Assembly (NCBI RefSeq): GCF_020150815.1
Contig: NZ_CP083723.1
Span: 1,674,001 to 1,738,000 of the forward strand
Direction: 5' to 3'
DNA: 64,000 nucleotides
From: Haloprofundus salilacus
GTDB lineage: Archaea; Halobacteriota; Halobacteria; Halobacteriales; Haloferacaceae
Made by a program: the position numbers and the translations under genes. Positions within the stretch are counted from its first letter, which is position 1. Every line of letters begins with the position of its first letter. Below, piece by piece: positions 1 to 64,000 of the stretch. The notes under the pieces were generated by a model. It did no database searches. It saw nothing but the letters and a program-made list of their open reading frames with translations, and was not told the DNA's origin.

Positions 1-32
1 ACGTCGATGTAGTGAAACGGAACGCTAGCCAT
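1..32 (-). CDS. N-terminus of a probable COG1325-type RNA-binding (exosome-associated) protein, truncated by window edge
   Basis: Only ten codons are visible. They start at an ATG at 32 on the minus strand and read M-A-S-V-P-F-H-Y-I-D before the window ends. From memory, haloarchaeal COG1325 RNA-binding/exosome-subunit proteins begin with a very similar PFHYxDLR segment, so that is the tentative identification. A T-run on the minus strand at 57-62 sits about 27 bases upstream of the ATG, which fits a leaderless transcript. The evidence is the short N-terminus plus promoter spacing, so another family is possible. Confidence 0.4.
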   Translation of the reverse strand, partial: MASVPFHYID

Positions 33-56
33 GGACGGGGTAGGCGAGCGGGAGTG

Positions 57-62
57 AAAAAA
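57..62 (-). promoter_or_regulatory. TATA-like element for the gene starting at 32
   Basis: A run of six T on the minus strand is centred about 27 bases before the ATG at 32. This is the usual haloarchaeal box A distance for a leaderless transcript. It lies just beyond the stop codon of the next gene upstream (66-68). Confidence 0.4.
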
Positions 63-65
63 GCC

Positions 66-260
66 CTACTCCTCGTCGTCGGCGTCCGCGGCCTCTAGCG
101 CGTCGGCCGGAACGCCCGTCTCCTGACCGTCCTCGAAGCTCACCGTGTACGTCGCTTCGCCGAACATCGTCTCCATCACCTGCGTGACGGTGCCGACCTC
201 CTCGTCGAACTCGCTGTGTTTGTCGTGGAACACGACGCGGTCGTCTTTCTCAAAACTCAT
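66..260 (-). CDS. Small acidic hypothetical protein, 64 aa
   Basis: The start is the ATG at 260 (MSFEKDD). A longer upstream reading was rejected because a TAAAAG-type element (CTTTTA on the minus strand, 285-290) sits 27 bases before this ATG. The protein has alternating hydrophobic strands and a Y-T-V-S-F-E-D-G segment, giving an impression of a small SH3-like beta barrel, and ends in an acidic tail (DADDEE). No catalytic motif or membrane segment is visible. The function is unknown; small beta-barrel proteins of this kind are common next to RNA-related genes in halophiles, but that link is inference. Confidence 0.7.
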   Translation of the reverse strand: MSFEKDDRVVFHDKHSEFDEEVGTVTQVMETMFGEATYTVSFEDGQETGVPADALEAADADDEE

Positions 261-284
261 AGTCTCAGTTTCCGTTCGACCGCG

Positions 285-290
285 TAAAAG
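285..290 (-). promoter_or_regulatory. TATA-like element for the gene starting at 260
   Basis: The minus strand reads CTTTTA here, centred 27-28 bases upstream of the ATG at 260. This supports that start codon and a leaderless mRNA. Confidence 0.45.
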
Positions 291-422
291 GACGATGGTT
301 CGACGCGCGTCGGGTGACCGCGGCGGAGTCCCCGTCGAAGCCTTATTTTTCTCCGAGTCCAACTATCTCGCAGTGATTCGCTCGCATCGCGCGGAGACCG
401 CCCCGCTCAGACGAACCGCCCG

Positions 423-970
423 ATGACGACGCTCGACGACCTCTGGTTTCTGGCCGACGAAGCGCGCCGGCGCGCCGAACGGGCGTACACGCCCTCGACG
501 ACCGCTACGACTCGTTTCTCGAACGACCGCAGACAAAGCGCGTCTTCCGAGCGCGGTTCCGAACGCTTGCCACCCGTATCTGCGCGACGGGTGCGCCGTT
601 CGGCGCGCACAGCATCGTCTACCGACCGGAGGGGCGGGTGCTTCTCGTCCGCCACGACGGCGTCGGCAGGTGGGTGCTCCCCAGCGGCGGCGTCGACGAC
701 GGAGAGACGTTTCTGGAGGCGGCCGAGCGCGGACTCGCCGAGGAAGCGGGCGTCGACGCCTCCTACGAGGGACTCGCGATGCTGAACCGCGTCGACGTCG
801 TCTGCGACGGCCACCGGACGTGGGGTGTCCTACCGGTGTTCGCCGCCGAAGCAGAGACGACGGAGACGAACGTCGCCGACCCCGACGACGAGATTTCAGC
901 GGCCGACTGGTTCCACTTCGAGTCGCTGTCCGATGACACCCGCGACGCCGACGACCTGCTCGCGTGGTAG
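423..970 (+). pseudogene. NUDIX hydrolase, frameshifted and with an altered NUDIX box
   Basis: An ATG at 423 opens a frame reading MTTLDDLWFLADEARRRAERAY. Near 486-491 the sensible coding passes to a different frame, which continues as ALDDRYDSFLERPQTKR and on through the NUDIX domain to the stop at 968-970. Adding one base near 488 (TAC-nAC-GCC) would join the two into one protein of about 182 residues. The NUDIX box follows the pattern G-x5-E-x7-R-x-U-x-E-E-x-G-U, but the glutamate that normally follows the arginine is glycine (codon GGA at about 733). NUDIX enzymes hydrolyse nucleoside diphosphate derivatives, and this box holds the metal-binding glutamates. A frameshift plus a box substitution together suggest a decaying gene; a sequencing error could explain the first but not the second. 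Confidence 0.7.
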
Positions 971-1006
971 CGGCAGGCGTTTTAGCGTCCGACGCCTCGG
1001 AGAAGC

Positions 1007-1216
1007 GTGTCTCTCGTCAGCGTCAGTTGTCCCGCTTGCGGCGCGTCGGTGTACGTCTCGCTCTCCGATGGCCGGCGGTTCGTGACCGCCGAACCCGACG
1101 AGACCGGCGGAGGTAGCAGCGACGACGGTGGATCGGATCTCGAAGAGGAGACGGCAATCTGTTCGGCGTGCGACACCGCGTTTCAGGTGATACACGGCAG
1201 TCGCTCAACGGATTGA
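1007..1216 (+). CDS. Small zinc-ribbon protein, 69 aa
   Basis: The frame begins with GTG at 1007 and encodes two CxxC knuckles: C-P-A-C near residue 8 and C-S-A-C near residue 52. A flexible Gly/Ser/Asp-rich linker separates them. This is a rubredoxin-like zinc ribbon of the kind abundant in haloarchaea. It probably binds one zinc ion; the partner (nucleic acid or protein) cannot be deduced. It follows the broken NUDIX gene by 36 bases on the same strand. Confidence 0.75.
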   Translation: MSLVSVSCPACGASVYVSLSDGRRFVTAEPDETGGGSSDDGGSDLEEETAICSACDTAFQVIHGSRSTD

Positions 1217-1348
1217 TAGCGAACGGGCGGTCCTCGACCTCGGCGTCCGCCCGTCGTCGGTGGACCGTGCACCCGCCTTGGCCGACGACGGCCGTTCTCG
1301 GTGCGCGGCTGTGGGTCGTCCGCTCTCGTTCGTGAACGTTAGGAAAGG

Positions 1349-1756
1349 TCAGGTGACGACCGCGTAGACGAACAGGAATCCGAAGTAGAGCACGACGAGC
1401 GCGCCGAGTGAGAGGAGACGGAACCGCTTGAGGTCTGCCTCCTCGCGCTCGTAGGCGTTGCGATACGCCTCGCGCTCCATCTCCGAGAGGTCGGCGGCGT
1501 GGTTCAAGCCTCGGTGGAGCGCGAGATGTCGCTCCTCGACGAACGGGTCGCCGCAGTGTCGGCAGCGGAAGGCGGCGTCGGAGTCGGCGACGCGCCGTCG
1601 ACGACTCGCCGAGTCGTCGGGGAGGTCGGCGGACCGCCGGCTGTCTCGGGTATCGTCCGCGCTCTCGTCGCTCGTCGGGGTTTCGGTGGTCGCCGGAGCC
1701 TCGGTGGTCGGCGCGTCCGTGCGATCGGTCCGTCTGGTGGGTTCGGAGTCGGTCAT
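1349..1756 (-). CDS. C2H2-type zinc finger protein with C-terminal membrane helix, 135 aa
   Basis: The N-terminal 60 residues are a low-complexity Thr/Asp/Arg/Ser region. It is followed by a C2H2-like finger, C-R-H-C ... H-x3-H with the pattern CxxC-x12-HxxxxxH around residues 66-86. The end is hydrophobic (about 112-134, LLSLGALVVLYFGFLFVYAV) and forms one transmembrane helix. The ATG overlaps the stop of the upstream 509-residue membrane protein by four bases (ATGA, 1753-1756), so translation is probably coupled. A membrane-anchored zinc finger beside cytochrome oxidase genes may help assemble or regulate the oxidase, but this is inference. Confidence 0.75.
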   Translation of the reverse strand: MTDSEPTRRTDRTDAPTTEAPATTETPTSDESADDTRDSRRSADLPDDSASRRRRVADSDAAFRCRHCGDPFVEERHLALHRGLNHAADLSEMEREAYRNAYEREEADLKRFRLLSLGALVVLYFGFLFVYAVVT

Positions 1757-3282
1757 ATGTACGGGGGAGTCGCCGGGGGTTCACTGACTATCCAGAGGCT
1801 GATCATCGTGTACAGCACCATCACGACGGTGACGCCGTACTGGCTGTGTATCGCCTGCAGGCGGTCGGGAAAGAGCTCGTACGCCGCCGCGTGGGCGACC
1901 CAGACGGCGACGAGGTGGCCCAAGAGGACAAAGAACAGTTCGAGACCGCCGAACCACGAGGGGAGCGACGCCAGCGTGAGCGGGTTCTGCGGCGGCGAGA
2001 TGGGCGAGAGCGTCGCGAGGTCGCCGAGTGTCGAGACCCCCACGTCGACAAGCGTGGGCGACAGCGACAGCAACACGCCGAAATTGTGCGCGAGGTGGTA
2101 GCCCGCCGCGATAGCCAGAAGCGACGGCGCGAACCGCTCGGCGAGGTACTCGACAGTGTAGTACGTCTCGGCGTAGCGCCGTGCAAGTCGCGCCGACCAC
2201 CAGTAAACCCGGAGGAACGCCAGATAGCCGAGGAAGTAGACGAGCAGGTAGCCGAGAAGCGGCGGAATCCCGACGGAGACGAGTTCGATGACGAGCCACG
2301 CCCACAGATTCGTTCCGACGAAGCCGTCGTAGGTGGTGACGTAGAGGACGGCGACGACGAACGCCACCTGGTCGCGGCCGACGACGAGGCCTGCCTCGGA
2401 GAGCCCCGCGCCCGGAAGTCGGAACCGCAGGCCGTCATCGCCGCGTTCGAGCGGCGCGACGTGGCCGTAAAACTCGAACGTCCGCGAGACGGGGTCGACC
2501 GTCTCGAACCAGCGGTCGGGACCGAAGACGACGCTTCCGGCGAGCGTCGCGACGGCGTAAGCGACGATGACGGTCGCGAGCGCCCGCGGTTCGTCGCCGA
2601 TCGGCGCGACGACTTCGAGAAAGATAAGCGCCAAGAGGCCGACGACGGCAGGCCACGCCCCGAGGCGTTCGGGGTACTCGCGGTCGAGCGAGAGGAGCAG
2701 TTCGGCGAGCGCGCGGAACGGGTTGAGCGTCGGCCACGTGTTGCCGACGAGGTAAACGGAGGCGACGTAGCCGCCCCACCAGCCGACCCAGACGACCAGA
2801 ATCGCGAGGTTTCTGAGCTGGGTGTCTGGTCCAACGAAGCCGACGTATATCGTGAGCAGGAGCAGCGCGACCGAGAGGGTGCGAGCGACGAGACGAACCA
2901 GTCGCCCCGGCGACGCGAGCGTGCCGCCCCAGTCGTGAATCGAGCGAATGAACTGCCGGTCGGTGACGAAACTTGCGAGCAGAAACGACGCGCCGACGGC
3001 CCCGCCGCCGGTGAGCAGGAAGAGCCACGTCGGAATCTCCAGCGTCCCCGGCGCGGCGCTGCGAACCGCCCCGGCGTGGGCGGCGGCGACGCCCGTGGCG
3101 GCGAGGAACGTCGAGAGGGCGAGCGCAGCGGCGACGAGTGAGGCGGCGAGGCGGGAGACGCCTCGCCGGTCGTCGTCCGTTGGAGGAGCGTCACCGTCGC
3201 CGAGAGCGCCGGCGTCGCGCTCGCCGGGTGACGCCGAGTCCGAGCGACCGCGACGGCCGGGCGACCGGGGACGTAGAGCCAT
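1753..3282 (-). CDS. Large polytopic membrane protein, 509 aa, unknown function
   Basis: After a charged N-terminal tail of about 45 residues come a first hydrophobic segment ending A-A-H-A-G (about residues 47-70) and about ten further membrane segments, with the last close to the C-terminus. Many tryptophans and aromatic residues line the helices. No transporter or enzyme motif was recognised. The gene is divergent from cytochrome oxidase subunit III (start 3419) and coupled to the zinc-finger membrane protein downstream. The conserved look and position suggest a role in respiratory-chain assembly or metal handling, which is inference. The start at 3282 is the first ATG, and the N-terminal tail makes a downstream start possible. 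Confidence 0.75.
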   Translation of the reverse strand: MALRPRSPGRRGRSDSASPGERDAGALGDGDAPPTDDDRRGVSRLAASLVAAALALSTFLAATGVAAAHAGAVRSAAPGTLEIPTWLFLLTGGGAVGASFLLASFVTDRQFIRSIHDWGGTLASPGRLVRLVARTLSVALLLLTIYVGFVGPDTQLRNLAILVVWVGWWGGYVASVYLVGNTWPTLNPFRALAELLLSLDREYPERLGAWPAVVGLLALIFLEVVAPIGDEPRALATVIVAYAVATLAGSVVFGPDRWFETVDPVSRTFEFYGHVAPLERGDDGLRFRLPGAGLSEAGLVVGRDQVAFVVAVLYVTTYDGFVGTNLWAWLVIELVSVGIPPLLGYLLVYFLGYLAFLRVYWWSARLARRYAETYYTVEYLAERFAPSLLAIAAGYHLAHNFGVLLSLSPTLVDVGVSTLGDLATLSPISPPQNPLTLASLPSWFGGLELFFVLLGHLVAVWVAHAAAYELFPDRLQAIHSQYGVTVVMVLYTMISLWIVSEPPATPPYI

Positions 3283-3387
3283 CGTCGAAGGTAGGGCGAC
3301 TCGCCACGAGTAAGTTCCGACTTCGCGTCACCTGTCGAGAGTCGAACCAACCGAAGCCAGCCCTCCCGTGCGGCGCAAGTAGGGAGG

Positions 3388-3394
3388 TTTTTTA
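3388..3394 (+). promoter_or_regulatory. TATA box of cytochrome oxidase subunit III gene
   Basis: TTTTTTA lies 28 bases upstream of the ATG at 3419, in the divergent intergenic region. The spacing argues for the ATG at 3419 rather than the in-frame GTG at 3395. Confidence 0.5.
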
Positions 3395-3418
3395 GTGAAC
3401 CAACGGCAACTCACGGAC

Positions 3419-4285
3419 ATGAGTACGCAAGAATCACACGAGGACCACGGGCACCACGGGCACCACCTCCCGGCTGTCGAGGACTGGCCGCGAGGGTTCG
3501 GCGAGGCGTCGTGGTGGCCGTTCGTCACTGCACTCGGCGGCGCGGGGTTGTACGTCGGCGCGGCGCTGTACATCGTCGCGTTGGGCAACCCCGACCTCCT
3601 GCCGACGATAGCCGGTCCCGCCGTCTTCGTCGGGAGCGTCGGCCTGTTCCTCGTCGGCATCTACGGCTGGGTGTACCACGCGTTCGTGAGCCACTTCTGG
3701 TCGCGCGACACGAGCGCGAACGGCTCGATGGCGCTCAAGTGGGGGATGGTCGCGTTCCTCGGCTCCGAACTCGCGACATTCGGCGCGGTGTTCACGTACT
3801 ACTTCTTCATCCGCGCAGGAACGTGGCCGCCGCAGGAGCTCCCGCACCTGCTCGGGTCGCTCGTGCTGGCGAACACAGCGCTGCTCATCGCGTCGAGTTT
3901 CACGCTCCACTGGGCGCACGTCGCCATCCGCCGCGAGAATCGCCGTCAGTTCATCCTCGGTCTCGTCGTAACGCTCGTCCTCGGCGCGGTGTTCATCGCC
4001 GGGCAGGTGCTCGAGTACTACGAGTTCATCGTCAACGAGGGGTTCACCTTCACGAGCGGCATCTTCGCGAGCGCGTTCTTCGGCCTCACCGGTCTCCACG
4101 GACTGCACGTCAGCCTCGGCGCGGTGCTTCTGGGCATCGTCCTCGTCCGCGCGCTCGCCGGGCAGTACTCCGCCGACCGCCACGTCTCGGTCAGCACCGC
4201 CTCGATGTACTGGCACTTCGTCGACATCGTCTGGATCTTCCTCGTCGTCGTGCTGTACGCCGGTGCGGAAGTCGGCGGGGCGTAA
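3419..4285 (+). CDS. Heme-copper oxidase (cytochrome c oxidase-type) subunit III, 288 aa
   Basis: The N-terminus is His-rich and soluble (MSTQESHEDHGHHGHH). Seven transmembrane segments typical of COX3 follow. Family signatures are visible: E-x-x-x-F near 'FLGSELATFGAVFTYYFFIRAG' (split here as FLGSELATFG and AVFTYYFFIR), the central T-L-H-W-A-H region, and the C-terminal 'GLHGLHVSLG' and 'YWHFVDIVWIFL' helices. Subunit III stabilises the proton-pumping oxidase core and feeds oxygen to subunit I. No subunit I gene is in the window, and subunit II lies 35 kb away at 38506, so the oxidase genes are dispersed. The start was chosen from the TATA box spacing. Confidence 0.92.
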   Translation: MSTQESHEDHGHHGHHLPAVEDWPRGFGEASWWPFVTALGGAGLYVGAALYIVALGNPDLLPTIAGPAVFVGSVGLFLVGIYGWVYHAFVSHFWSRDTSANGSMALKWGMVAFLGSELATFGAVFTYYFFIRAGTWPPQELPHLLGSLVLANTALLIASSFTLHWAHVAIRRENRRQFILGLVVTLVLGAVFIAGQVLEYYEFIVNEGFTFTSGIFASAFFGLTGLHGLHVSLGAVLLGIVLVRALAGQYSADRHVSVSTASMYWHFVDIVWIFLVVVLYAGAEVGGA

Positions 4286-4372
4286 TCGGCAAGTCGGCCC
4301 TCCTTTTGCGGTCTCTCGGTAATCACCCGCCCAGCCGCGGCGTTTCGCTCCGTCCCGCCCTTCGGCGTCGTC

Positions 4373-4744
4373 TCACCGGAACCATGTCTCCGGCGGCGGA
4401 ATCGCCTCCGAGAGTACTAGCGCTAACAGGACGAAGTACGTCGCGAGTCCGGCGACCAGCGCGGTGACGACCCACTCACCGACGTCGAGGACGACTCCCG
4501 CGGCGGCAGCGACGAAGACGGCGAGTATCGAGGCCACCCGCACGACGGGTCGTCGCCAGAGGCGGGCGCTGCGCTCGGGAAACGCCGCCATCACCAGTTC
4601 CAGCGAGAGCGCGCCGACACATCCGACGACGGCGGCTGACGGCGACCGGAGCGCCGAGAGCGACACGCCGGCGGCGGCGACGCCGACCGAGAGCGACAGC
4701 AGCACGAACGTCGCGAGAATCGCGTCGCGGTAGCGGGAGTTCAC
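4373..4744 (-). CDS. Small membrane protein, 123 aa, four predicted helices
   Basis: The frame starts at GTG 4744 and encodes four hydrophobic segments (about residues 8-28, 35-54, 66-88 and 92-112) with short loops, ending P-P-P-E-T-W-F-R. There is no recognisable motif. It is convergent with the subunit III gene and divergent from the potassium channel gene at 4823. Function unknown. Confidence 0.65.
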   Translation of the reverse strand: MNSRYRDAILATFVLLSLSVGVAAAGVSLSALRSPSAAVVGCVGALSLELVMAAFPERSARLWRRPVVRVASILAVFVAAAAGVVLDVGEWVVTALVAGLATYFVLLALVLSEAIPPPETWFR

Positions 4745-4790
4745 GGTGGACGTACGGTCGCCGAGGGCTTTGCCGTTCCGCGCGCCTCTG

Positions 4791-4797
4791 TTTTAAG
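4791..4797 (+). promoter_or_regulatory. TATA box of the potassium channel gene
   Basis: TTTTAAG is centred 29 bases upstream of the ATG at 4823, so the mRNA is probably leaderless. Its complement CTTAAAA could also serve the divergent gene starting at 4744. Confidence 0.45.
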
Positions 4798-4822
4798 GGT
4801 CTGACGCGCAAACGGCGGGTGA

Positions 4823-6451
4823 ATGCCTGATTCGAGACGCCGAGCGGTGATTTTCACCGCGGCCGCGCTGGCCGTGATGTTCACGTACGCGTTCATCTAC
4901 CAGTACGCGATGGCGACGTACGAAGGTGTACAGGTGGGATACGTCCAGTCGCTAGCCATCGTCGTCGAGACGTTCACCACGACGGGATACGGTGAGCACG
5001 CCACTTTGTGGTCGTCACCGCCGGTGTTGCTCCTCGTGATGGCGATGCAGGCGACGGGCGTCGGCCTCCTCTTTACGACGCTGCCGCTGTTCGTCGTCCC
5101 GTTGGTCGAAGAAGCGCTGGCGACGGCCCCACCGACCAACGTCGATCTGTCTGGCCACGTCGTCATTTGCGAGTTCACGCCGCGCGGCGAGACGCTCGTC
5201 GACGAACTCCGATCGCGGGGCGTGCCGTACGTCGTCGTCGTCCGCGACCGCGAGACCTCTCAACAGCTGTACGAGGACGGGTACACGGTCGTCCACGGCG
5301 ACCCCGAGGAACTCGACACGCTGGAGGCGGCCTCCGTCGGCGACGCGCTGGCGCTCGTCGCCGACGCCGACGACGAGATGAACGCGAGCATCGTCCTCTC
5401 GGCGAAGGAACTCCGAGACGACGTTCGGGTGGTGAGCGTCGTCGAGAACGACGAGGTAGCCGACTACCACCGCTACGCGGGCGCGGACGCAGTTCTCTCG
5501 CCGCGGCACGTCCTCGGCGAGAGCCTCGCCGGAAAAGTGACGACGGCCGTCACGACGGAGATGGCCGACGCCATCGTCGTCGACGAGGATTTCGAGGTGG
5601 CGGAACTCATCGTCCAGCGCGACTCCGAACTCGTCGGCCAGACCGTCGCCGAGAGCGAAATCGGCGTCCGAACCGGCGTCAACGTCATCGGTGCGTGGTT
5701 CCGCGGCGAGTTCGTCAGTCCGCCGTCGCCCAACGCCGTCATCGACGAACACACCGTGTTACTCGTCGCCGGTGTGGAGCACCAGCTCTCGGCTCTGAAA
5801 GAACTCACGCTGTCTGAGTCGCGGCGACATCGGCGCGGGTCGGTGCTCGTCGTTGGCCGCGGCGCAGTCGGCGCGACGGTGTCGTCTGCGCTGGCGAAAG
5901 CTGACGTGCCGTACCTCGTCGTCGACAAGGAGGAGAAACCCGGCGTCGACGTGGTCGGCGACGTCACCGACCGCGAGACGCTCGAAGCGGCGAACATCGA
6001 GGAGGCCCGAAGCGTCGTACTCGCACTGAACAGCGACACGACCACCATCTTCGCGACGCTCGCGGTGAAACAGGTCGCCCCGGACGTGGAGATCATCGCC
6101 CGCGCGAACGAGACGGGGAGCGTGAGCAAGCTCTACCGTGCTGGGGCAGAGTACGTCCTCTCGCTCTCGACGGTGAGCGGGCGGATGCTCGCCTCGAACC
6201 TCCTCGACGAGGAGGTCATCGCGCCGGACACCCAGATAGACGTGATTCGAACGCGAGCGCCTCAGTTGGCCGGACAGACGCTCGCGGAGGCGGACGTTCG
6301 GGCGCGGACGAACTGCACCGTCGTCGCCGTCGAACGAAACGGCGAGTTGCTGACGGACCTCGGCGCGAAGTTCCGCGTCCGCGACGGCGACGAACTCGTC
6401 GTCGCGGGTCTCGACGAGGATATCAACCGGTTCAACGAGTTACTGGGTTAG
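4823..6451 (+). CDS. Two-helix potassium channel with two RCK (TrkA-N/TrkA-C) units, 542 aa
   Basis: The membrane part comprises TM1 (about residues 8-28), a pore helix with the selectivity filter T-T-G-Y-G (about 53-57), and TM2 (about 66-90). Two successive cytoplasmic RCK units follow. The first Rossmann domain begins near 'GHVVICEFTPRG' and the second near 'GSVLVVGRGAVG', each followed by a TrkA-C domain. RCK domains bind nucleotides or ions and gate the pore. The second carries the canonical GxGxxG-like turn while the first is degenerate (E-F-T-P-R-G), so nucleotide may bind mainly at the second. This architecture is common in haloarchaea, which accumulate molar potassium. The stop overlaps the convergent membrane gene by four bases. 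Confidence 0.9.
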   Translation: MPDSRRRAVIFTAAALAVMFTYAFIYQYAMATYEGVQVGYVQSLAIVVETFTTTGYGEHATLWSSPPVLLLVMAMQATGVGLLFTTLPLFVVPLVEEALATAPPTNVDLSGHVVICEFTPRGETLVDELRSRGVPYVVVVRDRETSQQLYEDGYTVVHGDPEELDTLEAASVGDALALVADADDEMNASIVLSAKELRDDVRVVSVVENDEVADYHRYAGADAVLSPRHVLGESLAGKVTTAVTTEMADAIVVDEDFEVAELIVQRDSELVGQTVAESEIGVRTGVNVIGAWFRGEFVSPPSPNAVIDEHTVLLVAGVEHQLSALKELTLSESRRHRRGSVLVVGRGAVGATVSSALAKADVPYLVVDKEEKPGVDVVGDVTDRETLEAANIEEARSVVLALNSDTTTIFATLAVKQVAPDVEIIARANETGSVSKLYRAGAEYVLSLSTVSGRMLASNLLDEEVIAPDTQIDVIRTRAPQLAGQTLAEADVRARTNCTVVAVERNGELLTDLGAKFRVRDGDELVVAGLDEDINRFNELLG

Positions 6452-7011
6452 CGGCTAGCCGTCGCGACCGGACTCAGCGCCAGCACCCAGACGGCGAGAA
6501 TCACCGCGCCGACGAATTCCGGGAGTGCGAGACCGGAACCCGGAAACCAGCCGTCGGCCCACGCCGCCCACGAGAGCAGGTGGACGACGGCGAAAACGAG
6601 CGAAAGTCGGCCGGTCGCCGTTCTCCGGCGAACGGCGCCGTCGACGGCGAGCGTCGCCGTCAACAGCAGGTAGAACGAGACCGCGACGGCGCCGTGCGGC
6701 GACGTGTCCATCGGAAAGACGCCGACGAGACCCATCGCGACGCCGGTGAGCGCGAAGAAGACCGCGACGAGGTGGGCGGCGCGTGTCGTCGCCGCCGTCC
6801 ACAGCGGCACCGCGTACGGGAGCGCCAGCAGTGCGCCGAGAATCAGGCCGCCGTTGAACAGAAGCGCCGTCGCCGGGTCGACGCCGAGTTCCGAGAGCGC
6901 GTCGCGGGACCACGAGAACCACGGCGCGACGACGGTCGCGGCCAGAATCGACCCGAGGGTGACGACGGGCGCGACGCGGCCGAGTCGGCGAGCGAGTTCG
7001 ACGCGTTGCAT
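6448..7011 (-). CDS. DUF998 family membrane protein, about 187 aa
   Basis: The protein has six hydrophobic helices. The first segment contains P-W-F-S-W and D-A-L-S-E-L-G-V, a hallmark of archaeal DUF998 proteins, and 'GVFPMDTSPHG' is a second conserved loop. I place the start at ATG 7011 (MQRVELARRL) because the helix-forming sequence begins there; ATG 7038 would add nine residues. The gene converges on the channel gene with a four-base overlap of the stops. The biochemical function is not known; DUF998 is distantly related to membrane-bound electron-carrier or lipid-binding folds. Confidence 0.75.
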   Translation of the reverse strand: MQRVELARRLGRVAPVVTLGSILAATVVAPWFSWSRDALSELGVDPATALLFNGGLILGALLALPYAVPLWTAATTRAAHLVAVFFALTGVAMGLVGVFPMDTSPHGAVAVSFYLLLTATLAVDGAVRRRTATGRLSLVFAVVHLLSWAAWADGWFPGSGLALPEFVGAVILAVWVLALSPVATASR

Positions 7012-7123
7012 CGGCGGACGTTGTGGCAACGGCGGCATAGTGATTGCGGAGTTGACTGGTTCGGCGTTAGGCGTCGCCACGTTCGCCGAAACAGTTCTCA
7101 ATCGCGAGCGACGAGGTAGTGGT

Positions 7124-7576
7124 ATGTACACGGACGACACGGTGCCGTCGTCGACCGGCAGTTTGCACGACACCTACGTCGCCGCGCTCCAGCACGGATT
7201 GGTCGAACTCCCGGAGAGTGTGCGTCTGGTCGGCGTCGTCCGCCGCCCGACGCGGTGGTTCCACGGGAGCGTCAACGAGAACCGCCCGTCGCTCGGTCCG
7301 CCGGAGTCGCTCCTCGACGAGTTCGGACGGGAGCGCGACGACCTGAAGATGGCCGGACTCTGCGACGAGGGCGCGCACAACGCCGCGTGGGAGAACGTCG
7401 GGTTCGAGTCGCGCTATCGGGAGTATCTCGAAAGCAAGGAGCCGCAGGCGGCGCTGGAGACGCTTTCGGAGCGACTCCGCGCGGGCGAGGACGTGGCGCT
7501 GGTCTGCTTCGAGAACACCGAGAAGAAGCGGTGCCACCGGACGGTGCTCCGGGACGCGCTCTCCGAGCGCGTATGA
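7124..7576 (+). CDS. DUF488 family protein, 150 aa
   Basis: The start is ATG 7124 (MYTDDTVP); the longer upstream frame has no promoter support. The C-terminal signature C-F-E-N-T-x4-C-H-R-T-V-L (about residues 126-138) is the conserved end of DUF488, and the Arg/Trp region 'VVRRPTRWFHG' fits its N-terminal half. DUF488 proteins are small cysteine- and histidine-containing proteins of unproved function. The gene stands alone between divergent DUF998 and the next transcription unit. Confidence 0.75.
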   Translation: MYTDDTVPSSTGSLHDTYVAALQHGLVELPESVRLVGVVRRPTRWFHGSVNENRPSLGPPESLLDEFGRERDDLKMAGLCDEGAHNAAWENVGFESRYREYLESKEPQAALETLSERLRAGEDVALVCFENTEKKRCHRTVLRDALSERV

Positions 7577-7613
7577 GCGGTGAACGACCCCGAATCGCTG
7601 CACCTCCACGGCC

Positions 7614-7623
7614 AATTTGATAT
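7614..7623 (+). promoter_or_regulatory. TATA-like element before the 24-residue ORF
   Basis: AATTTGATAT, an AT-rich decamer in GC-rich surroundings, ends about 26 bases before the ATG at 7649. The spacing is what a leaderless haloarchaeal transcript would show. Confidence 0.45.
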
Positions 7624-7648
7624 GCGCCCCGACAGAACGTACGAAGCA

Positions 7649-7723
7649 ATGACGTTCGACACGCCCGGGGGCGACCCCGACCCTGACTCCGTCTTCGCTT
7701 TCGTCGCGGAGGGTTCGACGTGA
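7649..7723 (+). CDS. Candidate 24-residue miniprotein, coupled to the next gene
   Basis: The ORF reads MTFDTPGGDPDPDSVFAFV then A-E-G-S-T and stops at TGA 7721-7723. Two features support it. A TATA-like element lies at the right distance for a leaderless start, and its stop overlaps the GTG start of the membrane protein gene by four bases (GTGA, 7720-7723), the same coupling used by other operons in this window. It may be a translated leader that delivers ribosomes to the membrane gene, or a functional acidic miniprotein. Chance occurrence cannot be excluded. Confidence 0.4.
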   Translation: MTFDTPGGDPDPDSVFAFVAEGST

Positions 7724-8064
7724 GCGCGCGCACCGACTCGGCGCTGACGCCGATACGAACCGGTCGCTACGCCGAACTCGCGCTGATTCTCGCCACCGTC
7801 GTCGGCGTTGCGGCGACGACGGTCCACTGGACGGGTCTCCTCGTCGGCGGCGCCCTCGTCGGGTTGCTCGCCGCGTCGCTCTCGCGCGCGGTCGTCAACG
7901 GTCTCACCTTCGGACTTGTCGTCCTGTTCGCCTTCGCAGCGTGGCTCCTGTACGAGGGAGCGCTTCCGGTCGCACTGCAGACGGGTGACATCTGGGCGCT
8001 GACCGCCGTCGCGGCGTTCGGTCTCCCGCTCGCGGCAGCCATCGCGGTTCGAGCGCTCGTCTGA
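7720..8064 (+). CDS. Small membrane protein, 114 aa
   Basis: The frame starts at GTG 7720 within the overlap with the miniprotein ORF. There are three to four hydrophobic segments (about residues 18-36, 39-53, 60-78 and 90-112) and little polar sequence besides the first 17 residues. No family was recognised. It probably forms one transcription unit with the miniprotein ORF. Confidence 0.65.
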   Translation: MSARTDSALTPIRTGRYAELALILATVVGVAATTVHWTGLLVGGALVGLLAASLSRAVVNGLTFGLVVLFAFAAWLLYEGALPVALQTGDIWALTAVAAFGLPLAAAIAVRALV

Positions 8065-8110
8065 GGTCGACTCGCACCGCCTCGCGGGGTCGCTCACGGG
8101 GCCATAGAAC

Positions 8111-8117
8111 TATATTT
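8111..8117 (+). promoter_or_regulatory. TATA box of the CDP-alcohol phosphatidyltransferase gene
   Basis: TATATTT is centred 24 bases before GTG 8138 and 18 bases before GTG 8132. The spacing favours the downstream GTG as a leaderless start. Confidence 0.5.
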
Positions 8118-8137
8118 CAAGCACCCTATGAGTGGAT

Positions 8138-8956
8138 GTGTCCGGTAGCAATCGCCTCCGCAGCGAGAGCGCGCTCGCCAGTCTCCGCCGCCGTCTCGGG
8201 ACTTTCGCTGGCGTCGCCGTGCTCGCGACGTTGCTCATCGGCGGTGCGCTCTCCGCGTCTCGCCTCTCGACGACGACGGTCGGAGCGTGGCTTCTCGTCG
8301 CCGCCGCGGTCCTCGCGCTCGAACTCGGATGGGCCGTTCACCGACTCGACCGAAACCGGCGGACGGGCGAAACGCTGTTGGCCCGCTTCGGCACCGGCAA
8401 CCTCGTCACGCTCGGTCGCGGCGTCCTCTTGGCGTGGGTCGCCGCGTTCGCCGTCGTCGACTGGACCGACATCGCCGCGCTCCTGTGGATTCCCGGCGTG
8501 CTCTACGGAACCGCCGCCGCGCTCGACGCCGTCGACGGCGCGCTGGCGCGCCGAACCGACCGGGTGACCGAACTGGGAGCGTCGCTGGACCTCGAGTACG
8601 ACGCGCTCGGCGTGCTCGTCGCCTGCTCGGTCGGCGTCGCCGCCGGTCTCCTCCCGGTCTGGTACCTCTCGGTCGGTCTCGCGCGCTACATGTTTGGTCT
8701 CGCGCGCTCCCTGCGCCGCCGCCGCGGCGCACCCGTCTACGACCTGCCGCAGCGCGTCAGTCGCCGCCTGCTCGCGGGGCTGCAGATGGCGTTTCTGGCC
8801 GTCGCGCTGTCGCCGGTTCCCGGTCAGCGGGCCAGAACCGTCGGTGCAGTGGCGTTCGGGGGGACGCTGCTGCTCGGGTTCGTCCGAGACTGGTTGTACG
8901 TTTCAGGACGCATCGGCGACGCCGCGCCGAAACCGGCCGAACACGCCATCGACTGA
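8138..8956 (+). CDS. CDP-alcohol phosphatidyltransferase family protein, about 272 aa
   Basis: The family signature D-G-x2-A-R-x8-G-x3-D-x3-D is complete (about residues 133-155: DGALAR, then G, then D-L-E-Y-D). These aspartates bind the metal that activates the attacking alcohol. The protein has about eight membrane helices, as expected for an integral enzyme that transfers a phospholipid group from a CDP-lipid to an alcohol such as glycerol phosphate, serine or inositol phosphate. The exact acceptor cannot be read from the sequence; in haloarchaea these enzymes make archaeal phospholipid head groups. The start is uncertain between GTG 8132 and GTG 8138. A convergent methyltransferase lies downstream. 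Confidence 0.88.
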   Translation: MSGSNRLRSESALASLRRRLGTFAGVAVLATLLIGGALSASRLSTTTVGAWLLVAAAVLALELGWAVHRLDRNRRTGETLLARFGTGNLVTLGRGVLLAWVAAFAVVDWTDIAALLWIPGVLYGTAAALDAVDGALARRTDRVTELGASLDLEYDALGVLVACSVGVAAGLLPVWYLSVGLARYMFGLARSLRRRRGAPVYDLPQRVSRRLLAGLQMAFLAVALSPVPGQRARTVGAVAFGGTLLLGFVRDWLYVSGRIGDAAPKPAEHAID

Positions 8957-9002
8957 CGGCGTTCCGACCGAGACGCCAACGTTTCGGCCGAGAACCCGGC
9001 GT

Positions 9003-9923
9003 TCAGCACCGACCGTACACGTCGAGGTGGTGCGCGACGAGCGAGAGTTCGCCGCGCTCGACGGCCGCGTGTCGCTCGTCGACCCACGCGTCGAAGCGGT
9101 CGATCTCACCCGTCCCTCCGACGGCGTCATCGAAGAAGGAGAGCAGGTGGTGGAGGAAGTACGCCTCGTCGCCCGCGTACGGGGTCGTGACCACCCAGTC
9201 GGAGCCGCCGGCTGAGAGTATCTCCCCGCCGAACTCCGGGACTGTCGCAAGCAGTTCCCTGCCCGTCCGACTCCCGCCGGGGCGCTCGGGTGCGTCCATC
9301 GTCTCGTGGTAGGCGTCGACGACTCGAGCCTCCAGTTCGGGGTCGGGTGTCGGCGCGAAGCCCGTCTCGCCGTCGAACGTGACGGGGAAGTACCAGCGCC
9401 CGCCGTCGGCGAGCGCCGAGAAGACGAGCGGCAGCGCGCGGTTCAACTCGACGATGTCCAGAAACGCGGCGGCGACGACGAGGTCCCACGTCGCTTCGGC
9501 GTCGGCGAGGAGGTCGAAGGCGTCGGCGGCGACCAAGGAGACGGCGATTCGCTCCGTCCCCGTCGAGAGCAGGAGGTCGGCGTCCGCGTCGCCCTCGTCG
9601 CCCCCGCTGCCCTCGTCGACGGCGTACCCCGCGTCTCTCGCCCAGTCGACGCACCTCTCGTAGCCGCGTCCGAGGGTCGATTCGTCGCGGTCGACGAGCG
9701 TGTAGGAGACGCGGTCGGGCAGTCGGTTCCAGTCGAGCAGGCGGCGGAGCATCGAGCCGAGACCGCCCCCGACGTCGAGGACGCGAACGTCGCCGCGGCG
9801 GTCGGCGATTTCGGCGAGGTCGGCGGTCAGTTCGTCGAGCGTCGGACGGTGGAGCGCCCGGTCGTCGACGCGCTCTTTCGCCGCGAGATAGCGCTGAAAC
9901 GAGTACGACTCGGGACGTGACAC
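9003..9923 (-). CDS. Class I SAM-dependent methyltransferase, 306 aa
   Basis: The start is GTG 9923, with a CTCTTTG element about 27 bases upstream. The SAM-binding motif I is V-L-D-V-G-G-G-L-G (about residues 48-56). The acidic end of strand two is 'LVDRDES', and motif IV-like 'WDLVVAAAFLDIV' follows. The rest is a mixed insertion and C-terminal region with many aromatic residues. The substrate is unknown. Small-molecule or lipid methylation is plausible given the neighbouring lipid enzyme, but that is inference from context. Confidence 0.8.
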   Translation of the reverse strand: MSRPESYSFQRYLAAKERVDDRALHRPTLDELTADLAEIADRRGDVRVLDVGGGLGSMLRRLLDWNRLPDRVSYTLVDRDESTLGRGYERCVDWARDAGYAVDEGSGGDEGDADADLLLSTGTERIAVSLVAADAFDLLADAEATWDLVVAAAFLDIVELNRALPLVFSALADGGRWYFPVTFDGETGFAPTPDPELEARVVDAYHETMDAPERPGGSRTGRELLATVPEFGGEILSAGGSDWVVTTPYAGDEAYFLHHLLSFFDDAVGGTGEIDRFDAWVDERHAAVERGELSLVAHHLDVYGRC

Positions 9924-10082
9924 GACCGTACGTCGGCGGCGGACGGCAAAGAGCTACTGACGATGGAGACGGCTCGACCGAGACGGGGCGGCAGCCGATG
10001 ACTGACGGGTGGCTGACGGGCGACTGACAGCTGTCTTCGCGTCCGGAAACTATTTGCTTCGGGTGTGGTGAAGTAGCATCAA

Positions 10083-12353
10083 ATGAACAGCGACGTAATC
10101 GAGACAGTTACCGGGTGGGAGGAGCGACCGTTCGGCGACGGCTACGCCGGTCTCTCCGAACTCGCGGATGCGGGGTTCACCGGGGCGGTCAGCGCCGACA
10201 TGGCGTGGGCGTTCATGGTCAACGGCCGCGTCGTCGGCGTTTTCGAAGGAGCGATAGAGTCCTTCGAGAACGCCGACGGCACCGCCTACGCCGCGCCGGA
10301 TCCCTCGCTGCCGCTCCTCTTTACGATGCAGGAGCGAGGCGGCGAGACCCGCGCGAACTACTACACGAACGAGACGTCGATTTCGGAGGCCGACGCCACG
10401 CTGAAAGCGGGCAACTTCACGGGTTACATCGAACTCTCCGAGCACGTGCTGTCGGGCGACTACTACGTCGTCTACCACGGCGGCAAGTCGATGAGCGTCG
10501 CGTTCGTAGGCAACAGTCGGACGCTGTTGACGGGCGAGGAGGCGTTCAAGCGCGCCGACGACGAGGTCGGCATCTTCGAGGTGAAAGCCGTCGATGTCGA
10601 CGTAGTCGAGATTCCGGAACCGGAACCGGAACCCGAGCTTGAAACGGACGACGAGGACGCGGAGCAGGAGGACGTGACGTTCAGCGCCGTCGGAGCCGAC
10701 TTGGACGCGCCGGAAGCCGAGTCGGTTGAGGCGACCGACGCGACTGACGCGACCGAGGCGGAGACGGAACCGGCGGTCGACGAGACGCCGGGAGGTTCGG
10801 AGGCGACGGACTCGCTCTCGGAATCGACTGCCGAGACGGGACCGAACGACATACCAGCGAACGAGACGGCGCCCGACGAGACCAATACCGCTGCACGCGT
10901 TGAGGCGGAGCGCCCGAGCGACGCTCCGACGGATACTGCGCCCGGAGGCGCACCTGCCGAGCGTCCCGACGCCGCGGAAACCGGCGACAGCGCGGCGGCC
11001 GATCGCGCGGCGACCGACGACGCCGCCGAAGTTGGCGGGAGCGACCCGAGCGACGAACCGACGACCGACCCGCTCGAAACGACGGGCGCACCGGCTTCGA
11101 CGTCCGCGAACGCCAAGCCCTCGAAGGCGGCGAGCGGAGCGGAAGACCCGGACGTGTTCTCCGAAGAGGCCGAGTGGCGCAACGCGAAGTCGATACCGGC
11201 GCTCGACCCCGAGGAGACGGAGGTGGCCGTCCCGTCGAGCGACGACGCCAAGCGGCGGCGGCGACAGATGCAGCGCCGTAGGCAGGTGGCGCGGGCCGAA
11301 CAGTCACAAGACGACGGCGCTCAGTCGCGACGCCGACAGGTGGCTCGGGAACAGCAGACCGCCGCCCAGCAGCAGTCGACCCCCGAGAACGCAGACCTCG
11401 AACAGCGACTCGAACGCGCCGTCGCCGCGAAGAAGACCGCCGAGACCGAGCGCCAGCAGGCGGTCGAGCGACTCTCTGAGGTCGAAACCGAGCGCGACGA
11501 GCAGCGCGAACGCGCCGACCGCCTTGCGGAGACGGTCGAGCGGTTGGAGGCCGAAGTCGAGTCGCTCGAAGAACGACTCGCCGCCGCCGAAACCGGAAGC
11601 GACGGCGCAGCGTCGGCGCCGGAGCGGACGATGGGGCGCAAGGAGGCGCTCGACGGGACGAACCTGTTCGTCCGTTACGGCACCAAGAGCGGCGGCACGC
11701 TGGAGAAGGCTCACGCGGGCGAGGTCGACCGCCCCGAGGTCATCGAAAACCTCCGGCTCGAACACCACACCCGATTCGAGACCGACGACCTCCACGTCGA
11801 GGGGGAGTCCTACGAGGAGTTCCTCGAAGGCACTGTCGAGTACGGCTTCGTGAAGTGGGTCGTCGACAACCTGCTGTACGAGATTCGCGACACGGGCAAC
11901 GTGAGCGCGATGCAGGACCTGTTCGATGCGATTCCGAAGGTCGACCGCGCCGAACTCGGCGGCGACGTCTCTGTGCAGTTCATCGAGAACGGCGAGGAAC
12001 ACCGCGAGCAGCGGACATTCGACGTGGTGCTCCGCGACCGGATGGGCAACCCGCTTCTGGTCGCCGACCTCAACGACTCGCGGGCGGCGGCGTCGGAGGC
12101 GATGATGTCGTCGCTCGTCCAAAACGCCGGGCAGGTCGCGGAGTCGAGCGAATCGCTGGGGGCGGCGTTCCTCGTGACGACGAGTTACTTCGAGCCGGAA
12201 GCGTTGGAGACGGCCGCCGACGCGACTGGCGGCGGGTTACTCAGCCGCGGCAAGCGAAAGAGCCTGGTGCGACTCTCCAGAAAGCGGGGGTTCCACCTCT
12301 GTCTCGTCGAAACCCGTAATGGCGACTTCCACCTGAACGTTCCCGAACTCTGA
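10083..12353 (+). CDS. Large haloarchaeal protein with acidic linker, coiled coil and C-terminal alpha/beta domain, 756 aa
   Basis: Three regions can be seen. The N-terminal domain (about 1-180) is globular, with motifs GYAGLSEL and YYVVYHGGKSMSVAF. A low-complexity linker (about 180-400), extremely rich in Glu, Asp, Thr and Ala, begins with a PEPEPEPE run. Then come a basic patch (RRRRQMQRRRQ) and a heptad coiled coil (about 435-505). The C-terminal domain (about 520-756) contains 'DVVLRDRMGNPLLVADLND' (one residue short of twenty), which resembles the core of restriction-endonuclease-like or RecB-type folds. In databases similar haloarchaeal proteins are loosely called transcriptional regulators; I see no HTH. 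A CTATTTGC element lies 30 bases upstream. Confidence 0.75.
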   Translation: MNSDVIETVTGWEERPFGDGYAGLSELADAGFTGAVSADMAWAFMVNGRVVGVFEGAIESFENADGTAYAAPDPSLPLLFTMQERGGETRANYYTNETSISEADATLKAGNFTGYIELSEHVLSGDYYVVYHGGKSMSVAFVGNSRTLLTGEEAFKRADDEVGIFEVKAVDVDVVEIPEPEPEPELETDDEDAEQEDVTFSAVGADLDAPEAESVEATDATDATEAETEPAVDETPGGSEATDSLSESTAETGPNDIPANETAPDETNTAARVEAERPSDAPTDTAPGGAPAERPDAAETGDSAAADRAATDDAAEVGGSDPSDEPTTDPLETTGAPASTSANAKPSKAASGAEDPDVFSEEAEWRNAKSIPALDPEETEVAVPSSDDAKRRRRQMQRRRQVARAEQSQDDGAQSRRRQVAREQQTAAQQQSTPENADLEQRLERAVAAKKTAETERQQAVERLSEVETERDEQRERADRLAETVERLEAEVESLEERLAAAETGSDGAASAPERTMGRKEALDGTNLFVRYGTKSGGTLEKAHAGEVDRPEVIENLRLEHHTRFETDDLHVEGESYEEFLEGTVEYGFVKWVVDNLLYEIRDTGNVSAMQDLFDAIPKVDRAELGGDVSVQFIENGEEHREQRTFDVVLRDRMGNPLLVADLNDSRAAASEAMMSSLVQNAGQVAESSESLGAAFLVTTSYFEPEALETAADATGGGLLSRGKRKSLVRLSRKRGFHLCLVETRNGDFHLNVPEL

Positions 12354-12361
12354 GCGAGAAA

Positions 12362-12667
12362 CTATCCTTCGACTTCGACCGCGTCTTCGATCTTCATCGT
12401 GTCGAGCTTGTCGACGATCTCGTCGAGCTTACCGTCGAGTTCGTCGACGAACTCGGCCGTTCGTTCGGTCGTGATCGCTCCCTGACTGGACGGCTCGATG
12501 AGGTTCTCCTCTTCGAGGACGCGCAGCGAGTAGCGCACTTTGTGGTGGGGGTAGCCGGTCTCGTTGGACATCTTTACGATGCCGATCGGTTCGTTCTCGA
12601 TGACCATCTTCAGCACCTGGAGGTGTCGTTCGAGCATGTCCACCTCTTTCTCGAGTCTATCTATCAT
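12362..12667 (-). CDS. Small winged-helix regulator with coiled-coil ends, 101 aa
   Basis: The start is ATG 12667 (MIDRLEKEV), preceded by a TTTAAA box 30 bases upstream; longer frames lack a start signal. An N-terminal amphipathic helix is followed by a winged helix (about 25-70: 'GIVKMSNETGYPHHKVRYSL' then R-V-L-E-E-E-N-L-I) and a second coiled-coil helix. This is the layout of a dimeric archaeal repressor-like protein. It faces purA across a 238-base region with several palindromes, so autoregulation or control of purine synthesis are both possible; neither is shown. Confidence 0.8.
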   Translation of the reverse strand: MIDRLEKEVDMLERHLQVLKMVIENEPIGIVKMSNETGYPHHKVRYSLRVLEEENLIEPSSQGAITTERTAEFVDELDGKLDEIVDKLDTMKIEDAVEVEG

Positions 12668-12905
12668 GCCATTTGTTAACTTGTCTTTTGTCCCTTTAAA
12701 AGTTGCTGTCGAAGCCGACGAATAACAGTTGGGATTGTCATTGTACAACACGTGTATTGTTAACCGTTTGGATTCGCCACGGGGAGCGGGGAGATACACG
12801 TTCGTGTTCAACACTCTGTAAGCGAGTGAACAGCTGTGCGCACCCGTGTTCATTTTCCAAGGGCGGACCGTAACCGGTTTAGCGAGTCGTGCAGAATCGG
12901 CGACT
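12668..12905 (+). promoter_or_regulatory. Divergent promoter region between the winged-helix gene and purA
   Basis: No gene is seen here. The region is AT-richer than its surroundings. It contains TTTAAA at 12695-12700 (box for the regulator on the minus strand), TTGTACAA at 12741-12748 and ACACGTGT at 12748-12755 (two perfect 8-base palindromes sharing a base), and GTTAAC at both 12675-12680 and 12759-12764. A weak GGTTTAG element near 12874 is at the right distance for purA. The palindromes are candidate operators. Confidence 0.5.
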
Positions 12906-14240
12906 ATGACTGTCACAATCGTCGGCTCGCAGTTGGGCGACGAAGGCAAGGGCGCACTCGTCGACCTCTGGGGCGGCGACGCCGACGTGGTCGTCCGGTA
13001 TCAGGGCGGCGACAACGCCGGGCACACCGTCGTCGAGGCGGGCACCGAGTACAAACTCTCGCTGGTCCCCAGCGGCGCGGTGCGGGGTAAAATCGGCGTA
13101 CTCGGAAACGGCTGCGTCGTCAACCCCGAGACGCTGTTCGACGAACTCGACACGCTGCGCGAGCGTGGTCTCGACCCCGACGTGCGCGTCGCCAAGCGGG
13201 CACACGTCATCCTCCCGTACCACCGCCGACTCGACGGCATCGAGGAGGAGGCGAAAGCCGAGTCGGGCGTGAAAGTCGGCACCACCGGCCGCGGCATCGG
13301 CCCGACGTACGAGGACAAGGCGGGTCGCCGCGGTATCCGCGTTGGCGACCTGCTCGACCCGGAGATACTCCGCAACCGACTGGAGTACGTCGTCCCACAG
13401 AAGCGTGCGCTCGTCGAGGACGTCTACGGCTTGGAGGCCGGCGAGGAACTCGACGTCGACGCCCTCCACGAGCAGTACAGCGAGTACGGCCGTCGCCTCG
13501 CCGAGGAGGGGATGCTCGTTGACGCCGGCGACTTCCTCTACCACCGGCGCGCCGAAGGGGACAACGTGATGTTCGAGGGCGCGCAGGGCACGCTCATCGA
13601 CATCGACCACGGCAACTACCCGTACGTCACCTCCTCGAACCCGACTGCGGGCGGCGCCGCCACCGGGTCGGGCGTCGGACCGACCGTCGTCGGCCGCGGC
13701 GAAGTCGTCGGCATCGTCAAAGCGTACCTCTCACGTGTTGGCGAGGGGCCGCTCCCGACCGAACTCGACGGCGACGAGCGCGAGGAGGAACTCGCGGACT
13801 TCATCCGCGAGAAGGGCGGCGAGTTCGGCACCGTCACGGGTCGCCCGCGCCGCATCGGATGGCTCGACGTGCCGATGCTCCGACACGCGTCGCGCACGAG
13901 CGGCTTCACCGGCATCGCCGTCAACCACGTCGACGTGCTCGCCGGACTGGACGAACTGAAGGTCGGCCACGCGTACGAACTCGACGGCGAGGAGATTCGG
14001 ACGATTCCGTCGACCACCGAGGAGTGGGCCCGCTGCGAACCCGTGCTGAAGGAGTTCGAACCGTGGCCCGAGGTCGACTGGACCGAAGTGTCCGAGGAGG
14101 GCAACGAGGCCATCCCCGAGGCCGCCCGCGACTACCTCGACTACCTGAGCGAGCAGGTCGACGCGCCCGTCTACGCCGTCGGCGTCGGCCCGGACCGCGA
14201 GCAGTCGGTCGAACTCGCGAACCCGTTCGAGTCACGGTAA
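12906..14240 (+). CDS. purA: Adenylosuccinate synthetase, 444 aa
   Basis: PurA condenses IMP with aspartate, using GTP, in the first committed step to AMP. The N-terminal loop Q-L-G-D-E-G-K-G-A (about 9-17) is the GTP/IMP phosphate loop, with catalytic Asp and a later His in 'DNAGHTVV'. 'TTGRGIGPTYEDK' and 'FEGAQGTLID' are further signature segments, and 'TGRPRRIGW' is present near residue 310. The length is normal for the family. ATG 12906 was chosen because MTVTIVGS aligns with other PurA N-termini. It is divergent from a winged-helix regulator gene. The stop lies within an 18-base tandem repeat. Confidence 0.96.
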   Translation: MTVTIVGSQLGDEGKGALVDLWGGDADVVVRYQGGDNAGHTVVEAGTEYKLSLVPSGAVRGKIGVLGNGCVVNPETLFDELDTLRERGLDPDVRVAKRAHVILPYHRRLDGIEEEAKAESGVKVGTTGRGIGPTYEDKAGRRGIRVGDLLDPEILRNRLEYVVPQKRALVEDVYGLEAGEELDVDALHEQYSEYGRRLAEEGMLVDAGDFLYHRRAEGDNVMFEGAQGTLIDIDHGNYPYVTSSNPTAGGAATGSGVGPTVVGRGEVVGIVKAYLSRVGEGPLPTELDGDEREEELADFIREKGGEFGTVTGRPRRIGWLDVPMLRHASRTSGFTGIAVNHVDVLAGLDELKVGHAYELDGEEIRTIPSTTEEWARCEPVLKEFEPWPEVDWTEVSEEGNEAIPEAARDYLDYLSEQVDAPVYAVGVGPDREQSVELANPFESR

Positions 14241-14276
14241 CCGTTCGAGTCGCAGTACCCGTTCGATACCGCTAAC
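14223..14276 (+). repeat. Three tandem 18-base units across the purA stop codon
   Basis: Units at 14223-14240, 14241-14258 and 14259-14276 all begin CCGTTCGA. The first two share 14 of 18 positions; the third is more diverged. The purA stop (TAA) is the end of unit one. Units two and three stay open in the purA frame. Confidence 0.7.
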
Positions 14277-14288
14277 TCGAACCGTCAC

Positions 14289-14293
14289 TTTTT
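14289..14293 (+). terminator. Possible oligo-T terminator downstream of purA
   Basis: A run of five T lies about 50 bases after the purA stop in GC-rich sequence. Archaeal intrinsic termination uses such T-runs, but five is short. Confidence 0.25.
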
Positions 14294-14438
14294 CGCGCGA
14301 ATCGCCCGACACCTCTCCGAACCGACACGCTCTTGCTATCTCCCCGAGTCCGACCGCTATGCTCGTCTCACCGACCGCGAGCGACTGGTCGGCGTCGCTC
14401 GGGAGACCCGGAACACCCGGACTGCTCGGGGGGTGCGA

Positions 14439-15251
14439 ATGAACGCATTTCGTCTCGTCCCGTTCTCGGAGACGATTCGAGACGCGGTTCCGCCGAGCGT
14501 CGCCGAGTGGTTCGTTCCCGCGACGGAACTCGGTGGCGTCGCCTTCGCGCTCGCGTTTCTCTGTCTGCTCTACTGGCTCACCGACCGCAACCGGGCGGCG
14601 ACGCTGACGGCGCTCGTCCTCGGCGGGGCCGCCCTCGTCGTCGGACTGAAGGGGGTGTTCGCGCTCCCGCGCCCGCCGGTCGAGACGGCGCTCGTCGTCG
14701 CGACCGGCTACGGATTTCCGAGCGGGCACGCGGTCATCGCGACGGTGCTGTACGGTGGTCTCGCCGCACTCGTCGACGCGGGTCGTCGCGGCGTTCGCTA
14801 CGCGTGCGCCGCGATTCTGATCGTCGTCGTCTCGCTCTCGCGGGTCGTCATCGGTGTCCACTACGTCGGCGACGTGTTCGCGGGCGCGGCGCTGGCGGCG
14901 GCGTTTCTGTGGGTCGCGCTGCGACTCGTCCGCGGACGGCCGCAGCGGGCGTTCGCGCTCGCGGCCGGTCTCGGCGCGTTCGCCTATGCGGCCGCCGGAC
15001 CGTCAGTCAACACCGTCACCGTCTTCGGCGCGAGCGTCGGCGGCGCACTGGCGTGGTACGTGCTCGACCCGGCGGCGCACCCGGCGACCCGACTGGAGGC
15101 GGCGACGCTCGCGCTCGTCGGCATTCCGGCGGTCGTCGGCATCCGCGTCGCCACCGAGGCCGCCGGGACGCTGTTCCCGCTGGTGTTCGCGCTCAGCGTG
15201 CTGCTCGTTGGGTTCGTCGTCGCCCTCCCCGTGGTCGTAGCGGAGCTATGA
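14439..15251 (+). CDS. PAP2-family membrane phosphatase, 270 aa
   Basis: All three catalytic motifs are present: K-x6-R-P (KGVFALPRP, about residue 72), P-S-G-H (about 97) and S-R-x5-H-x3-D (SRVVIGVHYVGD, about 133-144). The second histidine forms the phosphoenzyme in this superfamily. Eight or so hydrophobic helices place it in the membrane with the active site outside. Substrates are lipid phosphates or isoprenyl pyrophosphates; the choice cannot be made from sequence. ATG 14439 is preferred to GTG 14433. The frame upstream is open as far as the purA stop. Confidence 0.9.
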   Translation: MNAFRLVPFSETIRDAVPPSVAEWFVPATELGGVAFALAFLCLLYWLTDRNRAATLTALVLGGAALVVGLKGVFALPRPPVETALVVATGYGFPSGHAVIATVLYGGLAALVDAGRRGVRYACAAILIVVVSLSRVVIGVHYVGDVFAGAALAAAFLWVALRLVRGRPQRAFALAAGLGAFAYAAAGPSVNTVTVFGASVGGALAWYVLDPAAHPATRLEAATLALVGIPAVVGIRVATEAAGTLFPLVFALSVLLVGFVVALPVVVAEL

Positions 15252-15311
15252 ACGGACGTCGTCGCCGACGGTCCGTGACCGCGAGAACGGGAGTACCGGA
15301 GAATCCGCACG

Positions 15312-15320
15312 CTTTTTATC
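15312..15320 (+). promoter_or_regulatory. TATA box of the Trm112-like gene
   Basis: CTTTTTATC is centred 27 bases before the ATG at 15343. Confidence 0.55.
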
Positions 15321-15342
15321 CGGCGCGCCAACCTCCCGGACG

Positions 15343-15528
15343 ATGAAGGAATCCCTGATGGACATTCTCTGCGACCCGCTCGACAAGAGCGACCTCGAAC
15401 TGGAAGTCGACGAGCGCGACGGCGACGAGATACTCGAAGGTCGCCTCGTTGGGACGGGAACGGGCGAGGTGTACCCCATCGAGGACGGCATCCCGAACCT
15501 CCTGCCGCCGGACATGCGCGACGAGTGA
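15343..15528 (+). CDS. Trm112-like / UPF0434 methyltransferase-activator-type protein, 61 aa
   Basis: The short protein starts MKESLMDILCDPLDKSDL and ends 'YPIEDGIPNLLPPDM', the standard Trm112/YcaR pattern. Trm112 proteins bind and activate several RNA and protein methyltransferases. The usual zinc cysteines are reduced to one (C10), so it may fold without zinc, as haloarchaeal homologues often seem to. CTTTTTATC at 15312-15320 is 27 bases upstream, indicating a leaderless mRNA. Confidence 0.85.
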   Translation: MKESLMDILCDPLDKSDLELEVDERDGDEILEGRLVGTGTGEVYPIEDGIPNLLPPDMRDE

Positions 15529-15698
15529 GTTCCCCGCGACGCCGGTCGTAGACGCCCTGTTCTGGCCGTCCGAAGCGGCGGGCGCGTCGGAGGCGACGCC
15601 TCGTGGGCGGCCGAAATCGGGGAGTCGAGTTAAAAATCGTCCGGAGACGACCTGTAACGTCCTGTATCTTTTTCCCGACGCGTACTGTGGGGGCAGAC

Positions 15699-16277
15699 AT
15701 GTCACAGACGCTCCCGGTCGAAGTGAACGGCGAGCGACTCCACGCCGTGGACGCACCGGGCGAGTTCACGACGGCGGGGTCGTTCTTCGTCGACCTCGTC
15801 AACCGCGGTGAATCCGTCCACGTCCACCTGCGTCTCGGCGACGCGCTCTCGCGCGTCGCCCGACTCGACGCCGGCAACCACTACGTCGAACGGGGAGCGT
15901 CGCTCCCCGTTCGCATCGCCGTCGACGAGTCGCTCGACCGGACCGTAACCGGAACGATGGAGATATCGACAGGCTACGGCGCGAAGAAGACGACCGTCGA
16001 GGTGACGGTCGAACCGAAGCGAGCGGAACCGGAAGTCGCCGTCGACGAGCGACTCGGTCGACCCCCGTCGGCGGAGACGGCCTCGAAACCGGGACCGCTC
16101 GAGGACGTGCGCGACAGCGTCGGCGACGTCGGCGTCGTTCCGCTGGTCGGCGTCGGCGTCGTCGCACTGACGGCCGTCCTCGGCGTCGGCCTGATTCTCG
16201 ACAGCTCGCTGTTGCTTCTGGCCGCCGGCGTCGTCCTCGGCGTCGCGCTGAGCCTCGCGGCCAGTGAACTGCGCTGA
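15699..16277 (+). CDS. Haloarchaeal protein with beta domain and two C-terminal membrane helices, 192 aa
   Basis: Start ATG 15699 (MSQTLPVEVNGERL). The N-terminal 110 residues look like an immunoglobulin-like beta sandwich (alternating strands, 'VDLVNRGESVHVHLRL'). A linker and two adjoining hydrophobic helices (about 143-163 and 167-187) follow. The helices at the C-terminus suggest tail anchoring with the beta domain in the cytoplasm. The family is widespread in haloarchaea with no known role. A TATCTTTTT stretch lies about 30 bases upstream. Confidence 0.7.
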   Translation: MSQTLPVEVNGERLHAVDAPGEFTTAGSFFVDLVNRGESVHVHLRLGDALSRVARLDAGNHYVERGASLPVRIAVDESLDRTVTGTMEISTGYGAKKTTVEVTVEPKRAEPEVAVDERLGRPPSAETASKPGPLEDVRDSVGDVGVVPLVGVGVVALTAVLGVGLILDSSLLLLAAGVVLGVALSLAASELR

Positions 16278-16301
16278 ATCGGCGGAAAGCCGGGCGACGA
16301 A

Positions 16302-17438
16302 CTACTCGTCGCCGGTCGGCGTCCCCGACAAGTTGCCCTCGTCGTCGAACTGTTTGGCACGGAGGAAGCGCGCTCGGTAGCGGTTCGCGCCCTCGTACAC
16401 GTCGGCCTCGCGAATCTCGTCGGTCCGACCCTCGGCGACCGCGTCGATTATCTCTTCGACCTGCTCTTTCTCGCTCGGCGTGAGTTCGAACTCGTAGGTC
16501 CTCGACTCCTCGCGTTCGAGCGTCGTCCACTTGCGCGCGGCGGCGACGACGAGCGAACACGGCTCCCTACAGGGGAAGACGCCGTCGCCGCGGTCGGTGT
16601 CGAGTTCCGTCTCCTCATCGGCGTCCCACATCCGGCGCTTGAGACACTGCGAGTCGACGCAACAGGACTCCGCTATCCACTCGACGGCTTCCTCGTCGAG
16701 TTCGTCGACGATGTCGTAGATTCCGGTCTGGCGCTCGGCCGTCTCGTCCCAGTGCGTCACGTCGAGGCAGCCCTCCCGCTCGCGGTACCAGTTCGGAATC
16801 GTCGCCGGGTAGACGACGTCGACCGTCTCGACGAGCGATCGGCCGTCGAGGTCGGGAAACGCCCAGCCGTCTCGGAGCGTCGGGGCGGTTTTCAGCGGCC
16901 GGTAGCGACCCTTCTCGTCGTACGTGACGATGCTGCGGGCCTCGTGCGGGGCGGCGTACACGTCGAGCGACGAGAGGTCGGCGTCGGCGTCGGCGTCGGC
17001 GACGTGGCGGAGGTGGTAGCGACGCTCGCCGTGGTCGCCGACGGTCGCCGTCACGCAGAGTTGGCCCCACTCACGGGTGACGCCGTCGGCGAGCGCCTCG
17101 TAGCGCTCCGGGACGCCGTGGTCGTCGGCGCGTTCGGCCCACCGGAGGAACGCCCGGCGTGCGTTGCTGCCGTCGCGGATCGCGGTGTGTCTATCCTCGT
17201 CATCCGCCGCGCCGGCCTCGGGACCGACTTCGCGCGTCCAGTAGAACCAGTTCGAGACGTACCACGGGTTCGACTCGGCCACCTCGCGGAACTCGGCTTC
17301 GGAGAGGTCGGCGCGCTCCGTGTGCGGGGTGCGGAACTGAAACGCGTCGCCGTCACGGCCCGCGCGCAGGCCGTCGAAGTCGACGCCGTCACCGCCGTCC
17401 GCGGCGTCGACGAGCGCGTCGAGCTGTCCGGCGTGCAT
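16302..17438 (-). CDS. DR2241 family Fe-S protein, partner of CbiX, 378 aa
   Basis: The cysteines C-C-V-D-S-Q-C (about residues 257-263) and C-R-E-P-C (about 290-294) form the cluster-binding set of the DR2241 4Fe-4S domain, preceded by the all-helical/beta stabilising domain. The gene overlaps the cbiX stop by one base (TGATG at 17436-17440). In haloarchaea and Deinococcus such proteins accompany CbiX, so they likely act together in cobalt insertion or in cobalamin/siroheme biosynthesis. The exact step is not established. Confidence 0.8.
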   Translation of the reverse strand: MHAGQLDALVDAADGGDGVDFDGLRAGRDGDAFQFRTPHTERADLSEAEFREVAESNPWYVSNWFYWTREVGPEAGAADDEDRHTAIRDGSNARRAFLRWAERADDHGVPERYEALADGVTREWGQLCVTATVGDHGERRYHLRHVADADADADLSSLDVYAAPHEARSIVTYDEKGRYRPLKTAPTLRDGWAFPDLDGRSLVETVDVVYPATIPNWYREREGCLDVTHWDETAERQTGIYDIVDELDEEAVEWIAESCCVDSQCLKRRMWDADEETELDTDRGDGVFPCREPCSLVVAAARKWTTLEREESRTYEFELTPSEKEQVEEIIDAVAEGRTDEIREADVYEGANRYRARFLRAKQFDDEGNLSGTPTGDE

Positions 17439-18313
17439 CAGTCACCCGCCGCGGGCGACCCCCGCGTTCGCTTCCGGACGACTTCGACGGCGTCGCCGAC
17501 GTCTGCGCCCGCCTCGGCGGCGCGTTCGAGCACCACGTCGGCCATCAGCGACTCGGTGCCGACCGCCCCGGCGTACCAGATGCGGTGGCCATCGACCTCG
17601 GCGGGGACGTCGTAGCCCGTCCGGTAGTCGTCGGTGAGTCCCATGTCCTCGGGGATGTCCTCCTGCGTGTGGAAGCCGTCGGCGATGAACAGCGGGACCA
17701 CGACCACGTCCTCGCTCTCGAAGTAGTCGGCCACGTCGTCGACTTCGGGTTCCTCGTCCATGTACAGCGCCTGCACCTCGTCGAAGCGGTCCATCTCGCG
17801 GATGCGGTCGGCGTGGTACTCGATGGCTTTCGCGCTGTTCTCGTTGCGTTCGGTGCCGTGCCCGACGACGGCGAGACCGAATCCCGTTCCTACAGTTGGG
17901 TCACCGGTCACCGACTCCGCGCGGCGGACGAGCACGTCGGTCATCGACTCGTGGGTGCCGACGGGACCGCAGTAGTGGACGCGCTGGTTCGTATCGCTCG
18001 CTGTGAGCGTGGCGTGGCTGGCGCTCAGACCGTCGGAGTCCCACTCGGAGACGTCCCAGCCATCGAGGCGGAGTTCGCGGGGGATGACCTGCTCGGTGAA
18101 GTAGCCCTCGCTGATGAACATCGGGACGACGAACACCTCGTCGGACTCCACCGTTCGAAGGACCTCCCTGAGCGACGGTTCTTCCTTCCAGAAACCGGTC
18201 TTCACCTCGTCGAACGCGTCGACGTCGCGGATGGTGTCCGCGTGGTCGTACGTCGGAGCGCTCGAATCAGGGTTCAAGTGAGACCCGTGGGCCACGATGA
18301 CCAGCGCTTGCAT
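17438..18313 (-). CDS. cbiX: CbiX-type sirohydrochlorin cobaltochelatase, two-domain, 291 aa
   Basis: CbiX inserts cobalt into sirohydrochlorin in anaerobic-route cobalamin synthesis. The N-terminal half has 'LVIVAHGSHLNP' with the metal-site histidine, and 'VFVVPMFISEGYFTEQVI'. The second half repeats the fold: 'LAVVGHGTERNEN' and 'VVVVPLFIADGFHTQEDI'. The duplicated chelatase fold in one chain matches long CbiX. The start at 18313 (MQALVIVAHG) has a CCTAAGAG element 28 bases upstream. It is the first gene of a two-gene unit with the DR2241 protein. Confidence 0.88.
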   Translation of the reverse strand: MQALVIVAHGSHLNPDSSAPTYDHADTIRDVDAFDEVKTGFWKEEPSLREVLRTVESDEVFVVPMFISEGYFTEQVIPRELRLDGWDVSEWDSDGLSASHATLTASDTNQRVHYCGPVGTHESMTDVLVRRAESVTGDPTVGTGFGLAVVGHGTERNENSAKAIEYHADRIREMDRFDEVQALYMDEEPEVDDVADYFESEDVVVVPLFIADGFHTQEDIPEDMGLTDDYRTGYDVPAEVDGHRIWYAGAVGTESLMADVVLERAAEAGADVGDAVEVVRKRTRGSPAAGD

Positions 18314-18445
18314 GTCCGACGCTGAGGGCGCGACGCTCTTAGGGACTTCGGGTCCGGCAGTTCGGCCCGATCCGACTTGGGGGCTTTCGCGCGGTTTGTG
18401 CGGTTCGCGCGATTCGAGGGGGAGGCGTCAGCGGGGAGGGGGCGT

Positions 18446-18685
18446 TCAGGCGTCGATGCAAACGCCGGTTCGGGGGATGCAGATGTGACTGCGTCGACCC
18501 AGCGAGCGGCGCGCGGCGAGCACGCCGATCGTCGCCAGCGCCAGCACGCCGACACCCGCCAGCACCGTCAGCGTCACCATCGGGTAGGAGGCGACCACTA
18601 TCGCGGCGAGCGCTACGAGGAGGAATACGAACGTCTGTACCACCGATTCGACCGTCGTCGGGAGTGGTTCCGGTTGCGTTCTCAT
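18446..18685 (-). CDS. Small two-helix membrane protein, 79 aa
   Basis: Start ATG 18685 (MRTQPEPLP). Two adjacent helices (about residues 15-35 and 36-59) precede a basic, cysteine-containing tail (RRSHICIPRTGVCIDA). The two cysteines seven residues apart are notable for a haloarchaeal membrane peptide. No family recognised. Confidence 0.55.
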   Translation of the reverse strand: MRTQPEPLPTTVESVVQTFVFLLVALAAIVVASYPMVTLTVLAGVGVLALATIGVLAARRSLGRRSHICIPRTGVCIDA

Positions 18686-18751
18686 CACAGGTAGAGCGTG
18701 GACCGCCGGGGGCATAAGGGTAATCTGAATGATATTTCTGTCCGCCGAATT

Positions 18752-18769
18752 ACTGAAATCTGATTCAGT
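18752..18769. other. Inverted repeat ACTGAA-N6-TTCAGT
   Basis: A perfect six-base-arm inverted repeat lies in the AT-richer gap between the small membrane gene and the end of the homocitrate-synthase-like gene. It may be an operator for the gene starting at 18685 (about 75 bases upstream of it) or a transcript-end hairpin of the operon to its right. Confidence 0.35.
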
Positions 18770-18855
18770 CTGAGCGCCGGAGTTCGGGCGTAGAAGTTCG
18801 ATCACCGCGCGCCTTCTCGAGGAGACGGAACGCGGGTATGAGTTGCGGCCTCCAC

Positions 18856-20004
18856 CTACTGCCGTTCACCCGCTTCGGTCGCCTCTCGCTCGGCGTTGGC
18901 GACCGACTCGGCGAGTTCGACCGCCGCCCCCAACGGAAGGTCCTCGTCGGCGTCGTCGAGCACCGCCAACAGCGCCGATACTCGCTCGAAGGTCGGTTCG
19001 GTCCCGGCGCGACGCAGGAGTCCACGGGCGGCCCCGGCACCGCTGGCCGAGCCGAACAACAGCTGGCGTTCGCCGCCGAAGGTCGCCGGGTCGAACGGTT
19101 CGAAGGTCGCCGGGTCGTCGAGCATCGCCGCCGTGTGCAGTCCCGACTCGTGGGCGAACGCGCCCTCGCCGAGCAGCGGTTTTGACGACGGCACCGACTC
19201 GCCCAACGTCGAGAGGACGGCGCGGGCGGCGGGGAGGAGTCGGTCGGTTTCAACGCCCACCTCGGTTCGTTCGTCGCCCGCGACGCAGGCGGCGACGAAC
19301 TGTTCAAGTGGGGTGTTCCCGGCGCGTTCGCCGACGCCGGCCACCGACACGTCGATTCGTCCGGCGCCGCAGTCGGCGGCGGCGAGCGCGTTCGCGGTGG
19401 CGACGCCGAGGTCGTCGTGGAAGTGGACGCCGACGTGCGAGAGGTCGTCGTTCTCGCCTACCGCCGCGAGCGTCTCCTCGACGCCGCGCGGCGTCCGCGA
19501 ACCCACGGTGTCGGCGATGACCACATACTCCGCGTCGACCTCCTCGACGAGTCGAGAGAGGAACCCCGGATCGGTCCGGAAGCCGTCCATCGCCGAGAAG
19601 TGGACCTCACATCCGGCGTCCTGCGCTGCGTCGACGGCGTCGTGAACCCGCGAGAGCAGTTCCTCGCGCGAGCAGTCGAGTAGTTGCGTCCGCTGGCGGT
19701 CGCTCGTCGGCGCGAACAGGTCGACGACGTCCACCTCGGCCTCGATAGCGGCCTCCACGTCGCCGTCGAGCGCCCGGGCGATGCCGGTCGTCTTCGCGTC
19801 GAGGTCGAGTTCGGCGCAGACTGCCGCGGTCACTTCGCCGACAACGGGGAAGCCGACCTGCACGTAGTCGACGCCCAGCGCGTCGAGCTGTCGCGCGACC
19901 TCGACTTTCTGGCCGGCCGAATAGCGCCGTCCGGGCCGCTGTTCGCCCTCGCGGAGCGTCACGTCGACAAGCGCGGGTGGTTCGTGAGCCGACGACCGCG
20001 ACAT
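18856..20004 (-). CDS. LeuA/homocitrate-synthase family aldol-condensing enzyme, 382 aa
   Basis: Enzymes of this family add an acetyl-CoA (or other acyl-CoA) unit to a 2-oxo acid. The first loop reads T-L-R-E-G-E-Q (about residues 16-22), with glutamate where isopropylmalate synthases usually have aspartate; this variant is typical of homocitrate synthases. The metal histidines appear as H-F-H-D-D-L-G (about 193-199), followed by 'GVGERAGNTPLEQF' and 'GEGAFAHESGLH'. The protein ends shortly after the catalytic barrel and subdomain, so the C-terminal LeuA leucine-binding domain is absent. It is the last gene of the transporter/CoA-transferase operon, one base after the CoA-transferase stop. 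The physiological 2-oxo acid is unknown. Confidence 0.82.
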   Translation of the reverse strand: MSRSSAHEPPALVDVTLREGEQRPGRRYSAGQKVEVARQLDALGVDYVQVGFPVVGEVTAAVCAELDLDAKTTGIARALDGDVEAAIEAEVDVVDLFAPTSDRQRTQLLDCSREELLSRVHDAVDAAQDAGCEVHFSAMDGFRTDPGFLSRLVEEVDAEYVVIADTVGSRTPRGVEETLAAVGENDDLSHVGVHFHDDLGVATANALAAADCGAGRIDVSVAGVGERAGNTPLEQFVAACVAGDERTEVGVETDRLLPAARAVLSTLGESVPSSKPLLGEGAFAHESGLHTAAMLDDPATFEPFDPATFGGERQLLFGSASGAGAARGLLRRAGTEPTFERVSALLAVLDDADEDLPLGAAVELAESVANAEREATEAGERQ

Positions 20005-20005
20005 C

Positions 20006-21229
20006 TCAGATGACCTCCTCGGTGCGGAGCGCCTCGATGTCGTCGTCGCCGTAGCCCAGCGCGGCGAGGACGCTCTCGGTGTGCTCGCCCAGGTGCGGCG
20101 GGTCCCGCGACTCCCTCGGCTCGAACGCCGACGAGAGCACCGGGAACCGTGGCACCTTCACACGCCGTTCGGCCCCCTCGGCGGTGGTTATCTCGGTGAA
20201 CGCGTCCGTCGCGTCGAGGTGTTCGTCGTCGACCACCTCGGTCACGTCGGTGACTTTCGCCACGGGGACGCCCGCCTCCCGGAGGTCAGCGACGACCGCC
20301 TCGGCGTCGCAATCGGCGAACGCGGCGGCCAGCAGTTCGGTCAGTTTTTCGACGTTATCGCGGCGGTCGGCGAGCGTCTCGAACCGTTCGTCCTCGTGAA
20401 GATCGACGGCCAGCGTCTCGCAGAGACCCACCCACTGACGTTCCCCCGACGGACCGACGAACACCCACTGCTCGTCGCGCGTCCGGAACACGTCGTACGG
20501 CGCCCAGTTCGGGTGACTCGCGCCGATGGGGTCGGGCGTTCGGTCGTACGCCTGCGCGAACGAGAGCCAGTAGCCCATCAGCGAGACGGTGCTCTCGAAC
20601 AGCGACGCGACGACTTTCTGGCCCTCACCGGTGTGTTCGCGCTGCCGGAGCGCGCCGAGCACGCCGACAGCCCCGTAGAACGAGGCGGCCATGTCGGCGA
20701 CGCTCGTCCCGCAGCGGACCGGCGGGGCGTCGGGGTGGCCCGTCACGCTCATCAGCCCCGACAGCGCCTCGGCGACCGGGTCGAGCGCGGGGTACGACTC
20801 GTACGGTCCCGGATTAAACCCCTTGATGCTACAGTAAACCAGCTCCGGGTGGGTCTCGCGAAGCTGTTCGTAGCCGACGCCGAGTCGCTCGGCCGCGCCG
20901 GGCGCGAAGTTCTCGACGACTACGTCGGCTTCCCCAAGCAGTTCGTCGAACACCTCGCGGCCCTCCTCGCGCTTAAGGTCGAGCGTCACGCTGAGTTTGT
21001 CCCGGTTGACGTAGTTGAACGAGCTGTTGCCGAGCGGACTGGAGTCGCGGACGAGATCGCCCGAACCGGGGCGCTCGACCTTGACGACCTCCGCGCCGAG
21101 GTCCGCCAGCAGCAGGCTACAGAACGGGCCCGCGACGATGTGGCCGAGTTCGAGCACCGTCACGTCCGACAGCGGTCGGTCGCCCTCGGCGTCCGCGAAC
21201 GGGTGGGTGTCCGAGTGAGTCCCGCTCAT
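20006..21229 (-). CDS. CaiB/BaiF family (class III) CoA-transferase, 407 aa
   Basis: Class III enzymes move CoA between carboxylic acids through aspartyl-CoA and anhydride intermediates. 'VLELGHIVAGPFCSLLLADLGAEVVKVE' (shown in part) is the N-terminal hallmark, 'NRDKLSVTLDLK' follows, and the catalytic aspartate is expected in 'CGTSVADMAASFYG' (about residue 175). The ATG overlaps the stop of the ABC ATPase gene by four bases (21226-21229). Substrate acids cannot be named; the adjacent importer and homocitrate-synthase-like gene suggest activation of an imported or derived acid. Confidence 0.87.
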   Translation of the reverse strand: MSGTHSDTHPFADAEGDRPLSDVTVLELGHIVAGPFCSLLLADLGAEVVKVERPGSGDLVRDSSPLGNSSFNYVNRDKLSVTLDLKREEGREVFDELLGEADVVVENFAPGAAERLGVGYEQLRETHPELVYCSIKGFNPGPYESYPALDPVAEALSGLMSVTGHPDAPPVRCGTSVADMAASFYGAVGVLGALRQREHTGEGQKVVASLFESTVSLMGYWLSFAQAYDRTPDPIGASHPNWAPYDVFRTRDEQWVFVGPSGERQWVGLCETLAVDLHEDERFETLADRRDNVEKLTELLAAAFADCDAEAVVADLREAGVPVAKVTDVTEVVDDEHLDATDAFTEITTAEGAERRVKVPRFPVLSSAFEPRESRDPPHLGEHTESVLAALGYGDDDIEALRTEEVI

Positions 21230-22350
21230 GGCGTCGACCGCTGGGGGTCGCTTTCGGTCTCTGCGTTGACGAGCGTCTCGCCGGCGGCGTCGAAGAGGAA
21301 CGCGTTGTCGCGCGAGAATCCGACGGTGAGTCGGTCGTCGGGACCGTACGCCTCCAGTCCAGCCGCGACTACGTCGACGGGCGTCCCGTCGCTCGTGCGG
21401 CCGTGAATCACCGACTCGATGCCGAGCGGTTCGACGACCTCGACGGTCACCTCGAAGCGGTGTTCGCCCCCGCTGGGTTCGAGATACTGCGGTCTGACGC
21501 CGACTTTGACCCGGTCGCCGAGCGAGTCCGCTGCGGCGGCGGTCAGCGGAACGCGAAGGCCGTGACCGACGGCGTACGCCGACCCCTCCTCGCGTTCGAC
21601 CGCGCAGTCGAGCACGTTCGTCGACGGCGTCCCGATGAATCGGGCGACGTACTCCGAGTGCGGGCGGTCGAACAGCGTCCGCGGGGCGTCGACCTGCGCG
21701 AGTTCGCCATCGCGCAGCAACACGACCTGGTCGGACATCGTCATCGCCTCCGTCTGGTCGTGGGTGACGTAGACGACGGTCGTCTGTAGCTCCTGATGGA
21801 GCCGTTGAATCTCGACGCGGAGTTCGGCTTTCAGCTTCGCGTCGAGGTCGCTCATCGGCTCGTCGAGCAGCAGCACGTCAGGGTCCTGGACGAACGCGCC
21901 GCCGAGGGCGACGCGCTGCTGCTGGCCGCCCGAGAGTTCCGCAGGCATTTTCTCCAACTGTTCGGTTATCTGTAGCGTGCGGGCGGCCTCGTCGATGCGC
22001 TCGTCGCGCTCGGCCTTCGAGACGCCGTGAACCTTCAACCCGTAGCCGATGTTCTCGCGGACGGTCATGTGCGGGTACAGCGCGATGGACTGGAACACCA
22101 TCGCGACGTTCCGCTCCTGCGGCGGTTTGTCGGTCACGTCGTCGTCGCCGAACAGAATCCGCCCGCTGGTGGGTGTCTCCAGTCCGGCGAGCATGCGCAG
22201 CGTCGTCGTCTTGCCGCAGCCGGAGGGACCGACGAACGTCGTGAACGAGCCTTCCGGGATGTCGAGCGTAAGGTCGTCGACGGCGACGTGGGTGTTGTTG
22301 AGCGCGCGGAACTCCTTTCTGATGTCTTCGAGGTGGATGCTTGTTGCCAT
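21226..22350 (-). CDS. ABC transporter ATPase, CUT1 (MalK/UgpC) type, 374 aa
   Basis: Start ATG 22350 (MATSIHLEDI); the longer open frame upstream is a shadow of the permease gene. The order is Walker A G-P-S-G-C-G-K-T-T, Q-loop 'VFQSIALYPHMTV', signature L-S-G-G-Q-Q-Q-R, Walker B 'LLLDEPMSDLDAKL', and switch His in 'VTHDQTEAMTM'. A C-terminal OB/TOBE region of about 130 residues is typical of carbohydrate-type importers of the MalK group. It overlaps the upstream permease stop by one base (22350) and the downstream gene by four. Confidence 0.9.
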   Translation of the reverse strand: MATSIHLEDIRKEFRALNNTHVAVDDLTLDIPEGSFTTFVGPSGCGKTTTLRMLAGLETPTSGRILFGDDDVTDKPPQERNVAMVFQSIALYPHMTVRENIGYGLKVHGVSKAERDERIDEAARTLQITEQLEKMPAELSGGQQQRVALGGAFVQDPDVLLLDEPMSDLDAKLKAELRVEIQRLHQELQTTVVYVTHDQTEAMTMSDQVVLLRDGELAQVDAPRTLFDRPHSEYVARFIGTPSTNVLDCAVEREEGSAYAVGHGLRVPLTAAAADSLGDRVKVGVRPQYLEPSGGEHRFEVTVEVVEPLGIESVIHGRTSDGTPVDVVAAGLEAYGPDDRLTVGFSRDNAFLFDAAGETLVNAETESDPQRSTP

Positions 22351-23258
22351 TATTCGAGTCCTCCCACGCTGAACCCCTGCAGCAGGTACCGTTGGAGGAA
22401 CAGCGCGATGCAGAACGGCGGGATGGAGATGAGAAGCGAGACGGCCATCGTCTCGCCCCAGCCGATGGTGACGCGGTCCAGAAACAGGCTCGCGCCGACC
22501 GTTATCGTGTACATTTCGTCCTGACTCATCACGACGCGGGCCATCGTGAAGTCGTTCCACGCGACGGCGAACGCGAAGATAGCCGCCGAGATGTAGCCTG
22601 GCCGGGCCACCGGCAGCACCACGTCGCGAACGGTGCGCCAGCGACCCGCGCCGCGAACCCACGCCGACTCCTCCAGCGCCAGCGGCACCGTCTGGAAGTA
22701 CTGCCACATCAGCCAGATGCAGAACGGCGCCGAAATGGCCGTCAGCGCCAGCGTGAGCGCAAAGTAGCTGTTCAGGAGACCGAGCGCATAGAAGATGACG
22801 TACAGCGGGATGGCGAGCACGATGGGGCTGAACATGTAGGAGAACAACACCGCCCGCGCCGCCACCGACTTGCCGCGGAACTCGAAGCGGGTAAGTCCAT
22901 AGCCCGCGGCGACGGCGATCGTCGTCGACAGCAGCGTCGAACTCGAGGTGACGACGAGGCTGTTGACGAAGTACCGGACCGTGTCCGTCTCCGCCAGGAG
23001 CACGCTGAAGTTCCGCAACGAGAGTTCGGTCGGCAGGAGGTTCACCCGGCCGCCCGCGAATGTCGCCTCGGGCGTCTGCAACGCGATGACGACCATGATG
23101 TAGACGGGGACGACGGTGAACACCGAGACGAGCAGCGCCGTCAGGTAGAGCGCGACGCACTTGAGGCGGCGTTGGGTGCGGTGTGAGAGCCGCCCGCTCC
23201 GCCGCTCGACTCGCTGTCGTCTCCCGTCGTCCTCTCGTCGTTCGTCGACGGTGGCCAT
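22350..23258 (-). CDS. ABC importer permease (MalG/UgpE type), 302 aa
   Basis: After a basic cytoplasmic tail of about 33 residues come six membrane helices. The coupling (EAA) loop appears around 'LEESAWVRGAGRWRTVRDV' with conserved G and the following 'LPVARPG'. This is the second permease of a CUT1 system. The start ATG 23258 overlaps the stop of the first permease by one base (TGATG), as do the other genes here, indicating coupled translation. Confidence 0.88.
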   Translation of the reverse strand: MATVDERREDDGRRQRVERRSGRLSHRTQRRLKCVALYLTALLVSVFTVVPVYIMVVIALQTPEATFAGGRVNLLPTELSLRNFSVLLAETDTVRYFVNSLVVTSSSTLLSTTIAVAAGYGLTRFEFRGKSVAARAVLFSYMFSPIVLAIPLYVIFYALGLLNSYFALTLALTAISAPFCIWLMWQYFQTVPLALEESAWVRGAGRWRTVRDVVLPVARPGYISAAIFAFAVAWNDFTMARVVMSQDEMYTITVGASLFLDRVTIGWGETMAVSLLISIPPFCIALFLQRYLLQGFSVGGLE

Positions 23259-24178
23259 CAGTTCGCCACCTCCGATTCGGGCGAAAAGGCGCGGAAGTAG
23301 ACGACGGCGACGCCCGCGAGGAGGAAGAACATGATGCCCGCCATCGCCGTCGCGAGTCCGAAGTTCACCTCGTTGAACGCGAGTTGGTACACCCGGATAG
23401 GGAGCGTCGTCGTCTCCTGCAGCGGGCCGCCCCGCGTCGAAAGGTAGATGATGTCGAACTTGTTGAACATCCAGATGCCCCTGACGAGCAGGATGATGAG
23501 GATGGCCCCGCGGAGGTGTGGGAACGTGATGTCGCGGAACGCCTGCCACGTGGTCGCGCCCTCAACCCGTGCTCGCTCGTAGAGGTCGGTGTCGATTGCC
23601 TGCAGACGCGCGAGGAGGATGAAGAAGGAGAAGGAGCCGAACTTCCAAACGCTCGCGACGACGACTGCGGGCATCGCCCACTTTATCGTCGAGAAGAACG
23701 CAATGGGCTGGTCGACGAGACCCCACGCGACGAGGTACTGGTTCAGGATGCCGATGTTGGCGTCGAGGATGAACTTCCAGATGAAGATGACCACGAGCGT
23801 CGGCAGCAGGTACGGGAAGATCATCATCGTCCGGAGCGCGCTTCCGCCGCGAATCTGCTGGTTGACCACCAGCGCGAGTCCGAGTCCGACGACGAGGCTG
23901 AGCGCCGTCGTCCAGAACGCGTAGGTGACGCTGTTCCAGAGGAACGACCAGAACGACGCCGTCGCCAGCAGTTCGACGTAGTTGCCGACGCCGACGAACG
24001 CCGGATTGCGGACCGGCGACTCGAAGAGGCTCATCCCCAGCGCGTAGAGGATAGGGACGAGCCAGACGACGGCAAAGAAGGCGAACAACGGCACGAAGCA
24101 CGCCAGCAACAGGAGCGTCGCGCCGTCGACGTCGCGGCCGCGGTCCAGTCGGGTGCGAAGTCCGGCGCTCACGCTCAT
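23258..24178 (-). CDS. ABC importer permease (MalF/UgpA type), 306 aa
   Basis: Six hydrophobic helices are present, with 'LVPILYALGMSLFESP' near the N-terminus. The EAA loop 'YERARVEGATTWQAFRDI' followed by T-F-P-H-L is a clear MalF-group coupling helix. The start ATG 24178 overlaps the substrate-binding protein stop by four bases (24175-24178). With its partner it forms the membrane channel of the importer. Confidence 0.9.
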   Translation of the reverse strand: MSVSAGLRTRLDRGRDVDGATLLLLACFVPLFAFFAVVWLVPILYALGMSLFESPVRNPAFVGVGNYVELLATASFWSFLWNSVTYAFWTTALSLVVGLGLALVVNQQIRGGSALRTMMIFPYLLPTLVVIFIWKFILDANIGILNQYLVAWGLVDQPIAFFSTIKWAMPAVVVASVWKFGSFSFFILLARLQAIDTDLYERARVEGATTWQAFRDITFPHLRGAILIILLVRGIWMFNKFDIIYLSTRGGPLQETTTLPIRVYQLAFNEVNFGLATAMAGIMFFLLAGVAVVYFRAFSPESEVAN

Positions 24179-25551
24179 TGCTGGAGTCCGCGGAGTTGCT
24201 CGCCGAGCCAGTCGACCGTCTCGCCGGGCGAGCGGCCGCCGACGAGCAGTTGGTCGGCCGCCTGCCCGAACAGTTGATTGCTGTAGGCGTCGGCGGCGAC
24301 GATGTTCGGCGCGCCGTCGTCACCCGTCGCGAGCACGGTCGTGAACGCGTCCCAGTTCTCCTTGACCATCTCGACGACCGCCGGGAACTGCTGAATCGTC
24401 TCGTTGTTCCGCATCGGCTCGCTGTCGAGTTGCTCGCGCGTCGGCGGGAACTGGAACAGCGGCGCCGAGAGGACGAAGTCGAAGAAGCGGTCCGACTGGT
24501 TGAAGAAGTTCACGAACTCCTGTGCCCCCTCGGTCGCGCCGCCGTCGTTGCGGACCAGGTGGCCCTCCATGTACGCCCACCATTGGTCCTGTTGCTTGCC
24601 GCTTGGCAGCGGGAACGGCATCGGACTGAGGTTCTCGACGAGGTCCGGCCGGTTACCCATGATGGTCAGCACGGGCAGGCCGCCGACGCTGGCAATGGCC
24701 GCCGCGTTCTCCTGCTGGAGCGCGCCGATGGCGTCGCCCCACTCCCAGCCGCTGCCGTTCGGCGAGTGCTCGGCCATCGACTGGAGCCACTCGAACGTCG
24801 CCACCGCCGCCTCGCGGTTCGAACCCTGGTCGACGGTCACCTCGATGCCGTCGGAGGGACCGGCGTAGATCTGTACGTCGTTTTGCCAGAGGTACTGCGT
24901 AATCTGCGTGTCGGCATTGTTCGTCTGGCCGGACTGAACGACGTAGCCCTTCATGTCGTGCTCGTCGGCGACGCCGCCAGCCGCCGAGAGCCACTCCTCC
25001 CACGACCCGGGGAGGCTCTCGTACACGTCGTTTCGGTACCACCCCATCAGCGGTTCGACCATCGCCGGTGCGAAGTACGACTCGCCGTCGGCGCTCACCG
25101 GGTCGGGGAGGTCGTTGTCCCGAACCGCGGGCGTCACCGGCGCGAGGACGCCGTCGCGCTGGAGGCGGTAGGCGTCCGTCGACGTGTCGAAGAGGATGTC
25201 CGGCGGGTTCCCGGCGGCGACCATCTTCTGCATCTCGGCGTCGGAGGAGGTGCCTTTCGCCGTGTAGATCATCTCCACCGTGTAGTCGTACTCCGACTCG
25301 AACTCAGAGATGATGGCGTCCATCACGTCCTTCGAGTCGCCGCGGTCCGAGAGGTAGCGAATCGTGTTTCCGCCTGACCCCCCCGATCCGTTGGAGTCGT
25401 CGCCGCTGCCGGAGCCACCGGTGGTACAACCGGCGAGACAGAGCGTCGCCGCGGTTCCCGCGGCGCCGAGGTAGCGCCGCCGGCTAATTCGTCGGGTCCG
25501 CGAGCAGGTGCTATTCGCGCTGTTCGTCCCGTGGGCCTGGTCTTGAGCCAT
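24175..25551 (-). CDS. ABC importer substrate-binding lipoprotein (Tat-exported), 458 aa
   Basis: The N-terminus carries a twin-arginine motif (S-R-R-R-Y-L) followed by a short hydrophobic stretch and the lipobox L-A-G-C (cysteine near residue 42). A Gly/Ser/Asp linker and an extracytoplasmic solute-binding domain (family 1) follow; 'FESEYDYTVEMIY' and 'MVAAGNPPDILFDTS' are typical. Family 1 proteins bind sugars, sugar phosphates or related polyols, but substrate cannot be inferred. It is the first gene of the operon, with a promoter at about 25604. Confidence 0.9.
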   Translation of the reverse strand: MAQDQAHGTNSANSTCSRTRRISRRRYLGAAGTAATLCLAGCTTGGSGSGDDSNGSGGSGGNTIRYLSDRGDSKDVMDAIISEFESEYDYTVEMIYTAKGTSSDAEMQKMVAAGNPPDILFDTSTDAYRLQRDGVLAPVTPAVRDNDLPDPVSADGESYFAPAMVEPLMGWYRNDVYESLPGSWEEWLSAAGGVADEHDMKGYVVQSGQTNNADTQITQYLWQNDVQIYAGPSDGIEVTVDQGSNREAAVATFEWLQSMAEHSPNGSGWEWGDAIGALQQENAAAIASVGGLPVLTIMGNRPDLVENLSPMPFPLPSGKQQDQWWAYMEGHLVRNDGGATEGAQEFVNFFNQSDRFFDFVLSAPLFQFPPTREQLDSEPMRNNETIQQFPAVVEMVKENWDAFTTVLATGDDGAPNIVAADAYSNQLFGQAADQLLVGGRSPGETVDWLGEQLRGLQQ

Positions 25552-25603
25552 GGTACCGAATTACAAATAATGGAGGTTATCCGCTTGCCCTACACCTGTA
25601 GCC

Positions 25604-25614
25604 TCTTTAAATAT
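25604..25614 (-). promoter_or_regulatory. Promoter of the importer operon
   Basis: The minus strand reads AATATTTAAAG here, a strong haloarchaeal TATA element. It lies about 58 bases upstream of ATG 25551, so this transcript should have a 5' leader of about 30 bases, unlike the leaderless neighbours. The element is close to the 3' end of the Bat-type regulator gene (25639). Confidence 0.5.
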
Positions 25615-25638
25615 TCTGCCGCTCCGACGCGCGGGCGC

Positions 25639-26379
25639 TCAGTTCGTCCGCGGGAGTTCTTCGGCGCGGTCCTCGTCCGCCGTCTCGTTCATCCGCGGCG
25701 GGTCGGCAGCGTACGTCGTGTCCGCCGGCGAGGACAGCGACCCAGCCACGCCGGACTGGACCGGGGCCGACGCGCTCGTCAGCGCGTCGGTCAGCAGTTT
25801 CTGCTCGGCTTTGCGGAGATGTTCCAGAAACGTGACGTGGGTGATGTCGAGGCGGGCCGCGAGGGTCGTGGCGTCGGCGCGTCGCGGCCAGTCGAAGTAG
25901 CCCTCCTCGAGCGCGAGCGAGACGACCTCCGCCTGTCGCCGCGAGAGCGTCGTCGCCGGTCCGGAAAAGGGCGCGAGTCGGCTTAGGCGGACGTGCCCTA
26001 GCGACCGCAGGTCGTTCACGATGGCTTTGAGGTCCGCGCGGCGGAAGACAACGATGTCGAAGACGCGGCGCGTCCCGTCGAACTGACTCATCCGCTGGAG
26101 CATCCCGTGGTTCTCGCGGATGACGGGCAGCGCACCCGAGGAACGTTTCGTGATGAGCAGTTGGGAGTCGTCGACGGGTTCGACCGCGAGCACCGCGTCG
26201 GAGCCGAGGAGGAGGCGCTCGACGGCGTCTCGGTGCGGCCCAGCGTCGATGACGAACCGGATGAGGTCGTCGTCAAGCACCTCGCACTGCGAGACCACGA
26301 ACGGACCGTCGGCGAGGTCGCTGAGTTCGCTGAGGACGTAGTCGGAGTCGAGGTCTATGTGGAGTGTGGCGCGGAGCAT
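25639..26379 (-). CDS. Bat-type HTH regulator (bacterio-opsin activator HTH family), 246 aa
   Basis: The C-terminal half has the HTH_10 signature: 'LSRRQAEVVSLALEEGYFDW' then P-R-R, followed by 'LAARLDITHVTFLEHLRKAE'. The N-terminal 140 residues are an alpha/beta sensor-like domain (Bat-type GAF-related), and the final 40 residues are an acidic tail. Start ATG 26379 (MLRATLHID) has a TTCAAAAG element 27 bases upstream. It is co-oriented with, and just ahead of, the importer operon and is the natural candidate for its regulator. Confidence 0.85.
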   Translation of the reverse strand: MLRATLHIDLDSDYVLSELSDLADGPFVVSQCEVLDDDLIRFVIDAGPHRDAVERLLLGSDAVLAVEPVDDSQLLITKRSSGALPVIRENHGMLQRMSQFDGTRRVFDIVVFRRADLKAIVNDLRSLGHVRLSRLAPFSGPATTLSRRQAEVVSLALEEGYFDWPRRADATTLAARLDITHVTFLEHLRKAEQKLLTDALTSASAPVQSGVAGSLSSPADTTYAADPPRMNETADEDRAEELPRTN

Positions 26380-26499
26380 GCCACGTGTTGACAACCGCCG
26401 CTTTTGAATCTTCCTGCCGGGAGTCAACGGCCGGGACACTCGGCGGGCGACGTGCCGCATCGGCGAGACGTTTTTGTCCTCTCCGCGAGAGTCGCGGCC

Positions 26500-27024
26500 A
26501 TGTCACTGGCCGCAGACACGCGCGAGGCGGTCCGCGAGCGACCGTTTCTTCTAAATGCACTCCGCGCGGGAGTCGTCAACTATGCCGCCGCCGCGTCGTC
26601 ACTGGACCTCGACGGCGACACCGACGCTATCGCCACCGCGCTCCGCCGCTACGCCGAGGAGTTGTCGCCGCCGGAAATCGAAGCACGAGACGCCCGCGTG
26701 ACGATGAAACGCGGGGTCGGTATCGTCGACGCCGAAGAAGCGGAAGCCGCGGAGGCGACGGACGAGGGTGCGCTGTTGACGCTCGGCGGACGGGTAGTCG
26801 TCGCCGACGCCGGGTTGCAGACAGCGGTGTTGGCGACGGGCGAGGTGGACGCCGATGCGCTGACGACGGTTCTCGGTCGGCTGCAGGCGGCCGAGGTTTC
26901 GGTCGACGCGGCGGCGACGGCAGGCGAATCCCTACTCGTCGTGGTCGAACGCCGCGACGGCGTGAACGCGCTTCGGGTCGTTGAGTCGGCGCTGGAAGCG
27001 ATTTCGGTCGTGGGCGACGAGTAA
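26500..27024 (+). CDS. Haloarchaeal protein with possible ACT-like region, 174 aa
   Basis: Start ATG 26500, with GTTTTTG 27 bases upstream. The N-terminal 60 residues look like a helical DNA-binding-type domain ('LNALRAGVVNYAAAAS', 'DAIATALRRYAEEL'). The C-terminal half alternates strands and helices ('VAVLATGEVDADALTTVL' type) and may be a ferredoxin-like ACT fold. No confident family name. It precedes cysS on the same strand by 79 bases. Confidence 0.65.
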   Translation: MSLAADTREAVRERPFLLNALRAGVVNYAAAASSLDLDGDTDAIATALRRYAEELSPPEIEARDARVTMKRGVGIVDAEEAEAAEATDEGALLTLGGRVVVADAGLQTAVLATGEVDADALTTVLGRLQAAEVSVDAAATAGESLLVVVERRDGVNALRVVESALEAISVVGDE

Positions 27025-27103
27025 TCCCCGTCAAACGCGGTGGGTGCCGCGCCGTCGCACGCTTCTGAAAGGCCTAAATCCCATCCCAAACAATCCCCGG
27101 GCA

Positions 27104-28588
27104 ATGACGCTGTCCGTGACCAACACCCTGACGGGCGAACGCGAGGAGTTCGAGCCGGGCGACCCCGACGACGTACTGTTGTACGTCTGCGGGCTGACGG
27201 TCTCGGACGACGCCCACCTCGGTCACGCCCGGGTGTGGACCCACTCGGACGTGATGCACCGCTGGCTGGCTCACGAGGGCTACGGCGTCCGCCACGTCGA
27301 GAACTTCACCGACGTGAACGAGAAGATCGCCGCCCGAGCGGGCGAGGAGGGCCTCGGCGACTCCGAACCGGCGGTCGCCGAGCGGTTCATCGCCTCGGTT
27401 ATCGAGGACATGCGCGGACTGAACCTCCTGCGCGCGGAAGTTTATCCACGAGTATCGGAGCACGTCCCCGAGATAATCGACCTCATCGAGACGCTCGTCG
27501 AGAAGGGTTACGCCTACGAGTCTAATGGATCAGTATACTTCGACGTGACCGAGTTCCCCGACTACGGCAAACTCTCGAACCAGAACGTCGAGGAGATGGA
27601 GGCGCAGGGCGAAGTCGACGAGCGCAGCGAGAAGCGCCACCCCGCCGACTTCGCGCTCTGGAAGGCCGACGGCGTCAGCGACGCCGCCATCGCCGAACAC
27701 CGAAAGGACGACCGTCCGGTGGACGAGTCAGTAGACCACGGCGAGACGTGGGACTCCCCGTGGGGCGAAGGGCGACCCGGCTGGCACATCGAGTGCTCAG
27801 CGATGTCGATGACGCACCTCGGCGAGACGCTGGACATCCACGTCGGCGGCCACGACCTCGTCTTCCCGCACCACGAGAACGAAATCGCCCAGAGCGAGGC
27901 GGCGACAGGCCAGCAGTTTGCCCGCTACTGGCTCCACACCGGCCTGTTGGAGACGAAAGGCGAGAAGATGAGTTCGAGCCTCGGCAACTACTTCACCGTC
28001 TCCGGAGCCTTGGAGGAGTTCGGCGTGAACGTCGTCCGGACGTTCTACCTCTCGACCGGTTACGGCTCGAAGCAGACGTTCAGCGAGGAGGCGATGGCCG
28101 AAGCCGAGGAGCGGTGGGAGCGCCTCGAACGCGCCTACGAGACGGCCAGCGGCCGCCTCGACTCGACGGACGCACGGACGAAAGCCGAGGACGAGGGTCT
28201 CCGAGCGACCGTTGAGGAGATCCGCGAGGAGTTCGGCCGTGCGATGAACGACGACTTCAACGTCCGTGAGGCGATGGCGGCGCTACTCGAACTCGCCGCG
28301 GGCGTCAACAGACACGTCGAAGCTCACGACGAGTACGATTATCAGGGGCTTCGCGAGGCCGTCGAGACGTTCGAGGAACTCGGCGGCGACGTGTTCGGTC
28401 TCTCCTTCGGCGACGCGACGAGCGGCGACGTCAGTTTGGCGGACGACCTCGTCGAACTCGTGTTGGAGGTGCGCGAATCGGAGCGCGAAGCGGGCAACTA
28501 CGAGCGTGCCGACGACCTCCGCGACCGACTGGAGGCCATCGGCGTCGAAGTCCAGGACAGCGACGACGGGCCGACGTTCCGGTACTGA
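27104..28588 (+). CDS. cysS: Cysteinyl-tRNA synthetase, 494 aa
   Basis: This class I synthetase charges tRNA-Cys. H-L-G-H (about 38-41) is the HIGH motif, and K-M-S-S-S occurs in 'KGEKMSSSLGN' near residue 290. Zinc/cysteine-site residues include C29 in 'YVCGLTVSD' and the 'HIECSAM' and 'FPHHENEIAQSE' segments. The C-terminal DALR-like helical domain is present. Start ATG 27104 (MTLSVTNTL) gives the family length; a CCTAAAT element is about 30 bases upstream. The longer upstream frame reads through the preceding gene and was rejected. Confidence 0.96.
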   Translation: MTLSVTNTLTGEREEFEPGDPDDVLLYVCGLTVSDDAHLGHARVWTHSDVMHRWLAHEGYGVRHVENFTDVNEKIAARAGEEGLGDSEPAVAERFIASVIEDMRGLNLLRAEVYPRVSEHVPEIIDLIETLVEKGYAYESNGSVYFDVTEFPDYGKLSNQNVEEMEAQGEVDERSEKRHPADFALWKADGVSDAAIAEHRKDDRPVDESVDHGETWDSPWGEGRPGWHIECSAMSMTHLGETLDIHVGGHDLVFPHHENEIAQSEAATGQQFARYWLHTGLLETKGEKMSSSLGNYFTVSGALEEFGVNVVRTFYLSTGYGSKQTFSEEAMAEAEERWERLERAYETASGRLDSTDARTKAEDEGLRATVEEIREEFGRAMNDDFNVREAMAALLELAAGVNRHVEAHDEYDYQGLREAVETFEELGGDVFGLSFGDATSGDVSLADDLVELVLEVRESEREAGNYERADDLRDRLEAIGVEVQDSDDGPTFRY

Positions 28589-28732
28589 GTCGCCGCAGCC
28601 CTATTCTCCGTCTCGCGCACCGACAAACTCATCTCCCTTGCGGTATGCCAGCGTTCGACGCCCTCATATCCGCTGGGACGCCTAACCTCCGGTAAGCGCC
28701 GGCGTCGCCGGACGGCGTCGGCGCACCACCCC

Positions 28733-29788
28733 ATGAAGTCAGATATCGACTACGAACAGTTGTACGAAGAGGTCATCCCCTCCGTCGTCTCCGTCTACAC
28801 CGCCGGTCGCGGCCCGATGGGCGGCGCAGGGTCGGGATTCGTCTACGACCGCCACCACGTCGTGACGAACGAACACGTCGTCCGCAGCGGCGACGTCGTC
28901 GAACTCCGGTTCAGCGACAGCCAGTGGCGCGAAGGCGAAGTGATCGGTGTCGACGCCTACACCGATCTCGCGGTGATCCGCGTCGGGAATCTTCCGGAAG
29001 CCGCGCTCGCGCTCCCGGTTGCGACGGAGAACCCGAAACCCGGCCGTCCGGTCGCGGCGCTCGGTAACCCGATGGGTCTCGACGGTTCGATCAGCGTCGG
29101 CATCGTCTCGGGGTCGAACCGGTCGATGCCCACCTCCGGCGGGTTCGCCATTCCGGACGTGGTCCAGACCGACGCTCCCATCAACCCCGGAAACAGCGGC
29201 GGGCCGCTCGTGGCATTGAACGGCCGCGACGACTTCGATGGAGCGAAGCACGAAGCAACGGACGACCGCCGACGGTCGTACGAAGTCGTCGGCGTAAACC
29301 GCGCCAGACAGGGCGACAACATCGGTTTCGCCGTCTCCCCAGCCATCGTTTCGCGCGTAGTTCCCGGACTCATCGAAGACGGCTTCTACCGCCACTCGTA
29401 CCTCAGAACCCGGACGCTCGACGTGACGCCCACCGTCGCGCGGGCGAACCGACTCGACGAACCGCGTGGCGTCCTCGTCGTCGACGTGGCCGCCGGACCG
29501 ACCGGGGGCGACGCGCTCCGCGGGTCTCGCTACACGCGGACCGTCCGCGGACAGGAGGTACCTGTCGGCGGCGACGTCATCGTCGGTATCAACGGCCGGG
29601 CCGTCAACTCCCACGAGCAGTTGATGCACTACCTCATCACCGAGACGCGCCCGAGCGAACCGGTCGAAATAGACGTGCTCCGCGACGGCGACGAGGTAAC
29701 GTTGGAGGTCGTCCTCGGCGAGCGCCCGACGCCGGGCGACAGACGTTCGCGGCGCAGCGGGCGCGGCGAGCGCATCCCAATCGACTGA
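28733..29788 (+). CDS. HtrA/DegP-like serine protease with PDZ domain, apparently cytoplasmic, 351 aa
   Basis: The trypsin-like fold carries the triad H48 (in TNEHVV), D78 (in YTDLAVI) and S155 (in NPGNSGGPL). A PDZ domain follows at about 240-330, with 'VGGDVIVGINGRAV' as its core. There is no signal peptide, Tat motif or membrane helix, so it should act inside the cell as a protease or chaperone, unlike most secreted HtrA proteins. A basic tail (RRSRRSGRGERIP) ends it. The leader region 28589-28732 (144 bases) holds GC-rich inverted repeats but no gene. Confidence 0.88.
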   Translation: MKSDIDYEQLYEEVIPSVVSVYTAGRGPMGGAGSGFVYDRHHVVTNEHVVRSGDVVELRFSDSQWREGEVIGVDAYTDLAVIRVGNLPEAALALPVATENPKPGRPVAALGNPMGLDGSISVGIVSGSNRSMPTSGGFAIPDVVQTDAPINPGNSGGPLVALNGRDDFDGAKHEATDDRRRSYEVVGVNRARQGDNIGFAVSPAIVSRVVPGLIEDGFYRHSYLRTRTLDVTPTVARANRLDEPRGVLVVDVAAGPTGGDALRGSRYTRTVRGQEVPVGGDVIVGINGRAVNSHEQLMHYLITETRPSEPVEIDVLRDGDEVTLEVVLGERPTPGDRRSRRSGRGERIPID

Positions 29789-29843
29789 GCGACGGTTCAA
29801 GCGGTCGAAATACCTACGTTTTCGAGGCAGAAACCGAGCGATC

Positions 29844-29981
29844 ATGGGTCACTGTCCCCACTGCGAATCGGAACTGCGAGAACTCGCCGAGAGCGATACC
29901 GACCTGCGGTTCAGCGACGGTAACGTCTGGGAGTGCTCCGAGTGCGGTGCAATTCTCGGCGTGAGCCGAGTCGGGGTCTGA
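29844..29981 (+). CDS. Small zinc-ribbon protein, 45 aa
   Basis: ATG 29844 opens a 45-codon frame with two knuckles: C-P-H-C (residues 4-7) and C-S-E-C (residues 31-34). The middle includes a 'SDGNVWEC' approach strand. A TACGTTTTCG element about 25 bases upstream supports a leaderless start. It is a compact single-zinc ribbon, of a type known to matter physiologically in Haloferax though usually of unknown function. It is convergent with the ABC-2 permease gene, whose stop lies six bases beyond. Confidence 0.7.
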   Translation: MGHCPHCESELRELAESDTDLRFSDGNVWECSECGAILGVSRVGV

Positions 29982-29986
29982 GGTCG

Positions 29987-30757
29987 TCAGTCCGTCCGCG
30001 GGATAGCGTACGCCCCGGCAGCGAAGAAGACGACGGCGAGGGCGGTGACGATGCCGAGGTTGAGGAGAACGGTCGCGTCGCCCCATCCGACACCTTCGAA
30101 CGTCAGCGCCCGCACGCCGCGCGAGAAGTACGTCAGCGGCGAGAGGCCGACTATCGACTGGAACCACTCCGGCAGCAACTCGGACGTGACGAACGTCTCC
30201 GAGAGAAACAGCAGCGGAATCGCCACCGCGTTGCTCGCGGCGATGACGCCGTCTTGGGAGTCGGCGACGCTGCCGAGCACGGAGCCAAGCCCGCAAAAGG
30301 TAGCCACGCCGAGGACGACGAACGGAATCAGGAGCAACAGGTCGAGTGAGAGCGGAATCTCCGCGCCCGTCGCGACGACCATCAGCATCAGGATGAGCAG
30401 CGCCGCGAGACCGATGACGACAACGTTGACGAGCGTCTGCGCGAGCAGCCACTCCGCGCGCGACAGCGGCGTCGTCGCCAGCTTCTCGAATCGGTTTCCC
30501 TCCCGGTGGCGGGCGATTTCGCTGCCGACGCGCGACAGCGGCGTGAACAGCACGACGGTCGCCAGATAGCCCGGCACGTAGTACGCCTGCGGTTCGGCGA
30601 ACAGGCCGCCGCCGGTCGGCTGGGTCTGCACCAGCGCGCCGAAGATGAGCACGAGGATGACCGGGAAGAAGAACGTGAAGAACACTGCCGTTCGGCGGCG
30701 GAGGAAAGAGTTCCACGCCGCGCCGAACTCCGCGCGGACGCGTCCGGTCGCCGTCAT
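29987..30757 (-). CDS. ABC-2 type exporter permease, 256 aa
   Basis: Six membrane helices with the ABC-2 pattern: a long first helix ('FFTFFFPVILVLIFGALV'), the 'GNRFEKLATTPLSRAEWLLAQ' loop (coupling helix region), and a C-terminal pair ('GLSPLTYFSRGVRAL'). It overlaps the ATPase stop by four bases (30754-30757) and completes a two-gene efflux or secretion ABC system. The exported substrate is not evident; small drug-type or lipid exporters have this shape. Confidence 0.85.
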   Translation of the reverse strand: MTATGRVRAEFGAAWNSFLRRRTAVFFTFFFPVILVLIFGALVQTQPTGGGLFAEPQAYYVPGYLATVVLFTPLSRVGSEIARHREGNRFEKLATTPLSRAEWLLAQTLVNVVVIGLAALLILMLMVVATGAEIPLSLDLLLLIPFVVLGVATFCGLGSVLGSVADSQDGVIAASNAVAIPLLFLSETFVTSELLPEWFQSIVGLSPLTYFSRGVRALTFEGVGWGDATVLLNLGIVTALAVVFFAAGAYAIPRTD

Positions 30758-31767
30758 CGGTCACCCCCTTTCGCGCCGAGAGCGCCGGCGTCGACGGTCT
30801 CGGCGTCGGCGATCTCCGTCGCGGCCGTCGCTGACGACGGCGACGACGAGGGTTCGCCGAGCGCGCCGAACTCGTCGCCGGTGAGGCGCAGGTAGACGTC
30901 TTCGAGGTTCGGTTGCTTCCACGTCAGCGAGTCGTAACGAACGCCCGCGGATTCGAGGGCGTCGACTGCCGGTGCGATGGCCGTGGGGTTGACGTTCCGG
31001 AAGACGAGTTCGTCGCCGTCGGCGGCGAGGTCGAACTGTGGACTCCCTTCCGACAGCGCGTCGACGGCCACGGATGGCGAGTTTTCGGGCCGGACGACGA
31101 GTCGGCTCTCGCCGCCGTACTCGGCGACGAGCGAGTCAGGCGTGCCGACAGCGACGAGTTCACCGTCGGCGAGCAATCCGACGCGGTCGGAGAGCCGTTC
31201 GACCTCGGCCATCGAGTGACTCGTCAGAAACACCGTCGTTCCCCCCGCCGCGAGCTCCTCGAGGAGCGACCAGAGCGACCGGCGGCCCGCGGGGTCGATG
31301 CCGGTCGTGGGTTCGTCCAGAAAGAGCAGATCGGGGTCGTTGACGAGCGAAACGCCAACGCAGACGCGGCGCTGTTGGCCGCCCGAGAGGTTCTCGTACC
31401 ACGTGTCGGCGGCGTCTACGAGGCCGACGTCGGCGAGCACGGCGTCGGGGTCCCGCGCCTCGTCGTACAGTCCGGCGTAGTAGGCGACGAGTTCTCGGGC
31501 GGTGAGTCTCGCAGGCGGCGAGAACGACTGCGGGAGGAGGCTCAGCTGCTGTTCGTCGGCGTCGGCGGGGTCGCCGCCGAAGACACGAACCGTCCCGTCC
31601 GCGCGGGTCGTCCCGGTGAGCGCACGGACGAGCGTCGTCTTGCCCGCGCCGTTCGGGCCGATGAGACCGAACACCTCCCCCGCGCCGACCGACAGCGAGA
31701 CGCCGTCGAGCGCGACGGTCTCGTCGTACTGCTTTCGCACGTCATCGGCGACCAGTACCTCGTCCAT
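30754..31767 (-). CDS. ABC-2 type exporter ATPase (NatA/DrrA-like), 337 aa
   Basis: Start ATG 31767 (MDEVLVADDV); the longer frame upstream was rejected because a TTAC-type box at about 31790-31796 is 27 bases before this ATG. Walker A is G-P-N-G-A-G-K-T-T, the signature L-S-G-G-Q-Q-R-R, Walker B 'LLFLDEPTTGIDPAGR'. The C-terminal 120 residues are a DrrA-like extension. A low-complexity Ser/Ala tail (about 300-330) is unusual but not alarming in this group. Confidence 0.88.
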   Translation of the reverse strand: MDEVLVADDVRKQYDETVALDGVSLSVGAGEVFGLIGPNGAGKTTLVRALTGTTRADGTVRVFGGDPADADEQQLSLLPQSFSPPARLTARELVAYYAGLYDEARDPDAVLADVGLVDAADTWYENLSGGQQRRVCVGVSLVNDPDLLFLDEPTTGIDPAGRRSLWSLLEELAAGGTTVFLTSHSMAEVERLSDRVGLLADGELVAVGTPDSLVAEYGGESRLVVRPENSPSVAVDALSEGSPQFDLAADGDELVFRNVNPTAIAPAVDALESAGVRYDSLTWKQPNLEDVYLRLTGDEFGALGEPSSSPSSATAATEIADAETVDAGALGAKGGDR

Positions 31768-31843
31768 GGTCGAACTCGGTGCGTCCCGGCTGTAAGGATT
31801 CCCTTTCGGGGGCGCGAACGCGCCCTTCCTCGTACCCTCGTGC

Positions 31844-32911
31844 TCAGTCGGTCGTCGCGTCCGAGGGTTCGGCGGCTTCCGCGGCTTCCGCGGCGTCGAC
31901 GGCGGCACCATCGGCGTCTCCGAACGCGTCTATGTCGACGGTCTGTCCCGTCTCGGCCGCTTCGTACGCCGCTTCGGTGAGCGCCGTGACGCGAACTGCG
32001 TCCGCCGCGGGGATGACCAGCTCCGCGTCGCCGCGGACGACGTCGACGAAGTTCCGGAGTTTCGTCTCCGTGAGTTCCTCGAACTCGGGTTCGGGGGCGT
32101 CCTCGGCTTCGACCTCGCCGCCGGACTCGACGGTGAGCGTGTCGTCGGCGAGGCTGATTCGGCCCTCGGTGCCCCAGAGGTGCAGACCCTCGCCGGGTGC
32201 GGGAGTGCTCCGGCCCGCGCCGGAGACGCCGACGCTCGCGGAAACTCGGTCGCCGTCGCGGTCGAGTGTCACCGCGAGCGCGCTGTTGACGTCCACATCG
32301 TGGCCGCGGTCGTCGACGGCGGCGGCGACGGAGACGGGATCGCTCTGCGTCGTCCACAGGAGCGCATCGAGCAGGTGCGACCCGGAGTCGTACAGCTGTC
32401 CGCCGCCGGAGAGCGCCGGGTTGCCGCGCCACCGCTCCTCGGCGAACGATATCCACACCTGTTCGAGGAAGCAGACGGCCATGTGGAGGTCGCCGATCGC
32501 TCCCTCGTCGATGAGTCGGCGTATCTTCCGGAACCGCCAGTCGACGTGGCGCTGGTAGCCGACCGCGAGCGTGAGGTCGGTCTCACCGGCTCGCCTCCGG
32601 AGGTCGCGGGCGTGGTCGAGGTCGGTCACCATCGGTTTTTCGAGGTGGACGTGGACGCCCTGGTCGAGGCAGGCGCGGGCCTGTTCGTAGTGGAGCGTGT
32701 GCGGGGTGACGATACAGGCGGCGTCGGCGTCCTCGACGTCGAGCATCTCCTCGTACGACTCGTACGTCGGGACGTCGTGTTCCTCGGCGAACACCTCGCG
32801 GGCGTCCGCGGAGACGTCCGCCCCGGCGATGAGGTCGACTCCGTCGAGGGCGGCGAGCGTTCGAAGTTCGAGGCGGCCGAGGCTTCCGAGTCCGATTCCT
32901 ACGACGTTCAC
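31844..32911 (-). CDS. Gfo/Idh/MocA family NAD(P)-dependent oxidoreductase, 355 aa
   Basis: The Rossmann fold begins with G-I-G-L-G-S-L-G, and 'HLEKPMVTDLDHA' carries the E-K-P motif whose lysine sits at the active site. The GTG at 32911 is the only reasonable start in front of the nucleotide-binding strand; the further upstream frame is unlikely to be translated. These enzymes oxidise sugars, inositols or related polyols. The C-terminal tail is an Ala/Glu-rich run (about 325-355). The gene is divergent from two tandem aldo-keto reductases, suggesting a shared sugar pathway. Confidence 0.86.
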   Translation of the reverse strand: MNVVGIGLGSLGRLELRTLAALDGVDLIAGADVSADAREVFAEEHDVPTYESYEEMLDVEDADAACIVTPHTLHYEQARACLDQGVHVHLEKPMVTDLDHARDLRRRAGETDLTLAVGYQRHVDWRFRKIRRLIDEGAIGDLHMAVCFLEQVWISFAEERWRGNPALSGGGQLYDSGSHLLDALLWTTQSDPVSVAAAVDDRGHDVDVNSALAVTLDRDGDRVSASVGVSGAGRSTPAPGEGLHLWGTEGRISLADDTLTVESGGEVEAEDAPEPEFEELTETKLRNFVDVVRGDAELVIPAADAVRVTALTEAAYEAAETGQTVDIDAFGDADGAAVDAAEAAEAAEPSDATTD

Positions 32912-33039
32912 GCCGGGATGGACGAGCGGGCAGATAACAATTCGTCGGAGTCGGCGTGCCCGGCCGATGTACCGTTCGGTGCACTTCACCGCATTTCCGG
33001 TACTCACAGCCTTTTGACGAATGCCTCCGAGGGGTCGGT

Positions 33040-34029
33040 ATGGAGTTCCGACAACTGGGGTCGACGGGGACACGCGTCTCGTCTATCTGTTACGGCACGT
33101 GGCGATTCGGCATGAAGAGCAGCGGCGAGTACGAGACCGACCGCGAGGAGGCCCACGAACTGCTCGACGCCTTCGAGGCGGGCGGCGGCAACTTCATCGA
33201 CACCGCCAACGTCTACGGTGACCCAAACGGCACCAGCGAGGAGTGGATCGGCGACTGGTTGGCCGAGCGCGACCGCGAGGACTACGTCATCGCCTCGAAA
33301 GTGTACTTCCCCTTTGACAGCGAACATCCCAACGGCCGCGGCCTCTCGCGGACGCACATCCGCAACCAGATCGAGGGGACGCTCGACAGACTCGGTACCG
33401 ACTATCTCGACCTCTACTACATCCACCGCTGGGACGAGAACACGCCCATCGAGGAGACGCTGCAGACGTTAAACGGCCTCGTTGAGGAAGGGAAGGTGAA
33501 CTACCTCGGGGCGTCGACGATGGCGGCGTGGCAGTTGACGAAGGCGCTGTGGAAAGCGGACGTCAACGATTACGCGCGCTTCGACGTGACCCAGCCGATG
33601 TTCCACGCGGCGCAGACGGAGGTCAACGACTACCTCGACGTCTGCGCGGACCAGGATCTCGCGGTCTGCCCGTACTCGCCGCTGGCGGGCGGCTTCCTCA
33701 CCGGCAAGTACGAGCGCGCCGACGACGGGAGCGCCGTCGGTCCCGACGGGTCGCGGGCGAACCTCGTCGACTACTTCCAGGACGCGTACGTCTCCGACCA
33801 CGGCTGGGCGGTGCTCGACGCCATCGAGTCGGTCGCTGACGAAGTCGACGCGACGCCCGCGCAGGTCGCGCTTCGATGGCTCGTCGACCAACGGGAGTTC
33901 GCCTGCATCCCCATCGTCGGTGCGCGTACCGTCGACCAGATGGAGGAGAACCTCGGCGCCGTCGACGTGGCTCTCTCCGACGAGCAGTACGACCGCATCG
34001 CCGACGCACGTACCGCCGACGAGCGATAG
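33040..34029 (+). CDS. Aldo-keto reductase, copy 1, 329 aa
   Basis: The catalytic tetrad positions are visible: D-x4-Y in 'DTANVYG', K in 'VIASKVYFPF' and H in 'LYYIHRWDE'. A cofactor-binding 'PLAGGFLTGKY' and C-terminal 'CIPIVGARTVDQMEENL' are typical of the AKR family near the YajO/tas group. NADPH-dependent reduction of aldehydes or sugars is expected. ATG 33040 has a CTTTTGAC element about 27 bases upstream. A close paralogue follows at 34142. Confidence 0.9.
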   Translation: MEFRQLGSTGTRVSSICYGTWRFGMKSSGEYETDREEAHELLDAFEAGGGNFIDTANVYGDPNGTSEEWIGDWLAERDREDYVIASKVYFPFDSEHPNGRGLSRTHIRNQIEGTLDRLGTDYLDLYYIHRWDENTPIEETLQTLNGLVEEGKVNYLGASTMAAWQLTKALWKADVNDYARFDVTQPMFHAAQTEVNDYLDVCADQDLAVCPYSPLAGGFLTGKYERADDGSAVGPDGSRANLVDYFQDAYVSDHGWAVLDAIESVADEVDATPAQVALRWLVDQREFACIPIVGARTVDQMEENLGAVDVALSDEQYDRIADARTADER

Positions 34030-34069
34030 CGTTCGAAGACGACGACGGACAGTAGCGTTCGAAGACGAC
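34027..34069 (+). repeat. 17-base direct repeat starting at the copy-1 stop codon
   Basis: TAGCGTTCGAAGACGAC occurs at 34027-34043 and 34053-34069, a period of 26 bases. The first copy includes the stop of the aldo-keto reductase gene. Confidence 0.65.
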
Positions 34070-34141
34070 CACGGCGGTAGACGCCGCGGGCCGCGATGCT
34101 GACGACTCCACACTTTTCGTTTTCGCGCCTGAACGAGTCGT

Positions 34142-35158
34142 ATGGAGTACCGACAACTCGGGGCGACGGGGACGCGCGTCTCGTCGCTCTGTTACGGCAC
34201 GTGGCGATTCGGACGGAAGACCGACGGGACGAACGAGACCGAGCGCAGCGAGGCGCACGACTTGCTGGACGCGTTCGCGGAGCGCGGTGGCAACTTCATC
34301 GACACCGCCAACGTCTACGGCGACCCCAACGGTACCAGCGAGGAGTGGATCGGCGATTGGCTCGCCGAGCGCGACCGCGAGGACTACGTCATCGCCTCGA
34401 AAGTGTACTTCCCGTTCGACGAGGACAACCCCAACGGTCGCGGCCTCTCGCGGAAACACGTCCGCGACCAGATCGAGGGGACGCTCGACAGACTCGGTAC
34501 CGACTATCTCGACCTCTACTACATCCACCGCTGGGACGACGACACGCCCATCGAGGAGACGATGCGGACGCTGAATCGGTTAGTCGATGAGGGAAAGGTG
34601 AACTACCTCGGGGCGTCGACGATGGCGGCGTGGCAGTTGACAAAGGCGCTGTGGAAGTCCGACGTCCACGACTACGCGCGCTTCGACGTGACCCAGCCGC
34701 TGTTCCACGCGGGCTACTACGAGGACGTGAAGGAGTACCTCGACGTCTGCGCGGACCAGAGCCTCGCCGTGTGTCCGTACTCGCCGCTGGCGGGCGGCTT
34801 TCTCACCGGCAAGTACGAGCGCGCCGACGAGGACGACCCGCAGGCGGTTCGCGGACCGGACGGGTCGCGGGCGAACATCGACGACCGGTTCGGCGACTAC
34901 TACGTCTCCGAGCGCGGGTGGCGGGTGCTCGACGCGATTCGAGAGGTCGCCGACGAAGTCGACGCCTCGCCCGCGCAGGTCGCGCTTCGGTGGCTGATGG
35001 AGATAGAGCAGTTCACCTGCATCCCTATCGTCGGTGCGCGGACCGAGGAGCAGTTAGAAGAGAATCTGGGCGCGGTCGACGTGAGCCTCACGGACGACCA
35101 GCACGACCGGATTCTAAACGCCCGGTACGACGAGAGCGGAACCCTGTGGGGGCACTGA
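34142..35158 (+). CDS. Aldo-keto reductase, copy 2, 338 aa
   Basis: A close paralogue of the preceding gene, roughly 80% identical by eye. It has the same tetrad ('DTANVYG', 'VIASKVYFPF', 'LYYIHRWDD') and an identical stretch from about residue 50 to 92. It differs mainly in the N-terminal 25-50 segment, around residues 195-245 (an acidic EDDPQ insertion) and at the C-terminus (RYDESGTLWGH). It has its own TATA-like CTTTTCG at 34113-34119, 26 bases upstream, so it may be regulated separately. Tandem duplication is clear. Confidence 0.9.
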   Translation: MEYRQLGATGTRVSSLCYGTWRFGRKTDGTNETERSEAHDLLDAFAERGGNFIDTANVYGDPNGTSEEWIGDWLAERDREDYVIASKVYFPFDEDNPNGRGLSRKHVRDQIEGTLDRLGTDYLDLYYIHRWDDDTPIEETMRTLNRLVDEGKVNYLGASTMAAWQLTKALWKSDVHDYARFDVTQPLFHAGYYEDVKEYLDVCADQSLAVCPYSPLAGGFLTGKYERADEDDPQAVRGPDGSRANIDDRFGDYYVSERGWRVLDAIREVADEVDASPAQVALRWLMEIEQFTCIPIVGARTEEQLEENLGAVDVSLTDDQHDRILNARYDESGTLWGH

Positions 35159-35257
35159 GCCGACGGCGTCTGCGGGGACAACGGCGGCAGCGCGCGGACG
35201 AGCAGTGTCGTCTTCGACGCCGACTGACTTTTCATCCCTGTCGCCGACGACCGAGAC

Positions 35258-35902
35258 GTGAGCGACCCGACGACCGAACGCGATGCGGTTCGCCGCGCCT
35301 ACGACGCCATCGCCGACGACTACGCGGCGGCCTGTTCCGACGACCCGCCGGAGGCGGCGTTGCTCGACTCGATCCGCGACTCGCTCGACGCTGGGGCGCG
35401 GATACTCGACGCGGGGTGCGGTAACGGAGTCCCCGTCGCCGTAGAACTCGCCGACGAGTTCGAGGTCGTCGGTCTCGACTTCTCGCGCGAGCAGTTGCGC
35501 CGTAACCTCGCGGTGGCACCGACAGCCCGACGCGTCCAAGGCGACATGACGGCGCTCGCGTTCGCCGACGACGCGTTCGACGCCGTCTGCGCGTTCCATT
35601 CGCTCATCCACGTTCCGACCGCCGAACACGGGACCGTGTTCGAGGCGTTTTCGCGCGTGCTCCGACCCGGCGGATGGCTGCTGTTTTCGACGGGCGAGCA
35701 GGCGTGGATGGGGTCGAACCCCGACTGGTTGGACAGCGGCGTCGAGATGCGCTGGAGCTTTCCCGGACTCAGCGAGACGCTCGAACTCGTCGAGACCGCC
35801 GGATTCGAGCGGGTCGCCGTCCGGCGAGTCGACGACGAGTTGGCCGACGACGAGGACGGGGACGGCTACTTCCCGTTCGTCCTGGCGCGACTGCGAGCGT
35901 AG
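35258..35902 (+). CDS. Class I SAM-dependent methyltransferase, 214 aa
   Basis: Start GTG 35258 with CTTTTCATC 27 bases upstream. Motif I is I-L-D-A-G-C-G-N-G (about residues 49-57), strand two ends 'VVGLDFSREQL', motif II 'VQGDMTALAFADDAFDAV', and motif III 'VLRPGGWLLFST'. This is the standard UbiE/COQ5-like small-molecule methyltransferase; substrate unknown. Confidence 0.88.
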   Translation: MSDPTTERDAVRRAYDAIADDYAAACSDDPPEAALLDSIRDSLDAGARILDAGCGNGVPVAVELADEFEVVGLDFSREQLRRNLAVAPTARRVQGDMTALAFADDAFDAVCAFHSLIHVPTAEHGTVFEAFSRVLRPGGWLLFSTGEQAWMGSNPDWLDSGVEMRWSFPGLSETLELVETAGFERVAVRRVDDELADDEDGDGYFPFVLARLRA

Positions 35903-35941
35903 TGCGAGCAGACGAAGAGAGCCAGTGGCTCAGATAGCGGC

Positions 35942-36184
35942 TCAGGCCTCGCCGAGGTGGCTCCGAACGCCCTCTGTGATCGCGTCGACGTCGTACTCGT
36001 CGCCTTCGTCCTTGTCGAACACCACCTCGTCGTCGGCGGTGACGCGGAGTACGCCGTGGTCGCCGGTGACGAGCGCCACGGAGTCGAGTTCCTGTCCGAA
36101 CTCCGCCAACAACTGGTGCTGAATCTGTTCGGCGCGGTCGAGGTAGCCGCACGGGACGCAGTACTCGATATCGACTGATGTCAT
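35942..36184 (-). CDS. SelT/SelW/SelH (Rdx) family thioredoxin-like protein, 80 aa
   Basis: The N-terminal strand ends in C-V-P-C (residues 9-12), the redox pair of the family (selenoprotein W uses C-x-x-U). The middle is 'GQELDSVALVTGDHGVLRVT' and the end is acidic. These proteins have a thioredoxin-like fold of uncertain role. The order and length fit Rdx members. Confidence 0.8.
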   Translation of the reverse strand: MTSVDIEYCVPCGYLDRAEQIQHQLLAEFGQELDSVALVTGDHGVLRVTADDEVVFDKDEGDEYDVDAITEGVRSHLGEA

Positions 36185-36242
36185 ACTGGGCGATTGGAGC
36201 GGCGGGCGGTTAAATCCCCGGCGAGAGGGAGACGTGTCCCGG

Positions 36243-36899
36243 CTACCGACCGAACGGCCGCCAGTACAGCAACGCGACGGTGGCGAGAAAGACGACCGTC
36301 GAGAGGTCGTACGACAGCGCCGTCGCCGACGCAGCCAGCGCCGACCCGCTCCCCAGAACCGCCGTCGCCAGTGAGGCGAGAATCGGCCACGAGCAAGAGA
36401 CGCAGGAGAGCAGGCCCAAGAGTCCGGAGACGGCCGCCCCCGCGGCGTCGATGACAGTCGCGTAGACGAGGTACGCCAGCGCGGCGTAGCCGACGACGCG
36501 CCCGGGCATCAGGATCACGTTGAGCGTCTCGCCGCCGTAGATGAGCGCCGGTCCCCACCCCGGCGGGAGCCAGCCGATTCGGAAGCCCGCGCCGCCGTGC
36601 GGCGAGGCGAGAGTGACGAGACCGCCGGCGACTGCGAGCGCGGCGAAGTAGCCGACGGCGACGGCGGCGGCGCGGCGCTTCGTCCGCATCGACGACGGAG
36701 CGACGGTGGTCTTCGCCACTGCGAGGACGCCCGCGTTGAGCCACAGCAACCCGTAGACGGTGTAGCGGGCCGGTAGGAGTGTCCCGGGCGTCAACAGTCC
36801 GTAGGCGAGAAGCGCGGCGAGTTCGACGTTGAACAGCACGCCGACGTAGAGGAGCGTGTCGTGCGAGGGTCGGGGGAGTGAGCGGGCGAGAGTACTCAT
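36243..36899 (-). CDS. Polytopic membrane protein downstream of heme O synthase, 218 aa
   Basis: Start ATG 36899 (MSTLARSLPR). It has six to seven hydrophobic helices; 'SCVSCSWPILASLA' provides a Cys pair (CxxC) near residue 172. No established motif. It begins two bases after the heme O synthase stop and is very probably co-transcribed with it, so it is likely to aid oxidase or heme maturation. The much longer open frame upstream is a shadow of the synthase gene. Confidence 0.75.
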   Translation of the reverse strand: MSTLARSLPRPSHDTLLYVGVLFNVELAALLAYGLLTPGTLLPARYTVYGLLWLNAGVLAVAKTTVAPSSMRTKRRAAAVAVGYFAALAVAGGLVTLASPHGGAGFRIGWLPPGWGPALIYGGETLNVILMPGRVVGYAALAYLVYATVIDAAGAAVSGLLGLLSCVSCSWPILASLATAVLGSGSALAASATALSYDLSTVVFLATVALLYWRPFGR

Positions 36900-36901
36900 G
36901 G

Positions 36902-38302
36902 TCAGATTGCCAGCGCGTCGACGACGAGGGCCAGAAGCAGCGCACCGAGGTAGGCGTTCGAGGCGTGGAACGAGCGGAACGCCGCCGACTCGCTCTGTTC
37001 GTAGTGGAGGCGGACGACCATCCAGAGGAACACGCCGCCGAAGACCACGCCGGTGAGCACGTAGAGCCAGCCGAGCGTGTCGGCGGCCGCCAGCGCCGCG
37101 GCGGCGACGAGCGTCGCGCCGAGGTACCAGAGGATGTGCTTTCGCGTGACAGTCTCGCCGCGGACGACCGGCATCATCGGGAAGCCGCCGCGCTCGTAGT
37201 CGTCCTTGTACGCCAGCGCGAGGTTGTAGAAGTGCGCGGGCGTCCACAGGAAGATGAGCGCCGCGAGCGCCAGTCCGCCGAGACCGATCTCGCCGGTGAC
37301 GGCGACCCAGCCGATGAGCGCGGGGAGCGCGCCCGCCGCGCCGCCGATGACGGTGTTCTGGACCGTGTTCGGCTTGAGGATGAGTGTGTAGACGACGCTG
37401 TAGAAGACGATGGCCGCGAGGCCGAGCGCCGCCGCCAGCAGGTTGACGGTCGCGAACAGCGCCAGCGAGACGACCGAGAGGAATAGGCCCCACGCGACGG
37501 CGTTGCGGACGGGGACGAGGTCGGTCACGAGCGGTCGGTCGTTCGTCCGGTTCATCCGGCGGTCGATGTCGCGTTCGAGCACGTGGTTGAACGTCCCCGA
37601 CGCGCCGATGGAGAGCGCGCCGCCGCCGAGCGTCGCGGCGACCGTCGTCGGGTTCAGGCCGGAACCGCCCGCCAGCGCCATCGCGGCGGAGGCGACGAGA
37701 CAGAGCAGCCACATCAGCCGGGGCTTCATCAGTCGGAAGTAGGCGTTCGCCGTTGCCTTCGCGCGACCGAGGGTCGAGTCGGGTATTTCGGGCCGTCGGT
37801 CGTCCGCGGGCGGGAGGTCCTGCTCGGGCATCCGGTCGGGTCGGTCGTCGGGGTCGCCGGTCGCCGCTTCGAGCGTCCACGCGAGCGCGGCGACCAGTCC
37901 GCCGAAGATGGTCATACCGACGATGAGGTGGACGGCCGACAGCGTCGTGGTGGTCCCGTTCATCGCGACAAACGCGCCGATACCCGCCTGAACGGGGTAG
38001 AGCAGAAGCGAGAGGCCGAGCGCCGCTTTGATGAGAGTCGACTCGTTGCGTTGCCACGCGAGCGCGCCGGTGGCGACGGCGAGCACGCCGACGACGAGCG
38101 CCACGAGGCGGTGGCCGAGGGCGACGTAGCCCATCGCTGACGACGGCAGCGAGAGGCCGTCGCCGCAGGCGGGCCACGCCGCGCACGCCGTCGCGGCGTC
38201 GGTGAGCGCCGTCGTCGCGCCGACGGCGAGAAGCAGGTAGACGCCCATCGCGGTGGCGGCGAGGAGGGCCGGGAACCGGTCGGGAGTGTCTGTCGATTCC
38301 AC
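36902..38302 (-). CDS. ctaB: Heme O synthase (protoheme IX farnesyltransferase) fused to a CtaA/Cox15-like N-terminal region, 466 aa
   Basis: The N-terminal 145 residues form four helices with heme-ligand-like histidines ('GHRLVALVVG' and 'LSAVHLIVGM') resembling CtaA/Cox15. The UbiA prenyltransferase domain follows, with N-x3-E-R-D-I-D-R-x-M-x-R-T (aspartate-rich motif, about residue 245), 'YTLILKPNTVQNTVIGG' and 'WTPAHFYNLALAYKDDY'. It attaches the farnesyl tail to heme b for oxidase heme. The fused layout is known in haloarchaea. It is divergent from the oxidase subunit II gene, consistent with shared function. Confidence 0.9.
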   Translation of the reverse strand: MESTDTPDRFPALLAATAMGVYLLLAVGATTALTDAATACAAWPACGDGLSLPSSAMGYVALGHRLVALVVGVLAVATGALAWQRNESTLIKAALGLSLLLYPVQAGIGAFVAMNGTTTTLSAVHLIVGMTIFGGLVAALAWTLEAATGDPDDRPDRMPEQDLPPADDRRPEIPDSTLGRAKATANAYFRLMKPRLMWLLCLVASAAMALAGGSGLNPTTVAATLGGGALSIGASGTFNHVLERDIDRRMNRTNDRPLVTDLVPVRNAVAWGLFLSVVSLALFATVNLLAAALGLAAIVFYSVVYTLILKPNTVQNTVIGGAAGALPALIGWVAVTGEIGLGGLALAALIFLWTPAHFYNLALAYKDDYERGGFPMMPVVRGETVTRKHILWYLGATLVAAAALAAADTLGWLYVLTGVVFGGVFLWMVVRLHYEQSESAAFRSFHASNAYLGALLLALVVDALAI

Positions 38303-38471
38303 TAGTAGGTCACTGCCGGAGGTTGGGAAGCCCGGTACTTAGGCACCCCGCTTTTGCGGGCTTCGAGTCGGCTGAACTGGCGCGGCACGCGCCGAAATTG
38401 TGGTTCGAGTGTCGAAACCGGAAATCTGTCCTCCGACCGGCGTCCGGTCGGGCGAACAGGGAGTCAGCAGG

Positions 38472-38478
38472 TATTTAC
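38472..38478 (+). promoter_or_regulatory. TATA box of oxidase subunit II gene
   Basis: TATTTAC lies 31 bases before ATG 38506 in the divergent region between the subunit II and heme O synthase genes. Confidence 0.45.
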
Positions 38479-38505
38479 GTCGCCTTTCCTAACTCCGCAG
38501 TAGCA

Positions 38506-39321
38506 ATGAAGCGTACGCGCATCGCACTCGTCTCGCTGTTCTCCGCAGTGGCGCTGGCGTTCGTCGCCGTCCCGGCGGCGGCGCAGCCGTCGACGACTGT
38601 GGAGCTCATCAACGAGCTAAACGGGAAACTGCTGTATATCGGGATTCCGATCACGCTCCTGGTCGAGGTCATCCTCATCTACACAGTCATCAAGTTCCGC
38701 AACAACGACGACCCGCAACCGACCAAGGAGAACCGTCGGCTCGAAATCACGTGGACTGTCGCGACGGCTATCATTCTGCTGTTCGTCGGCGTCGCCTCTT
38801 ACGGCGTCCTCGCGAACCCCGACGTGACGTACGCCGAACAGCCCGGCGTCGAGACGCCCGGCGAGGGTAACAGCGCCCTCGTCCACGCCGAGGCGTACCA
38901 GTGGGGCTGGGAGTTCACCTACCCCGGTGAGAACGTCACCGTCGACGGGAGCGAGGCCAGCCCCGTCGTCGTCCCGATGAATCAGAGCGTCTACTTCGAG
39001 GTCACCTCACGCGACGTGATACACGCGTTCCACGTCCCGGAGATGGGCCTGAAGATGGACGCGTTCCCGTCGCAGAACCAGACCATCAAGACCGTCCCGA
39101 CCGAGGAAGGTACGTATCAGGGCTACTGCGCGGAGTTCTGCGGCGTCGCCCACTCGCAGATGTACTTCCAGGTCGAAGTCGTCCCGCAGGACGAGTACGA
39201 GCAGTGGCTGCAGGAGCAGTCCTCCGACGGCGGGTCGAGCGGCTCCGGCAACGAGTCGGGTAACGCCTCGAACTCTTCCGTCGTCACCGCACCGGCCGAA
39301 CTGACCGCAGTCGCGAACTGA
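38506..39321 (+). CDS. Heme-copper oxidase subunit II with CuA site, 271 aa
   Basis: An N-terminal hydrophobic segment ending A-A-A-Q (residues 7-27) looks like a signal peptide. Two membrane helices follow (about 41-65 and 82-103), then the cupredoxin domain. CuA ligands are all present: H173, C208, E210, C212, H216 and M219 ('YCAEFCGVAHSQM'). The Y-Q-W-G-W-E aromatic patch for electron transfer is at 131-136. The end is Ser/Gly/Asn-rich. It accepts electrons from a small soluble donor (halocyanin or cytochrome c-like) and passes them to subunit I. Start ATG 38506 gives the signal peptide. Confidence 0.93.
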   Translation: MKRTRIALVSLFSAVALAFVAVPAAAQPSTTVELINELNGKLLYIGIPITLLVEVILIYTVIKFRNNDDPQPTKENRRLEITWTVATAIILLFVGVASYGVLANPDVTYAEQPGVETPGEGNSALVHAEAYQWGWEFTYPGENVTVDGSEASPVVVPMNQSVYFEVTSRDVIHAFHVPEMGLKMDAFPSQNQTIKTVPTEEGTYQGYCAEFCGVAHSQMYFQVEVVPQDEYEQWLQEQSSDGGSSGSGNESGNASNSSVVTAPAELTAVAN

Positions 39322-39390
39322 CGCCGCGGCTCTTCTTCCGTTTTCCCTCGCCCCGAGCGTTGCCGTCGGCAAACGGCGTCGCAGTGGCCG

Positions 39391-39400
39391 GTTTTTATTA
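39391..39400 (+). promoter_or_regulatory. TATA box of the KDPG aldolase gene
   Basis: GTTTTTATTA is centred 30 bases upstream of ATG 39426. Its T-run could also help end the subunit II transcript. Confidence 0.5.
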
Positions 39401-39425
39401 CTCGCGTCGGCGCAGTAGCGCACGA

Positions 39426-40088
39426 ATGAGTTCCAGCGACCGACAGCGAAATCTCGAACGCATCGTCGACAGCGGCGTCGTCGCGGTCATGCGCGGCGCG
39501 GACGCCGACTCGCTCATCGAAACCGCCGAGGCGCTCGAACGCGGCGGCGTCTCCGCTATCGAGATCACCGCCGACAACCCCGGCGCGATGGAGATGATTC
39601 GGGACGTTTCGAGTGCCTTTGACGACGAGGTTATCGTCGGCGCAGGCACCGTCCTCGACGGCGAAACCGCTCGAAATACCCTGCTGGCCGGCGCGGAGTT
39701 CGTCGTCGGCCCCAACTTCGAACCGGACGTCGTTGAGACGTGCAACCGCTACAACGCCGTCGTCGCGCCAGGCATCATGACGCCCACCGAAGCGGTGCGA
39801 GCGATGGAGGCTGGGTCGGACTTCGTGAAGGTGTTCCCGGCGTCGACACTCGGTCCGGGCCACCTCAAGAGCATGAAGGGCCCGCTCGGGCAGATTCCGA
39901 TGATGCCGACCGGCGGCGTCGACGTGGACAACGCCGCCGAGTTCATCGAGGCGGGCGCGATGGTCGTCGGCGCGGGGTCGGCGCTCGTCGACGGTGACGC
40001 GGTCGCCAACGGCGACTTCGACGCCATCACCGAGCAGGCGCGGCGCTTCAGCGAAGTCATCGACGAGGCGCGCGGCGACTCGGCGTGA
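39426..40088 (+). CDS. 2-dehydro-3-deoxy-phosphogluconate aldolase / 4-hydroxy-2-oxoglutarate aldolase, 220 aa
   Basis: This is the bacterial-type class I KDPG aldolase used by haloarchaea in the semi-phosphorylative Entner-Doudoroff pathway. It splits KDPG into pyruvate and glyceraldehyde 3-phosphate. Catalytic residues are E46 in 'SAIEITAD' and the Schiff-base lysine K135 in 'DFVKVFPAS'. 'GAGTVLD' and 'PTGGVDVDNA' are further family motifs. No other sugar genes are adjacent. Confidence 0.93.
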   Translation: MSSSDRQRNLERIVDSGVVAVMRGADADSLIETAEALERGGVSAIEITADNPGAMEMIRDVSSAFDDEVIVGAGTVLDGETARNTLLAGAEFVVGPNFEPDVVETCNRYNAVVAPGIMTPTEAVRAMEAGSDFVKVFPASTLGPGHLKSMKGPLGQIPMMPTGGVDVDNAAEFIEAGAMVVGAGSALVDGDAVANGDFDAITEQARRFSEVIDEARGDSA

Positions 40089-40109
40089 GAAGGAAGACCG
40101 CCGCGCAGG

Positions 40110-40691
40110 TCAGCCGAGCGCCCACTCGACGCGGGTCGTCCGCTCGCCGTAGACATCGTCGCGCTCGGTGACGACGACCACCGCGGGCATCTCGCCGTCG
40201 AACTCGAAGGCGGCGTCGTAGCCGTCGACAGTCAGTCCCTCGGGCACGGGTTGGGGGTCGGAGTCATTCGCCGACCACGTAGCCGACCAGTTCGCTGAGA
40301 CAGAGTCGTTCTCGCCGCCGGTGCTTCCGGTGACGACAGCGTCGTTGGCCGCCGCGGTGCCGTCCTCGCAGCCGTCGAGCGCGTCGTCGGGCTCGGCGGC
40401 GACGACCACCTCGAACGTCCCCGCCTCGGCGTCGTGCGTCGCCGACGCAAGCGCGGCGCGGAGACAGTCGTCGGACCCGAGAACGAGCACGCCTGTGACG
40501 CTGATTCGATTCTCTCGTGGCTCGAACGTCACCGAGGGCCGTTCGGCGGCATGTTCGTCGCCCTCGGGGCGACGGCGCTCGAACTCCCGCGCTCGTACCG
40601 GGTCGTCGCTCGACCGGAGACCGAGCGCACCGACGCCGAGGAGCGCTGCCGTTCCCGCTGCCGCACCGATGAGGACGCCGCGACGATTCAT
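40110..40691 (-). CDS. Secreted or membrane-anchored protein, 193 aa, unknown function
   Basis: Start ATG 40691. The N-terminus (M-N-R-R-G-V-L then 'IGAAAGTAALLGVGALGL') is a Tat-like signal or uncleaved anchor, with only two arginines and no lipobox cysteine. The rest has beta-strand character ('ISVTGVLVLGSDDCLRAALA') and two cysteines about 38 residues apart that could form a disulfide outside the cell. Asp/Glu content is high. Convergent with KDPG aldolase. Confidence 0.65.
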   Translation of the reverse strand: MNRRGVLIGAAAGTAALLGVGALGLRSSDDPVRAREFERRRPEGDEHAAERPSVTFEPRENRISVTGVLVLGSDDCLRAALASATHDAEAGTFEVVVAAEPDDALDGCEDGTAAANDAVVTGSTGGENDSVSANWSATWSANDSDPQPVPEGLTVDGYDAAFEFDGEMPAVVVVTERDDVYGERTTRVEWALG

Positions 40692-40806
40692 ATCTTGAGT
40701 CTCAGTACTGGATACAAGTACCTTCTGCCTGAATGGACAGTTCGAATCTAAAACTGATGCCCTCGGAGACAAGTACGGCTATACTTTCAGGGCGAGAGCG
40801 TGGGGT

Positions 40807-41154
40807 ATGTCCGGAATCGTTTTCTTCGCGACGGAACGCCACGACGAAGTCGTCGAGTTCTACGTCGAGACGGTCGGCGCAGCGGTGTGGCTCGAACAGA
40901 CTGACTGTACGGTGCTGAAGCACGGTAACATGCTGTTCGGGTTCTGCGACCGCGAGCGGACCGACGACTGCGGCATCCTCACGTTCGTCTACGACTCGCG
41001 GGCGGACGTCGACGAGATGCACGTCGTCGTCGACGACGCCGCACGCGAGGAACCGCACGAGAACGAGGCGTACGAGATCTACCAGTTCTTCGCCGACGAC
41101 CCCGACGGCCGATCCGTCGAGTTCCAGACGTTTCTGCACCCCGTCGACCTGTAG
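40807..41154 (+). CDS. VOC (glyoxalase/bleomycin-resistance fold) family protein, 115 aa
   Basis: The beta-alpha-beta-beta-beta unit is visible: 'IVFFATERHDEVVEFYVETV', 'LKHGNMLFGFC', and 'FFADDPDGRSVEFQTFL', whose 'DPDGRSVEF' is the typical metal-site strand. Potential ligands are His12 and Glu near residue 106. Function within the superfamily (dioxygenase, glyoxalase or drug binding) cannot be assigned. Confidence 0.82.
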   Translation: MSGIVFFATERHDEVVEFYVETVGAAVWLEQTDCTVLKHGNMLFGFCDRERTDDCGILTFVYDSRADVDEMHVVVDDAAREEPHENEAYEIYQFFADDPDGRSVEFQTFLHPVDL

Positions 41155-41209
41155 GTCGGCGACCGCTGGAGGACACGACGGCCGCCTGAAGGGGCGACCC
41201 GAAATTCTG

Positions 41210-42829
41210 TTAGATCGTACTCGGACCGTCGTCGTCGTTCGGTGACCCCGCGTCGTCGGCGTGCTCTGAGTCCGAGTGCACCGAGTCGGCGGCGTGCGCT
41301 GGGTTGTCGTCCGCCGTTCCGGTGCCCTCGCTCTTCCTCGCGCCGCCGTCGCCGTCCTCTACTCCCTCGCGTCGACGCGCCACGAGCGACTCGCGGAGTC
41401 GAGTTTCGAGCGTCGAGCGAAGCCGTCCGGCCACCTCCCGGTCGACGTCGACGGCGGCGGCGTCGCGAGCGGCAAGCGACCGCGACCCTGCGGTGTCGAC
41501 GGTGACGGTGGCGACGCGCCAGCGACGCTGGAAGAGCGTTCGGCTGTCGATGATGGTCTGGATGCGGTGGTAGGGGACGACCCGCGTCTGGCGGTTCCAG
41601 AAGCCGTTTCGGGTGACGACGTGGCGGTCGTCCAGCCAGTAGCCGCGGTGTTTCCACTTGTAGTGCGCGGCCACCGGAATCACGGGCAGGGCGACGGCGG
41701 CCACATACCACGGGTAGCTCCCGCCGAGCGCGTAGTTCACGCCGTAGAACGCGGCGAGAACGACGCCCAGGGCGATGAGATACCGGCCGACGTAGCGCCG
41801 GCGGATGCGCTTCGGCGGCCGTCGAAAGTCGAACTCGCCGAATCCGTCGATGTCACGGGCCAACGACAGCACCCGGTCGACGCTCGCCAGCGGAATTGCG
41901 GCCTCCGACCCGTAGCTGCCGCCCTGTCCCGGCGCGTACCCGGCCGTCTCGATGGCGAGCGTCGCGTAGCCGAACCGCCGCTTGAGCGGATTCTCTTCGA
42001 TAGTGAGCGTCTGGACCTTGTCGAACGGAATCGACCCGTCGTAGCGCTGGACGAGACCGCGCTCGTACCGGAGTTCACCAGTCGTTTGCGAGAGGCGGAA
42101 GTCGTAGTAGTTGAGCACCGCGACGACGATGCCGACAACCCACGAAAACAGCAGGATGCCGACGGCGAGCAGTACACCGCCGACGGCGAGGACGGTCAGT
42201 TCCGAGAGCGACGGTATCACAGAGGAGAGAATCGGCACCGAACTGGAGGCGACGAATGCGACAATGCCCGGTACCCGGAGGTCGAACGAGAGCAGACCGA
42301 CGAGCGCCAGTTCGCGGTCCGAGAGCGCAAAGAGCAGTTCGGTTTCGTCCTTCGCCGACTCGTCGTCGTCCTCGGAGTCGCCGCGCTTCCGGCGGCCGAT
42401 GTCGCGCTGAAGCCGCTTTGCCTCCTCGAAACTGACGTAGCGAATCGCCGCCTCCGTCTCGCTGCCGCCGGCGGTCTCGAAGTCGACCGCCGCGATGTCG
42501 AGGAAGCGCTGGACGACGTTTCGGCTGATATCGACGTTCTGAATCCGCGCGAGCGGAATCTCGCGGGTCCGTCGGGAGAACACTCCCGAGCGGATGTCGA
42601 ACGTGTCGTTGGTGAGCTCGTACTCGTAGTGCCGGTAGTAGGCCACTTCGTAGCCGACGAGAGCGAAACCGACAGCGAACAGCACACCGACGGCGAGGAG
42701 GAGGCCTGCGGCGCCGAGCGCCTGTTGGAGACCGGTCACGCCCGTGAAAAACAGGATGACGAGCGAGAACAGGAGGCTCCCCGCTTTCTGGGCGACCCGA
42801 TACGGAACCGACAGCGGAGAGAGTTTCAT
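41210..42829 (-). CDS. bPH2 (DUF304/YdbT-like) membrane protein with repeated PH domains, 539 aa
   Basis: Each PH unit shows the pair of hydrophobic helices followed by 'YELTNDTFDIRSGVFSRRTREIPL' (seen here in part), 'RIQNVDISRNVVQRFLDIA', and the second set 'LRYERGLVQRYDGSIPFDKV'. A third set occurs at 'RHVVTRNGFWNRQTRVVPYHR'. So there are three bPH2 domains, the usual YdbT layout. The long C-terminal tail is Asp/Ser-rich. It overlaps the upstream YdbS-like gene by four bases (42826-42829). Bacterial YdbS/YdbT confer resistance to some peptides; the archaeal role is not known. Confidence 0.87.
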   Translation of the reverse strand: MKLSPLSVPYRVAQKAGSLLFSLVILFFTGVTGLQQALGAAGLLLAVGVLFAVGFALVGYEVAYYRHYEYELTNDTFDIRSGVFSRRTREIPLARIQNVDISRNVVQRFLDIAAVDFETAGGSETEAAIRYVSFEEAKRLQRDIGRRKRGDSEDDDESAKDETELLFALSDRELALVGLLSFDLRVPGIVAFVASSSVPILSSVIPSLSELTVLAVGGVLLAVGILLFSWVVGIVVAVLNYYDFRLSQTTGELRYERGLVQRYDGSIPFDKVQTLTIEENPLKRRFGYATLAIETAGYAPGQGGSYGSEAAIPLASVDRVLSLARDIDGFGEFDFRRPPKRIRRRYVGRYLIALGVVLAAFYGVNYALGGSYPWYVAAVALPVIPVAAHYKWKHRGYWLDDRHVVTRNGFWNRQTRVVPYHRIQTIIDSRTLFQRRWRVATVTVDTAGSRSLAARDAAAVDVDREVAGRLRSTLETRLRESLVARRREGVEDGDGGARKSEGTGTADDNPAHAADSVHSDSEHADDAGSPNDDDGPSTI

Positions 42830-43287
42830 ACCGCGTCGTCACCCTCGGCGCGGATGGCCAGTCGCTTGATGCGCTCTTGGAGTTCGTCTGAGCCGGACGC
42901 CGAGAGGCCGGGGATGGTGACGTCCGCGCCCCGAGAGCCGGCGGTGTACACCACGGTGGTCGCCAGCCCCGCGATGCGCTCGACGGGCGACCGCGAGGAG
43001 TCGACGTGCTGGATGCGGACGAACGGAACCACCGTGCGGACGCGGGTGAACACCCCGCGCTCCAGGTACAGCGAGTCGTTACGGACTTCGTAGCGCCAGT
43101 AGCGGTACCGGAGGATCGCGACGCCGACGCCGAACGCGAGGACGACGAGGAAGACGGCGACCGGCAGCCACATCGTCCGATCGAAGACGAAGACGTTGAG
43201 GACGGTGGCGAACGCCCCGACGACGGCGGCGGTGATCAGCGCACGGAGCGACCAGAGCAGTTGTACGCGGGGGTGCAGTCGCATCAT
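42826..43287 (-). CDS. bPH2 (YdbS-like) membrane protein, at least 153 aa, probably with a frameshifted N-terminus
   Basis: The certain part begins M-M-R-L-H-P-R-V at 43287 and contains two membrane helices, 'YRYWRYEVRNDSLYLERGVF' and 'FVRIQHVDSSRSPVERIAG', matching YdbS. The frame is open upstream to 43404, with a possible TTG at 43380. A TATAAAT box at 43433-43439 is 28 bases before ATG 43408, which lies in another frame (MSGLRTTTG). Losing one G from the GGGG at about 43381-43384 would join ATG 43408 to this frame, making about 193 residues. The real start is therefore uncertain. Confidence 0.8.
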   Translation of the reverse strand: MMRLHPRVQLLWSLRALITAAVVGAFATVLNVFVFDRTMWLPVAVFLVVLAFGVGVAILRYRYWRYEVRNDSLYLERGVFTRVRTVVPFVRIQHVDSSRSPVERIAGLATTVVYTAGSRGADVTIPGLSASGSDELQERIKRLAIRAEGDDAV

Positions 43288-43432
43288 CGGCGCGTCACCG
43301 CCTCCGTCGGCAAAACGGTCCGCTCGCTCTGCCGCGCCGAGCGACGCCGTCGGTTCCGCCGGCCCGTCGTTGGTTCGCAACCCCTGTCGTCGTTCGCAAC
43401 CCGCTCATCGGCGTCCGTTTCGACGGAGCAGG

Positions 43433-43439
43433 TATAAAT
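43433..43439 (-). promoter_or_regulatory. TATA box pointing to ATG 43408
   Basis: The minus strand reads ATTTATA, centred 28 bases before ATG 43408. No in-frame PH-domain start exists at that position without a one-base change. Confidence 0.55.
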
Positions 43440-43485
43440 CCCGGTACCCGAGGACGGTCGAACCGTCGCGTTCAGGCGGTCAGAC

Positions 43486-44271
43486 TCAGGCCGTCGCGGT
43501 CAACTGCCGTTCGACGCGACGACGGGCGCGTCGAATCGCGTCGACCAGCGTCGCGAACGCGGAGAGCACCGGGTACGTGTACGACCGCTCCCGGTAGAGA
43601 AACGTCGGCAAGTCGGTGTCGGTGATGCCGAGTCGCTGTCGGTGACTCCGGATTCTGGCCTGTCGGTCGGCGTGGAGGTCGTTCGCCCGGCGTTCGAGCG
43701 TCGAAACGCGCGCTCTGAGTTCCAGAAGGTCGTCGAACGACCGCTCGGGGAGCGGCCGGTCGTCCAGCGCTCGGAGCGCCTCCGCGACGGCGTCGATGCG
43801 TTCGAGCGCGCTTGTCAGCGAGTCCGTCTCCTCGTCGAGCAGCGCGAGAAACGACTCGCGGTCGGACGCAGACTCTTCGGTGACTTCGACGACGACGCGT
43901 CGGAGTTCCGGCGTCAACCCCTCCGCGGAGACGAGCGCGCCGCCGACGCTCGGTCCGAACTCCTCGACGATGCTCCGGCCGACGGTGTCGCCGTACTCGC
44001 TTTCGTAGTGCGGGACGGCCATCACGGTCTGTCGGTACGCGCTCAGGACGCGCTTGGTCGCGTTCGGGCCGCCGTCGCCGGCGCTCGTTCCCCTGACCGC
44101 CGCCGGAACGGTGCGCCCGGCGGTGGCCGGCTGAATCCCCTGTAGTCGCTCCGCGAAGGCGCAGAACGCCTCGCGCTCGTCGACGGTCCGACGGCGCTCA
44201 TTACGAACTACGTCCCGGGCGTCTCTGACCGGCCGTCCGACCGCATCGAAGGTCGGTCGCTCCGTCGTCAT
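43486..44271 (-). CDS. DUF7260-like haloarchaeal helical protein, 261 aa
   Basis: The protein is mostly helical with 'RRTVDEREAFCAFAERLQGI' at the N-terminus, 'VLSAYRQTVMAVPHYESEYG' (a tightly conserved core, with the Y-x-x-T-V-M-x-V-P-H-Y pattern), and 'DLPTFLYRERSYTYPVLSAF'. It may form a coiled-coil bundle at about 150-215. The family is haloarchaea-specific with no known role. The ATG overlaps the stop of a 44-codon upstream gene by four bases (44268-44271). Confidence 0.75.
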   Translation of the reverse strand: MTTERPTFDAVGRPVRDARDVVRNERRRTVDEREAFCAFAERLQGIQPATAGRTVPAAVRGTSAGDGGPNATKRVLSAYRQTVMAVPHYESEYGDTVGRSIVEEFGPSVGGALVSAEGLTPELRRVVVEVTEESASDRESFLALLDEETDSLTSALERIDAVAEALRALDDRPLPERSFDDLLELRARVSTLERRANDLHADRQARIRSHRQRLGITDTDLPTFLYRERSYTYPVLSAFATLVDAIRRARRRVERQLTATA

Positions 44272-44405
44272 CGCCCGATGTCCCGCGCGTACGTCCCGAG
44301 CGGGGTCTGCCGGCGGAGACGAATCCGCTCCGTCTCCGTCGATAGCTCGATGCGGACCCCTGCACCGAAAGGAGAACCGCCGTCACTCGTGCGCTCTCGT
44401 TTCAT
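44268..44405 (-). CDS. Small basic protein, 45 codons, coupled to the DUF7260-like gene
   Basis: From ATG 44405 the frame reads MKRERTSDGGSPFGAGVRI and continues E-L-S-T-E-T-E-R-I-R-L-R-R to a TGA at 44268-44270. That stop overlaps the next ATG (ATGA), the coupling seen elsewhere in this window. An AATAAAAATA element at 44431-44440 lies 30 bases upstream. The middle has strand-like alternation ('VRIELSTETERIRLRR'). Function unknown. Confidence 0.6.
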   Translation of the reverse strand: MKRERTSDGGSPFGAGVRIELSTETERIRLRRQTPLGTYARDIGR

Positions 44406-44430
44406 TAGTCCGTCGAACGACCGCCGACGG

Positions 44431-44440
44431 AATAAAAATA
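44431..44440 (-). promoter_or_regulatory. TATA element for the small gene at 44405
   Basis: The minus strand reads TATTTTTATT, centred 30 bases upstream of ATG 44405. Confidence 0.5.
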
Positions 44441-44585
44441 TCGGCCAATGGTTGCATTGAAATAATTACTTCTACATAGACCGATATAGTCTAGCGAACA
44501 AACACGTTCGACAGCCGCGTCGGCCGCGGACTCGACCGTGGACTTCGAGCGGAGGTCGCCGGGATTCCAGAACGCTTGGAAAGGT

Positions 44586-44599
44586 CAAACGCGCGTTTG
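44586..44599. promoter_or_regulatory. Perfect 14-base palindrome CAAACGCGCGTTTG
   Basis: It lies about 26 bases before the CTTTTAAT element (44615-44622) of the DUF4349 lipoprotein gene, the usual position for an activator or repressor site. The 235-base gap 44406-44642 otherwise holds no gene. Confidence 0.5.
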
Positions 44600-44614
44600 T
44601 GCCTTGAGAAGGTT

Positions 44615-44622
44615 CTTTTAAT
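44615..44622 (+). promoter_or_regulatory. TATA box of the DUF4349 lipoprotein gene
   Basis: CTTTTAAT is centred about 25 bases upstream of ATG 44643. A second AT-rich run, TTTATATAT at 44628-44636, is too close to serve. Confidence 0.5.
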
Positions 44623-44642
44623 CCGGTTTATATATCTCTGGC

Positions 44643-45530
44643 ATGCGTGTCAGTTCACGAACGATTGCGACGCTAGTTCTCGCGTTCCTGTTGGTGACCG
44701 CGGGATGTGCAGGCAGTAATACCGGCGGAGACGCCGGCGGCCACAACGTGGAGATGTCTTCCAGCGGCGGCGGCGACGGCGCGTCGGCGACCGACGCGGC
44801 CGCCGAGGGCGAGACGGCGAACGTCGATAGTACCGCGCAGATCTCACAGCAGCGCGAGCTAATCCGCATCGGCGAGTTACGGATGCGAGTCGACGACTTC
44901 GAGCGCGCCCGCGACAACCTCACCGCCGCCGTCGAAGCGCGCGGCGGCTACGTCAGCGACACGAGTGTCTCGAACCGCGGCGAAGGTAACGAGACGTGGT
45001 CTCAGGGCCGCATCGTCCTGCGCGTCCCGCAGGAGAACTACACGTCGATGCTCGACGCCGCCAAGAGCGAGGGAGCGGTGCAGTTCGAGGAGACGAAGAC
45101 GGAGGACGTGACCGACCAGATCGTCGATTTGGAGGCTCGACTCGAGAACCTCCGCGCCGAACGTGACCGCCTCCGCGAACTCTACGACCGGGCGAACGAG
45201 ACGGAGGACGTGCTGGCCGTCCAGCGCGAACTGTCGGACGTCCAGTCCGAAATCGAGCGACTCGAAGGCCAGTTGCAGTCGCTCGAACAGCGCGTTGCCT
45301 ACTCCACGCTCACGATCCACCTCGAAGAACCGCGGCCGGAAGGCCTGTACGACCGCGCCGAGTGGTACGACACCGGCGTACTGGCGGCGTTCCTCGAATC
45401 GGTCAGCGGCGTCGGCGTCACGCTCCGCGCGATAGTCGTCGGGGTTGCCTACGCCGCGCCGTACCTACTCGTCTTCGGCACGCCGCTAGTCGGCGCGGCG
45501 GTCCTCCTCTTTCGCCGCTTCCGCGGGTGA
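44643..45530 (+). CDS. DUF4349 family lipoprotein, 295 aa
   Basis: The signal ends in a lipobox (L-V-T-A-G-C, cysteine near residue 22), followed by a Gly/Ser/Asp linker. The DUF4349 core begins near 'LIRIGELRMRVDDFERARDNL'. Typical motifs are 'GYVSDTSVSN', 'RVPQENYTSMLDAAKS' and a coiled coil at about 160-220 ('IVDLEARLENLRAERDRLRE'). A C-terminal helix (about 265-290) precedes a basic end. It is thus anchored at both ends, facing outside. Similar proteins are linked to envelope sensing; no proof here. Confidence 0.88.
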   Translation: MRVSSRTIATLVLAFLLVTAGCAGSNTGGDAGGHNVEMSSSGGGDGASATDAAAEGETANVDSTAQISQQRELIRIGELRMRVDDFERARDNLTAAVEARGGYVSDTSVSNRGEGNETWSQGRIVLRVPQENYTSMLDAAKSEGAVQFEETKTEDVTDQIVDLEARLENLRAERDRLRELYDRANETEDVLAVQRELSDVQSEIERLEGQLQSLEQRVAYSTLTIHLEEPRPEGLYDRAEWYDTGVLAAFLESVSGVGVTLRAIVVGVAYAAPYLLVFGTPLVGAAVLLFRRFRG

Positions 45531-45539
45531 AGCACCCCA

Positions 45540-45681
45540 CTATCTGTACCGGCGAAAGAGAAACGGGACGAACGGCGAATAAGAAGAAGACGAAGCCGTC
45601 GAAGTACCACCAGAGAAGCGCGCTGACGAGGAGGCTTCCGAACAGTCCGACGGCCGCAGTCATCGTTCGGGAACCGACCAT
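45540..45681 (-). pseudogene. Mini membrane protein with one-base frameshift
   Basis: From ATG 45681 the frame reads MVGSRTMTAAVGLFGSLLV and on through L-L-W-W-Y-F-D-G-F-V-F-F-L-F-A. A change of frame then gives F-V-P-F-L-F-R-R-Y-R and stop at 45540-45542. Removing one base near 45570 (GCCGTTCGT to GCCTTCGT) would make a 46-residue protein. The 'FxFFLFxFVPFLFRR' ending is one I recognise from haloarchaeal single-pass mini proteins. An ACAAAAGCT element about 31 bases upstream (45708-45716) supports expression. It ends ten bases from the convergent lipoprotein gene. Confidence 0.55.
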
Positions 45682-45768
45682 AGCGCGTCCGCGTACGCCT
45701 TCGACGGACAAAAGCTGACGGCCGGTAGTTCGCGTTCTCGACCGGTCGAAGCGGCCGACTGCGTCGCA

Positions 45769-46569
45769 CTAGTCGAGTTTCGGACGGACCGACGCCGGGA
45801 GCGTCTCGACGAGCGCTTCCAACGTCGCGCGGTCACCCGCGGCGACGTACGTGCTCTCGGACTCGACGGATTCGACGCCCGCCTCCGCCGCCAACAACGA
45901 TCCCGCGTACTGCTCGTACACGTCCGGATAGAAGGCGACGAGTCCCTCGATTCGCCCGGTCGCGAGTAGCCCCCAGTCGACGCACGGCGACCACGTCTCG
46001 AGAACGCGCTTGCAGACGCCGTCGAGCGCGGCGACCATCTCTCTGCCCTGTCGCCGGCGGTCGGCATCGCGGACAGCCGGTAGTCCGAGGACGAACGAGA
46101 CGGTGCCGTGTTCGAGCGACAGGCGGTCCGCGCTCTCGCTGGGTCGAATCCGCTCGCCGTTCACCGTCGCGCCGTGTCCTCGGCGCGCGAGATACAGCGT
46201 GTCGGGGAGCGGTTCGTAGATGGCCGAAACGACGGGTGAGTTGTCTTCGACCACGGCGACGGCGGAAGCGAACATCGGCAGTCCTGCGGCGAAGTTGTTC
46301 GTGCCGTCCAGCGGGTCGACGACCCACTCGTAGCGACTCGACCCGGAGCGGCCCGCTTCCTCGGCATCGATTGCGTGGTCCGGAAACGACTCGCGAATCA
46401 CGGAGACGACCCGTTCTTCAGCGGCGCGGTCGGCGGCCGCCTTCACGTCGTCGGTTCCGTACTCGCCGTCGACGGTCCCGTCTCGGAACTCGTCGCGCAG
46501 GAACTCCCCGCCGGCGCGAACTGCCCGCTCTGCTACCGCGGCCAACTCCTCTACGTCGGCGGTCTCCAT
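45769..46569 (-). CDS. Inositol monophosphatase family protein, 266 aa
   Basis: The metal motif D-P-L-D-G-T-N-N-F (residues 85-93) and E-E (70-71) are present. The second motif, usually W-D-x-A-A-G, is altered to C-V-D-W-G-L-L-A-T-G-R. Family members hydrolyse inositol phosphate, fructose 1,6-bisphosphate or 3'-phosphoadenosine phosphates. Archaeal ones often act on several. The substrate is uncertain here, and the altered second motif may change specificity. It is divergent from the S9 peptidase gene at 46785. Confidence 0.87.
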   Translation of the reverse strand: METADVEELAAVAERAVRAGGEFLRDEFRDGTVDGEYGTDDVKAAADRAAEERVVSVIRESFPDHAIDAEEAGRSGSSRYEWVVDPLDGTNNFAAGLPMFASAVAVVEDNSPVVSAIYEPLPDTLYLARRGHGATVNGERIRPSESADRLSLEHGTVSFVLGLPAVRDADRRRQGREMVAALDGVCKRVLETWSPCVDWGLLATGRIEGLVAFYPDVYEQYAGSLLAAEAGVESVESESTYVAAGDRATLEALVETLPASVRPKLD

Positions 46570-46784
46570 AGTCGGCGATTCGAGGCCAGCGGTATGAGCG
46601 ATTCGACTGCCGGCTCCTCCGTCGACGCGTCCGGGGAGACGCTACGACAATCCATCCGAATAAATAGATGAGCAGGCACTCGGATATCTATCCAAAAAGA
46701 CATCTAGAAATATTACCAGATATACGGATTCCGGGAAGTGCCGATTGCCCAACGTATTTCGAGGGGGCGAGAGAGGTACGACCG

Positions 46785-48854
46785 ATGAGCGACCCGATAC
46801 CACTCGAATCCTTCTACGACTTCACCGAGATCTCGCAGACGTTCGCGGTGTCACCCGACGGTGAGCACGTCGCGTTCGTCACCGCCGAATCCGACCAGCA
46901 CGAGGAGAAACGGCTCACCTCGCTGTTCGTCGCTCCGACCGATGGGAGTCGAGAGCCGCACCGACTGACGCGCGTCCCGGGCGGGAGTCAGCCGAAGTGG
47001 AGTCCCGACGGCGACAGACTCGCGTTCGTCGCCGCGCGCGAGAAAGACACCGAGCGCCGCGTCGGGTGGCAGAAGACAGACGACGAGGACGAAAACGAAG
47101 AGAGCGGAGCGGACGAAGCAGACGACGATGACAACGGCGACGACGAGCCGAAGTCGCAGGTCTGGCTGTTCGACCTCTCGTTCGGCGGCGACGCCCGACA
47201 GGTCACCGAATTCGACGAGGGCGTCCGCGAGTTCGACTGGTCGCCCGACGGCGACCGTCTCGTCGTCTCCGCGCGCGACCCGACCGAGGAGGAGCGCGAG
47301 TACCTCGACAGCCGGCGCGACGGTGGTCCCATCGAGACCGAGCGACTCCAGCACAAAGCCGACGGTGTGGGGTACCTCGACTCGGTCACCACGTACCTGT
47401 TCGTCGTCGATATCGAATCGGGCGAGTCCGAACGACTTGACGACGCCTACGGCGGCGGCGCGTTCGAACCGCTCTCGGGGATGAACCCGGCGTGGGGTTC
47501 GAGCGACCGAATCGCGTTCACCTCCTGCCGCCTCGAAAACCCCGACGACACGATGGTTCGAGACGTCTACAGCATCGCTCCCGACGGGAGCGACCTCGAA
47601 CAGTGGACCGACTCGGACCTCGCCGTCAACTCACCGACGTGGTCGCCCGACGGCGAGTCGCTCGCGTTCGTCGCCAGCGACCCCGAGAACTGGTACGTCC
47701 CCACCCAGCTGTTCGTCCACGACGGCGAGGCGTACGAGTCGCTCACCGCCGAACTCGACCGAACGTTGGGTCGCGGGGTGAGCCCGCAGTGGGCCGACGA
47801 CGAGACGCTGTACGTCCTCGTCGGCGACGAAGGGAAAACGCGGCCGATTCGCGCCGGCATCGACGGAAGCGTCGAGCGAGTGTTCGCGGCGCAGGGCGAC
47901 GACCGCGCGGTGAAAGGGTTCGACCTCGGCGGCGACACAGCGGGAGTCGTCCTCTCGCATCCGAGCGAGGGGCAGGATCTGTTCGCTCTGGAGATCCCAG
48001 ACCTCGGTGCGGAAAACGAATCGGCGTCGTTCGTCCGACTCTCGCACGTCAACGGCGAGTTCACCGAGGAGTACGAGATGCCGCAGGTGCGACGCGTGAC
48101 ATACGAATCGGATGGATGGGATGTGGAGGGGATCGTCTACGCACCGCCCGAGTTCGACTTCGAGAATCCGGAGGCGCACCCGCTCGTCGTCGCCATTCAC
48201 GGCGGTCCCGTCTCCTACGACGAACCGGAGTTCAGCTTCACGCACGCGGCGTTCACCTCGCGCGGGTACGTTGTCTTCCGGCCGAACTACCGCGGCGGAT
48301 CGTCGTACGGCCGGCAGTTCGCCGAGACGCTCCGCGGGCGCTGGGGAACCGTCGAAGTCGAGGACATCGCCGCCGGCATCGAGGAGATGGTCGACCGCGG
48401 CTACGCCGACCCCGACCGCGTCTTCGGCCACGGCTTCTCCTACGGCGGCATCGCGCAGGGCTTCCTCGTCACGCAGACCGACCTCCTGACCGCCGCCGCG
48501 CCCGAGCACGGCCTCTACGACCTTCGTTCCGCTTATGGTACCGACGACAGCCATATCTGGACCGAGACGGAGTACGGCGTCCCCTGGGAGGCGAGCGAGG
48601 TGCTGGACGCCTCGTCGAGCATTCTCGACGTCGGCGACCTTTCGACGCCGCTTCTGGTGATGGCTGGCGAGGAGGACTGGCGCTGCCCGCCGTCGCAGTC
48701 CGAGCAGTTGTACGTCAGCGCGAAGAAGCAGGGTGTCGACGCGAAGTTCGTCCTCTATCCTGACGAACACCACAACGTCGGCGACCCGGACCGCGCGATT
48801 CACCGACTGGAACAGATTCTGGAGTGGTACGAACGGCACGACCCGGCGAAGTAA
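46785..48854 (+). CDS. S9 family serine peptidase (acyl-aminoacyl/oligopeptidase type), 689 aa
   Basis: The N-terminal beta propeller (about residues 15-430) contains several WD40-like PD40 blades ('SPDGEHVAFV', 'SPDGDRLAFVA', 'SPDGESLAFVA'). The alpha/beta hydrolase domain carries the nucleophile in G-H-G-F-S-Y-G-G, aspartate in 'VMAGEEDWRCPP' and histidine in 'YPDEHHNVG'. An acidic loop (about 95-120) is a haloadaptive insertion. Start ATG 46785 with GTATTTC about 30 bases upstream; the longer upstream frame includes non-coding AT-rich sequence. No signal peptide, so the enzyme is cytoplasmic. Confidence 0.92.
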   Translation: MSDPIPLESFYDFTEISQTFAVSPDGEHVAFVTAESDQHEEKRLTSLFVAPTDGSREPHRLTRVPGGSQPKWSPDGDRLAFVAAREKDTERRVGWQKTDDEDENEESGADEADDDDNGDDEPKSQVWLFDLSFGGDARQVTEFDEGVREFDWSPDGDRLVVSARDPTEEEREYLDSRRDGGPIETERLQHKADGVGYLDSVTTYLFVVDIESGESERLDDAYGGGAFEPLSGMNPAWGSSDRIAFTSCRLENPDDTMVRDVYSIAPDGSDLEQWTDSDLAVNSPTWSPDGESLAFVASDPENWYVPTQLFVHDGEAYESLTAELDRTLGRGVSPQWADDETLYVLVGDEGKTRPIRAGIDGSVERVFAAQGDDRAVKGFDLGGDTAGVVLSHPSEGQDLFALEIPDLGAENESASFVRLSHVNGEFTEEYEMPQVRRVTYESDGWDVEGIVYAPPEFDFENPEAHPLVVAIHGGPVSYDEPEFSFTHAAFTSRGYVVFRPNYRGGSSYGRQFAETLRGRWGTVEVEDIAAGIEEMVDRGYADPDRVFGHGFSYGGIAQGFLVTQTDLLTAAAPEHGLYDLRSAYGTDDSHIWTETEYGVPWEASEVLDASSSILDVGDLSTPLLVMAGEEDWRCPPSQSEQLYVSAKKQGVDAKFVLYPDEHHNVGDPDRAIHRLEQILEWYERHDPAK

Positions 48855-48872
48855 GACAGCGTCCGGAGTCGG

Positions 48873-49640
48873 TCACTGGTACGTTACGCTCACTTCGACC
48901 ATCTTCGAGGCGCGTTGGAGCAGGTCGGGAATGTCCTCGCGGAACCAGCGGCCGTTGACTCGACGGGTGGGTCCGGCGACCGTCAGCGCACCGAGCAGGT
49001 CGTTCGTCTCGCGGTTGAGAATTGGCGTCGCGACGCCGCGCATTCCGTCGAGTCGCTCCTCGTCGTCGAAGGCGACGCCGGTTCGCCGTATCTCGGCGAG
49101 TTCGTCGAACAGCGTCTCGCGGTCGGTAATCGTGTTCTGGGTCTTTTCCGGCAGTCCGCGCTCGTCTAAGATTTCCTCGACACGTCCTTCCGGGAGATGC
49201 GCGAGTATCGCTTTCCCCGCCCCCGTGCAGTGAAGGTAGAGACGGATACCGAGACTCGCGTCCGTCCGGACTGCTTGGTCGGTGCGGTTGTAGTATAGGT
49301 AGACCGCTCGGCTCTGCTCTTCGACGGCGACGGCGGCGGACTCGCCGGTCTCCTCGGCCAGTTCGTTCACTACCGATTTCGTGACCGGGTAGACGAGCTG
49401 CTGGTCCAGTGCGCTCGCCGCGAGACGAAGCGAACGAAGACCGACGTGATACGCAGATCCGTTTCGTGCGACGTACCCTCGGTTCTCCAGCGTCGAGAGA
49501 TGTCTGTGGACAGTGCTCTTCGAACGACCGAGTTCCGTCGCTAACTCGGAGACGCCGGCGCTGTCGGCCGCTTCGAGCGCTTCGAGGATCTCCAGCGTCG
49601 TTTCGACCGCTTTGACCGGTTCGGTGGGACCGTTCGCCAT
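48873..49640 (-). CDS. IclR family transcriptional regulator, 255 aa
   Basis: The N-terminal wHTH (about residues 10-70) has 'GVSELATELGRSKSTVHRHL' and 'LENRGYVARNGSAYHVGLR'. The C-terminal effector domain contains 'LHCTGAGKAILAHLPEGRVE' and 'GVATPILNRETNDLLGALTV'. A CTTTATCATGG element lies about 30 bases upstream of ATG 49640. It is divergent from the transporter/HyuA/peptidase/oxidoreductase operon; palindromes at 49702-49716 and 49768-49788 are its likely binding sites. The effector is probably a substrate of that operon. Confidence 0.9.
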   Translation of the reverse strand: MANGPTEPVKAVETTLEILEALEAADSAGVSELATELGRSKSTVHRHLSTLENRGYVARNGSAYHVGLRSLRLAASALDQQLVYPVTKSVVNELAEETGESAAVAVEEQSRAVYLYYNRTDQAVRTDASLGIRLYLHCTGAGKAILAHLPEGRVEEILDERGLPEKTQNTITDRETLFDELAEIRRTGVAFDDEERLDGMRGVATPILNRETNDLLGALTVAGPTRRVNGRWFREDIPDLLQRASKMVEVSVTYQ

Positions 49641-49701
49641 CTGTTCTCCAATTCACGCAAAAGACCATGATAAAGCTTGTTCTCTATCGCGGAAAAATCG
49701 T

Positions 49702-49716
49702 TCCGTAATTCGGAAT
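49702..49716. promoter_or_regulatory. IclR-type operator candidate 1 (TTCCG-N5-CGGAA)
   Basis: TTCCG at 49702-49706 and CGGAA at 49712-49716 flank TAATT. It lies about 30 bases upstream of the IclR gene's own TATA element. Confidence 0.55.
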
Positions 49717-49767
49717 AGTACGTCTCAGACCGCACCTCTAGAACGGCAGTTGACAGCTATCGTCGAA

Positions 49768-49788
49768 TTGTTCCGCAATACGGAACAA
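49768..49788. promoter_or_regulatory. IclR-type operator candidate 2 (TTGTTCCG-N5-CGGAACAA)
   Basis: Two perfect 8-base arms (49768-49775 and 49781-49788) flank CAATA, sharing the TTCCG-N5-CGGAA core with candidate 1. This resembles sites known for IclR-family regulators in bacteria. Confidence 0.6.
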
Positions 49789-50065
49789 GGCCGTTATTAT
49801 CAATTTAGAATAATAAGAAAAACCCCCGATTATTCAGAAGTAGAAATTTGATGTTATAACTGGCGTGTGCATTCATTATAGTTCTCGTATTAGGAGTCTA
49901 GAGGTGCGAAATCGGCGGTATCTGAAGACAAGAAGAGAGTTTCGTCGACTAGTCGCGACTTCCGAAATCATCTAATTGACAATAGCCAGATATAGTAATT
50001 GACGGAATATTAAAGATAATTATTTAACTTCGATTGTCGCTCGTTGAGTTGGTGTATCACAAATC

Positions 50066-51361
50066 ATGACAGTACTCGCAGCGGTCGGAATTCTAGCAGT
50101 GTTCGCGGTGTTCGGTCTGCTGATGATGACCGAAACCGTTCCAACGTTCATCGCCCTCGCGGCGATGGCTCTCGGTATCGCAATCGTTGGCGGACTCGGG
50201 CCGACGGAGATCGTCAACTCGGTAGTCGTCGACGGATCGACGCGACTCGCGGCGGCGTTCACCGCCGTCTTCTTCGGCGCGGCGCTCGGCTCTATCGTCG
50301 AACAGACCGGCATCGCCGAGGACCTCGTCAAGTCGGCTGCCGAACTCGGCGGCGACAACCCGTTCGTCGTCGCTGTCCTGCTCTACCTCGCCGTCGCAGT
50401 TATCTCGACGAGCATCTCCGGACTCGGCGCGTTCATCATGATCGCCACCATTGTGTTCCCGATCATGGTGAGCATCGGCTTCCCCCGGAAGATTGCGGCC
50501 GGAATCACGCTGCTCGCGTACGCCAACGGGGTGATGTTCAACCCCGCGAACTGGGTGTTCTACGCCGACGTCACCGGAATCGACCTCCAGAGCGTGATGG
50601 TGTGGGCGCTACCGACAGGCGTCGCGGCGCTGCTCGCGGGAGTGGCCTACATCACGTTTCAGACCCGGACATCCGAGTTTCAGGCGACGTGGGCCGCACG
50701 CGCCGAACCGGTCGGCGGGTCGGACGATCGAAACTCGGGCGTCCCGGTGTACGCGCTGCTGTCTCCCATCATTCCGGTCGTGCTCGTCGTCGCCGGATTA
50801 GAGGTTCTCCCGGCGTTCGTCGTCGGTATATTCTTCGCGGCCGTCGCGAGCAAACCCGGACTGCGCGGGATTCGACACCCAAGACGAACTCTCAATGAGG
50901 TGACCCGTGCCTTCCACGAGGGCATCTCGAACGCCGCCCCGGCCATCGCGCTGATGGTCGCCATTGGGTGGCTTCTCAACGCGGTGTTCGCCGAGTCCGT
51001 CGCGCAGACGATGGAGCCACTCCTCTCGGCCATCATCCCGGAGAACATGGTCCTGTACGCCGCGATGTTCATCGTCCTCGCTCCGCTGGCGCTCTACCGC
51101 GGCCCGCTCAACCTTTGGGGCCTCGGCAGCGGTATCATCGGCGTCCTCGCCGCCATCGGCATCAACCCCGCGCTCATCACAACGACGGCGGTCAGCGCGC
51201 TTCGCGTGCAAGCCCCGGCGGACCCGACGAACACCCACAACGCGTGGACGGCCGACGAGATGGACGTCAACGTGAACTCGTTGACGAAGAGCGTCCTCCC
51301 GTTCGCGTGGCTCACCGCCGCCGCCGGCATCGTCTTCTCGGTCGTCCTCTTCGGCCTCTAA
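50066..51361 (+). CDS. Ion-coupled organic anion transporter (IT superfamily-like), 431 aa
   Basis: It has twelve or so hydrophobic helices, beginning with 'LAAVGILAVFAVFGLLMMTE'. Conserved polar turns, such as S-T-S-I-S-G-L-G-A-F near residue 112 and 'LAYANGVMFNPANW' near 150, are typical of C4-dicarboxylate, citrate and gluconate-type carriers. The central loop (about 205-225) is soluble. I cannot choose a subfamily or substrate. It is the first gene of the operon, controlled from the divergent region, and should import the compound processed downstream. Confidence 0.75.
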   Translation: MTVLAAVGILAVFAVFGLLMMTETVPTFIALAAMALGIAIVGGLGPTEIVNSVVVDGSTRLAAAFTAVFFGAALGSIVEQTGIAEDLVKSAAELGGDNPFVVAVLLYLAVAVISTSISGLGAFIMIATIVFPIMVSIGFPRKIAAGITLLAYANGVMFNPANWVFYADVTGIDLQSVMVWALPTGVAALLAGVAYITFQTRTSEFQATWAARAEPVGGSDDRNSGVPVYALLSPIIPVVLVVAGLEVLPAFVVGIFFAAVASKPGLRGIRHPRRTLNEVTRAFHEGISNAAPAIALMVAIGWLLNAVFAESVAQTMEPLLSAIIPENMVLYAAMFIVLAPLALYRGPLNLWGLGSGIIGVLAAIGINPALITTTAVSALRVQAPADPTNTHNAWTADEMDVNVNSLTKSVLPFAWLTAAAGIVFSVVLFGL

Positions 51362-51379
51362 TCGCACCCAGTAGACACG

Positions 51380-53536
51380 ATGAATATGGATTCACTCCGA
51401 ATCGGTATCGACGTAGGCGGAACGTTCACCGACGCCGTCGCCATCGACAGCGACACGTTGGAAGTAGTGCGACAAGTGAAGGTCCCGACGACCCACGACG
51501 CCGAGGCGGGCGTCGCTGCCGGTATCGTCGAGGCGGCGTCGCAGATTCTCGAAGACGTCGACGCGACGCCCGAAGACGTCGTCTTCATCGCCCACGGGAC
51601 GACGCAAGCGACGAACGCGCTGCTGGAGGGCGACGTATCCGCCGTCGGCGTACTCGGTATGGGAAAGGGGCTGAAAGGCCGCCGCGGGCGAACGGAGACG
51701 AACGTCGGCGACATCGAACTCGAAGACGACCAGCGCATCCCCGTCGAGCACGAGTTCGTCACCATTGGCGACGACGGCGTTCCGTCGACGGAAGCCGTCG
51801 AAGAGGCGCTCGACGCGTTCGAGGCGGCGGGGGTGGAGTCGGTAGTCGCCAGTCAAGCGTTCGGCGTCGACGACCCGACCACCGAGGAACACGCCTGCAA
51901 ACTCGCTCGCGAGGCCGGCTTCGCCGCCATCGGCGCGCACGTCGTCTCGAAGCGCTACGGACTCAAGGTGCGGACGCGGACGGCGGTGGTCAACGCGAGC
52001 ATCCTTCCGCGGATGATGAAGACCTCGCGGTCAACCGCCGAGAGCATCGCCGGGATGGGCGTCGACGCGCCGCTGATGATAATGCGCTCCGACGGTGGCG
52101 TGATGGAGATCTCGGAGATGCAGCGCCGTCCGATTCAGACGATTCTCTCCGGACCGGCGGCGGGCGTCGCCGGCGCGCTGATGTACGAGAACGTCACCGA
52201 CGGCATCTTCATCGAAGTCGGCGGGACGAGCAGCGACATCAGCGTCATCGAGCGAGGGAAACCGAAGTGGAAATCCGCCGAAATCGGCGGTCACACCACG
52301 TTCCTCCGGACGCTCGACATCCGAACAGAGGGCGTCGCCGGCGGGTCGATGATTCGCGTCGACGACGGCGAGGTGTCGGGCGTCGGCCCGCGGAGCGCCC
52401 ACATCGCCGACCTACCGTACGCGGTGTACGCCGAAACCGACGCCATCGAGAGCCCACGCCTCGTTCGCGTCCGACCGAAGGAGGACGACCCCGAGTACGT
52501 CGCCGTCGAGACGGCCGACGGAACCCGGTACGCGCTGACGCCGAGCGGCGCGGCGAACGTGCTCGGACTTGTTTCAGACGACGCCTACACGGCCGGCAAC
52601 GCCGATGCCGCGCGGCGGGCCTTCGAACCGCTCGCCGACGAACTCGGCGTCAGCGTCAACGACGCTGCGCGGGCGGTGCTCGATGCCGCAGTCGAGAAAC
52701 TTGTTCCGGTCGTCGAGGACATCCTCGACGAGTACGGACTCAACGCGGGGCTACTCGAACTCGTGGGCGGTGGCGGCGGGAGCGCGGCCCTACTGCCGTA
52801 TCTCGCCGAGACGACTGATTACGACGCTCGACTCGCGACGAACCACGCGACCATCAGCACCATCGGCGTCGGTCTCGCGATGGTCCGCGACGTCGTCGAA
52901 CGCAACGTGATGGAACCGTCGGAGTCGGACATCGAGCGCCTGCGGCGAGAGGCGATCGACTCCGTCGTCGGTATGGGTGCGAGCCAGGAATCGGTCGAAG
53001 CGACCGTTGAGTACGACGCCTCGCGAAATCTCCTACGCGCCGAAGCAGAGGGGTCGACCGAGCTCCAGACCCGAGACCTCTCGCAGGGAGCTATCGACGA
53101 CGAGAGTCGGCACGAGACGGCGGCGGCGAGCCTCGATAGCGACTCCGACGCCGTGGAGTCGGTCGCCGAGACCGAGAGCCTCCGCGTCTTCCAGACCGAG
53201 CGGTCGTCGTCGCGGTTCTTCGGTCTGCTCACCAAGACGCGTCAGCCGACTGCCGTCGTCGACGGCGGCGGAGTCGCTCGACTCAAACTCGAAGACGCCG
53301 CCGTCTACACGCTGACAGGTGAGTCGGTCGTAGAGTCGGTCGACGAGGTGCTCGACCGCGAGTCGGTGTTCTCGAACTCCTCGGAGAAACTCCCGAACCT
53401 CTACGTTTGTCACGGCAGTCAATTACTCGACGTGAGCGGCATGTCGACCAGAGACCAGATTCACTCGCTCGTCGACATCGAACTCGGCGACGTTCCGGAC
53501 GACCAACAGCTCGTACTGTTGGCGGAGAAACCGTGA
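51380..53536 (+). CDS. HyuA-like hydantoinase/oxoprolinase subunit, 718 aa, no HyuB partner
   Basis: HyuA/OplA subunits use ATP to open hydantoin or 5-oxoproline rings, or carboxylate acetone and acetophenone. The actin-like N-terminus is 'RIGIDVGGTFTDAVAID'. Further motifs are 'AHGTTQATNALLEG', 'ILSGPAAGVAGAL' and 'FIEVGGTSSDISV'. The Gly-rich 'GGGGGSAALLPYLAE' segment is near residue 457. The C-terminal 120-160 residues ('SSRFFGLLTKTRQPTAVVDG') form an added domain I do not recognise in HyuA. No hyuB gene is next to it, which is unusual. The stop overlaps the peptidase GTG by four bases. Confidence 0.85.
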   Translation: MNMDSLRIGIDVGGTFTDAVAIDSDTLEVVRQVKVPTTHDAEAGVAAGIVEAASQILEDVDATPEDVVFIAHGTTQATNALLEGDVSAVGVLGMGKGLKGRRGRTETNVGDIELEDDQRIPVEHEFVTIGDDGVPSTEAVEEALDAFEAAGVESVVASQAFGVDDPTTEEHACKLAREAGFAAIGAHVVSKRYGLKVRTRTAVVNASILPRMMKTSRSTAESIAGMGVDAPLMIMRSDGGVMEISEMQRRPIQTILSGPAAGVAGALMYENVTDGIFIEVGGTSSDISVIERGKPKWKSAEIGGHTTFLRTLDIRTEGVAGGSMIRVDDGEVSGVGPRSAHIADLPYAVYAETDAIESPRLVRVRPKEDDPEYVAVETADGTRYALTPSGAANVLGLVSDDAYTAGNADAARRAFEPLADELGVSVNDAARAVLDAAVEKLVPVVEDILDEYGLNAGLLELVGGGGGSAALLPYLAETTDYDARLATNHATISTIGVGLAMVRDVVERNVMEPSESDIERLRREAIDSVVGMGASQESVEATVEYDASRNLLRAEAEGSTELQTRDLSQGAIDDESRHETAAASLDSDSDAVESVAETESLRVFQTERSSSRFFGLLTKTRQPTAVVDGGGVARLKLEDAAVYTLTGESVVESVDEVLDRESVFSNSSEKLPNLYVCHGSQLLDVSGMSTRDQIHSLVDIELGDVPDDQQLVLLAEKP

Positions 53537-54054
53537 CGCCACGAACGGCGACGCGTCGAGAACGCGCCGACGCACTCGGTCGAGAGCACGCCGCCCGCAC
53601 GGTCGACCGCTACGGCACCCGAGAGCCGCGACGCATCGCACAGGCCGCGGGAGTGACCGTCCGAACCGACGAGTGGGGCGGGCTCTCGTCACTCGCGCTC
53701 CTCGGCACGTACGCCGACGGAACCGTAACGCTCTACACACGACAGATAGCGGCCGCCGCAGCGGCGGTCGACGTTTCGGAGTCGCTCGCAACGGAGCTGG
53801 TGCTGGCACACGAACTGGCTCATCACACGTTCGCAGTCGACCCGCCGACGTTTGGAGAGACCGAACAATCAGGCTGTCGACGGTGGCTGTCGGCGTTGCT
53901 CCCGGGCCGCCGAGACGGACTGTCGCGCGATCTCGAAGAAGTCGCCGCTCACGCGTTCGTCGCGACGCTCGTCCCCGAGTCGACCGGCGAAGCGCTGGAC
54001 GCACTCCGCACGTACTGCCCGCAGACCGACCCCTCGATTCGATACTCAGAATGA
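53533..54054 (+). CDS. ImmA/IrrE-like zinc metallopeptidase, 173 aa
   Basis: Start GTG 53533 overlaps the HyuA stop (GTGA), and its own stop overlaps the next ATG (ATGA, 54051-54054). The zinc motif H-E-L-A-H is at residues 93-97 in 'VLAHELAHHTF'; a likely third ligand is the glutamate in 'LEEVAAHAFVATLV' (about 135-136). An N-terminal helical part (about 10-45) could be a partner-binding domain. Such peptidases cleave a repressor (ImmA, IrrE). No Xre-type repressor gene is nearby; IclR across the intergenic region is a speculative target. Confidence 0.78.
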   Translation: MTPRTATRRERADALGREHAARTVDRYGTREPRRIAQAAGVTVRTDEWGGLSSLALLGTYADGTVTLYTRQIAAAAAAVDVSESLATELVLAHELAHHTFAVDPPTFGETEQSGCRRWLSALLPGRRDGLSRDLEEVAAHAFVATLVPESTGEALDALRTYCPQTDPSIRYSE

Positions 54055-56036
54055 CTGAAACCGACACCTACGACGTCGCCGTTCTCGGCGGCACGCCCGG
54101 CGGCATCGCCGCCGGAGTCCGCGCCGCCAGAGACGGTGCTGAAACCCTCTTGATCAGCTACAACTGCCACCTCGGCGGGATGATGGCGGGCGGGTTGAGC
54201 TACACAGACACGCTGATACAGAAACCCCGCGCGCCCATCCTGCAGGAGTTCGTCGACGCCGCACGCGACCACTACGCCGAGAACTACGGCGAGGACTCCG
54301 AGCAGTACGAGTTCTGCGAAGGCGGCTACATCTTCGAACCGCACGTCGCCGAGGACATCTTCGACCGCCTCGTCGCCGACGAGTCGAACTTGACGCTCCT
54401 ACGCGCCTATCGACTTGTTTCGGCGGAGCGGACGGGTCGAACCGTCCGGTCGCTCCGAATCGAACCGTTCGACCCCGAAACCGGCGAGCGACGCGACGGC
54501 GACGAGCGCCGCGTCGAAGCAGACGTGTTCGTCGAGGCAACGTACGAGGGCGACCTCGCAGCGACCGTCGGCGTCCCCTACCGGATCGGGCGCGAGTCCC
54601 GCAGCGAGTACGACGAGCAGTTCGCGGGACGGCTGTTCACGGGAATCCGCGGCGACCGCTTCTACCCCCGCGAGGCCGTCGGCAATGAGGACGACAGCGC
54701 GCCCGCCGACCGCCGCGGGCCGCTCGACGTCGCCCCCGAGAAGCGGCGCGGCGACCTCGACATCACCCCACATCCCGCGGGACTTACTGAAATATTCCCC
54801 GGCAGCACCGGCGAGGGGGACGACGCGATTCAGGCGTACAACTACCGCCTCTGTCTGAGCCGCAACCCGGAGAACCGCCGTCGCCCCGAGAAGCCGGAGC
54901 GCTACGACCGCGATGAGTTCCTCCGCGAACTCCCCGAAATAGAGGAGTCGGGGCTCCGCTCGTACCTACTGCTGCGCTACCTGCCGAACGAGAAGGCGGA
55001 CATGAACTCGGCGGACCTCCCCGGCGAGAACCACGACTACCCTGAAGCCGACTGGGAGGAGCGCGCCGAGCAGGCGCGCAGACACCGCGAGTATGCGCTC
55101 GGACTGCTCTACTTCTTGCAGAACGACGAGGCGGTCCCCGACGAGATTCGGGAAGACGCCCGCGAGTGGGGGCTGGCGAGAGACGAGTTCACGGAGACAG
55201 ACAATTTCCCGTGGCAACTGTACGTCCGCGAGGCGCGGCGCATCGAGGGACGCTACACGTTCACCGAGAACGACGCCCGCCACGCGCCCGGTCTCGACCG
55301 GACGCCAGTCCACGCCGACAGCGTCGCCGTCGCGGAGTACCCGCTCGACTCGCACGCCTGCCACGAGGAGCGACGGCTGGGAAGCCAACCGGAAGGATTC
55401 TTCTACGCCTCGCAGGTGACGCGGCCTTCGCAGGTGCCGTACCGCGCGCTGCTCCCGAAGGGCGTCGACAACCTCGTCGTTCCCGTGCCGCTGTCGTCGA
55501 CGCACGTCTCCTACGGGACGATTCGGCTCGAACCGACGTGGCTGCACATCGGCGAGTCGGCGGGCGTCGCCGCCGCGATAGCCGTCGAAACGGGCGACGC
55601 GCCCGCGAGGCTCGACCCGTCGCACGTTCAACGACGACTCGTCGACTCCGGGGTCACTCTCTCCTTTTTCAACGACGTCGACGCGGAGACGGATGCGGCG
55701 TGGGCACCGGCCGTCCAGTATCTCGGGACGAAGGGCTTCTTCGCCGACTACGACGCCCGACCGACGGCGTCGCTATCGGAGTCCGTCGCCGAGGTGTGGG
55801 CGTCGGCCGCCGCCGAACTTCGAGAGGAGGAAACAGTCGACGCGTCGGCGCTCGCCCACCGACTCCCGTCGGCCGAGGCGAGCGGTTCCGCGGAGTCCGT
55901 CACCGGCGACGCGTTCGCCGCGCGCCTCTCGGAGGCGCTCGGTGACGACGTGTCGCTCCCGGACGCCGTCGACGGAGCGGCGCCGCTCTCGCGAGGCGAC
56001 GCCTGCCTCGTCGTCTATCGGGCGCTCGCGGAGTAG
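54051..56036 (+). CDS. FAD-dependent oxidoreductase (FAD_oxidored family), 661 aa
   Basis: The dinucleotide-binding start is 'DVAVLGGTPGGIAAGVRAAR' with a G-G-x-P-G-G turn, followed by 'LISYNCHLGGMMAGGLSYTD'. The C-terminal FAD-binding part has 'HIGESAGVAAAIAVETGDAP'. These enzymes, often loosely called xanthan lyases, act on unknown organic substrates. The final 100 residues ('YLGTKGFFADYDARPTASLS' and 'PLSRGDACLVVYRALAE') resemble one or two SLH-like repeats, although no signal peptide is present. It is the last gene of the operon; the next start is 68 bases on. Confidence 0.85.
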   Translation: MTETDTYDVAVLGGTPGGIAAGVRAARDGAETLLISYNCHLGGMMAGGLSYTDTLIQKPRAPILQEFVDAARDHYAENYGEDSEQYEFCEGGYIFEPHVAEDIFDRLVADESNLTLLRAYRLVSAERTGRTVRSLRIEPFDPETGERRDGDERRVEADVFVEATYEGDLAATVGVPYRIGRESRSEYDEQFAGRLFTGIRGDRFYPREAVGNEDDSAPADRRGPLDVAPEKRRGDLDITPHPAGLTEIFPGSTGEGDDAIQAYNYRLCLSRNPENRRRPEKPERYDRDEFLRELPEIEESGLRSYLLLRYLPNEKADMNSADLPGENHDYPEADWEERAEQARRHREYALGLLYFLQNDEAVPDEIREDAREWGLARDEFTETDNFPWQLYVREARRIEGRYTFTENDARHAPGLDRTPVHADSVAVAEYPLDSHACHEERRLGSQPEGFFYASQVTRPSQVPYRALLPKGVDNLVVPVPLSSTHVSYGTIRLEPTWLHIGESAGVAAAIAVETGDAPARLDPSHVQRRLVDSGVTLSFFNDVDAETDAAWAPAVQYLGTKGFFADYDARPTASLSESVAEVWASAAAELREEETVDASALAHRLPSAEASGSAESVTGDAFAARLSEALGDDVSLPDAVDGAAPLSRGDACLVVYRALAE

Positions 56037-56103
56037 CTGAAACGACCCCGTCCGGCGCCACGGCGGACCCAACCAATTTTTCGCCCGCGCACGAAGGAAT
56101 CGT

Positions 56104-56619
56104 ATGGACTTCGAAGTCGTCCGAGGCGACATCGCCGCGCAGTCAGCGGACGCGCTCGTCAACGCAGCGGGTACGAGCCTCCGCATGGGGTCGGGCGTGG
56201 CGGGCGCGCTCCGGCGCGCAGCCGGAGAGGAACTCAACGAGGAGGCGATGTCGAAGGGACCGGTCGAACTGGGCGAAGTCGCCGTCACCGACGCGTACGA
56301 ACTCGATGCCGACTACCTGATTCACGCGGCGGCGATGCCGCACTACGGAGATGGACAGGCGACCGAACAGAGCATCCGAGACGCGACGCGGAACACGCTC
56401 GAAGTGGCCAACGAACGCGGTTGCGAGTCACTCGTGATTCCGGCGCTCGGGTGCGGCGTGGCGGGCTTTCCGCTCGACTTCGGTTCGAGACTGATTTTCG
56501 AGGAGATTTGGGCGTTCAAGCCGTCGTCGCTGCGCGACGTTCGGTTCATCGCCTACAGCGACGAGGAGTACGAGACGGTCCGCCGCGTCGCCGAAAACGT
56601 CCCGGAGGAAACGGAGTGA
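56104..56619 (+). CDS. Macro domain protein (ADP-ribose-1''-phosphate/deacylase type), 171 aa
   Basis: The ADP-ribose site motifs are 'RGDIAAQSADALVNAAG' and 'GSGVAGALRRAAGEEL', and the second glycine loop is 'PALGCGVAGFP'. A catalytic-type Asn in 'VNAAG' is at about residue 21. A CAATTTTTC element is about 27 bases before ATG 56104. It may remove ADP-ribose from proteins or bind ADP-ribose metabolites. It is monocistronic. Confidence 0.9.
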   Translation: MDFEVVRGDIAAQSADALVNAAGTSLRMGSGVAGALRRAAGEELNEEAMSKGPVELGEVAVTDAYELDADYLIHAAAMPHYGDGQATEQSIRDATRNTLEVANERGCESLVIPALGCGVAGFPLDFGSRLIFEEIWAFKPSSLRDVRFIAYSDEEYETVRRVAENVPEETE

Positions 56620-56681
56620 GTTGGCAGTAGACGGGTCTCACAGTACAATTTATCTCCTCGGTGAGTCGATCAGTATCGATA

Positions 56682-57398
56682 ATGATTAGCGATTCGCTCA
56701 ACTACCTCCGCGAAAGTGACGACGCCGTCGCGACGGTGCTCGTCGGCGGCATTCTCCTCCTGCTCGGGTTCCTGCTGGTTCCGCTGTTCACGGTCGCGGG
56801 CTACCTCGTTCGGGTGCTCCGCGGCACCGCGAAGGGCGACGACCGTCCGCCGGCGTTCGACGACCGGGTCGAGATGACCGTCGAAGGCCTGTTCGCCTCC
56901 GTCGTCGGCTTCGTCTACTTCGTCGTCCCCTCGCTACTCGTCGGCCTCGTGGGCTTCCTCATCGTCAGCGTGGCGTTCGTCGTCGTCCCCGGCGAGCCGA
57001 GTCCCGCCCCGGACCCGCTCGTCGGAGTCGCGTTGACGCTCGTCTCCGTAGTCGGGTCGGTCGGTCTCTGGCTCGTCGGTCTCTACGCCGGCCCGGCGGC
57101 CGTCGCCAACTACGCGACAACCGGCCGATTCGGCGCGGCGTTCGCGGGACGGTCGCTCTGGGAGGCCATGACGACCCGAGCGTACGCGACAGCGTGGCTC
57201 TCGGCGGCCCTGGTGCTGCTGGCCTCCGGCGTCCTCGGCGGACTGCTCGCGACCACCTTCGTCGGCGGCCTCCTCACAACGTTCGTCACGTTCTACGCGC
57301 TCGTCGCCGCTGCGTACCTCCTCGGGCGCTCGTGGGGAGAGTTGCGCTCGAACGGCCGTCGCCAGGACCCGACCCCGTCGGAACGGCCCGCTATCTGA
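56682..57398 (+). CDS. DUF4013 family membrane protein, 238 aa
   Basis: Start ATG 56682 (MISDSLNYLRESDDAVATVL), matching the DUF4013 N-terminus. It has a CAATTTATC element 30 bases upstream. Six membrane helices are present, with 'PLFTVAGYLVRVLRGTAKGD' after the first helix. DUF4013 proteins are common in haloarchaea and have no known function. Confidence 0.8.
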   Translation: MISDSLNYLRESDDAVATVLVGGILLLLGFLLVPLFTVAGYLVRVLRGTAKGDDRPPAFDDRVEMTVEGLFASVVGFVYFVVPSLLVGLVGFLIVSVAFVVVPGEPSPAPDPLVGVALTLVSVVGSVGLWLVGLYAGPAAVANYATTGRFGAAFAGRSLWEAMTTRAYATAWLSAALVLLASGVLGGLLATTFVGGLLTTFVTFYALVAAAYLLGRSWGELRSNGRRQDPTPSERPAI

Positions 57399-57467
57399 AG
57401 CAGTCGACAACCCGTCGACTACCGTATATGGCCGCCTGGGGGGCTTAGAAGCCGAAATTCTGATGTG

Positions 57468-57476
57468 TCTTTATCG
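57468..57476 (+). promoter_or_regulatory. TATA box of the DUF6069-like gene
   Basis: CTTTATC is centred 28 bases before GTG 57500. Confidence 0.5.
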
Positions 57477-57499
57477 TCTCAGGAGTCATTAGAATAGCC

Positions 57500-57934
57500 G
57501 TGACAACACAATCAGTCTCTTCGCCTGCAGTCGCGGCGCCCGTCGAACGGGTACCGAAAAACCGATTCTTCCGCGCCGGTCTCCTCGCAATCGCGATGGC
57601 GCTGGCGTCGGTCGTCCTCCTCCGCCTCGTCGCGGGCTTCCTGTTCGCCGTCGACCCGGCGTTCCTGCCGTTGCAGTGGACGCCCATCGTCGCGACGACG
57701 GTCGTCGCCGGGGTCGGCGCGACGGTCGCCTACGCGCTCGTCGACCGATTCACCGACCGCCCGATTCGGACCTTCACGGCGCTCGCCGCGACGGTACTCG
57801 TACTGTCGCTGCTCCCACTCTCACAGTTCCTGAGCGAGGTTTCGACGGGTATCTTCGTGACGCTCGTCGGGATGCACGTACTCGTCGCGGGCGTACTCGT
57901 CGCGGTTCTGACGCGCCGCGCGCGTCGGGTCTAA
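57500..57934 (+). CDS. DUF6069-like four-helix membrane protein, 144 aa
   Basis: Start GTG 57500 with a well-placed TATA element. A 20-residue polar N-terminus is followed by four helices ('LLAIAMALASVVLLRLVAGF', 'PIVATTVVAGVGATVAYALV', 'FTALAATVLVLSLLPLSQFL', 'IFVTLVGMHVLVAGVLVAVL'). The second-helix 'ATVAYALVDRFTDRPIRTFT' loop is typical. Function unknown. Confidence 0.75.
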   Translation: MTTQSVSSPAVAAPVERVPKNRFFRAGLLAIAMALASVVLLRLVAGFLFAVDPAFLPLQWTPIVATTVVAGVGATVAYALVDRFTDRPIRTFTALAATVLVLSLLPLSQFLSEVSTGIFVTLVGMHVLVAGVLVAVLTRRARRV

Positions 57935-58076
57935 ACACATCTGTTTTCTAAACGACCGGCTCTGTCGAAATCCTCGATCAGTGATCGCCTGGCGAGACCG
58001 TGCTGAATACGGAGCGCGTATCGGTCATCCGCTCGACACTCGATGTGAGCAAATCGAATCGCTCAGTACAGAGACT

Positions 58077-58244
58077 TCAGATAGCACGATCAAAGTCGTC
58101 ACTACCACATTGACAACCTCCATCTGTTCCGACTGGACGGTAATTATCGTTCTCCGTTTCTTGCGCCGGATAGATGTTCCCGCATTCGACGCATTTGACA
58201 AAAACGGACGGTTCTCCCCCTGCTTTTGGACCTTCCTTCGTCAT
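58077..58244 (-). CDS. Small zinc-ribbon protein, 55 aa, on the minus strand
   Basis: ATG 58244 opens a frame of 55 codons that reads MTKEGPKAGGEPSVFVKC and continues with V-E-C-G-N-I-Y-P. Knuckle one is C-V-E-C (residues 18-21) and knuckle two C-Q-C-G with C44 and C46, so the second is C-x-C. The intervening 'ENDNYRPVGTDGG' is unlike shadow sequence, and the codons are AT-richer than in neighbouring genes. It is hidden under ORFs on the other strand. No clear TATA element was found. It may be part of a laterally acquired patch. Confidence 0.65.
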   Translation of the reverse strand: MTKEGPKAGGEPSVFVKCVECGNIYPAQETENDNYRPVGTDGGCQCGSDDFDRAI

Positions 58245-58513
58245 GTGTTGGCCTCAGAACATCACCTTGTCCTGCTGTTACTCACACCATCACAACAAAA
58301 GAAGTAGTTTCCTAGTTGGTGAAATTGAACCAGATAAACTAGTAGTGACGATGATAAGTGTGATTTCGATTTCCGATGGTACAAGAGTCGAGGTGAGGAC
58401 TGGATTGGCTCCTTAGAAGTCCGAAAACAGAAGATACACGTTCCGTAAGTTCAAACAGAATCAAACTGCCCTTTTTGAGCGACTTCGGAGGAGGAGTGTT
58501 GACTGCCGAACAT
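58245..58513. other. AT-richer intergenic patch with no confirmed gene
   Basis: The region has lower GC than its surroundings and an imperfect inverted repeat (CTAGTTGGT at 58312-58320 and AACTAG at 58337-58342). It contains the candidate gene fragment 58309-58448. No transposase or terminal repeats are clear. Confidence 0.5.
58309..58448 (+). pseudogene. Possible fragment of a decayed gene
   Basis: Two frames read protein-like sequence in series: F-L-V-G-E-I-E-P-D-K-L-V-V (58309-58347), then, after a shift, DDDKCDFDFRWYKSRG and E-D-W-I-G-S-L-E-V-R-K-Q-K-I-H-V-P ending at TAA 58446-58448. The second part has balanced, non-repetitive composition unlike the arginine-rich shadows of this genome. 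No start codon joins them. The family is not recognised. Confidence 0.2.
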
Positions 58514-59575
58514 TCAGGCCCACGGCCGTTCGGTGAACTCGCCGTTCTCGATCTCGCGCTCAATCTCCCGGAGCGTCGCGTCGTCAACGCCGACGAGGTG
58601 GCAGAGCGGATGCCCCGGCGCGGCGACCGGGTTCTGAAGCACGCCGACGACGAGGCCGGTGAAGGGGGCAACAACGCGCTCCTCGTAGGATTTGAAGTGG
58701 TCGGTGATGGTGCAGATGGTGTCGCCCTCGTAGACCAGCGGGACGGAGCCGTATAGCATGTCGACGAGCCCGCCCCGGTCGGCGCGGAGCCACGTCTTCT
58801 CGGTCGTCGCGTCGATGACGCGCCGCCAACCCGGCCAGTGGACCGGCGTGTCCGGGAGAGCGCCGTACTCGGCGAGGACGCTCTCGGTCCCCTCCAGCGC
58901 GCGGTCGACGAGTTCCGGTTGGAAGCGGTGGGCGCGCCCCATCTCGACGGTGATAGTCGGGACGCCGTCGTTCGTCGCTACCGTTCGGAGCGAGCCGCCG
59001 TCGGCCTCGCCGGAGAGGATGACGTTCGCCCCGAACGATTTCGCGAGGCGGGCGACCTCGGTGGTAGCCATGTCGGCGCGGACGTGGTACATCGTCGTCC
59101 GGTTCCGCGTCGAGGTGTGGAAGTCGAGCCCGAGGTCGCAGTGGCGGACGAACGTGCCGTAGATGGCGTTGGCCATGCGTTCGGCCGTGTTCGATCGTTC
59201 ATTCCCAGGGAACGAACGGTTGAGGTCCTGGTCATAGATGGGGATATAGCGCTGCTGGGCTAGAAAGCCGGGGACGTTGCAGACGTGCAGACAGACGAGC
59301 GTCCCGCAGATGTCTTCGGGATCGTAGCGGGCGGCGACCTCCTGAATCACTTTCACGCCGTTGAGTTCGTCGCCGTGTAGCGCCGCTGTCAGGCAGACTC
59401 GCGGTCCGGCGCGCTCGCCGTTGATAATCGTGACCGGGATTCGTACCGGGTCGCCGTGGTACGTCTCGCTGATTTCGTACTTGAAGTGGCGCTTCTCGCC
59501 CGGGGCGACGACCCCGTCCTCGCCGTACCGAAACGGTCTCGGAGCTTCGAGAGTGCGTGGTTCGACCGTATTCAC
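58514..59575 (-). CDS. Succinylglutamate desuccinylase/aspartoacylase family protein, 353 aa
   Basis: Zinc ligands are in H-G-D-E (residues 67-70) and a further H in 'GLDFHTST' (about 152). 'PGFLAQQRYIPIYDQDLNR' and 'FPGNERSNTAERMA' are family segments, and the catalytic glutamate is in 'TITVEMGRAH'. It releases the amine from an N-acyl amino acid or related amide. The C-terminal third carries a lipoyl-like beta domain ('VVAPFTGLVVGVLQNPVAAPG'). Start GTG 59575. Haloarchaeal members often accompany ATP-grasp enzymes; none is adjacent. Confidence 0.87.
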   Translation of the reverse strand: MNTVEPRTLEAPRPFRYGEDGVVAPGEKRHFKYEISETYHGDPVRIPVTIINGERAGPRVCLTAALHGDELNGVKVIQEVAARYDPEDICGTLVCLHVCNVPGFLAQQRYIPIYDQDLNRSFPGNERSNTAERMANAIYGTFVRHCDLGLDFHTSTRNRTTMYHVRADMATTEVARLAKSFGANVILSGEADGGSLRTVATNDGVPTITVEMGRAHRFQPELVDRALEGTESVLAEYGALPDTPVHWPGWRRVIDATTEKTWLRADRGGLVDMLYGSVPLVYEGDTICTITDHFKSYEERVVAPFTGLVVGVLQNPVAAPGHPLCHLVGVDDATLREIEREIENGEFTERPWA

Positions 59576-59626
59576 GAAGACGTATTATCTTACGAGAGTA
59601 TCAATCTTCTCAGAGTTACCCACTAT

Positions 59627-59677
59627 CCGACGTAATCGGCTCCGACGCGCTGTCGACGTAATTGGTGCCGACGCGCT
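59627..59677 (+). repeat. Two tandem 25-base near-copies upstream of carbonic anhydrase gene
   Basis: Units 59627-59651 and 59653-59677 share 21 of 25 positions (both include CGACGTAAT and CCGACGCGCT). They lie in the 176-base gap between the two divergent genes and may be regulatory or a simple duplication. Confidence 0.5.
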
Positions 59678-59751
59678 CAGACGTCCATCTGCGAGGCTTC
59701 TCCTCTCGCTCCCGCAGAAACATCTTGTACGTGGCTGTGGCGGTACAGCAT

Positions 59752-60363
59752 ATGTCAAACGAACCGACTCGACAGGGCGATCACCACTACAAACGCGTCA
59801 ACGAACGCATCGACGGGCGCGACGACTGGGCGCGACGACGGAGGAAGGGAATCCCGACGAACGAGCGGCTTCTAGTCGTCGCCTGCATGGACGAACGCAT
59901 TCCCGTCGAGGAGGCGCTGGGGCTCGAACTCGGCGACGCGCAGGTGTTCCGAAACGCCGGTGGAAAGGTCACCGATGACGTGATTCGGAGCGCCGCACTG
60001 ACAACGAACTTCTTCGACACCGAGGAGATTATCGTCGTCAACCATACCGACTGCGGGATGATGAGCGCGCCCGACGAGGACGTCGTCGCCGGTCTCGAAG
60101 CGCAGGCGGGTGGCTCGCTGGACGGCGTGAGCCTCGATCCGTCGCTTCTCGAACTGAACATCGGCGACGCCGACGTCGCCGATTGGGTGCGGATGACCGA
60201 CGACATCGACGAGGCGTGCGCGGCGCAGGTCGCGCTCCTCGAGCAACACGAACTCGTCCCCGACGACGTCACAGTTACCGGCTACGTCTACGAGGTGGAG
60301 TCCGGGGAGCTCCGGCGGCCCGGCGAGCGTCTCGCCGAAGAGATCAGCGAACGACGGGACTGA
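59752..60363 (+). CDS. Beta-class carbonic anhydrase, 203 aa
   Basis: Zinc ligands are C45, H98 and C101 ('VVACMDERI' and 'VNHTDCGM'), with the D47-R49 dyad, and 'FRNAGGKVTDD' is the usual substrate loop. It converts carbon dioxide and bicarbonate. Start ATG 59752 (MSNEPTRQGD). The region 100-180 has an acidic insertion common in halophiles. The next gene (old yellow enzyme homologue) starts 36 bases on. Confidence 0.9.
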   Translation: MSNEPTRQGDHHYKRVNERIDGRDDWARRRRKGIPTNERLLVVACMDERIPVEEALGLELGDAQVFRNAGGKVTDDVIRSAALTTNFFDTEEIIVVNHTDCGMMSAPDEDVVAGLEAQAGGSLDGVSLDPSLLELNIGDADVADWVRMTDDIDEACAAQVALLEQHELVPDDVTVTGYVYEVESGELRRPGERLAEEISERRD

Positions 60364-60399
60364 CCGAATCGCTTTCCGCCTCGGAGCCGAGCGAACGGT

Positions 60400-61713
60400 A
60401 TGCCGCGGCTCGAAGACCCACTGAATATCGGCGATTTTACCGTCCCGAACCGCCTCTATCGAGCGCCGCTTTTAGAGTGCGCCGGCAACGGCGACGACGC
60501 CGTCGAGACGCTCGTCTCCGATCTCGAACCCACCGCCGCGTCGGGTGCGGGTCTCGTCTGCCAAGGCGCGACTGTCGTCCGCGGCGAGGGCGGGTGCGCC
60601 GCGCCGGGGATGACCCGCGTCCACGACCCCGATTTCGTCGCTGACCTCTCGGAGCTCACCGACGCGGTTCACGCCCACGGGAGTACCATCGCCATCCAAC
60701 TGGAACACGGCGGCCTGCGGAGCATGGAGACGTGGCACGCAGGCTACCGCGCCGCCAACCCCCGATTGCAACAGCTCGCTGCCTCCCGTCCGCCGTGGCC
60801 GCTTCGACTGCTCGACCGGATCGGACTCCTGAGCTACGACGCGTACGTGCTGACGACCGACGAGGTGTACGAGTTGGCGGCCGACTTCGGCCGGTCAGCG
60901 GCGTACGCCGTCGGCGCCGGCTACGACGCGGTGCACCTCGCCGGCGCGAACATGGGCATCATCCAGCAGTTCCTCTCGCCGTTTTACAACCGGCGCGACG
61001 ACGAGTTCGGCGACGGCGTGCGCTTTCTCGAACTCGTCCACGAGGAAATTCGGGCGAGAGCGGGCGACGTGCCGCTGATGACGAAGGTGCCGGCCGAAAC
61101 GGAAGCGCCGCCGTTCGTCCGCACTCGCCTCACCTCGACGGACGCCGTACGAATCTGCGAGCGGCTCGAAAGCGTCGGCTTCGACGCGCTCGTCCCTGTG
61201 AATGCCTCGGTGTTCTGGGACATGAGCATCGTCCGCGGCGAGTTCCCGGCGCGGGCGTGGCGCGACGACAGATATCAGAAGGGCTACGCCGAAGCGTTCG
61301 GCGGCCAGGTGCGGGCGGCGCTCGTCGCCCTCGGCAACCGAGTGGAGTCGCTCGCGTACGACTTCGAACCGGTGTGGAACGCAGACCTCTGTCGGGCGGT
61401 CCGAGAGTGCGTCGACCTGCCGGTGCTCGCAGAGGGAGGGATTCGCGAGCGACGCGAGATGGACGAGATGCTCGGCCGTGACTGCGACATGGTCGGGATG
61501 GCGCGCCCCTTCTACGCCGAACCGGAGCTTCCGGCGCGGTTGCTGGGAGCCTCGGCGGAGACGCGCGTCGTCTGCGAGAATTGCAACAACTGCGCGGTGC
61601 CGCAGGCGACGGGCGAATCCGGGGTCTGCCGAACGCCGTCGGTGCTGCAGCGAGCAGGCGAGTTGCGAAGGGAGGGCGCGTACGAGCGGAGCGACCGCTC
61701 AGAGGCGGAGTAA
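60400..61713 (+). CDS. Old yellow enzyme family NADH:flavin oxidoreductase with cysteine cluster, 437 aa
   Basis: The TIM barrel FMN protein starts 'LNIGDFTVPNRLYRAPLLEC'. The family's His pair is altered: 'IQLEHGGLRS' supplies one, and 'FDGVHLHGAHG' is replaced by 'YDAVHLAGANMG'. 'QFLSPFYNRRDDEFG' is typical of the family, and 'VLAEGGIRERREM' forms the phosphate-binding end. The tail has C-E-N-C-N-N-C-x11-C (about residues 396-413), the 4Fe-4S pattern of dienoyl-CoA reductase-type members, but no C-terminal FAD domain. So it is a shortened, possibly partner-dependent reductase. Confidence 0.85.
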   Translation: MPRLEDPLNIGDFTVPNRLYRAPLLECAGNGDDAVETLVSDLEPTAASGAGLVCQGATVVRGEGGCAAPGMTRVHDPDFVADLSELTDAVHAHGSTIAIQLEHGGLRSMETWHAGYRAANPRLQQLAASRPPWPLRLLDRIGLLSYDAYVLTTDEVYELAADFGRSAAYAVGAGYDAVHLAGANMGIIQQFLSPFYNRRDDEFGDGVRFLELVHEEIRARAGDVPLMTKVPAETEAPPFVRTRLTSTDAVRICERLESVGFDALVPVNASVFWDMSIVRGEFPARAWRDDRYQKGYAEAFGGQVRAALVALGNRVESLAYDFEPVWNADLCRAVRECVDLPVLAEGGIRERREMDEMLGRDCDMVGMARPFYAEPELPARLLGASAETRVVCENCNNCAVPQATGESGVCRTPSVLQRAGELRREGAYERSDRSEAE

Positions 61714-61759
61714 TCGAAGCGAAACGGGAGAGAAAAAGCGGGGGCCGTCCGTCAGCCGC

Positions 61760-62314
61760 TCAGCCGAGGACGTAGTCGAGCGCCGGGTACTTCTCGATGA
61801 GCGGTTGGCCATCGACTTCGTATTGCTCGATGTAGGCGTCGAGGCCGAGGATGCGGCCCGCGCCGAACGCAGCGACAGCGAGGAACACGAGCATGTACGC
61901 GAAGTCGCCGTTGATGATACCGTGTTCGATACTCCAGTTGCCGAAGTAGAACATGAGCATCATGAGCGCGCCGAAGAACGCCGCGAGGCGGGTCATAACC
62001 CCGAAGATGAGTCCGAGGCCGATGAGGAGTTCACCCCACGGGACGGCGACGTTGACGAACTCGACGAACCACGCTGTGCTCCCCATCCACGCGAACAGGC
62101 CCGCTAACGGGTTGCCGTTCGCCGCGGCCACGTTCGTGAGGTAGCCGCCTGCGTCGAAGGGAGCGACGAGTTTCTCGACGCCCGCCCACGCGAACGCGAC
62201 GCCCATCATGAGACGGAGCGCGAGGACGAACCAGGCGCTGAGCGGGTGCGCCTCCGCCGTTACGGTGTATCCGCCGATGCTGCTTTCGAACGTGTTTTGG
62301 GTTGTTTGGCTCAT
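61760..62314 (-). CDS. DoxX family membrane protein, 184 aa
   Basis: Start ATG 62314 (MSQTTQNTFE). It has four main helices, with 'LSAWFVLALRLMMGVAFAW' then A-G-V-E-K-L, 'VPWGELLIGLGLIFGVMTRL', 'FGALMMLMFYFGNWSIEHG' and 'AYMLVFLAVAAFGAGRILGL'. The 'AGVEKL' and 'NGNPLAGLFAWMG' segments fit the DoxX family of thiosulfate/quinone-type or unknown oxidoreductases. Partner protein not nearby. Confidence 0.85.
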   Translation of the reverse strand: MSQTTQNTFESSIGGYTVTAEAHPLSAWFVLALRLMMGVAFAWAGVEKLVAPFDAGGYLTNVAAANGNPLAGLFAWMGSTAWFVEFVNVAVPWGELLIGLGLIFGVMTRLAAFFGALMMLMFYFGNWSIEHGIINGDFAYMLVFLAVAAFGAGRILGLDAYIEQYEVDGQPLIEKYPALDYVLG

Positions 62315-62466
62315 TGTGTTCACCTTACAGTTGAACCATCGCCCGGAGTTCCGATATAACCGGTATCTCGTTCCCAACATCTGGGAATCGTGCGGTACGG
62401 TGGCTCGAACCGCTCGATTCGACCACCGATCTCGGCACCGACGAAACGAACGCGAAACCCATCGCT

Positions 62467-64000
62467 CTACAACCGCGCGCGCACCGACGTGAGTTCGGGC
62501 ATCGAGACGCCGACGACGCCGGCGAGCGCCTCCGCGCCGCCGAGCAGCCACTCAGCGCGTTCGATGCGCGATTCGAGGTCGCCGGGACCGATGCGGTAGG
62601 CGTCGACGATGTCACGGGCGGGCACGTCCTCGGCCCAGTCGTGGAGGATGCGCGCCGTCTTCACCGCCTCCAGCCACCGCTCGAAGTTCTCCGTCTCGCT
62701 CATCTTCGTCGTGAACTCGGCGGCGTGTTTCGTCGCAAACTGGTACATCGCCGCGCGCTCGCGGTTGCCGAGGTACGTCCCGTGCATGTCGGGCGTGTCG
62801 CAGACGATTTCGAGCGCCGTCAGTTCCGTCGTCGACTCCATCTCGGCAGCGGTCCGAAGCCCCGAGACGATTCGCGCGCCGGTCTCGGGGGAGAGATACT
62901 GCCGCGACACCTGTGCGCCGAGTTCCGTCGCCACAAGCGTCTCGCCGTCGGCAATCATCTCCATCGCCACGAGGTCCGAGATAACCGCGTCGACGACGCC
63001 CGAGAGGTCCATGTCGGGCGTCTGGTGCGCGTAGAACGTCGCGCCCAGCAGTTCGAGGATGCTCGAGCGCGAGTCAGCGAACTCGGAAGCGACGACCGAC
63101 AGCACGTGCGTTCGGAGCGCCTCGGGGTCGGCGAGTTTCGAGTCGACTGCCTCGGCGTCGGCCTCGACGTATCTGGTCTGGAGTTCGTCGCGCGTGTTCT
63201 CGTCGCCGACGAGCACCGCCTCGCCGTACGGGTCGAGGTGGGGGCGGCCCGCCCGCCCGCACATCTGGTGGACTTCGAGCACCGGCAGCCACGCCATCTC
63301 GGAGCCAGTGTAGCGCTTCTGGTCGCGGATGACGACGCGACGGGCGGGGACGTTCACCCCGGCGGCGAGGGTCGGCGTCGCGCAGATGACCGAGATCTCG
63401 CGGTTTCGGAAGCCGTTCTCGACGGCGACGCGGTGGTCGCTCCGCAGCCCTGCGTGGTGGAACGCGACCCCGGAATCGAGCGCGTCGGCGAGTCGCTCGC
63501 CCGTCTCCGTCGCGCCCGCGTCGAGGACGGTTTCGGCGACGCCGGAGGCCGCGCCGAGTCCGTCCTGGGCGAGTCGCTGAGCGAGCGTCTCCGCCTCGCG
63601 GCGCGACCGGACGAACGCGAGCGCCTGCCCGCCGCTGTCGACGGCGTCGGCGACGAGCGCCGCGGTGGCCTCGGTGTCAGCGTCGGCGCTCGGCGGCAAG
63701 TCGGCGGAATCGCAGTCGACGGTGAGGTCGGTGCCGTCGTCGAAATTCACCCGCTCCTCGCAGTAGACGCCGGTCCGGAGGTCGATGGGTCGCCACCGCG
63801 TCCGGACGAGTTCGGCGTCCAGCCAGTCAGCGATGTCTTTGGGGTTGTCGACGGTCGCCGAGAGTGCGACTATCTGGAGGCCGGGAGCGCGTCGTTGGAG
63901 GGTTGCGAGCGTCACTTCGAGCGTCGGGCCGCGCCCCTCCGCGCCCAAGAGATGAACTTCGTCGACGACGACGCAGGCGAGTTGTTCGACCCACGACGCG
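62467..64000 (-). CDS. hel308: Hel308-like ATP-dependent DNA helicase, C-terminal ~510 residues only (start lies beyond window)
   Basis: The readable part opens with the DExH box (C-V-V-V-D-E-V-H-L-L) near 63970, then motif III 'ALSATVDNP', motif IV-VI segments 'ALAFVRSRREAETLAQRL', 'GVNVPARRVVIRD' and 'QMCGRAGRPHLDPYGEAVL', and the winged-helix/ratchet region to the C-terminus ('SMPELTSVRARL'). Hel308 unwinds lagging-strand forks with 3' to 5' polarity in archaeal repair. The last stretch 64000-63950 is open to the edge without a start codon. No truncation inside the visible part. Confidence 0.9.
   Translation of the reverse strand, partial: ASWVEQLACVVVDEVHLLGAEGRGPTLEVTLATLQRRAPGLQIVALSATVDNPKDIADWLDAELVRTRWRPIDLRTGVYCEERVNFDDGTDLTVDCDSADLPPSADADTEATAALVADAVDSGGQALAFVRSRREAETLAQRLAQDGLGAASGVAETVLDAGATETGERLADALDSGVAFHHAGLRSDHRVAVENGFRNREISVICATPTLAAGVNVPARRVVIRDQKRYTGSEMAWLPVLEVHQMCGRAGRPHLDPYGEAVLVGDENTRDELQTRYVEADAEAVDSKLADPEALRTHVLSVVASEFADSRSSILELLGATFYAHQTPDMDLSGVVDAVISDLVAMEMIADGETLVATELGAQVSRQYLSPETGARIVSGLRTAAEMESTTELTALEIVCDTPDMHGTYLGNRERAAMYQFATKHAAEFTTKMSETENFERWLEAVKTARILHDWAEDVPARDIVDAYRIGPGDLESRIERAEWLLGGAEALAGVVGVSMPELTSVRARL

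Follow-up and report, generated by a model that had tools for sequence, protein, structure and literature searches.

A haloarchaeal operon encoding a HyuA-type ATPase without HyuB and a small HExxH protein proposed as its partner

The window, a stretch of 64,000 nucleotides of the Haloprofundus salilacus genome (contig NZ_CP083723.1), carries a transporter gene, a hyuA-like gene, a gene for a small protein with an HExxH motif, and a gene for an FAD-dependent oxidoreductase, arranged head to tail on the forward strand (Table 1). All four genes of the overlapping operon that a preliminary description had placed here are present. The overlaps said to tie the last three genes together can be read directly from the sequence: the hyuA stop codon lies within a GTGA (53533) and that of the HExxH gene within an ATGA (54051). 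The transporter gene ends 18 bp before the start of hyuA. The divergent IclR gene is part of the operon unit.

Table 1. Features of the HyuA-containing operon and its upstream region (window coordinates)
Feature	Position	Strand	Evidence or remark
IclR-family regulator, divergent from the operon	48873..49640	-	Pfam IclR_C 2.2e-36, HTH_IclR 1e-14
Palindromic operator-like site TTCCGTAATTCGGAA	49701..49715	.	One of two exact TTCCGNAATNCGGAA sites in the genome
Second palindromic operator-like site TTCCGCAATACGGAA	49771..49785	.	The other exact TTCCGNAATNCGGAA site; near-matches at L037, L038, and L039
Transporter, DcuC/CitM/GntP type (predicted carboxylate importer)	50066..51361	+	DcuC 37.3 bits (cut-off 23.1); GntP 24 bits (cut-off 22.5)
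HyuA-like ASKHA ATPase, distinct subfamily	51380..53536	+	Hydant_A_N and Hydantoinase_A matches, no Hydant_A_C; GPRSAHIA at the GxxPGP region
Small HExxH + ExxA protein (gluzincin/ImmA-like), proposed HyuA partner	53533..54054	+	GTG start overlaps the hyuA stop
PF12831 FAD-dependent oxidoreductase with C-terminal extension	54051..56036	+	PF12831 E 1.2e-89; ATGA overlap

The gap between the IclR and transporter genes holds two exact copies of the TTCCGNAATNCGGAA palindrome, 70 bp apart; the 3.73-Mb genome has no other exact copy and none of the reversed control pattern. Similar palindromes with one or two mismatches lie beside the IclR gene, the transporter gene or hyuA at the related loci L037, L038, and L039, while a search of L006, L044, and L048 found none, so that the operator sequence is not universal among the loci carrying the module. 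The IclR gene itself is present at all nine distinct haloarchaeal loci, and the natural reading is that its product acts as a dedicated local regulator of the operon. In Haladaptatus, an exact IclR-type palindrome (L004:3126-3140) separates the FAD gene from a gene for a secreted LamG protein, which suggests that this protein may share the IclR regulon.

The same five genes (IclR, transporter, HyuA, HExxH, and FAD) were found at nine of nine distinct haloarchaeal loci, the window included, and the arrangement is for this reason more than a chance juxtaposition. Five of the nine (the window, L006, L037, L044, and L048) keep the four-gene order of the window, whereas at L004, L005, L038, and L039 the FAD gene lies on the strand opposite to the transporter gene. 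The order is thus shared with other genera rather than specific to this strain. Orthologues of the window HyuA with 63 to 73% identity occur in Haladaptatus, Halocatena, Halogranum, Halostagnicola, and two further genomes. The subfamily is rare, being present in 4 of 292 sampled haloarchaeal genomes, and the remaining HyuA matches in that search are partial, with 31 to 40% identity. Across loci the pairwise identities of the five genes are correlated (rho 0.61 to 0.84), which indicates that they travel together. Among bacteria, for which the evidence comes from plasmid records only, a Selenomonas plasmid carries consecutive genes for the FAD protein, the transporter, and a HyuA 45% identical to that of the window, and a plasmid of Streptomyces sp. 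NBC_01237 carries consecutive genes for the FAD protein, a HyuA (46% identical), a small HExxH protein, and the transporter; neither has a hyuB gene nearby. In Deinococcus, the gene next to hyuA encodes an FTR1 permease, and no gene annotated as FAD_oxidored lies within 8 kb. Our literature search found no paper describing this gene combination, in agreement with the earlier remark that it appears undescribed, and the module is apparently a real, recurrent, and undescribed variant of the HyuA kind.

HyuA has so far been understood as one half of a pair, in which HyuA-type subunits phosphorylate a carbonyl compound or bicarbonate and the metal site of HyuB, an essential Asp-His-Asp-His site in HyuB proteins such as CapB, completes the reaction (PMC8453981). 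The claim that HyuA stands here without HyuB proved genuine, since none was encoded in the window or in the 14 related stretches that we searched, and the lack of HyuB is a conserved state of the locus. The genome contains a single hyuB, approximately 530 kb away, whose start overlaps the end of a canonical hyuA by 4 bp and which thus already has a HyuA of its own. The other three sampled genomes carrying the module have one to five hyuB genes each, none of them within it.

On its sequence features, the window HyuA belongs to a distinct subfamily. It matches Hydant_A_N (96.3 bits) and Hydantoinase_A (218.9 bits), both above the Pfam cut-offs, and, like the HyuA proteins of the hydantoinase/oxoprolinase family (5-oxoprolinase, N-methylhydantoinase, and the caprolactamase subunit CapA), it possesses the phosphate-1 motif DVGGTFTD, the GGTSxDIS phosphate-2 region, and a GPRSA segment. 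DVGGTFTD, which fits the family motif DxGGTFTD, does not vary among the haloarchaeal, Selenomonas, and Streptomyces members. Unlike those proteins, the subfamily has no HyuB partner and lacks in 12 of 12 aligned rows the GxxPGP adenosine motif listed as conserved in the caprolactamase paper (PMC8453981), in place of which an invariant GPRSAHIA, followed by D or G, precedes an inserted segment. Furthermore, Hydant_A_C, found in this genome's canonical HyuA, is missing in five of five members, and the second phosphate motif has D in some members and E in several others. Since GxxPGP is absent and E replaces D in several phosphate-2 motifs, normal ATP use is not assured. Acetone and acetophenone carboxylases likewise have a HyuA-type ATPase subunit, and the window protein has sequence matches to homologous chains of both, but these enzymes depend on a metal subunit of the HyuB type and on additional subunits, all of them absent here. 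The structures predicted for HyuA and for the FAD enzyme from four-sequence alignments (mean pLDDT 46 and 49, respectively) are too poor to test contacts. Foldseek searches with these models returned the expected HyuA-type and flavoprotein folds, at TM-scores so low that we draw no conclusion on the fold.

The HExxH gene begins inside or on the hyuA stop codon at all nine haloarchaeal loci. The junction is ATGA in L005, L006, L038, L044, and L048, GTGA in the window and L004, GTGATGA in L037, with an in-frame GTG overlapping by 4 bp, and TGATG in L039; in Streptomyces an ATGA lies at the same place. The family occurs in 4 of 284 haloarchaeal genomes, exactly the four that encode the module HyuA. 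Because of the stop-codon overlap and this strict co-occurrence, we consider the HExxH protein to be the more likely partner of HyuA. Its gene overlaps the 3' end of hyuA in the module just as hyuB does in the canonical pair of the same genome.

This protein had been called an ImmA-like peptidase, a label that holds in part. The residues H93, E94, H97, and E136, which make up the HExxH motif and the downstream ExxA glutamate typical of ImmA/IrrE (M78) and Zincin_1 metallopeptidases, are invariant in ten sequences, and some relatives have weak M78 and Zincin_1 profile matches (M78: three of ten members, best 6e-06). The window protein, in contrast to these peptidases, matches no relevant Pfam family, a PDB profile search with the HExxH family gave nothing significant, and its gene, which overlaps hyuA, is part of a catabolic operon. 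HExxH and the ExxA glutamate are also found in the Streptomyces protein, whose similarity to the haloarchaeal family is otherwise weak (E 0.096 when left out of the profile); as this similarity is not significant, homology there rests on motif and position. No HExxH protein was found on the Selenomonas plasmid. Given that HyuB carries an essential metal site, a metalloprotein is its natural replacement, and the best reading is that the HExxH protein, a putative zinc protein, would stand in for HyuB.

The FAD protein has a dinucleotide-binding N-terminus and matches PF12831 over the full length of the profile (positions 1 to 416 of 416, 301.9 bits), as do other FAD-dependent oxidoreductases of this family, from which it differs by approximately 130 residues beyond the Pfam match. 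This extension (window 55680-56036) has a repeat-like pattern and by eye resembles SLH-type segments. Among the loci compared, the FAD gene overlaps its upstream neighbor in the window only, and at others it stands at a distance or is encoded on the other strand. In a sister species of the same genus (G099; L056:8749-13448, compared with window 46668-56619), genes for an S9 peptidase, the FAD protein, and a macro domain protein follow one another and the genes for IclR, the transporter, HyuA, and the HExxH protein are missing. We searched the rest of that genome for orthologues of the transporter, HyuA, and the HExxH protein and found none; one of these searches had no positive control, though a tblastn search with that transporter protein did detect every module locus. 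The FAD gene of the sister species is intact, 87% identical, and under normal purifying selection (dN/dS 0.17, versus 0.18 for S9 and 0.16 for macro), part of which constraint may predate the loss. The difference between the two species could reflect a natural four-gene deletion or, possibly, a gain in the lineage of the window. In Haloarcula marina the FAD gene lies beside genes for mannonate dehydratase and IclR, with no HyuA in the stretch. The second replicon of the window's genome encodes a PF12831 paralogue (L057:9146-11278, approximately 50% identical) with genes for a class II aldolase and a PhyH protein close by; the corresponding gene of the sister species (L058) is found near GH2 and GH3 genes.

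Hydantoins, 5-oxoproline, acetone, and lactams had been named as compounds on which to grow mutants. Hydantoin, acetone, and lactam substrates find no support, and the neighborhoods point to sugar acids and polysaccharides instead. The neighbors include UxuA mannonate dehydratase and an NAD-dependent epimerase/dehydrogenase at L037; AGE epimerase at L004, L005, L038, and L039; sulfatase at L005 and L038; Tat-type exported proteins, mostly with LamG, at L004, L005, L006, L038, and L039; alpha-glucuronidase, GH3, and FAH at L046; and the GH2 and GH3 genes at L058 mentioned above. Together with the DcuC/CitM/GntP-type transporter, they make a sugar acid or an acid derived from polysaccharide a more likely substrate class than hydantoins, lactams, or acetone. 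Sulfatase, AGE, and LamG were dropped as candidate core genes of the module since they lie beside some loci only, and a sulfoquinovose pathway, considered because of the AGE/YihS likeness, has no direct support.

The explanation that we tentatively prefer, ahead of the others though short of confidence, is that of a catabolic operon under IclR control that serves the breakdown of a carboxylate taken up from outside. The transporter would import a sugar acid or polysaccharide-derived acid, and the HyuA-like protein would then, in the manner of HyuA, CapA, and the ketone carboxylases, spend ATP on activating a carbonyl group. The HExxH protein, presumably made in a fixed ratio to HyuA through translational coupling, would be the metal-bearing second subunit which completes the reaction in place of HyuB, and the FAD oxidoreductase would catalyze a redox step of its own, acting on this compound or on what is made from it. 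The main counter-evidence is the Selenomonas plasmid, with HyuA, transporter, and FAD protein and no HExxH protein; the weak likeness of the Streptomyces protein and the altered GxxPGP and phosphate-2 motifs of HyuA also speak against it, and HExxH could mark an ordinary protease. The more specific proposal of a new two-subunit ATP-dependent enzyme, with a HyuA-type activating subunit and a small HExxH zinc protein for HyuB, serving sugar-acid catabolism rather than acting on hydantoins, lactams, or ketones, is conceivable but doubtful.

Somewhat less likely still is that HyuA is a stand-alone ASKHA enzyme, for example an enzyme reactivator or a small-molecule kinase, and that the HExxH protein is a true peptidase regulating HyuA or processing another protein. 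The weak HyuA matches to the MutL and BcrAD/BadFG ATPase families, the altered adenosine-binding region and different C-terminus, the Selenomonas HyuA without an HExxH gene, and the M78 and Zincin_1 matches would all fit such an arrangement. However, no kinase or reactivator family comes nearly as close to the HyuA core as Hydantoinase_A does, HyuA-type subunits head the Foldseek list for the poor HyuA model, and strict translational coupling to HyuA would not be expected of a regulatory protease.

The preliminary description had instead made the FAD enzyme the direct partner of HyuA, oxidizing a compound that HyuA activates, ring-opens, or carboxylates. HyuA and a PF12831 enzyme do occur together at all nine haloarchaeal loci and in Selenomonas and Streptomyces, and in the window overlaps join the genes from hyuA to FAD. 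The persistence of a constrained FAD gene without HyuA in the sister species, its occurrence away from HyuA in Haloarcula marina, its opposite strand at four loci, the identity of only about 25% between the bacterial FAD proteins and that of the window, and the Deinococcus HyuA all argue against this partnership, which we regard as improbable; the description was probably wrong on this point. Least probable is that HyuA borrows the single distant HyuB of the genome and works as an ordinary hydantoinase or oxoprolinase. Each of the four module-bearing genomes checked has at least one hyuB, but the distant gene lies immediately behind a canonical hyuA of its own, which it overlaps, the module HyuA has neither the C-terminal match nor the adenosine motif of canonical members, and no hyuB lies near any copy of the module.

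If the preferred explanation with the HExxH protein as second subunit is true, the ATP-activating half of such enzymes can pair up with another catalytic half, here an unrelated small metalloprotein, and unannotated genes in haloarchaeal polysaccharide-utilization neighborhoods gain a testable function. The sister species that keeps the FAD gene alone separates the function of the FAD enzyme from that of HyuA without a new experiment.

Two observations concern genes outside the module. The exported protein encoded at L006:11936-13606, L005:12472-14157, L038:14215-15339, and L039:16119-17789 usually combines LamG with a second domain that has no counterpart in Pfam, and this recurring neighbor may represent a new family of glycan-active enzymes. 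Within the window, at 18856-21229 on the reverse strand, genes for an HMGL-like lyase/synthase and a family III CoA-transferase lie adjacent to each other.
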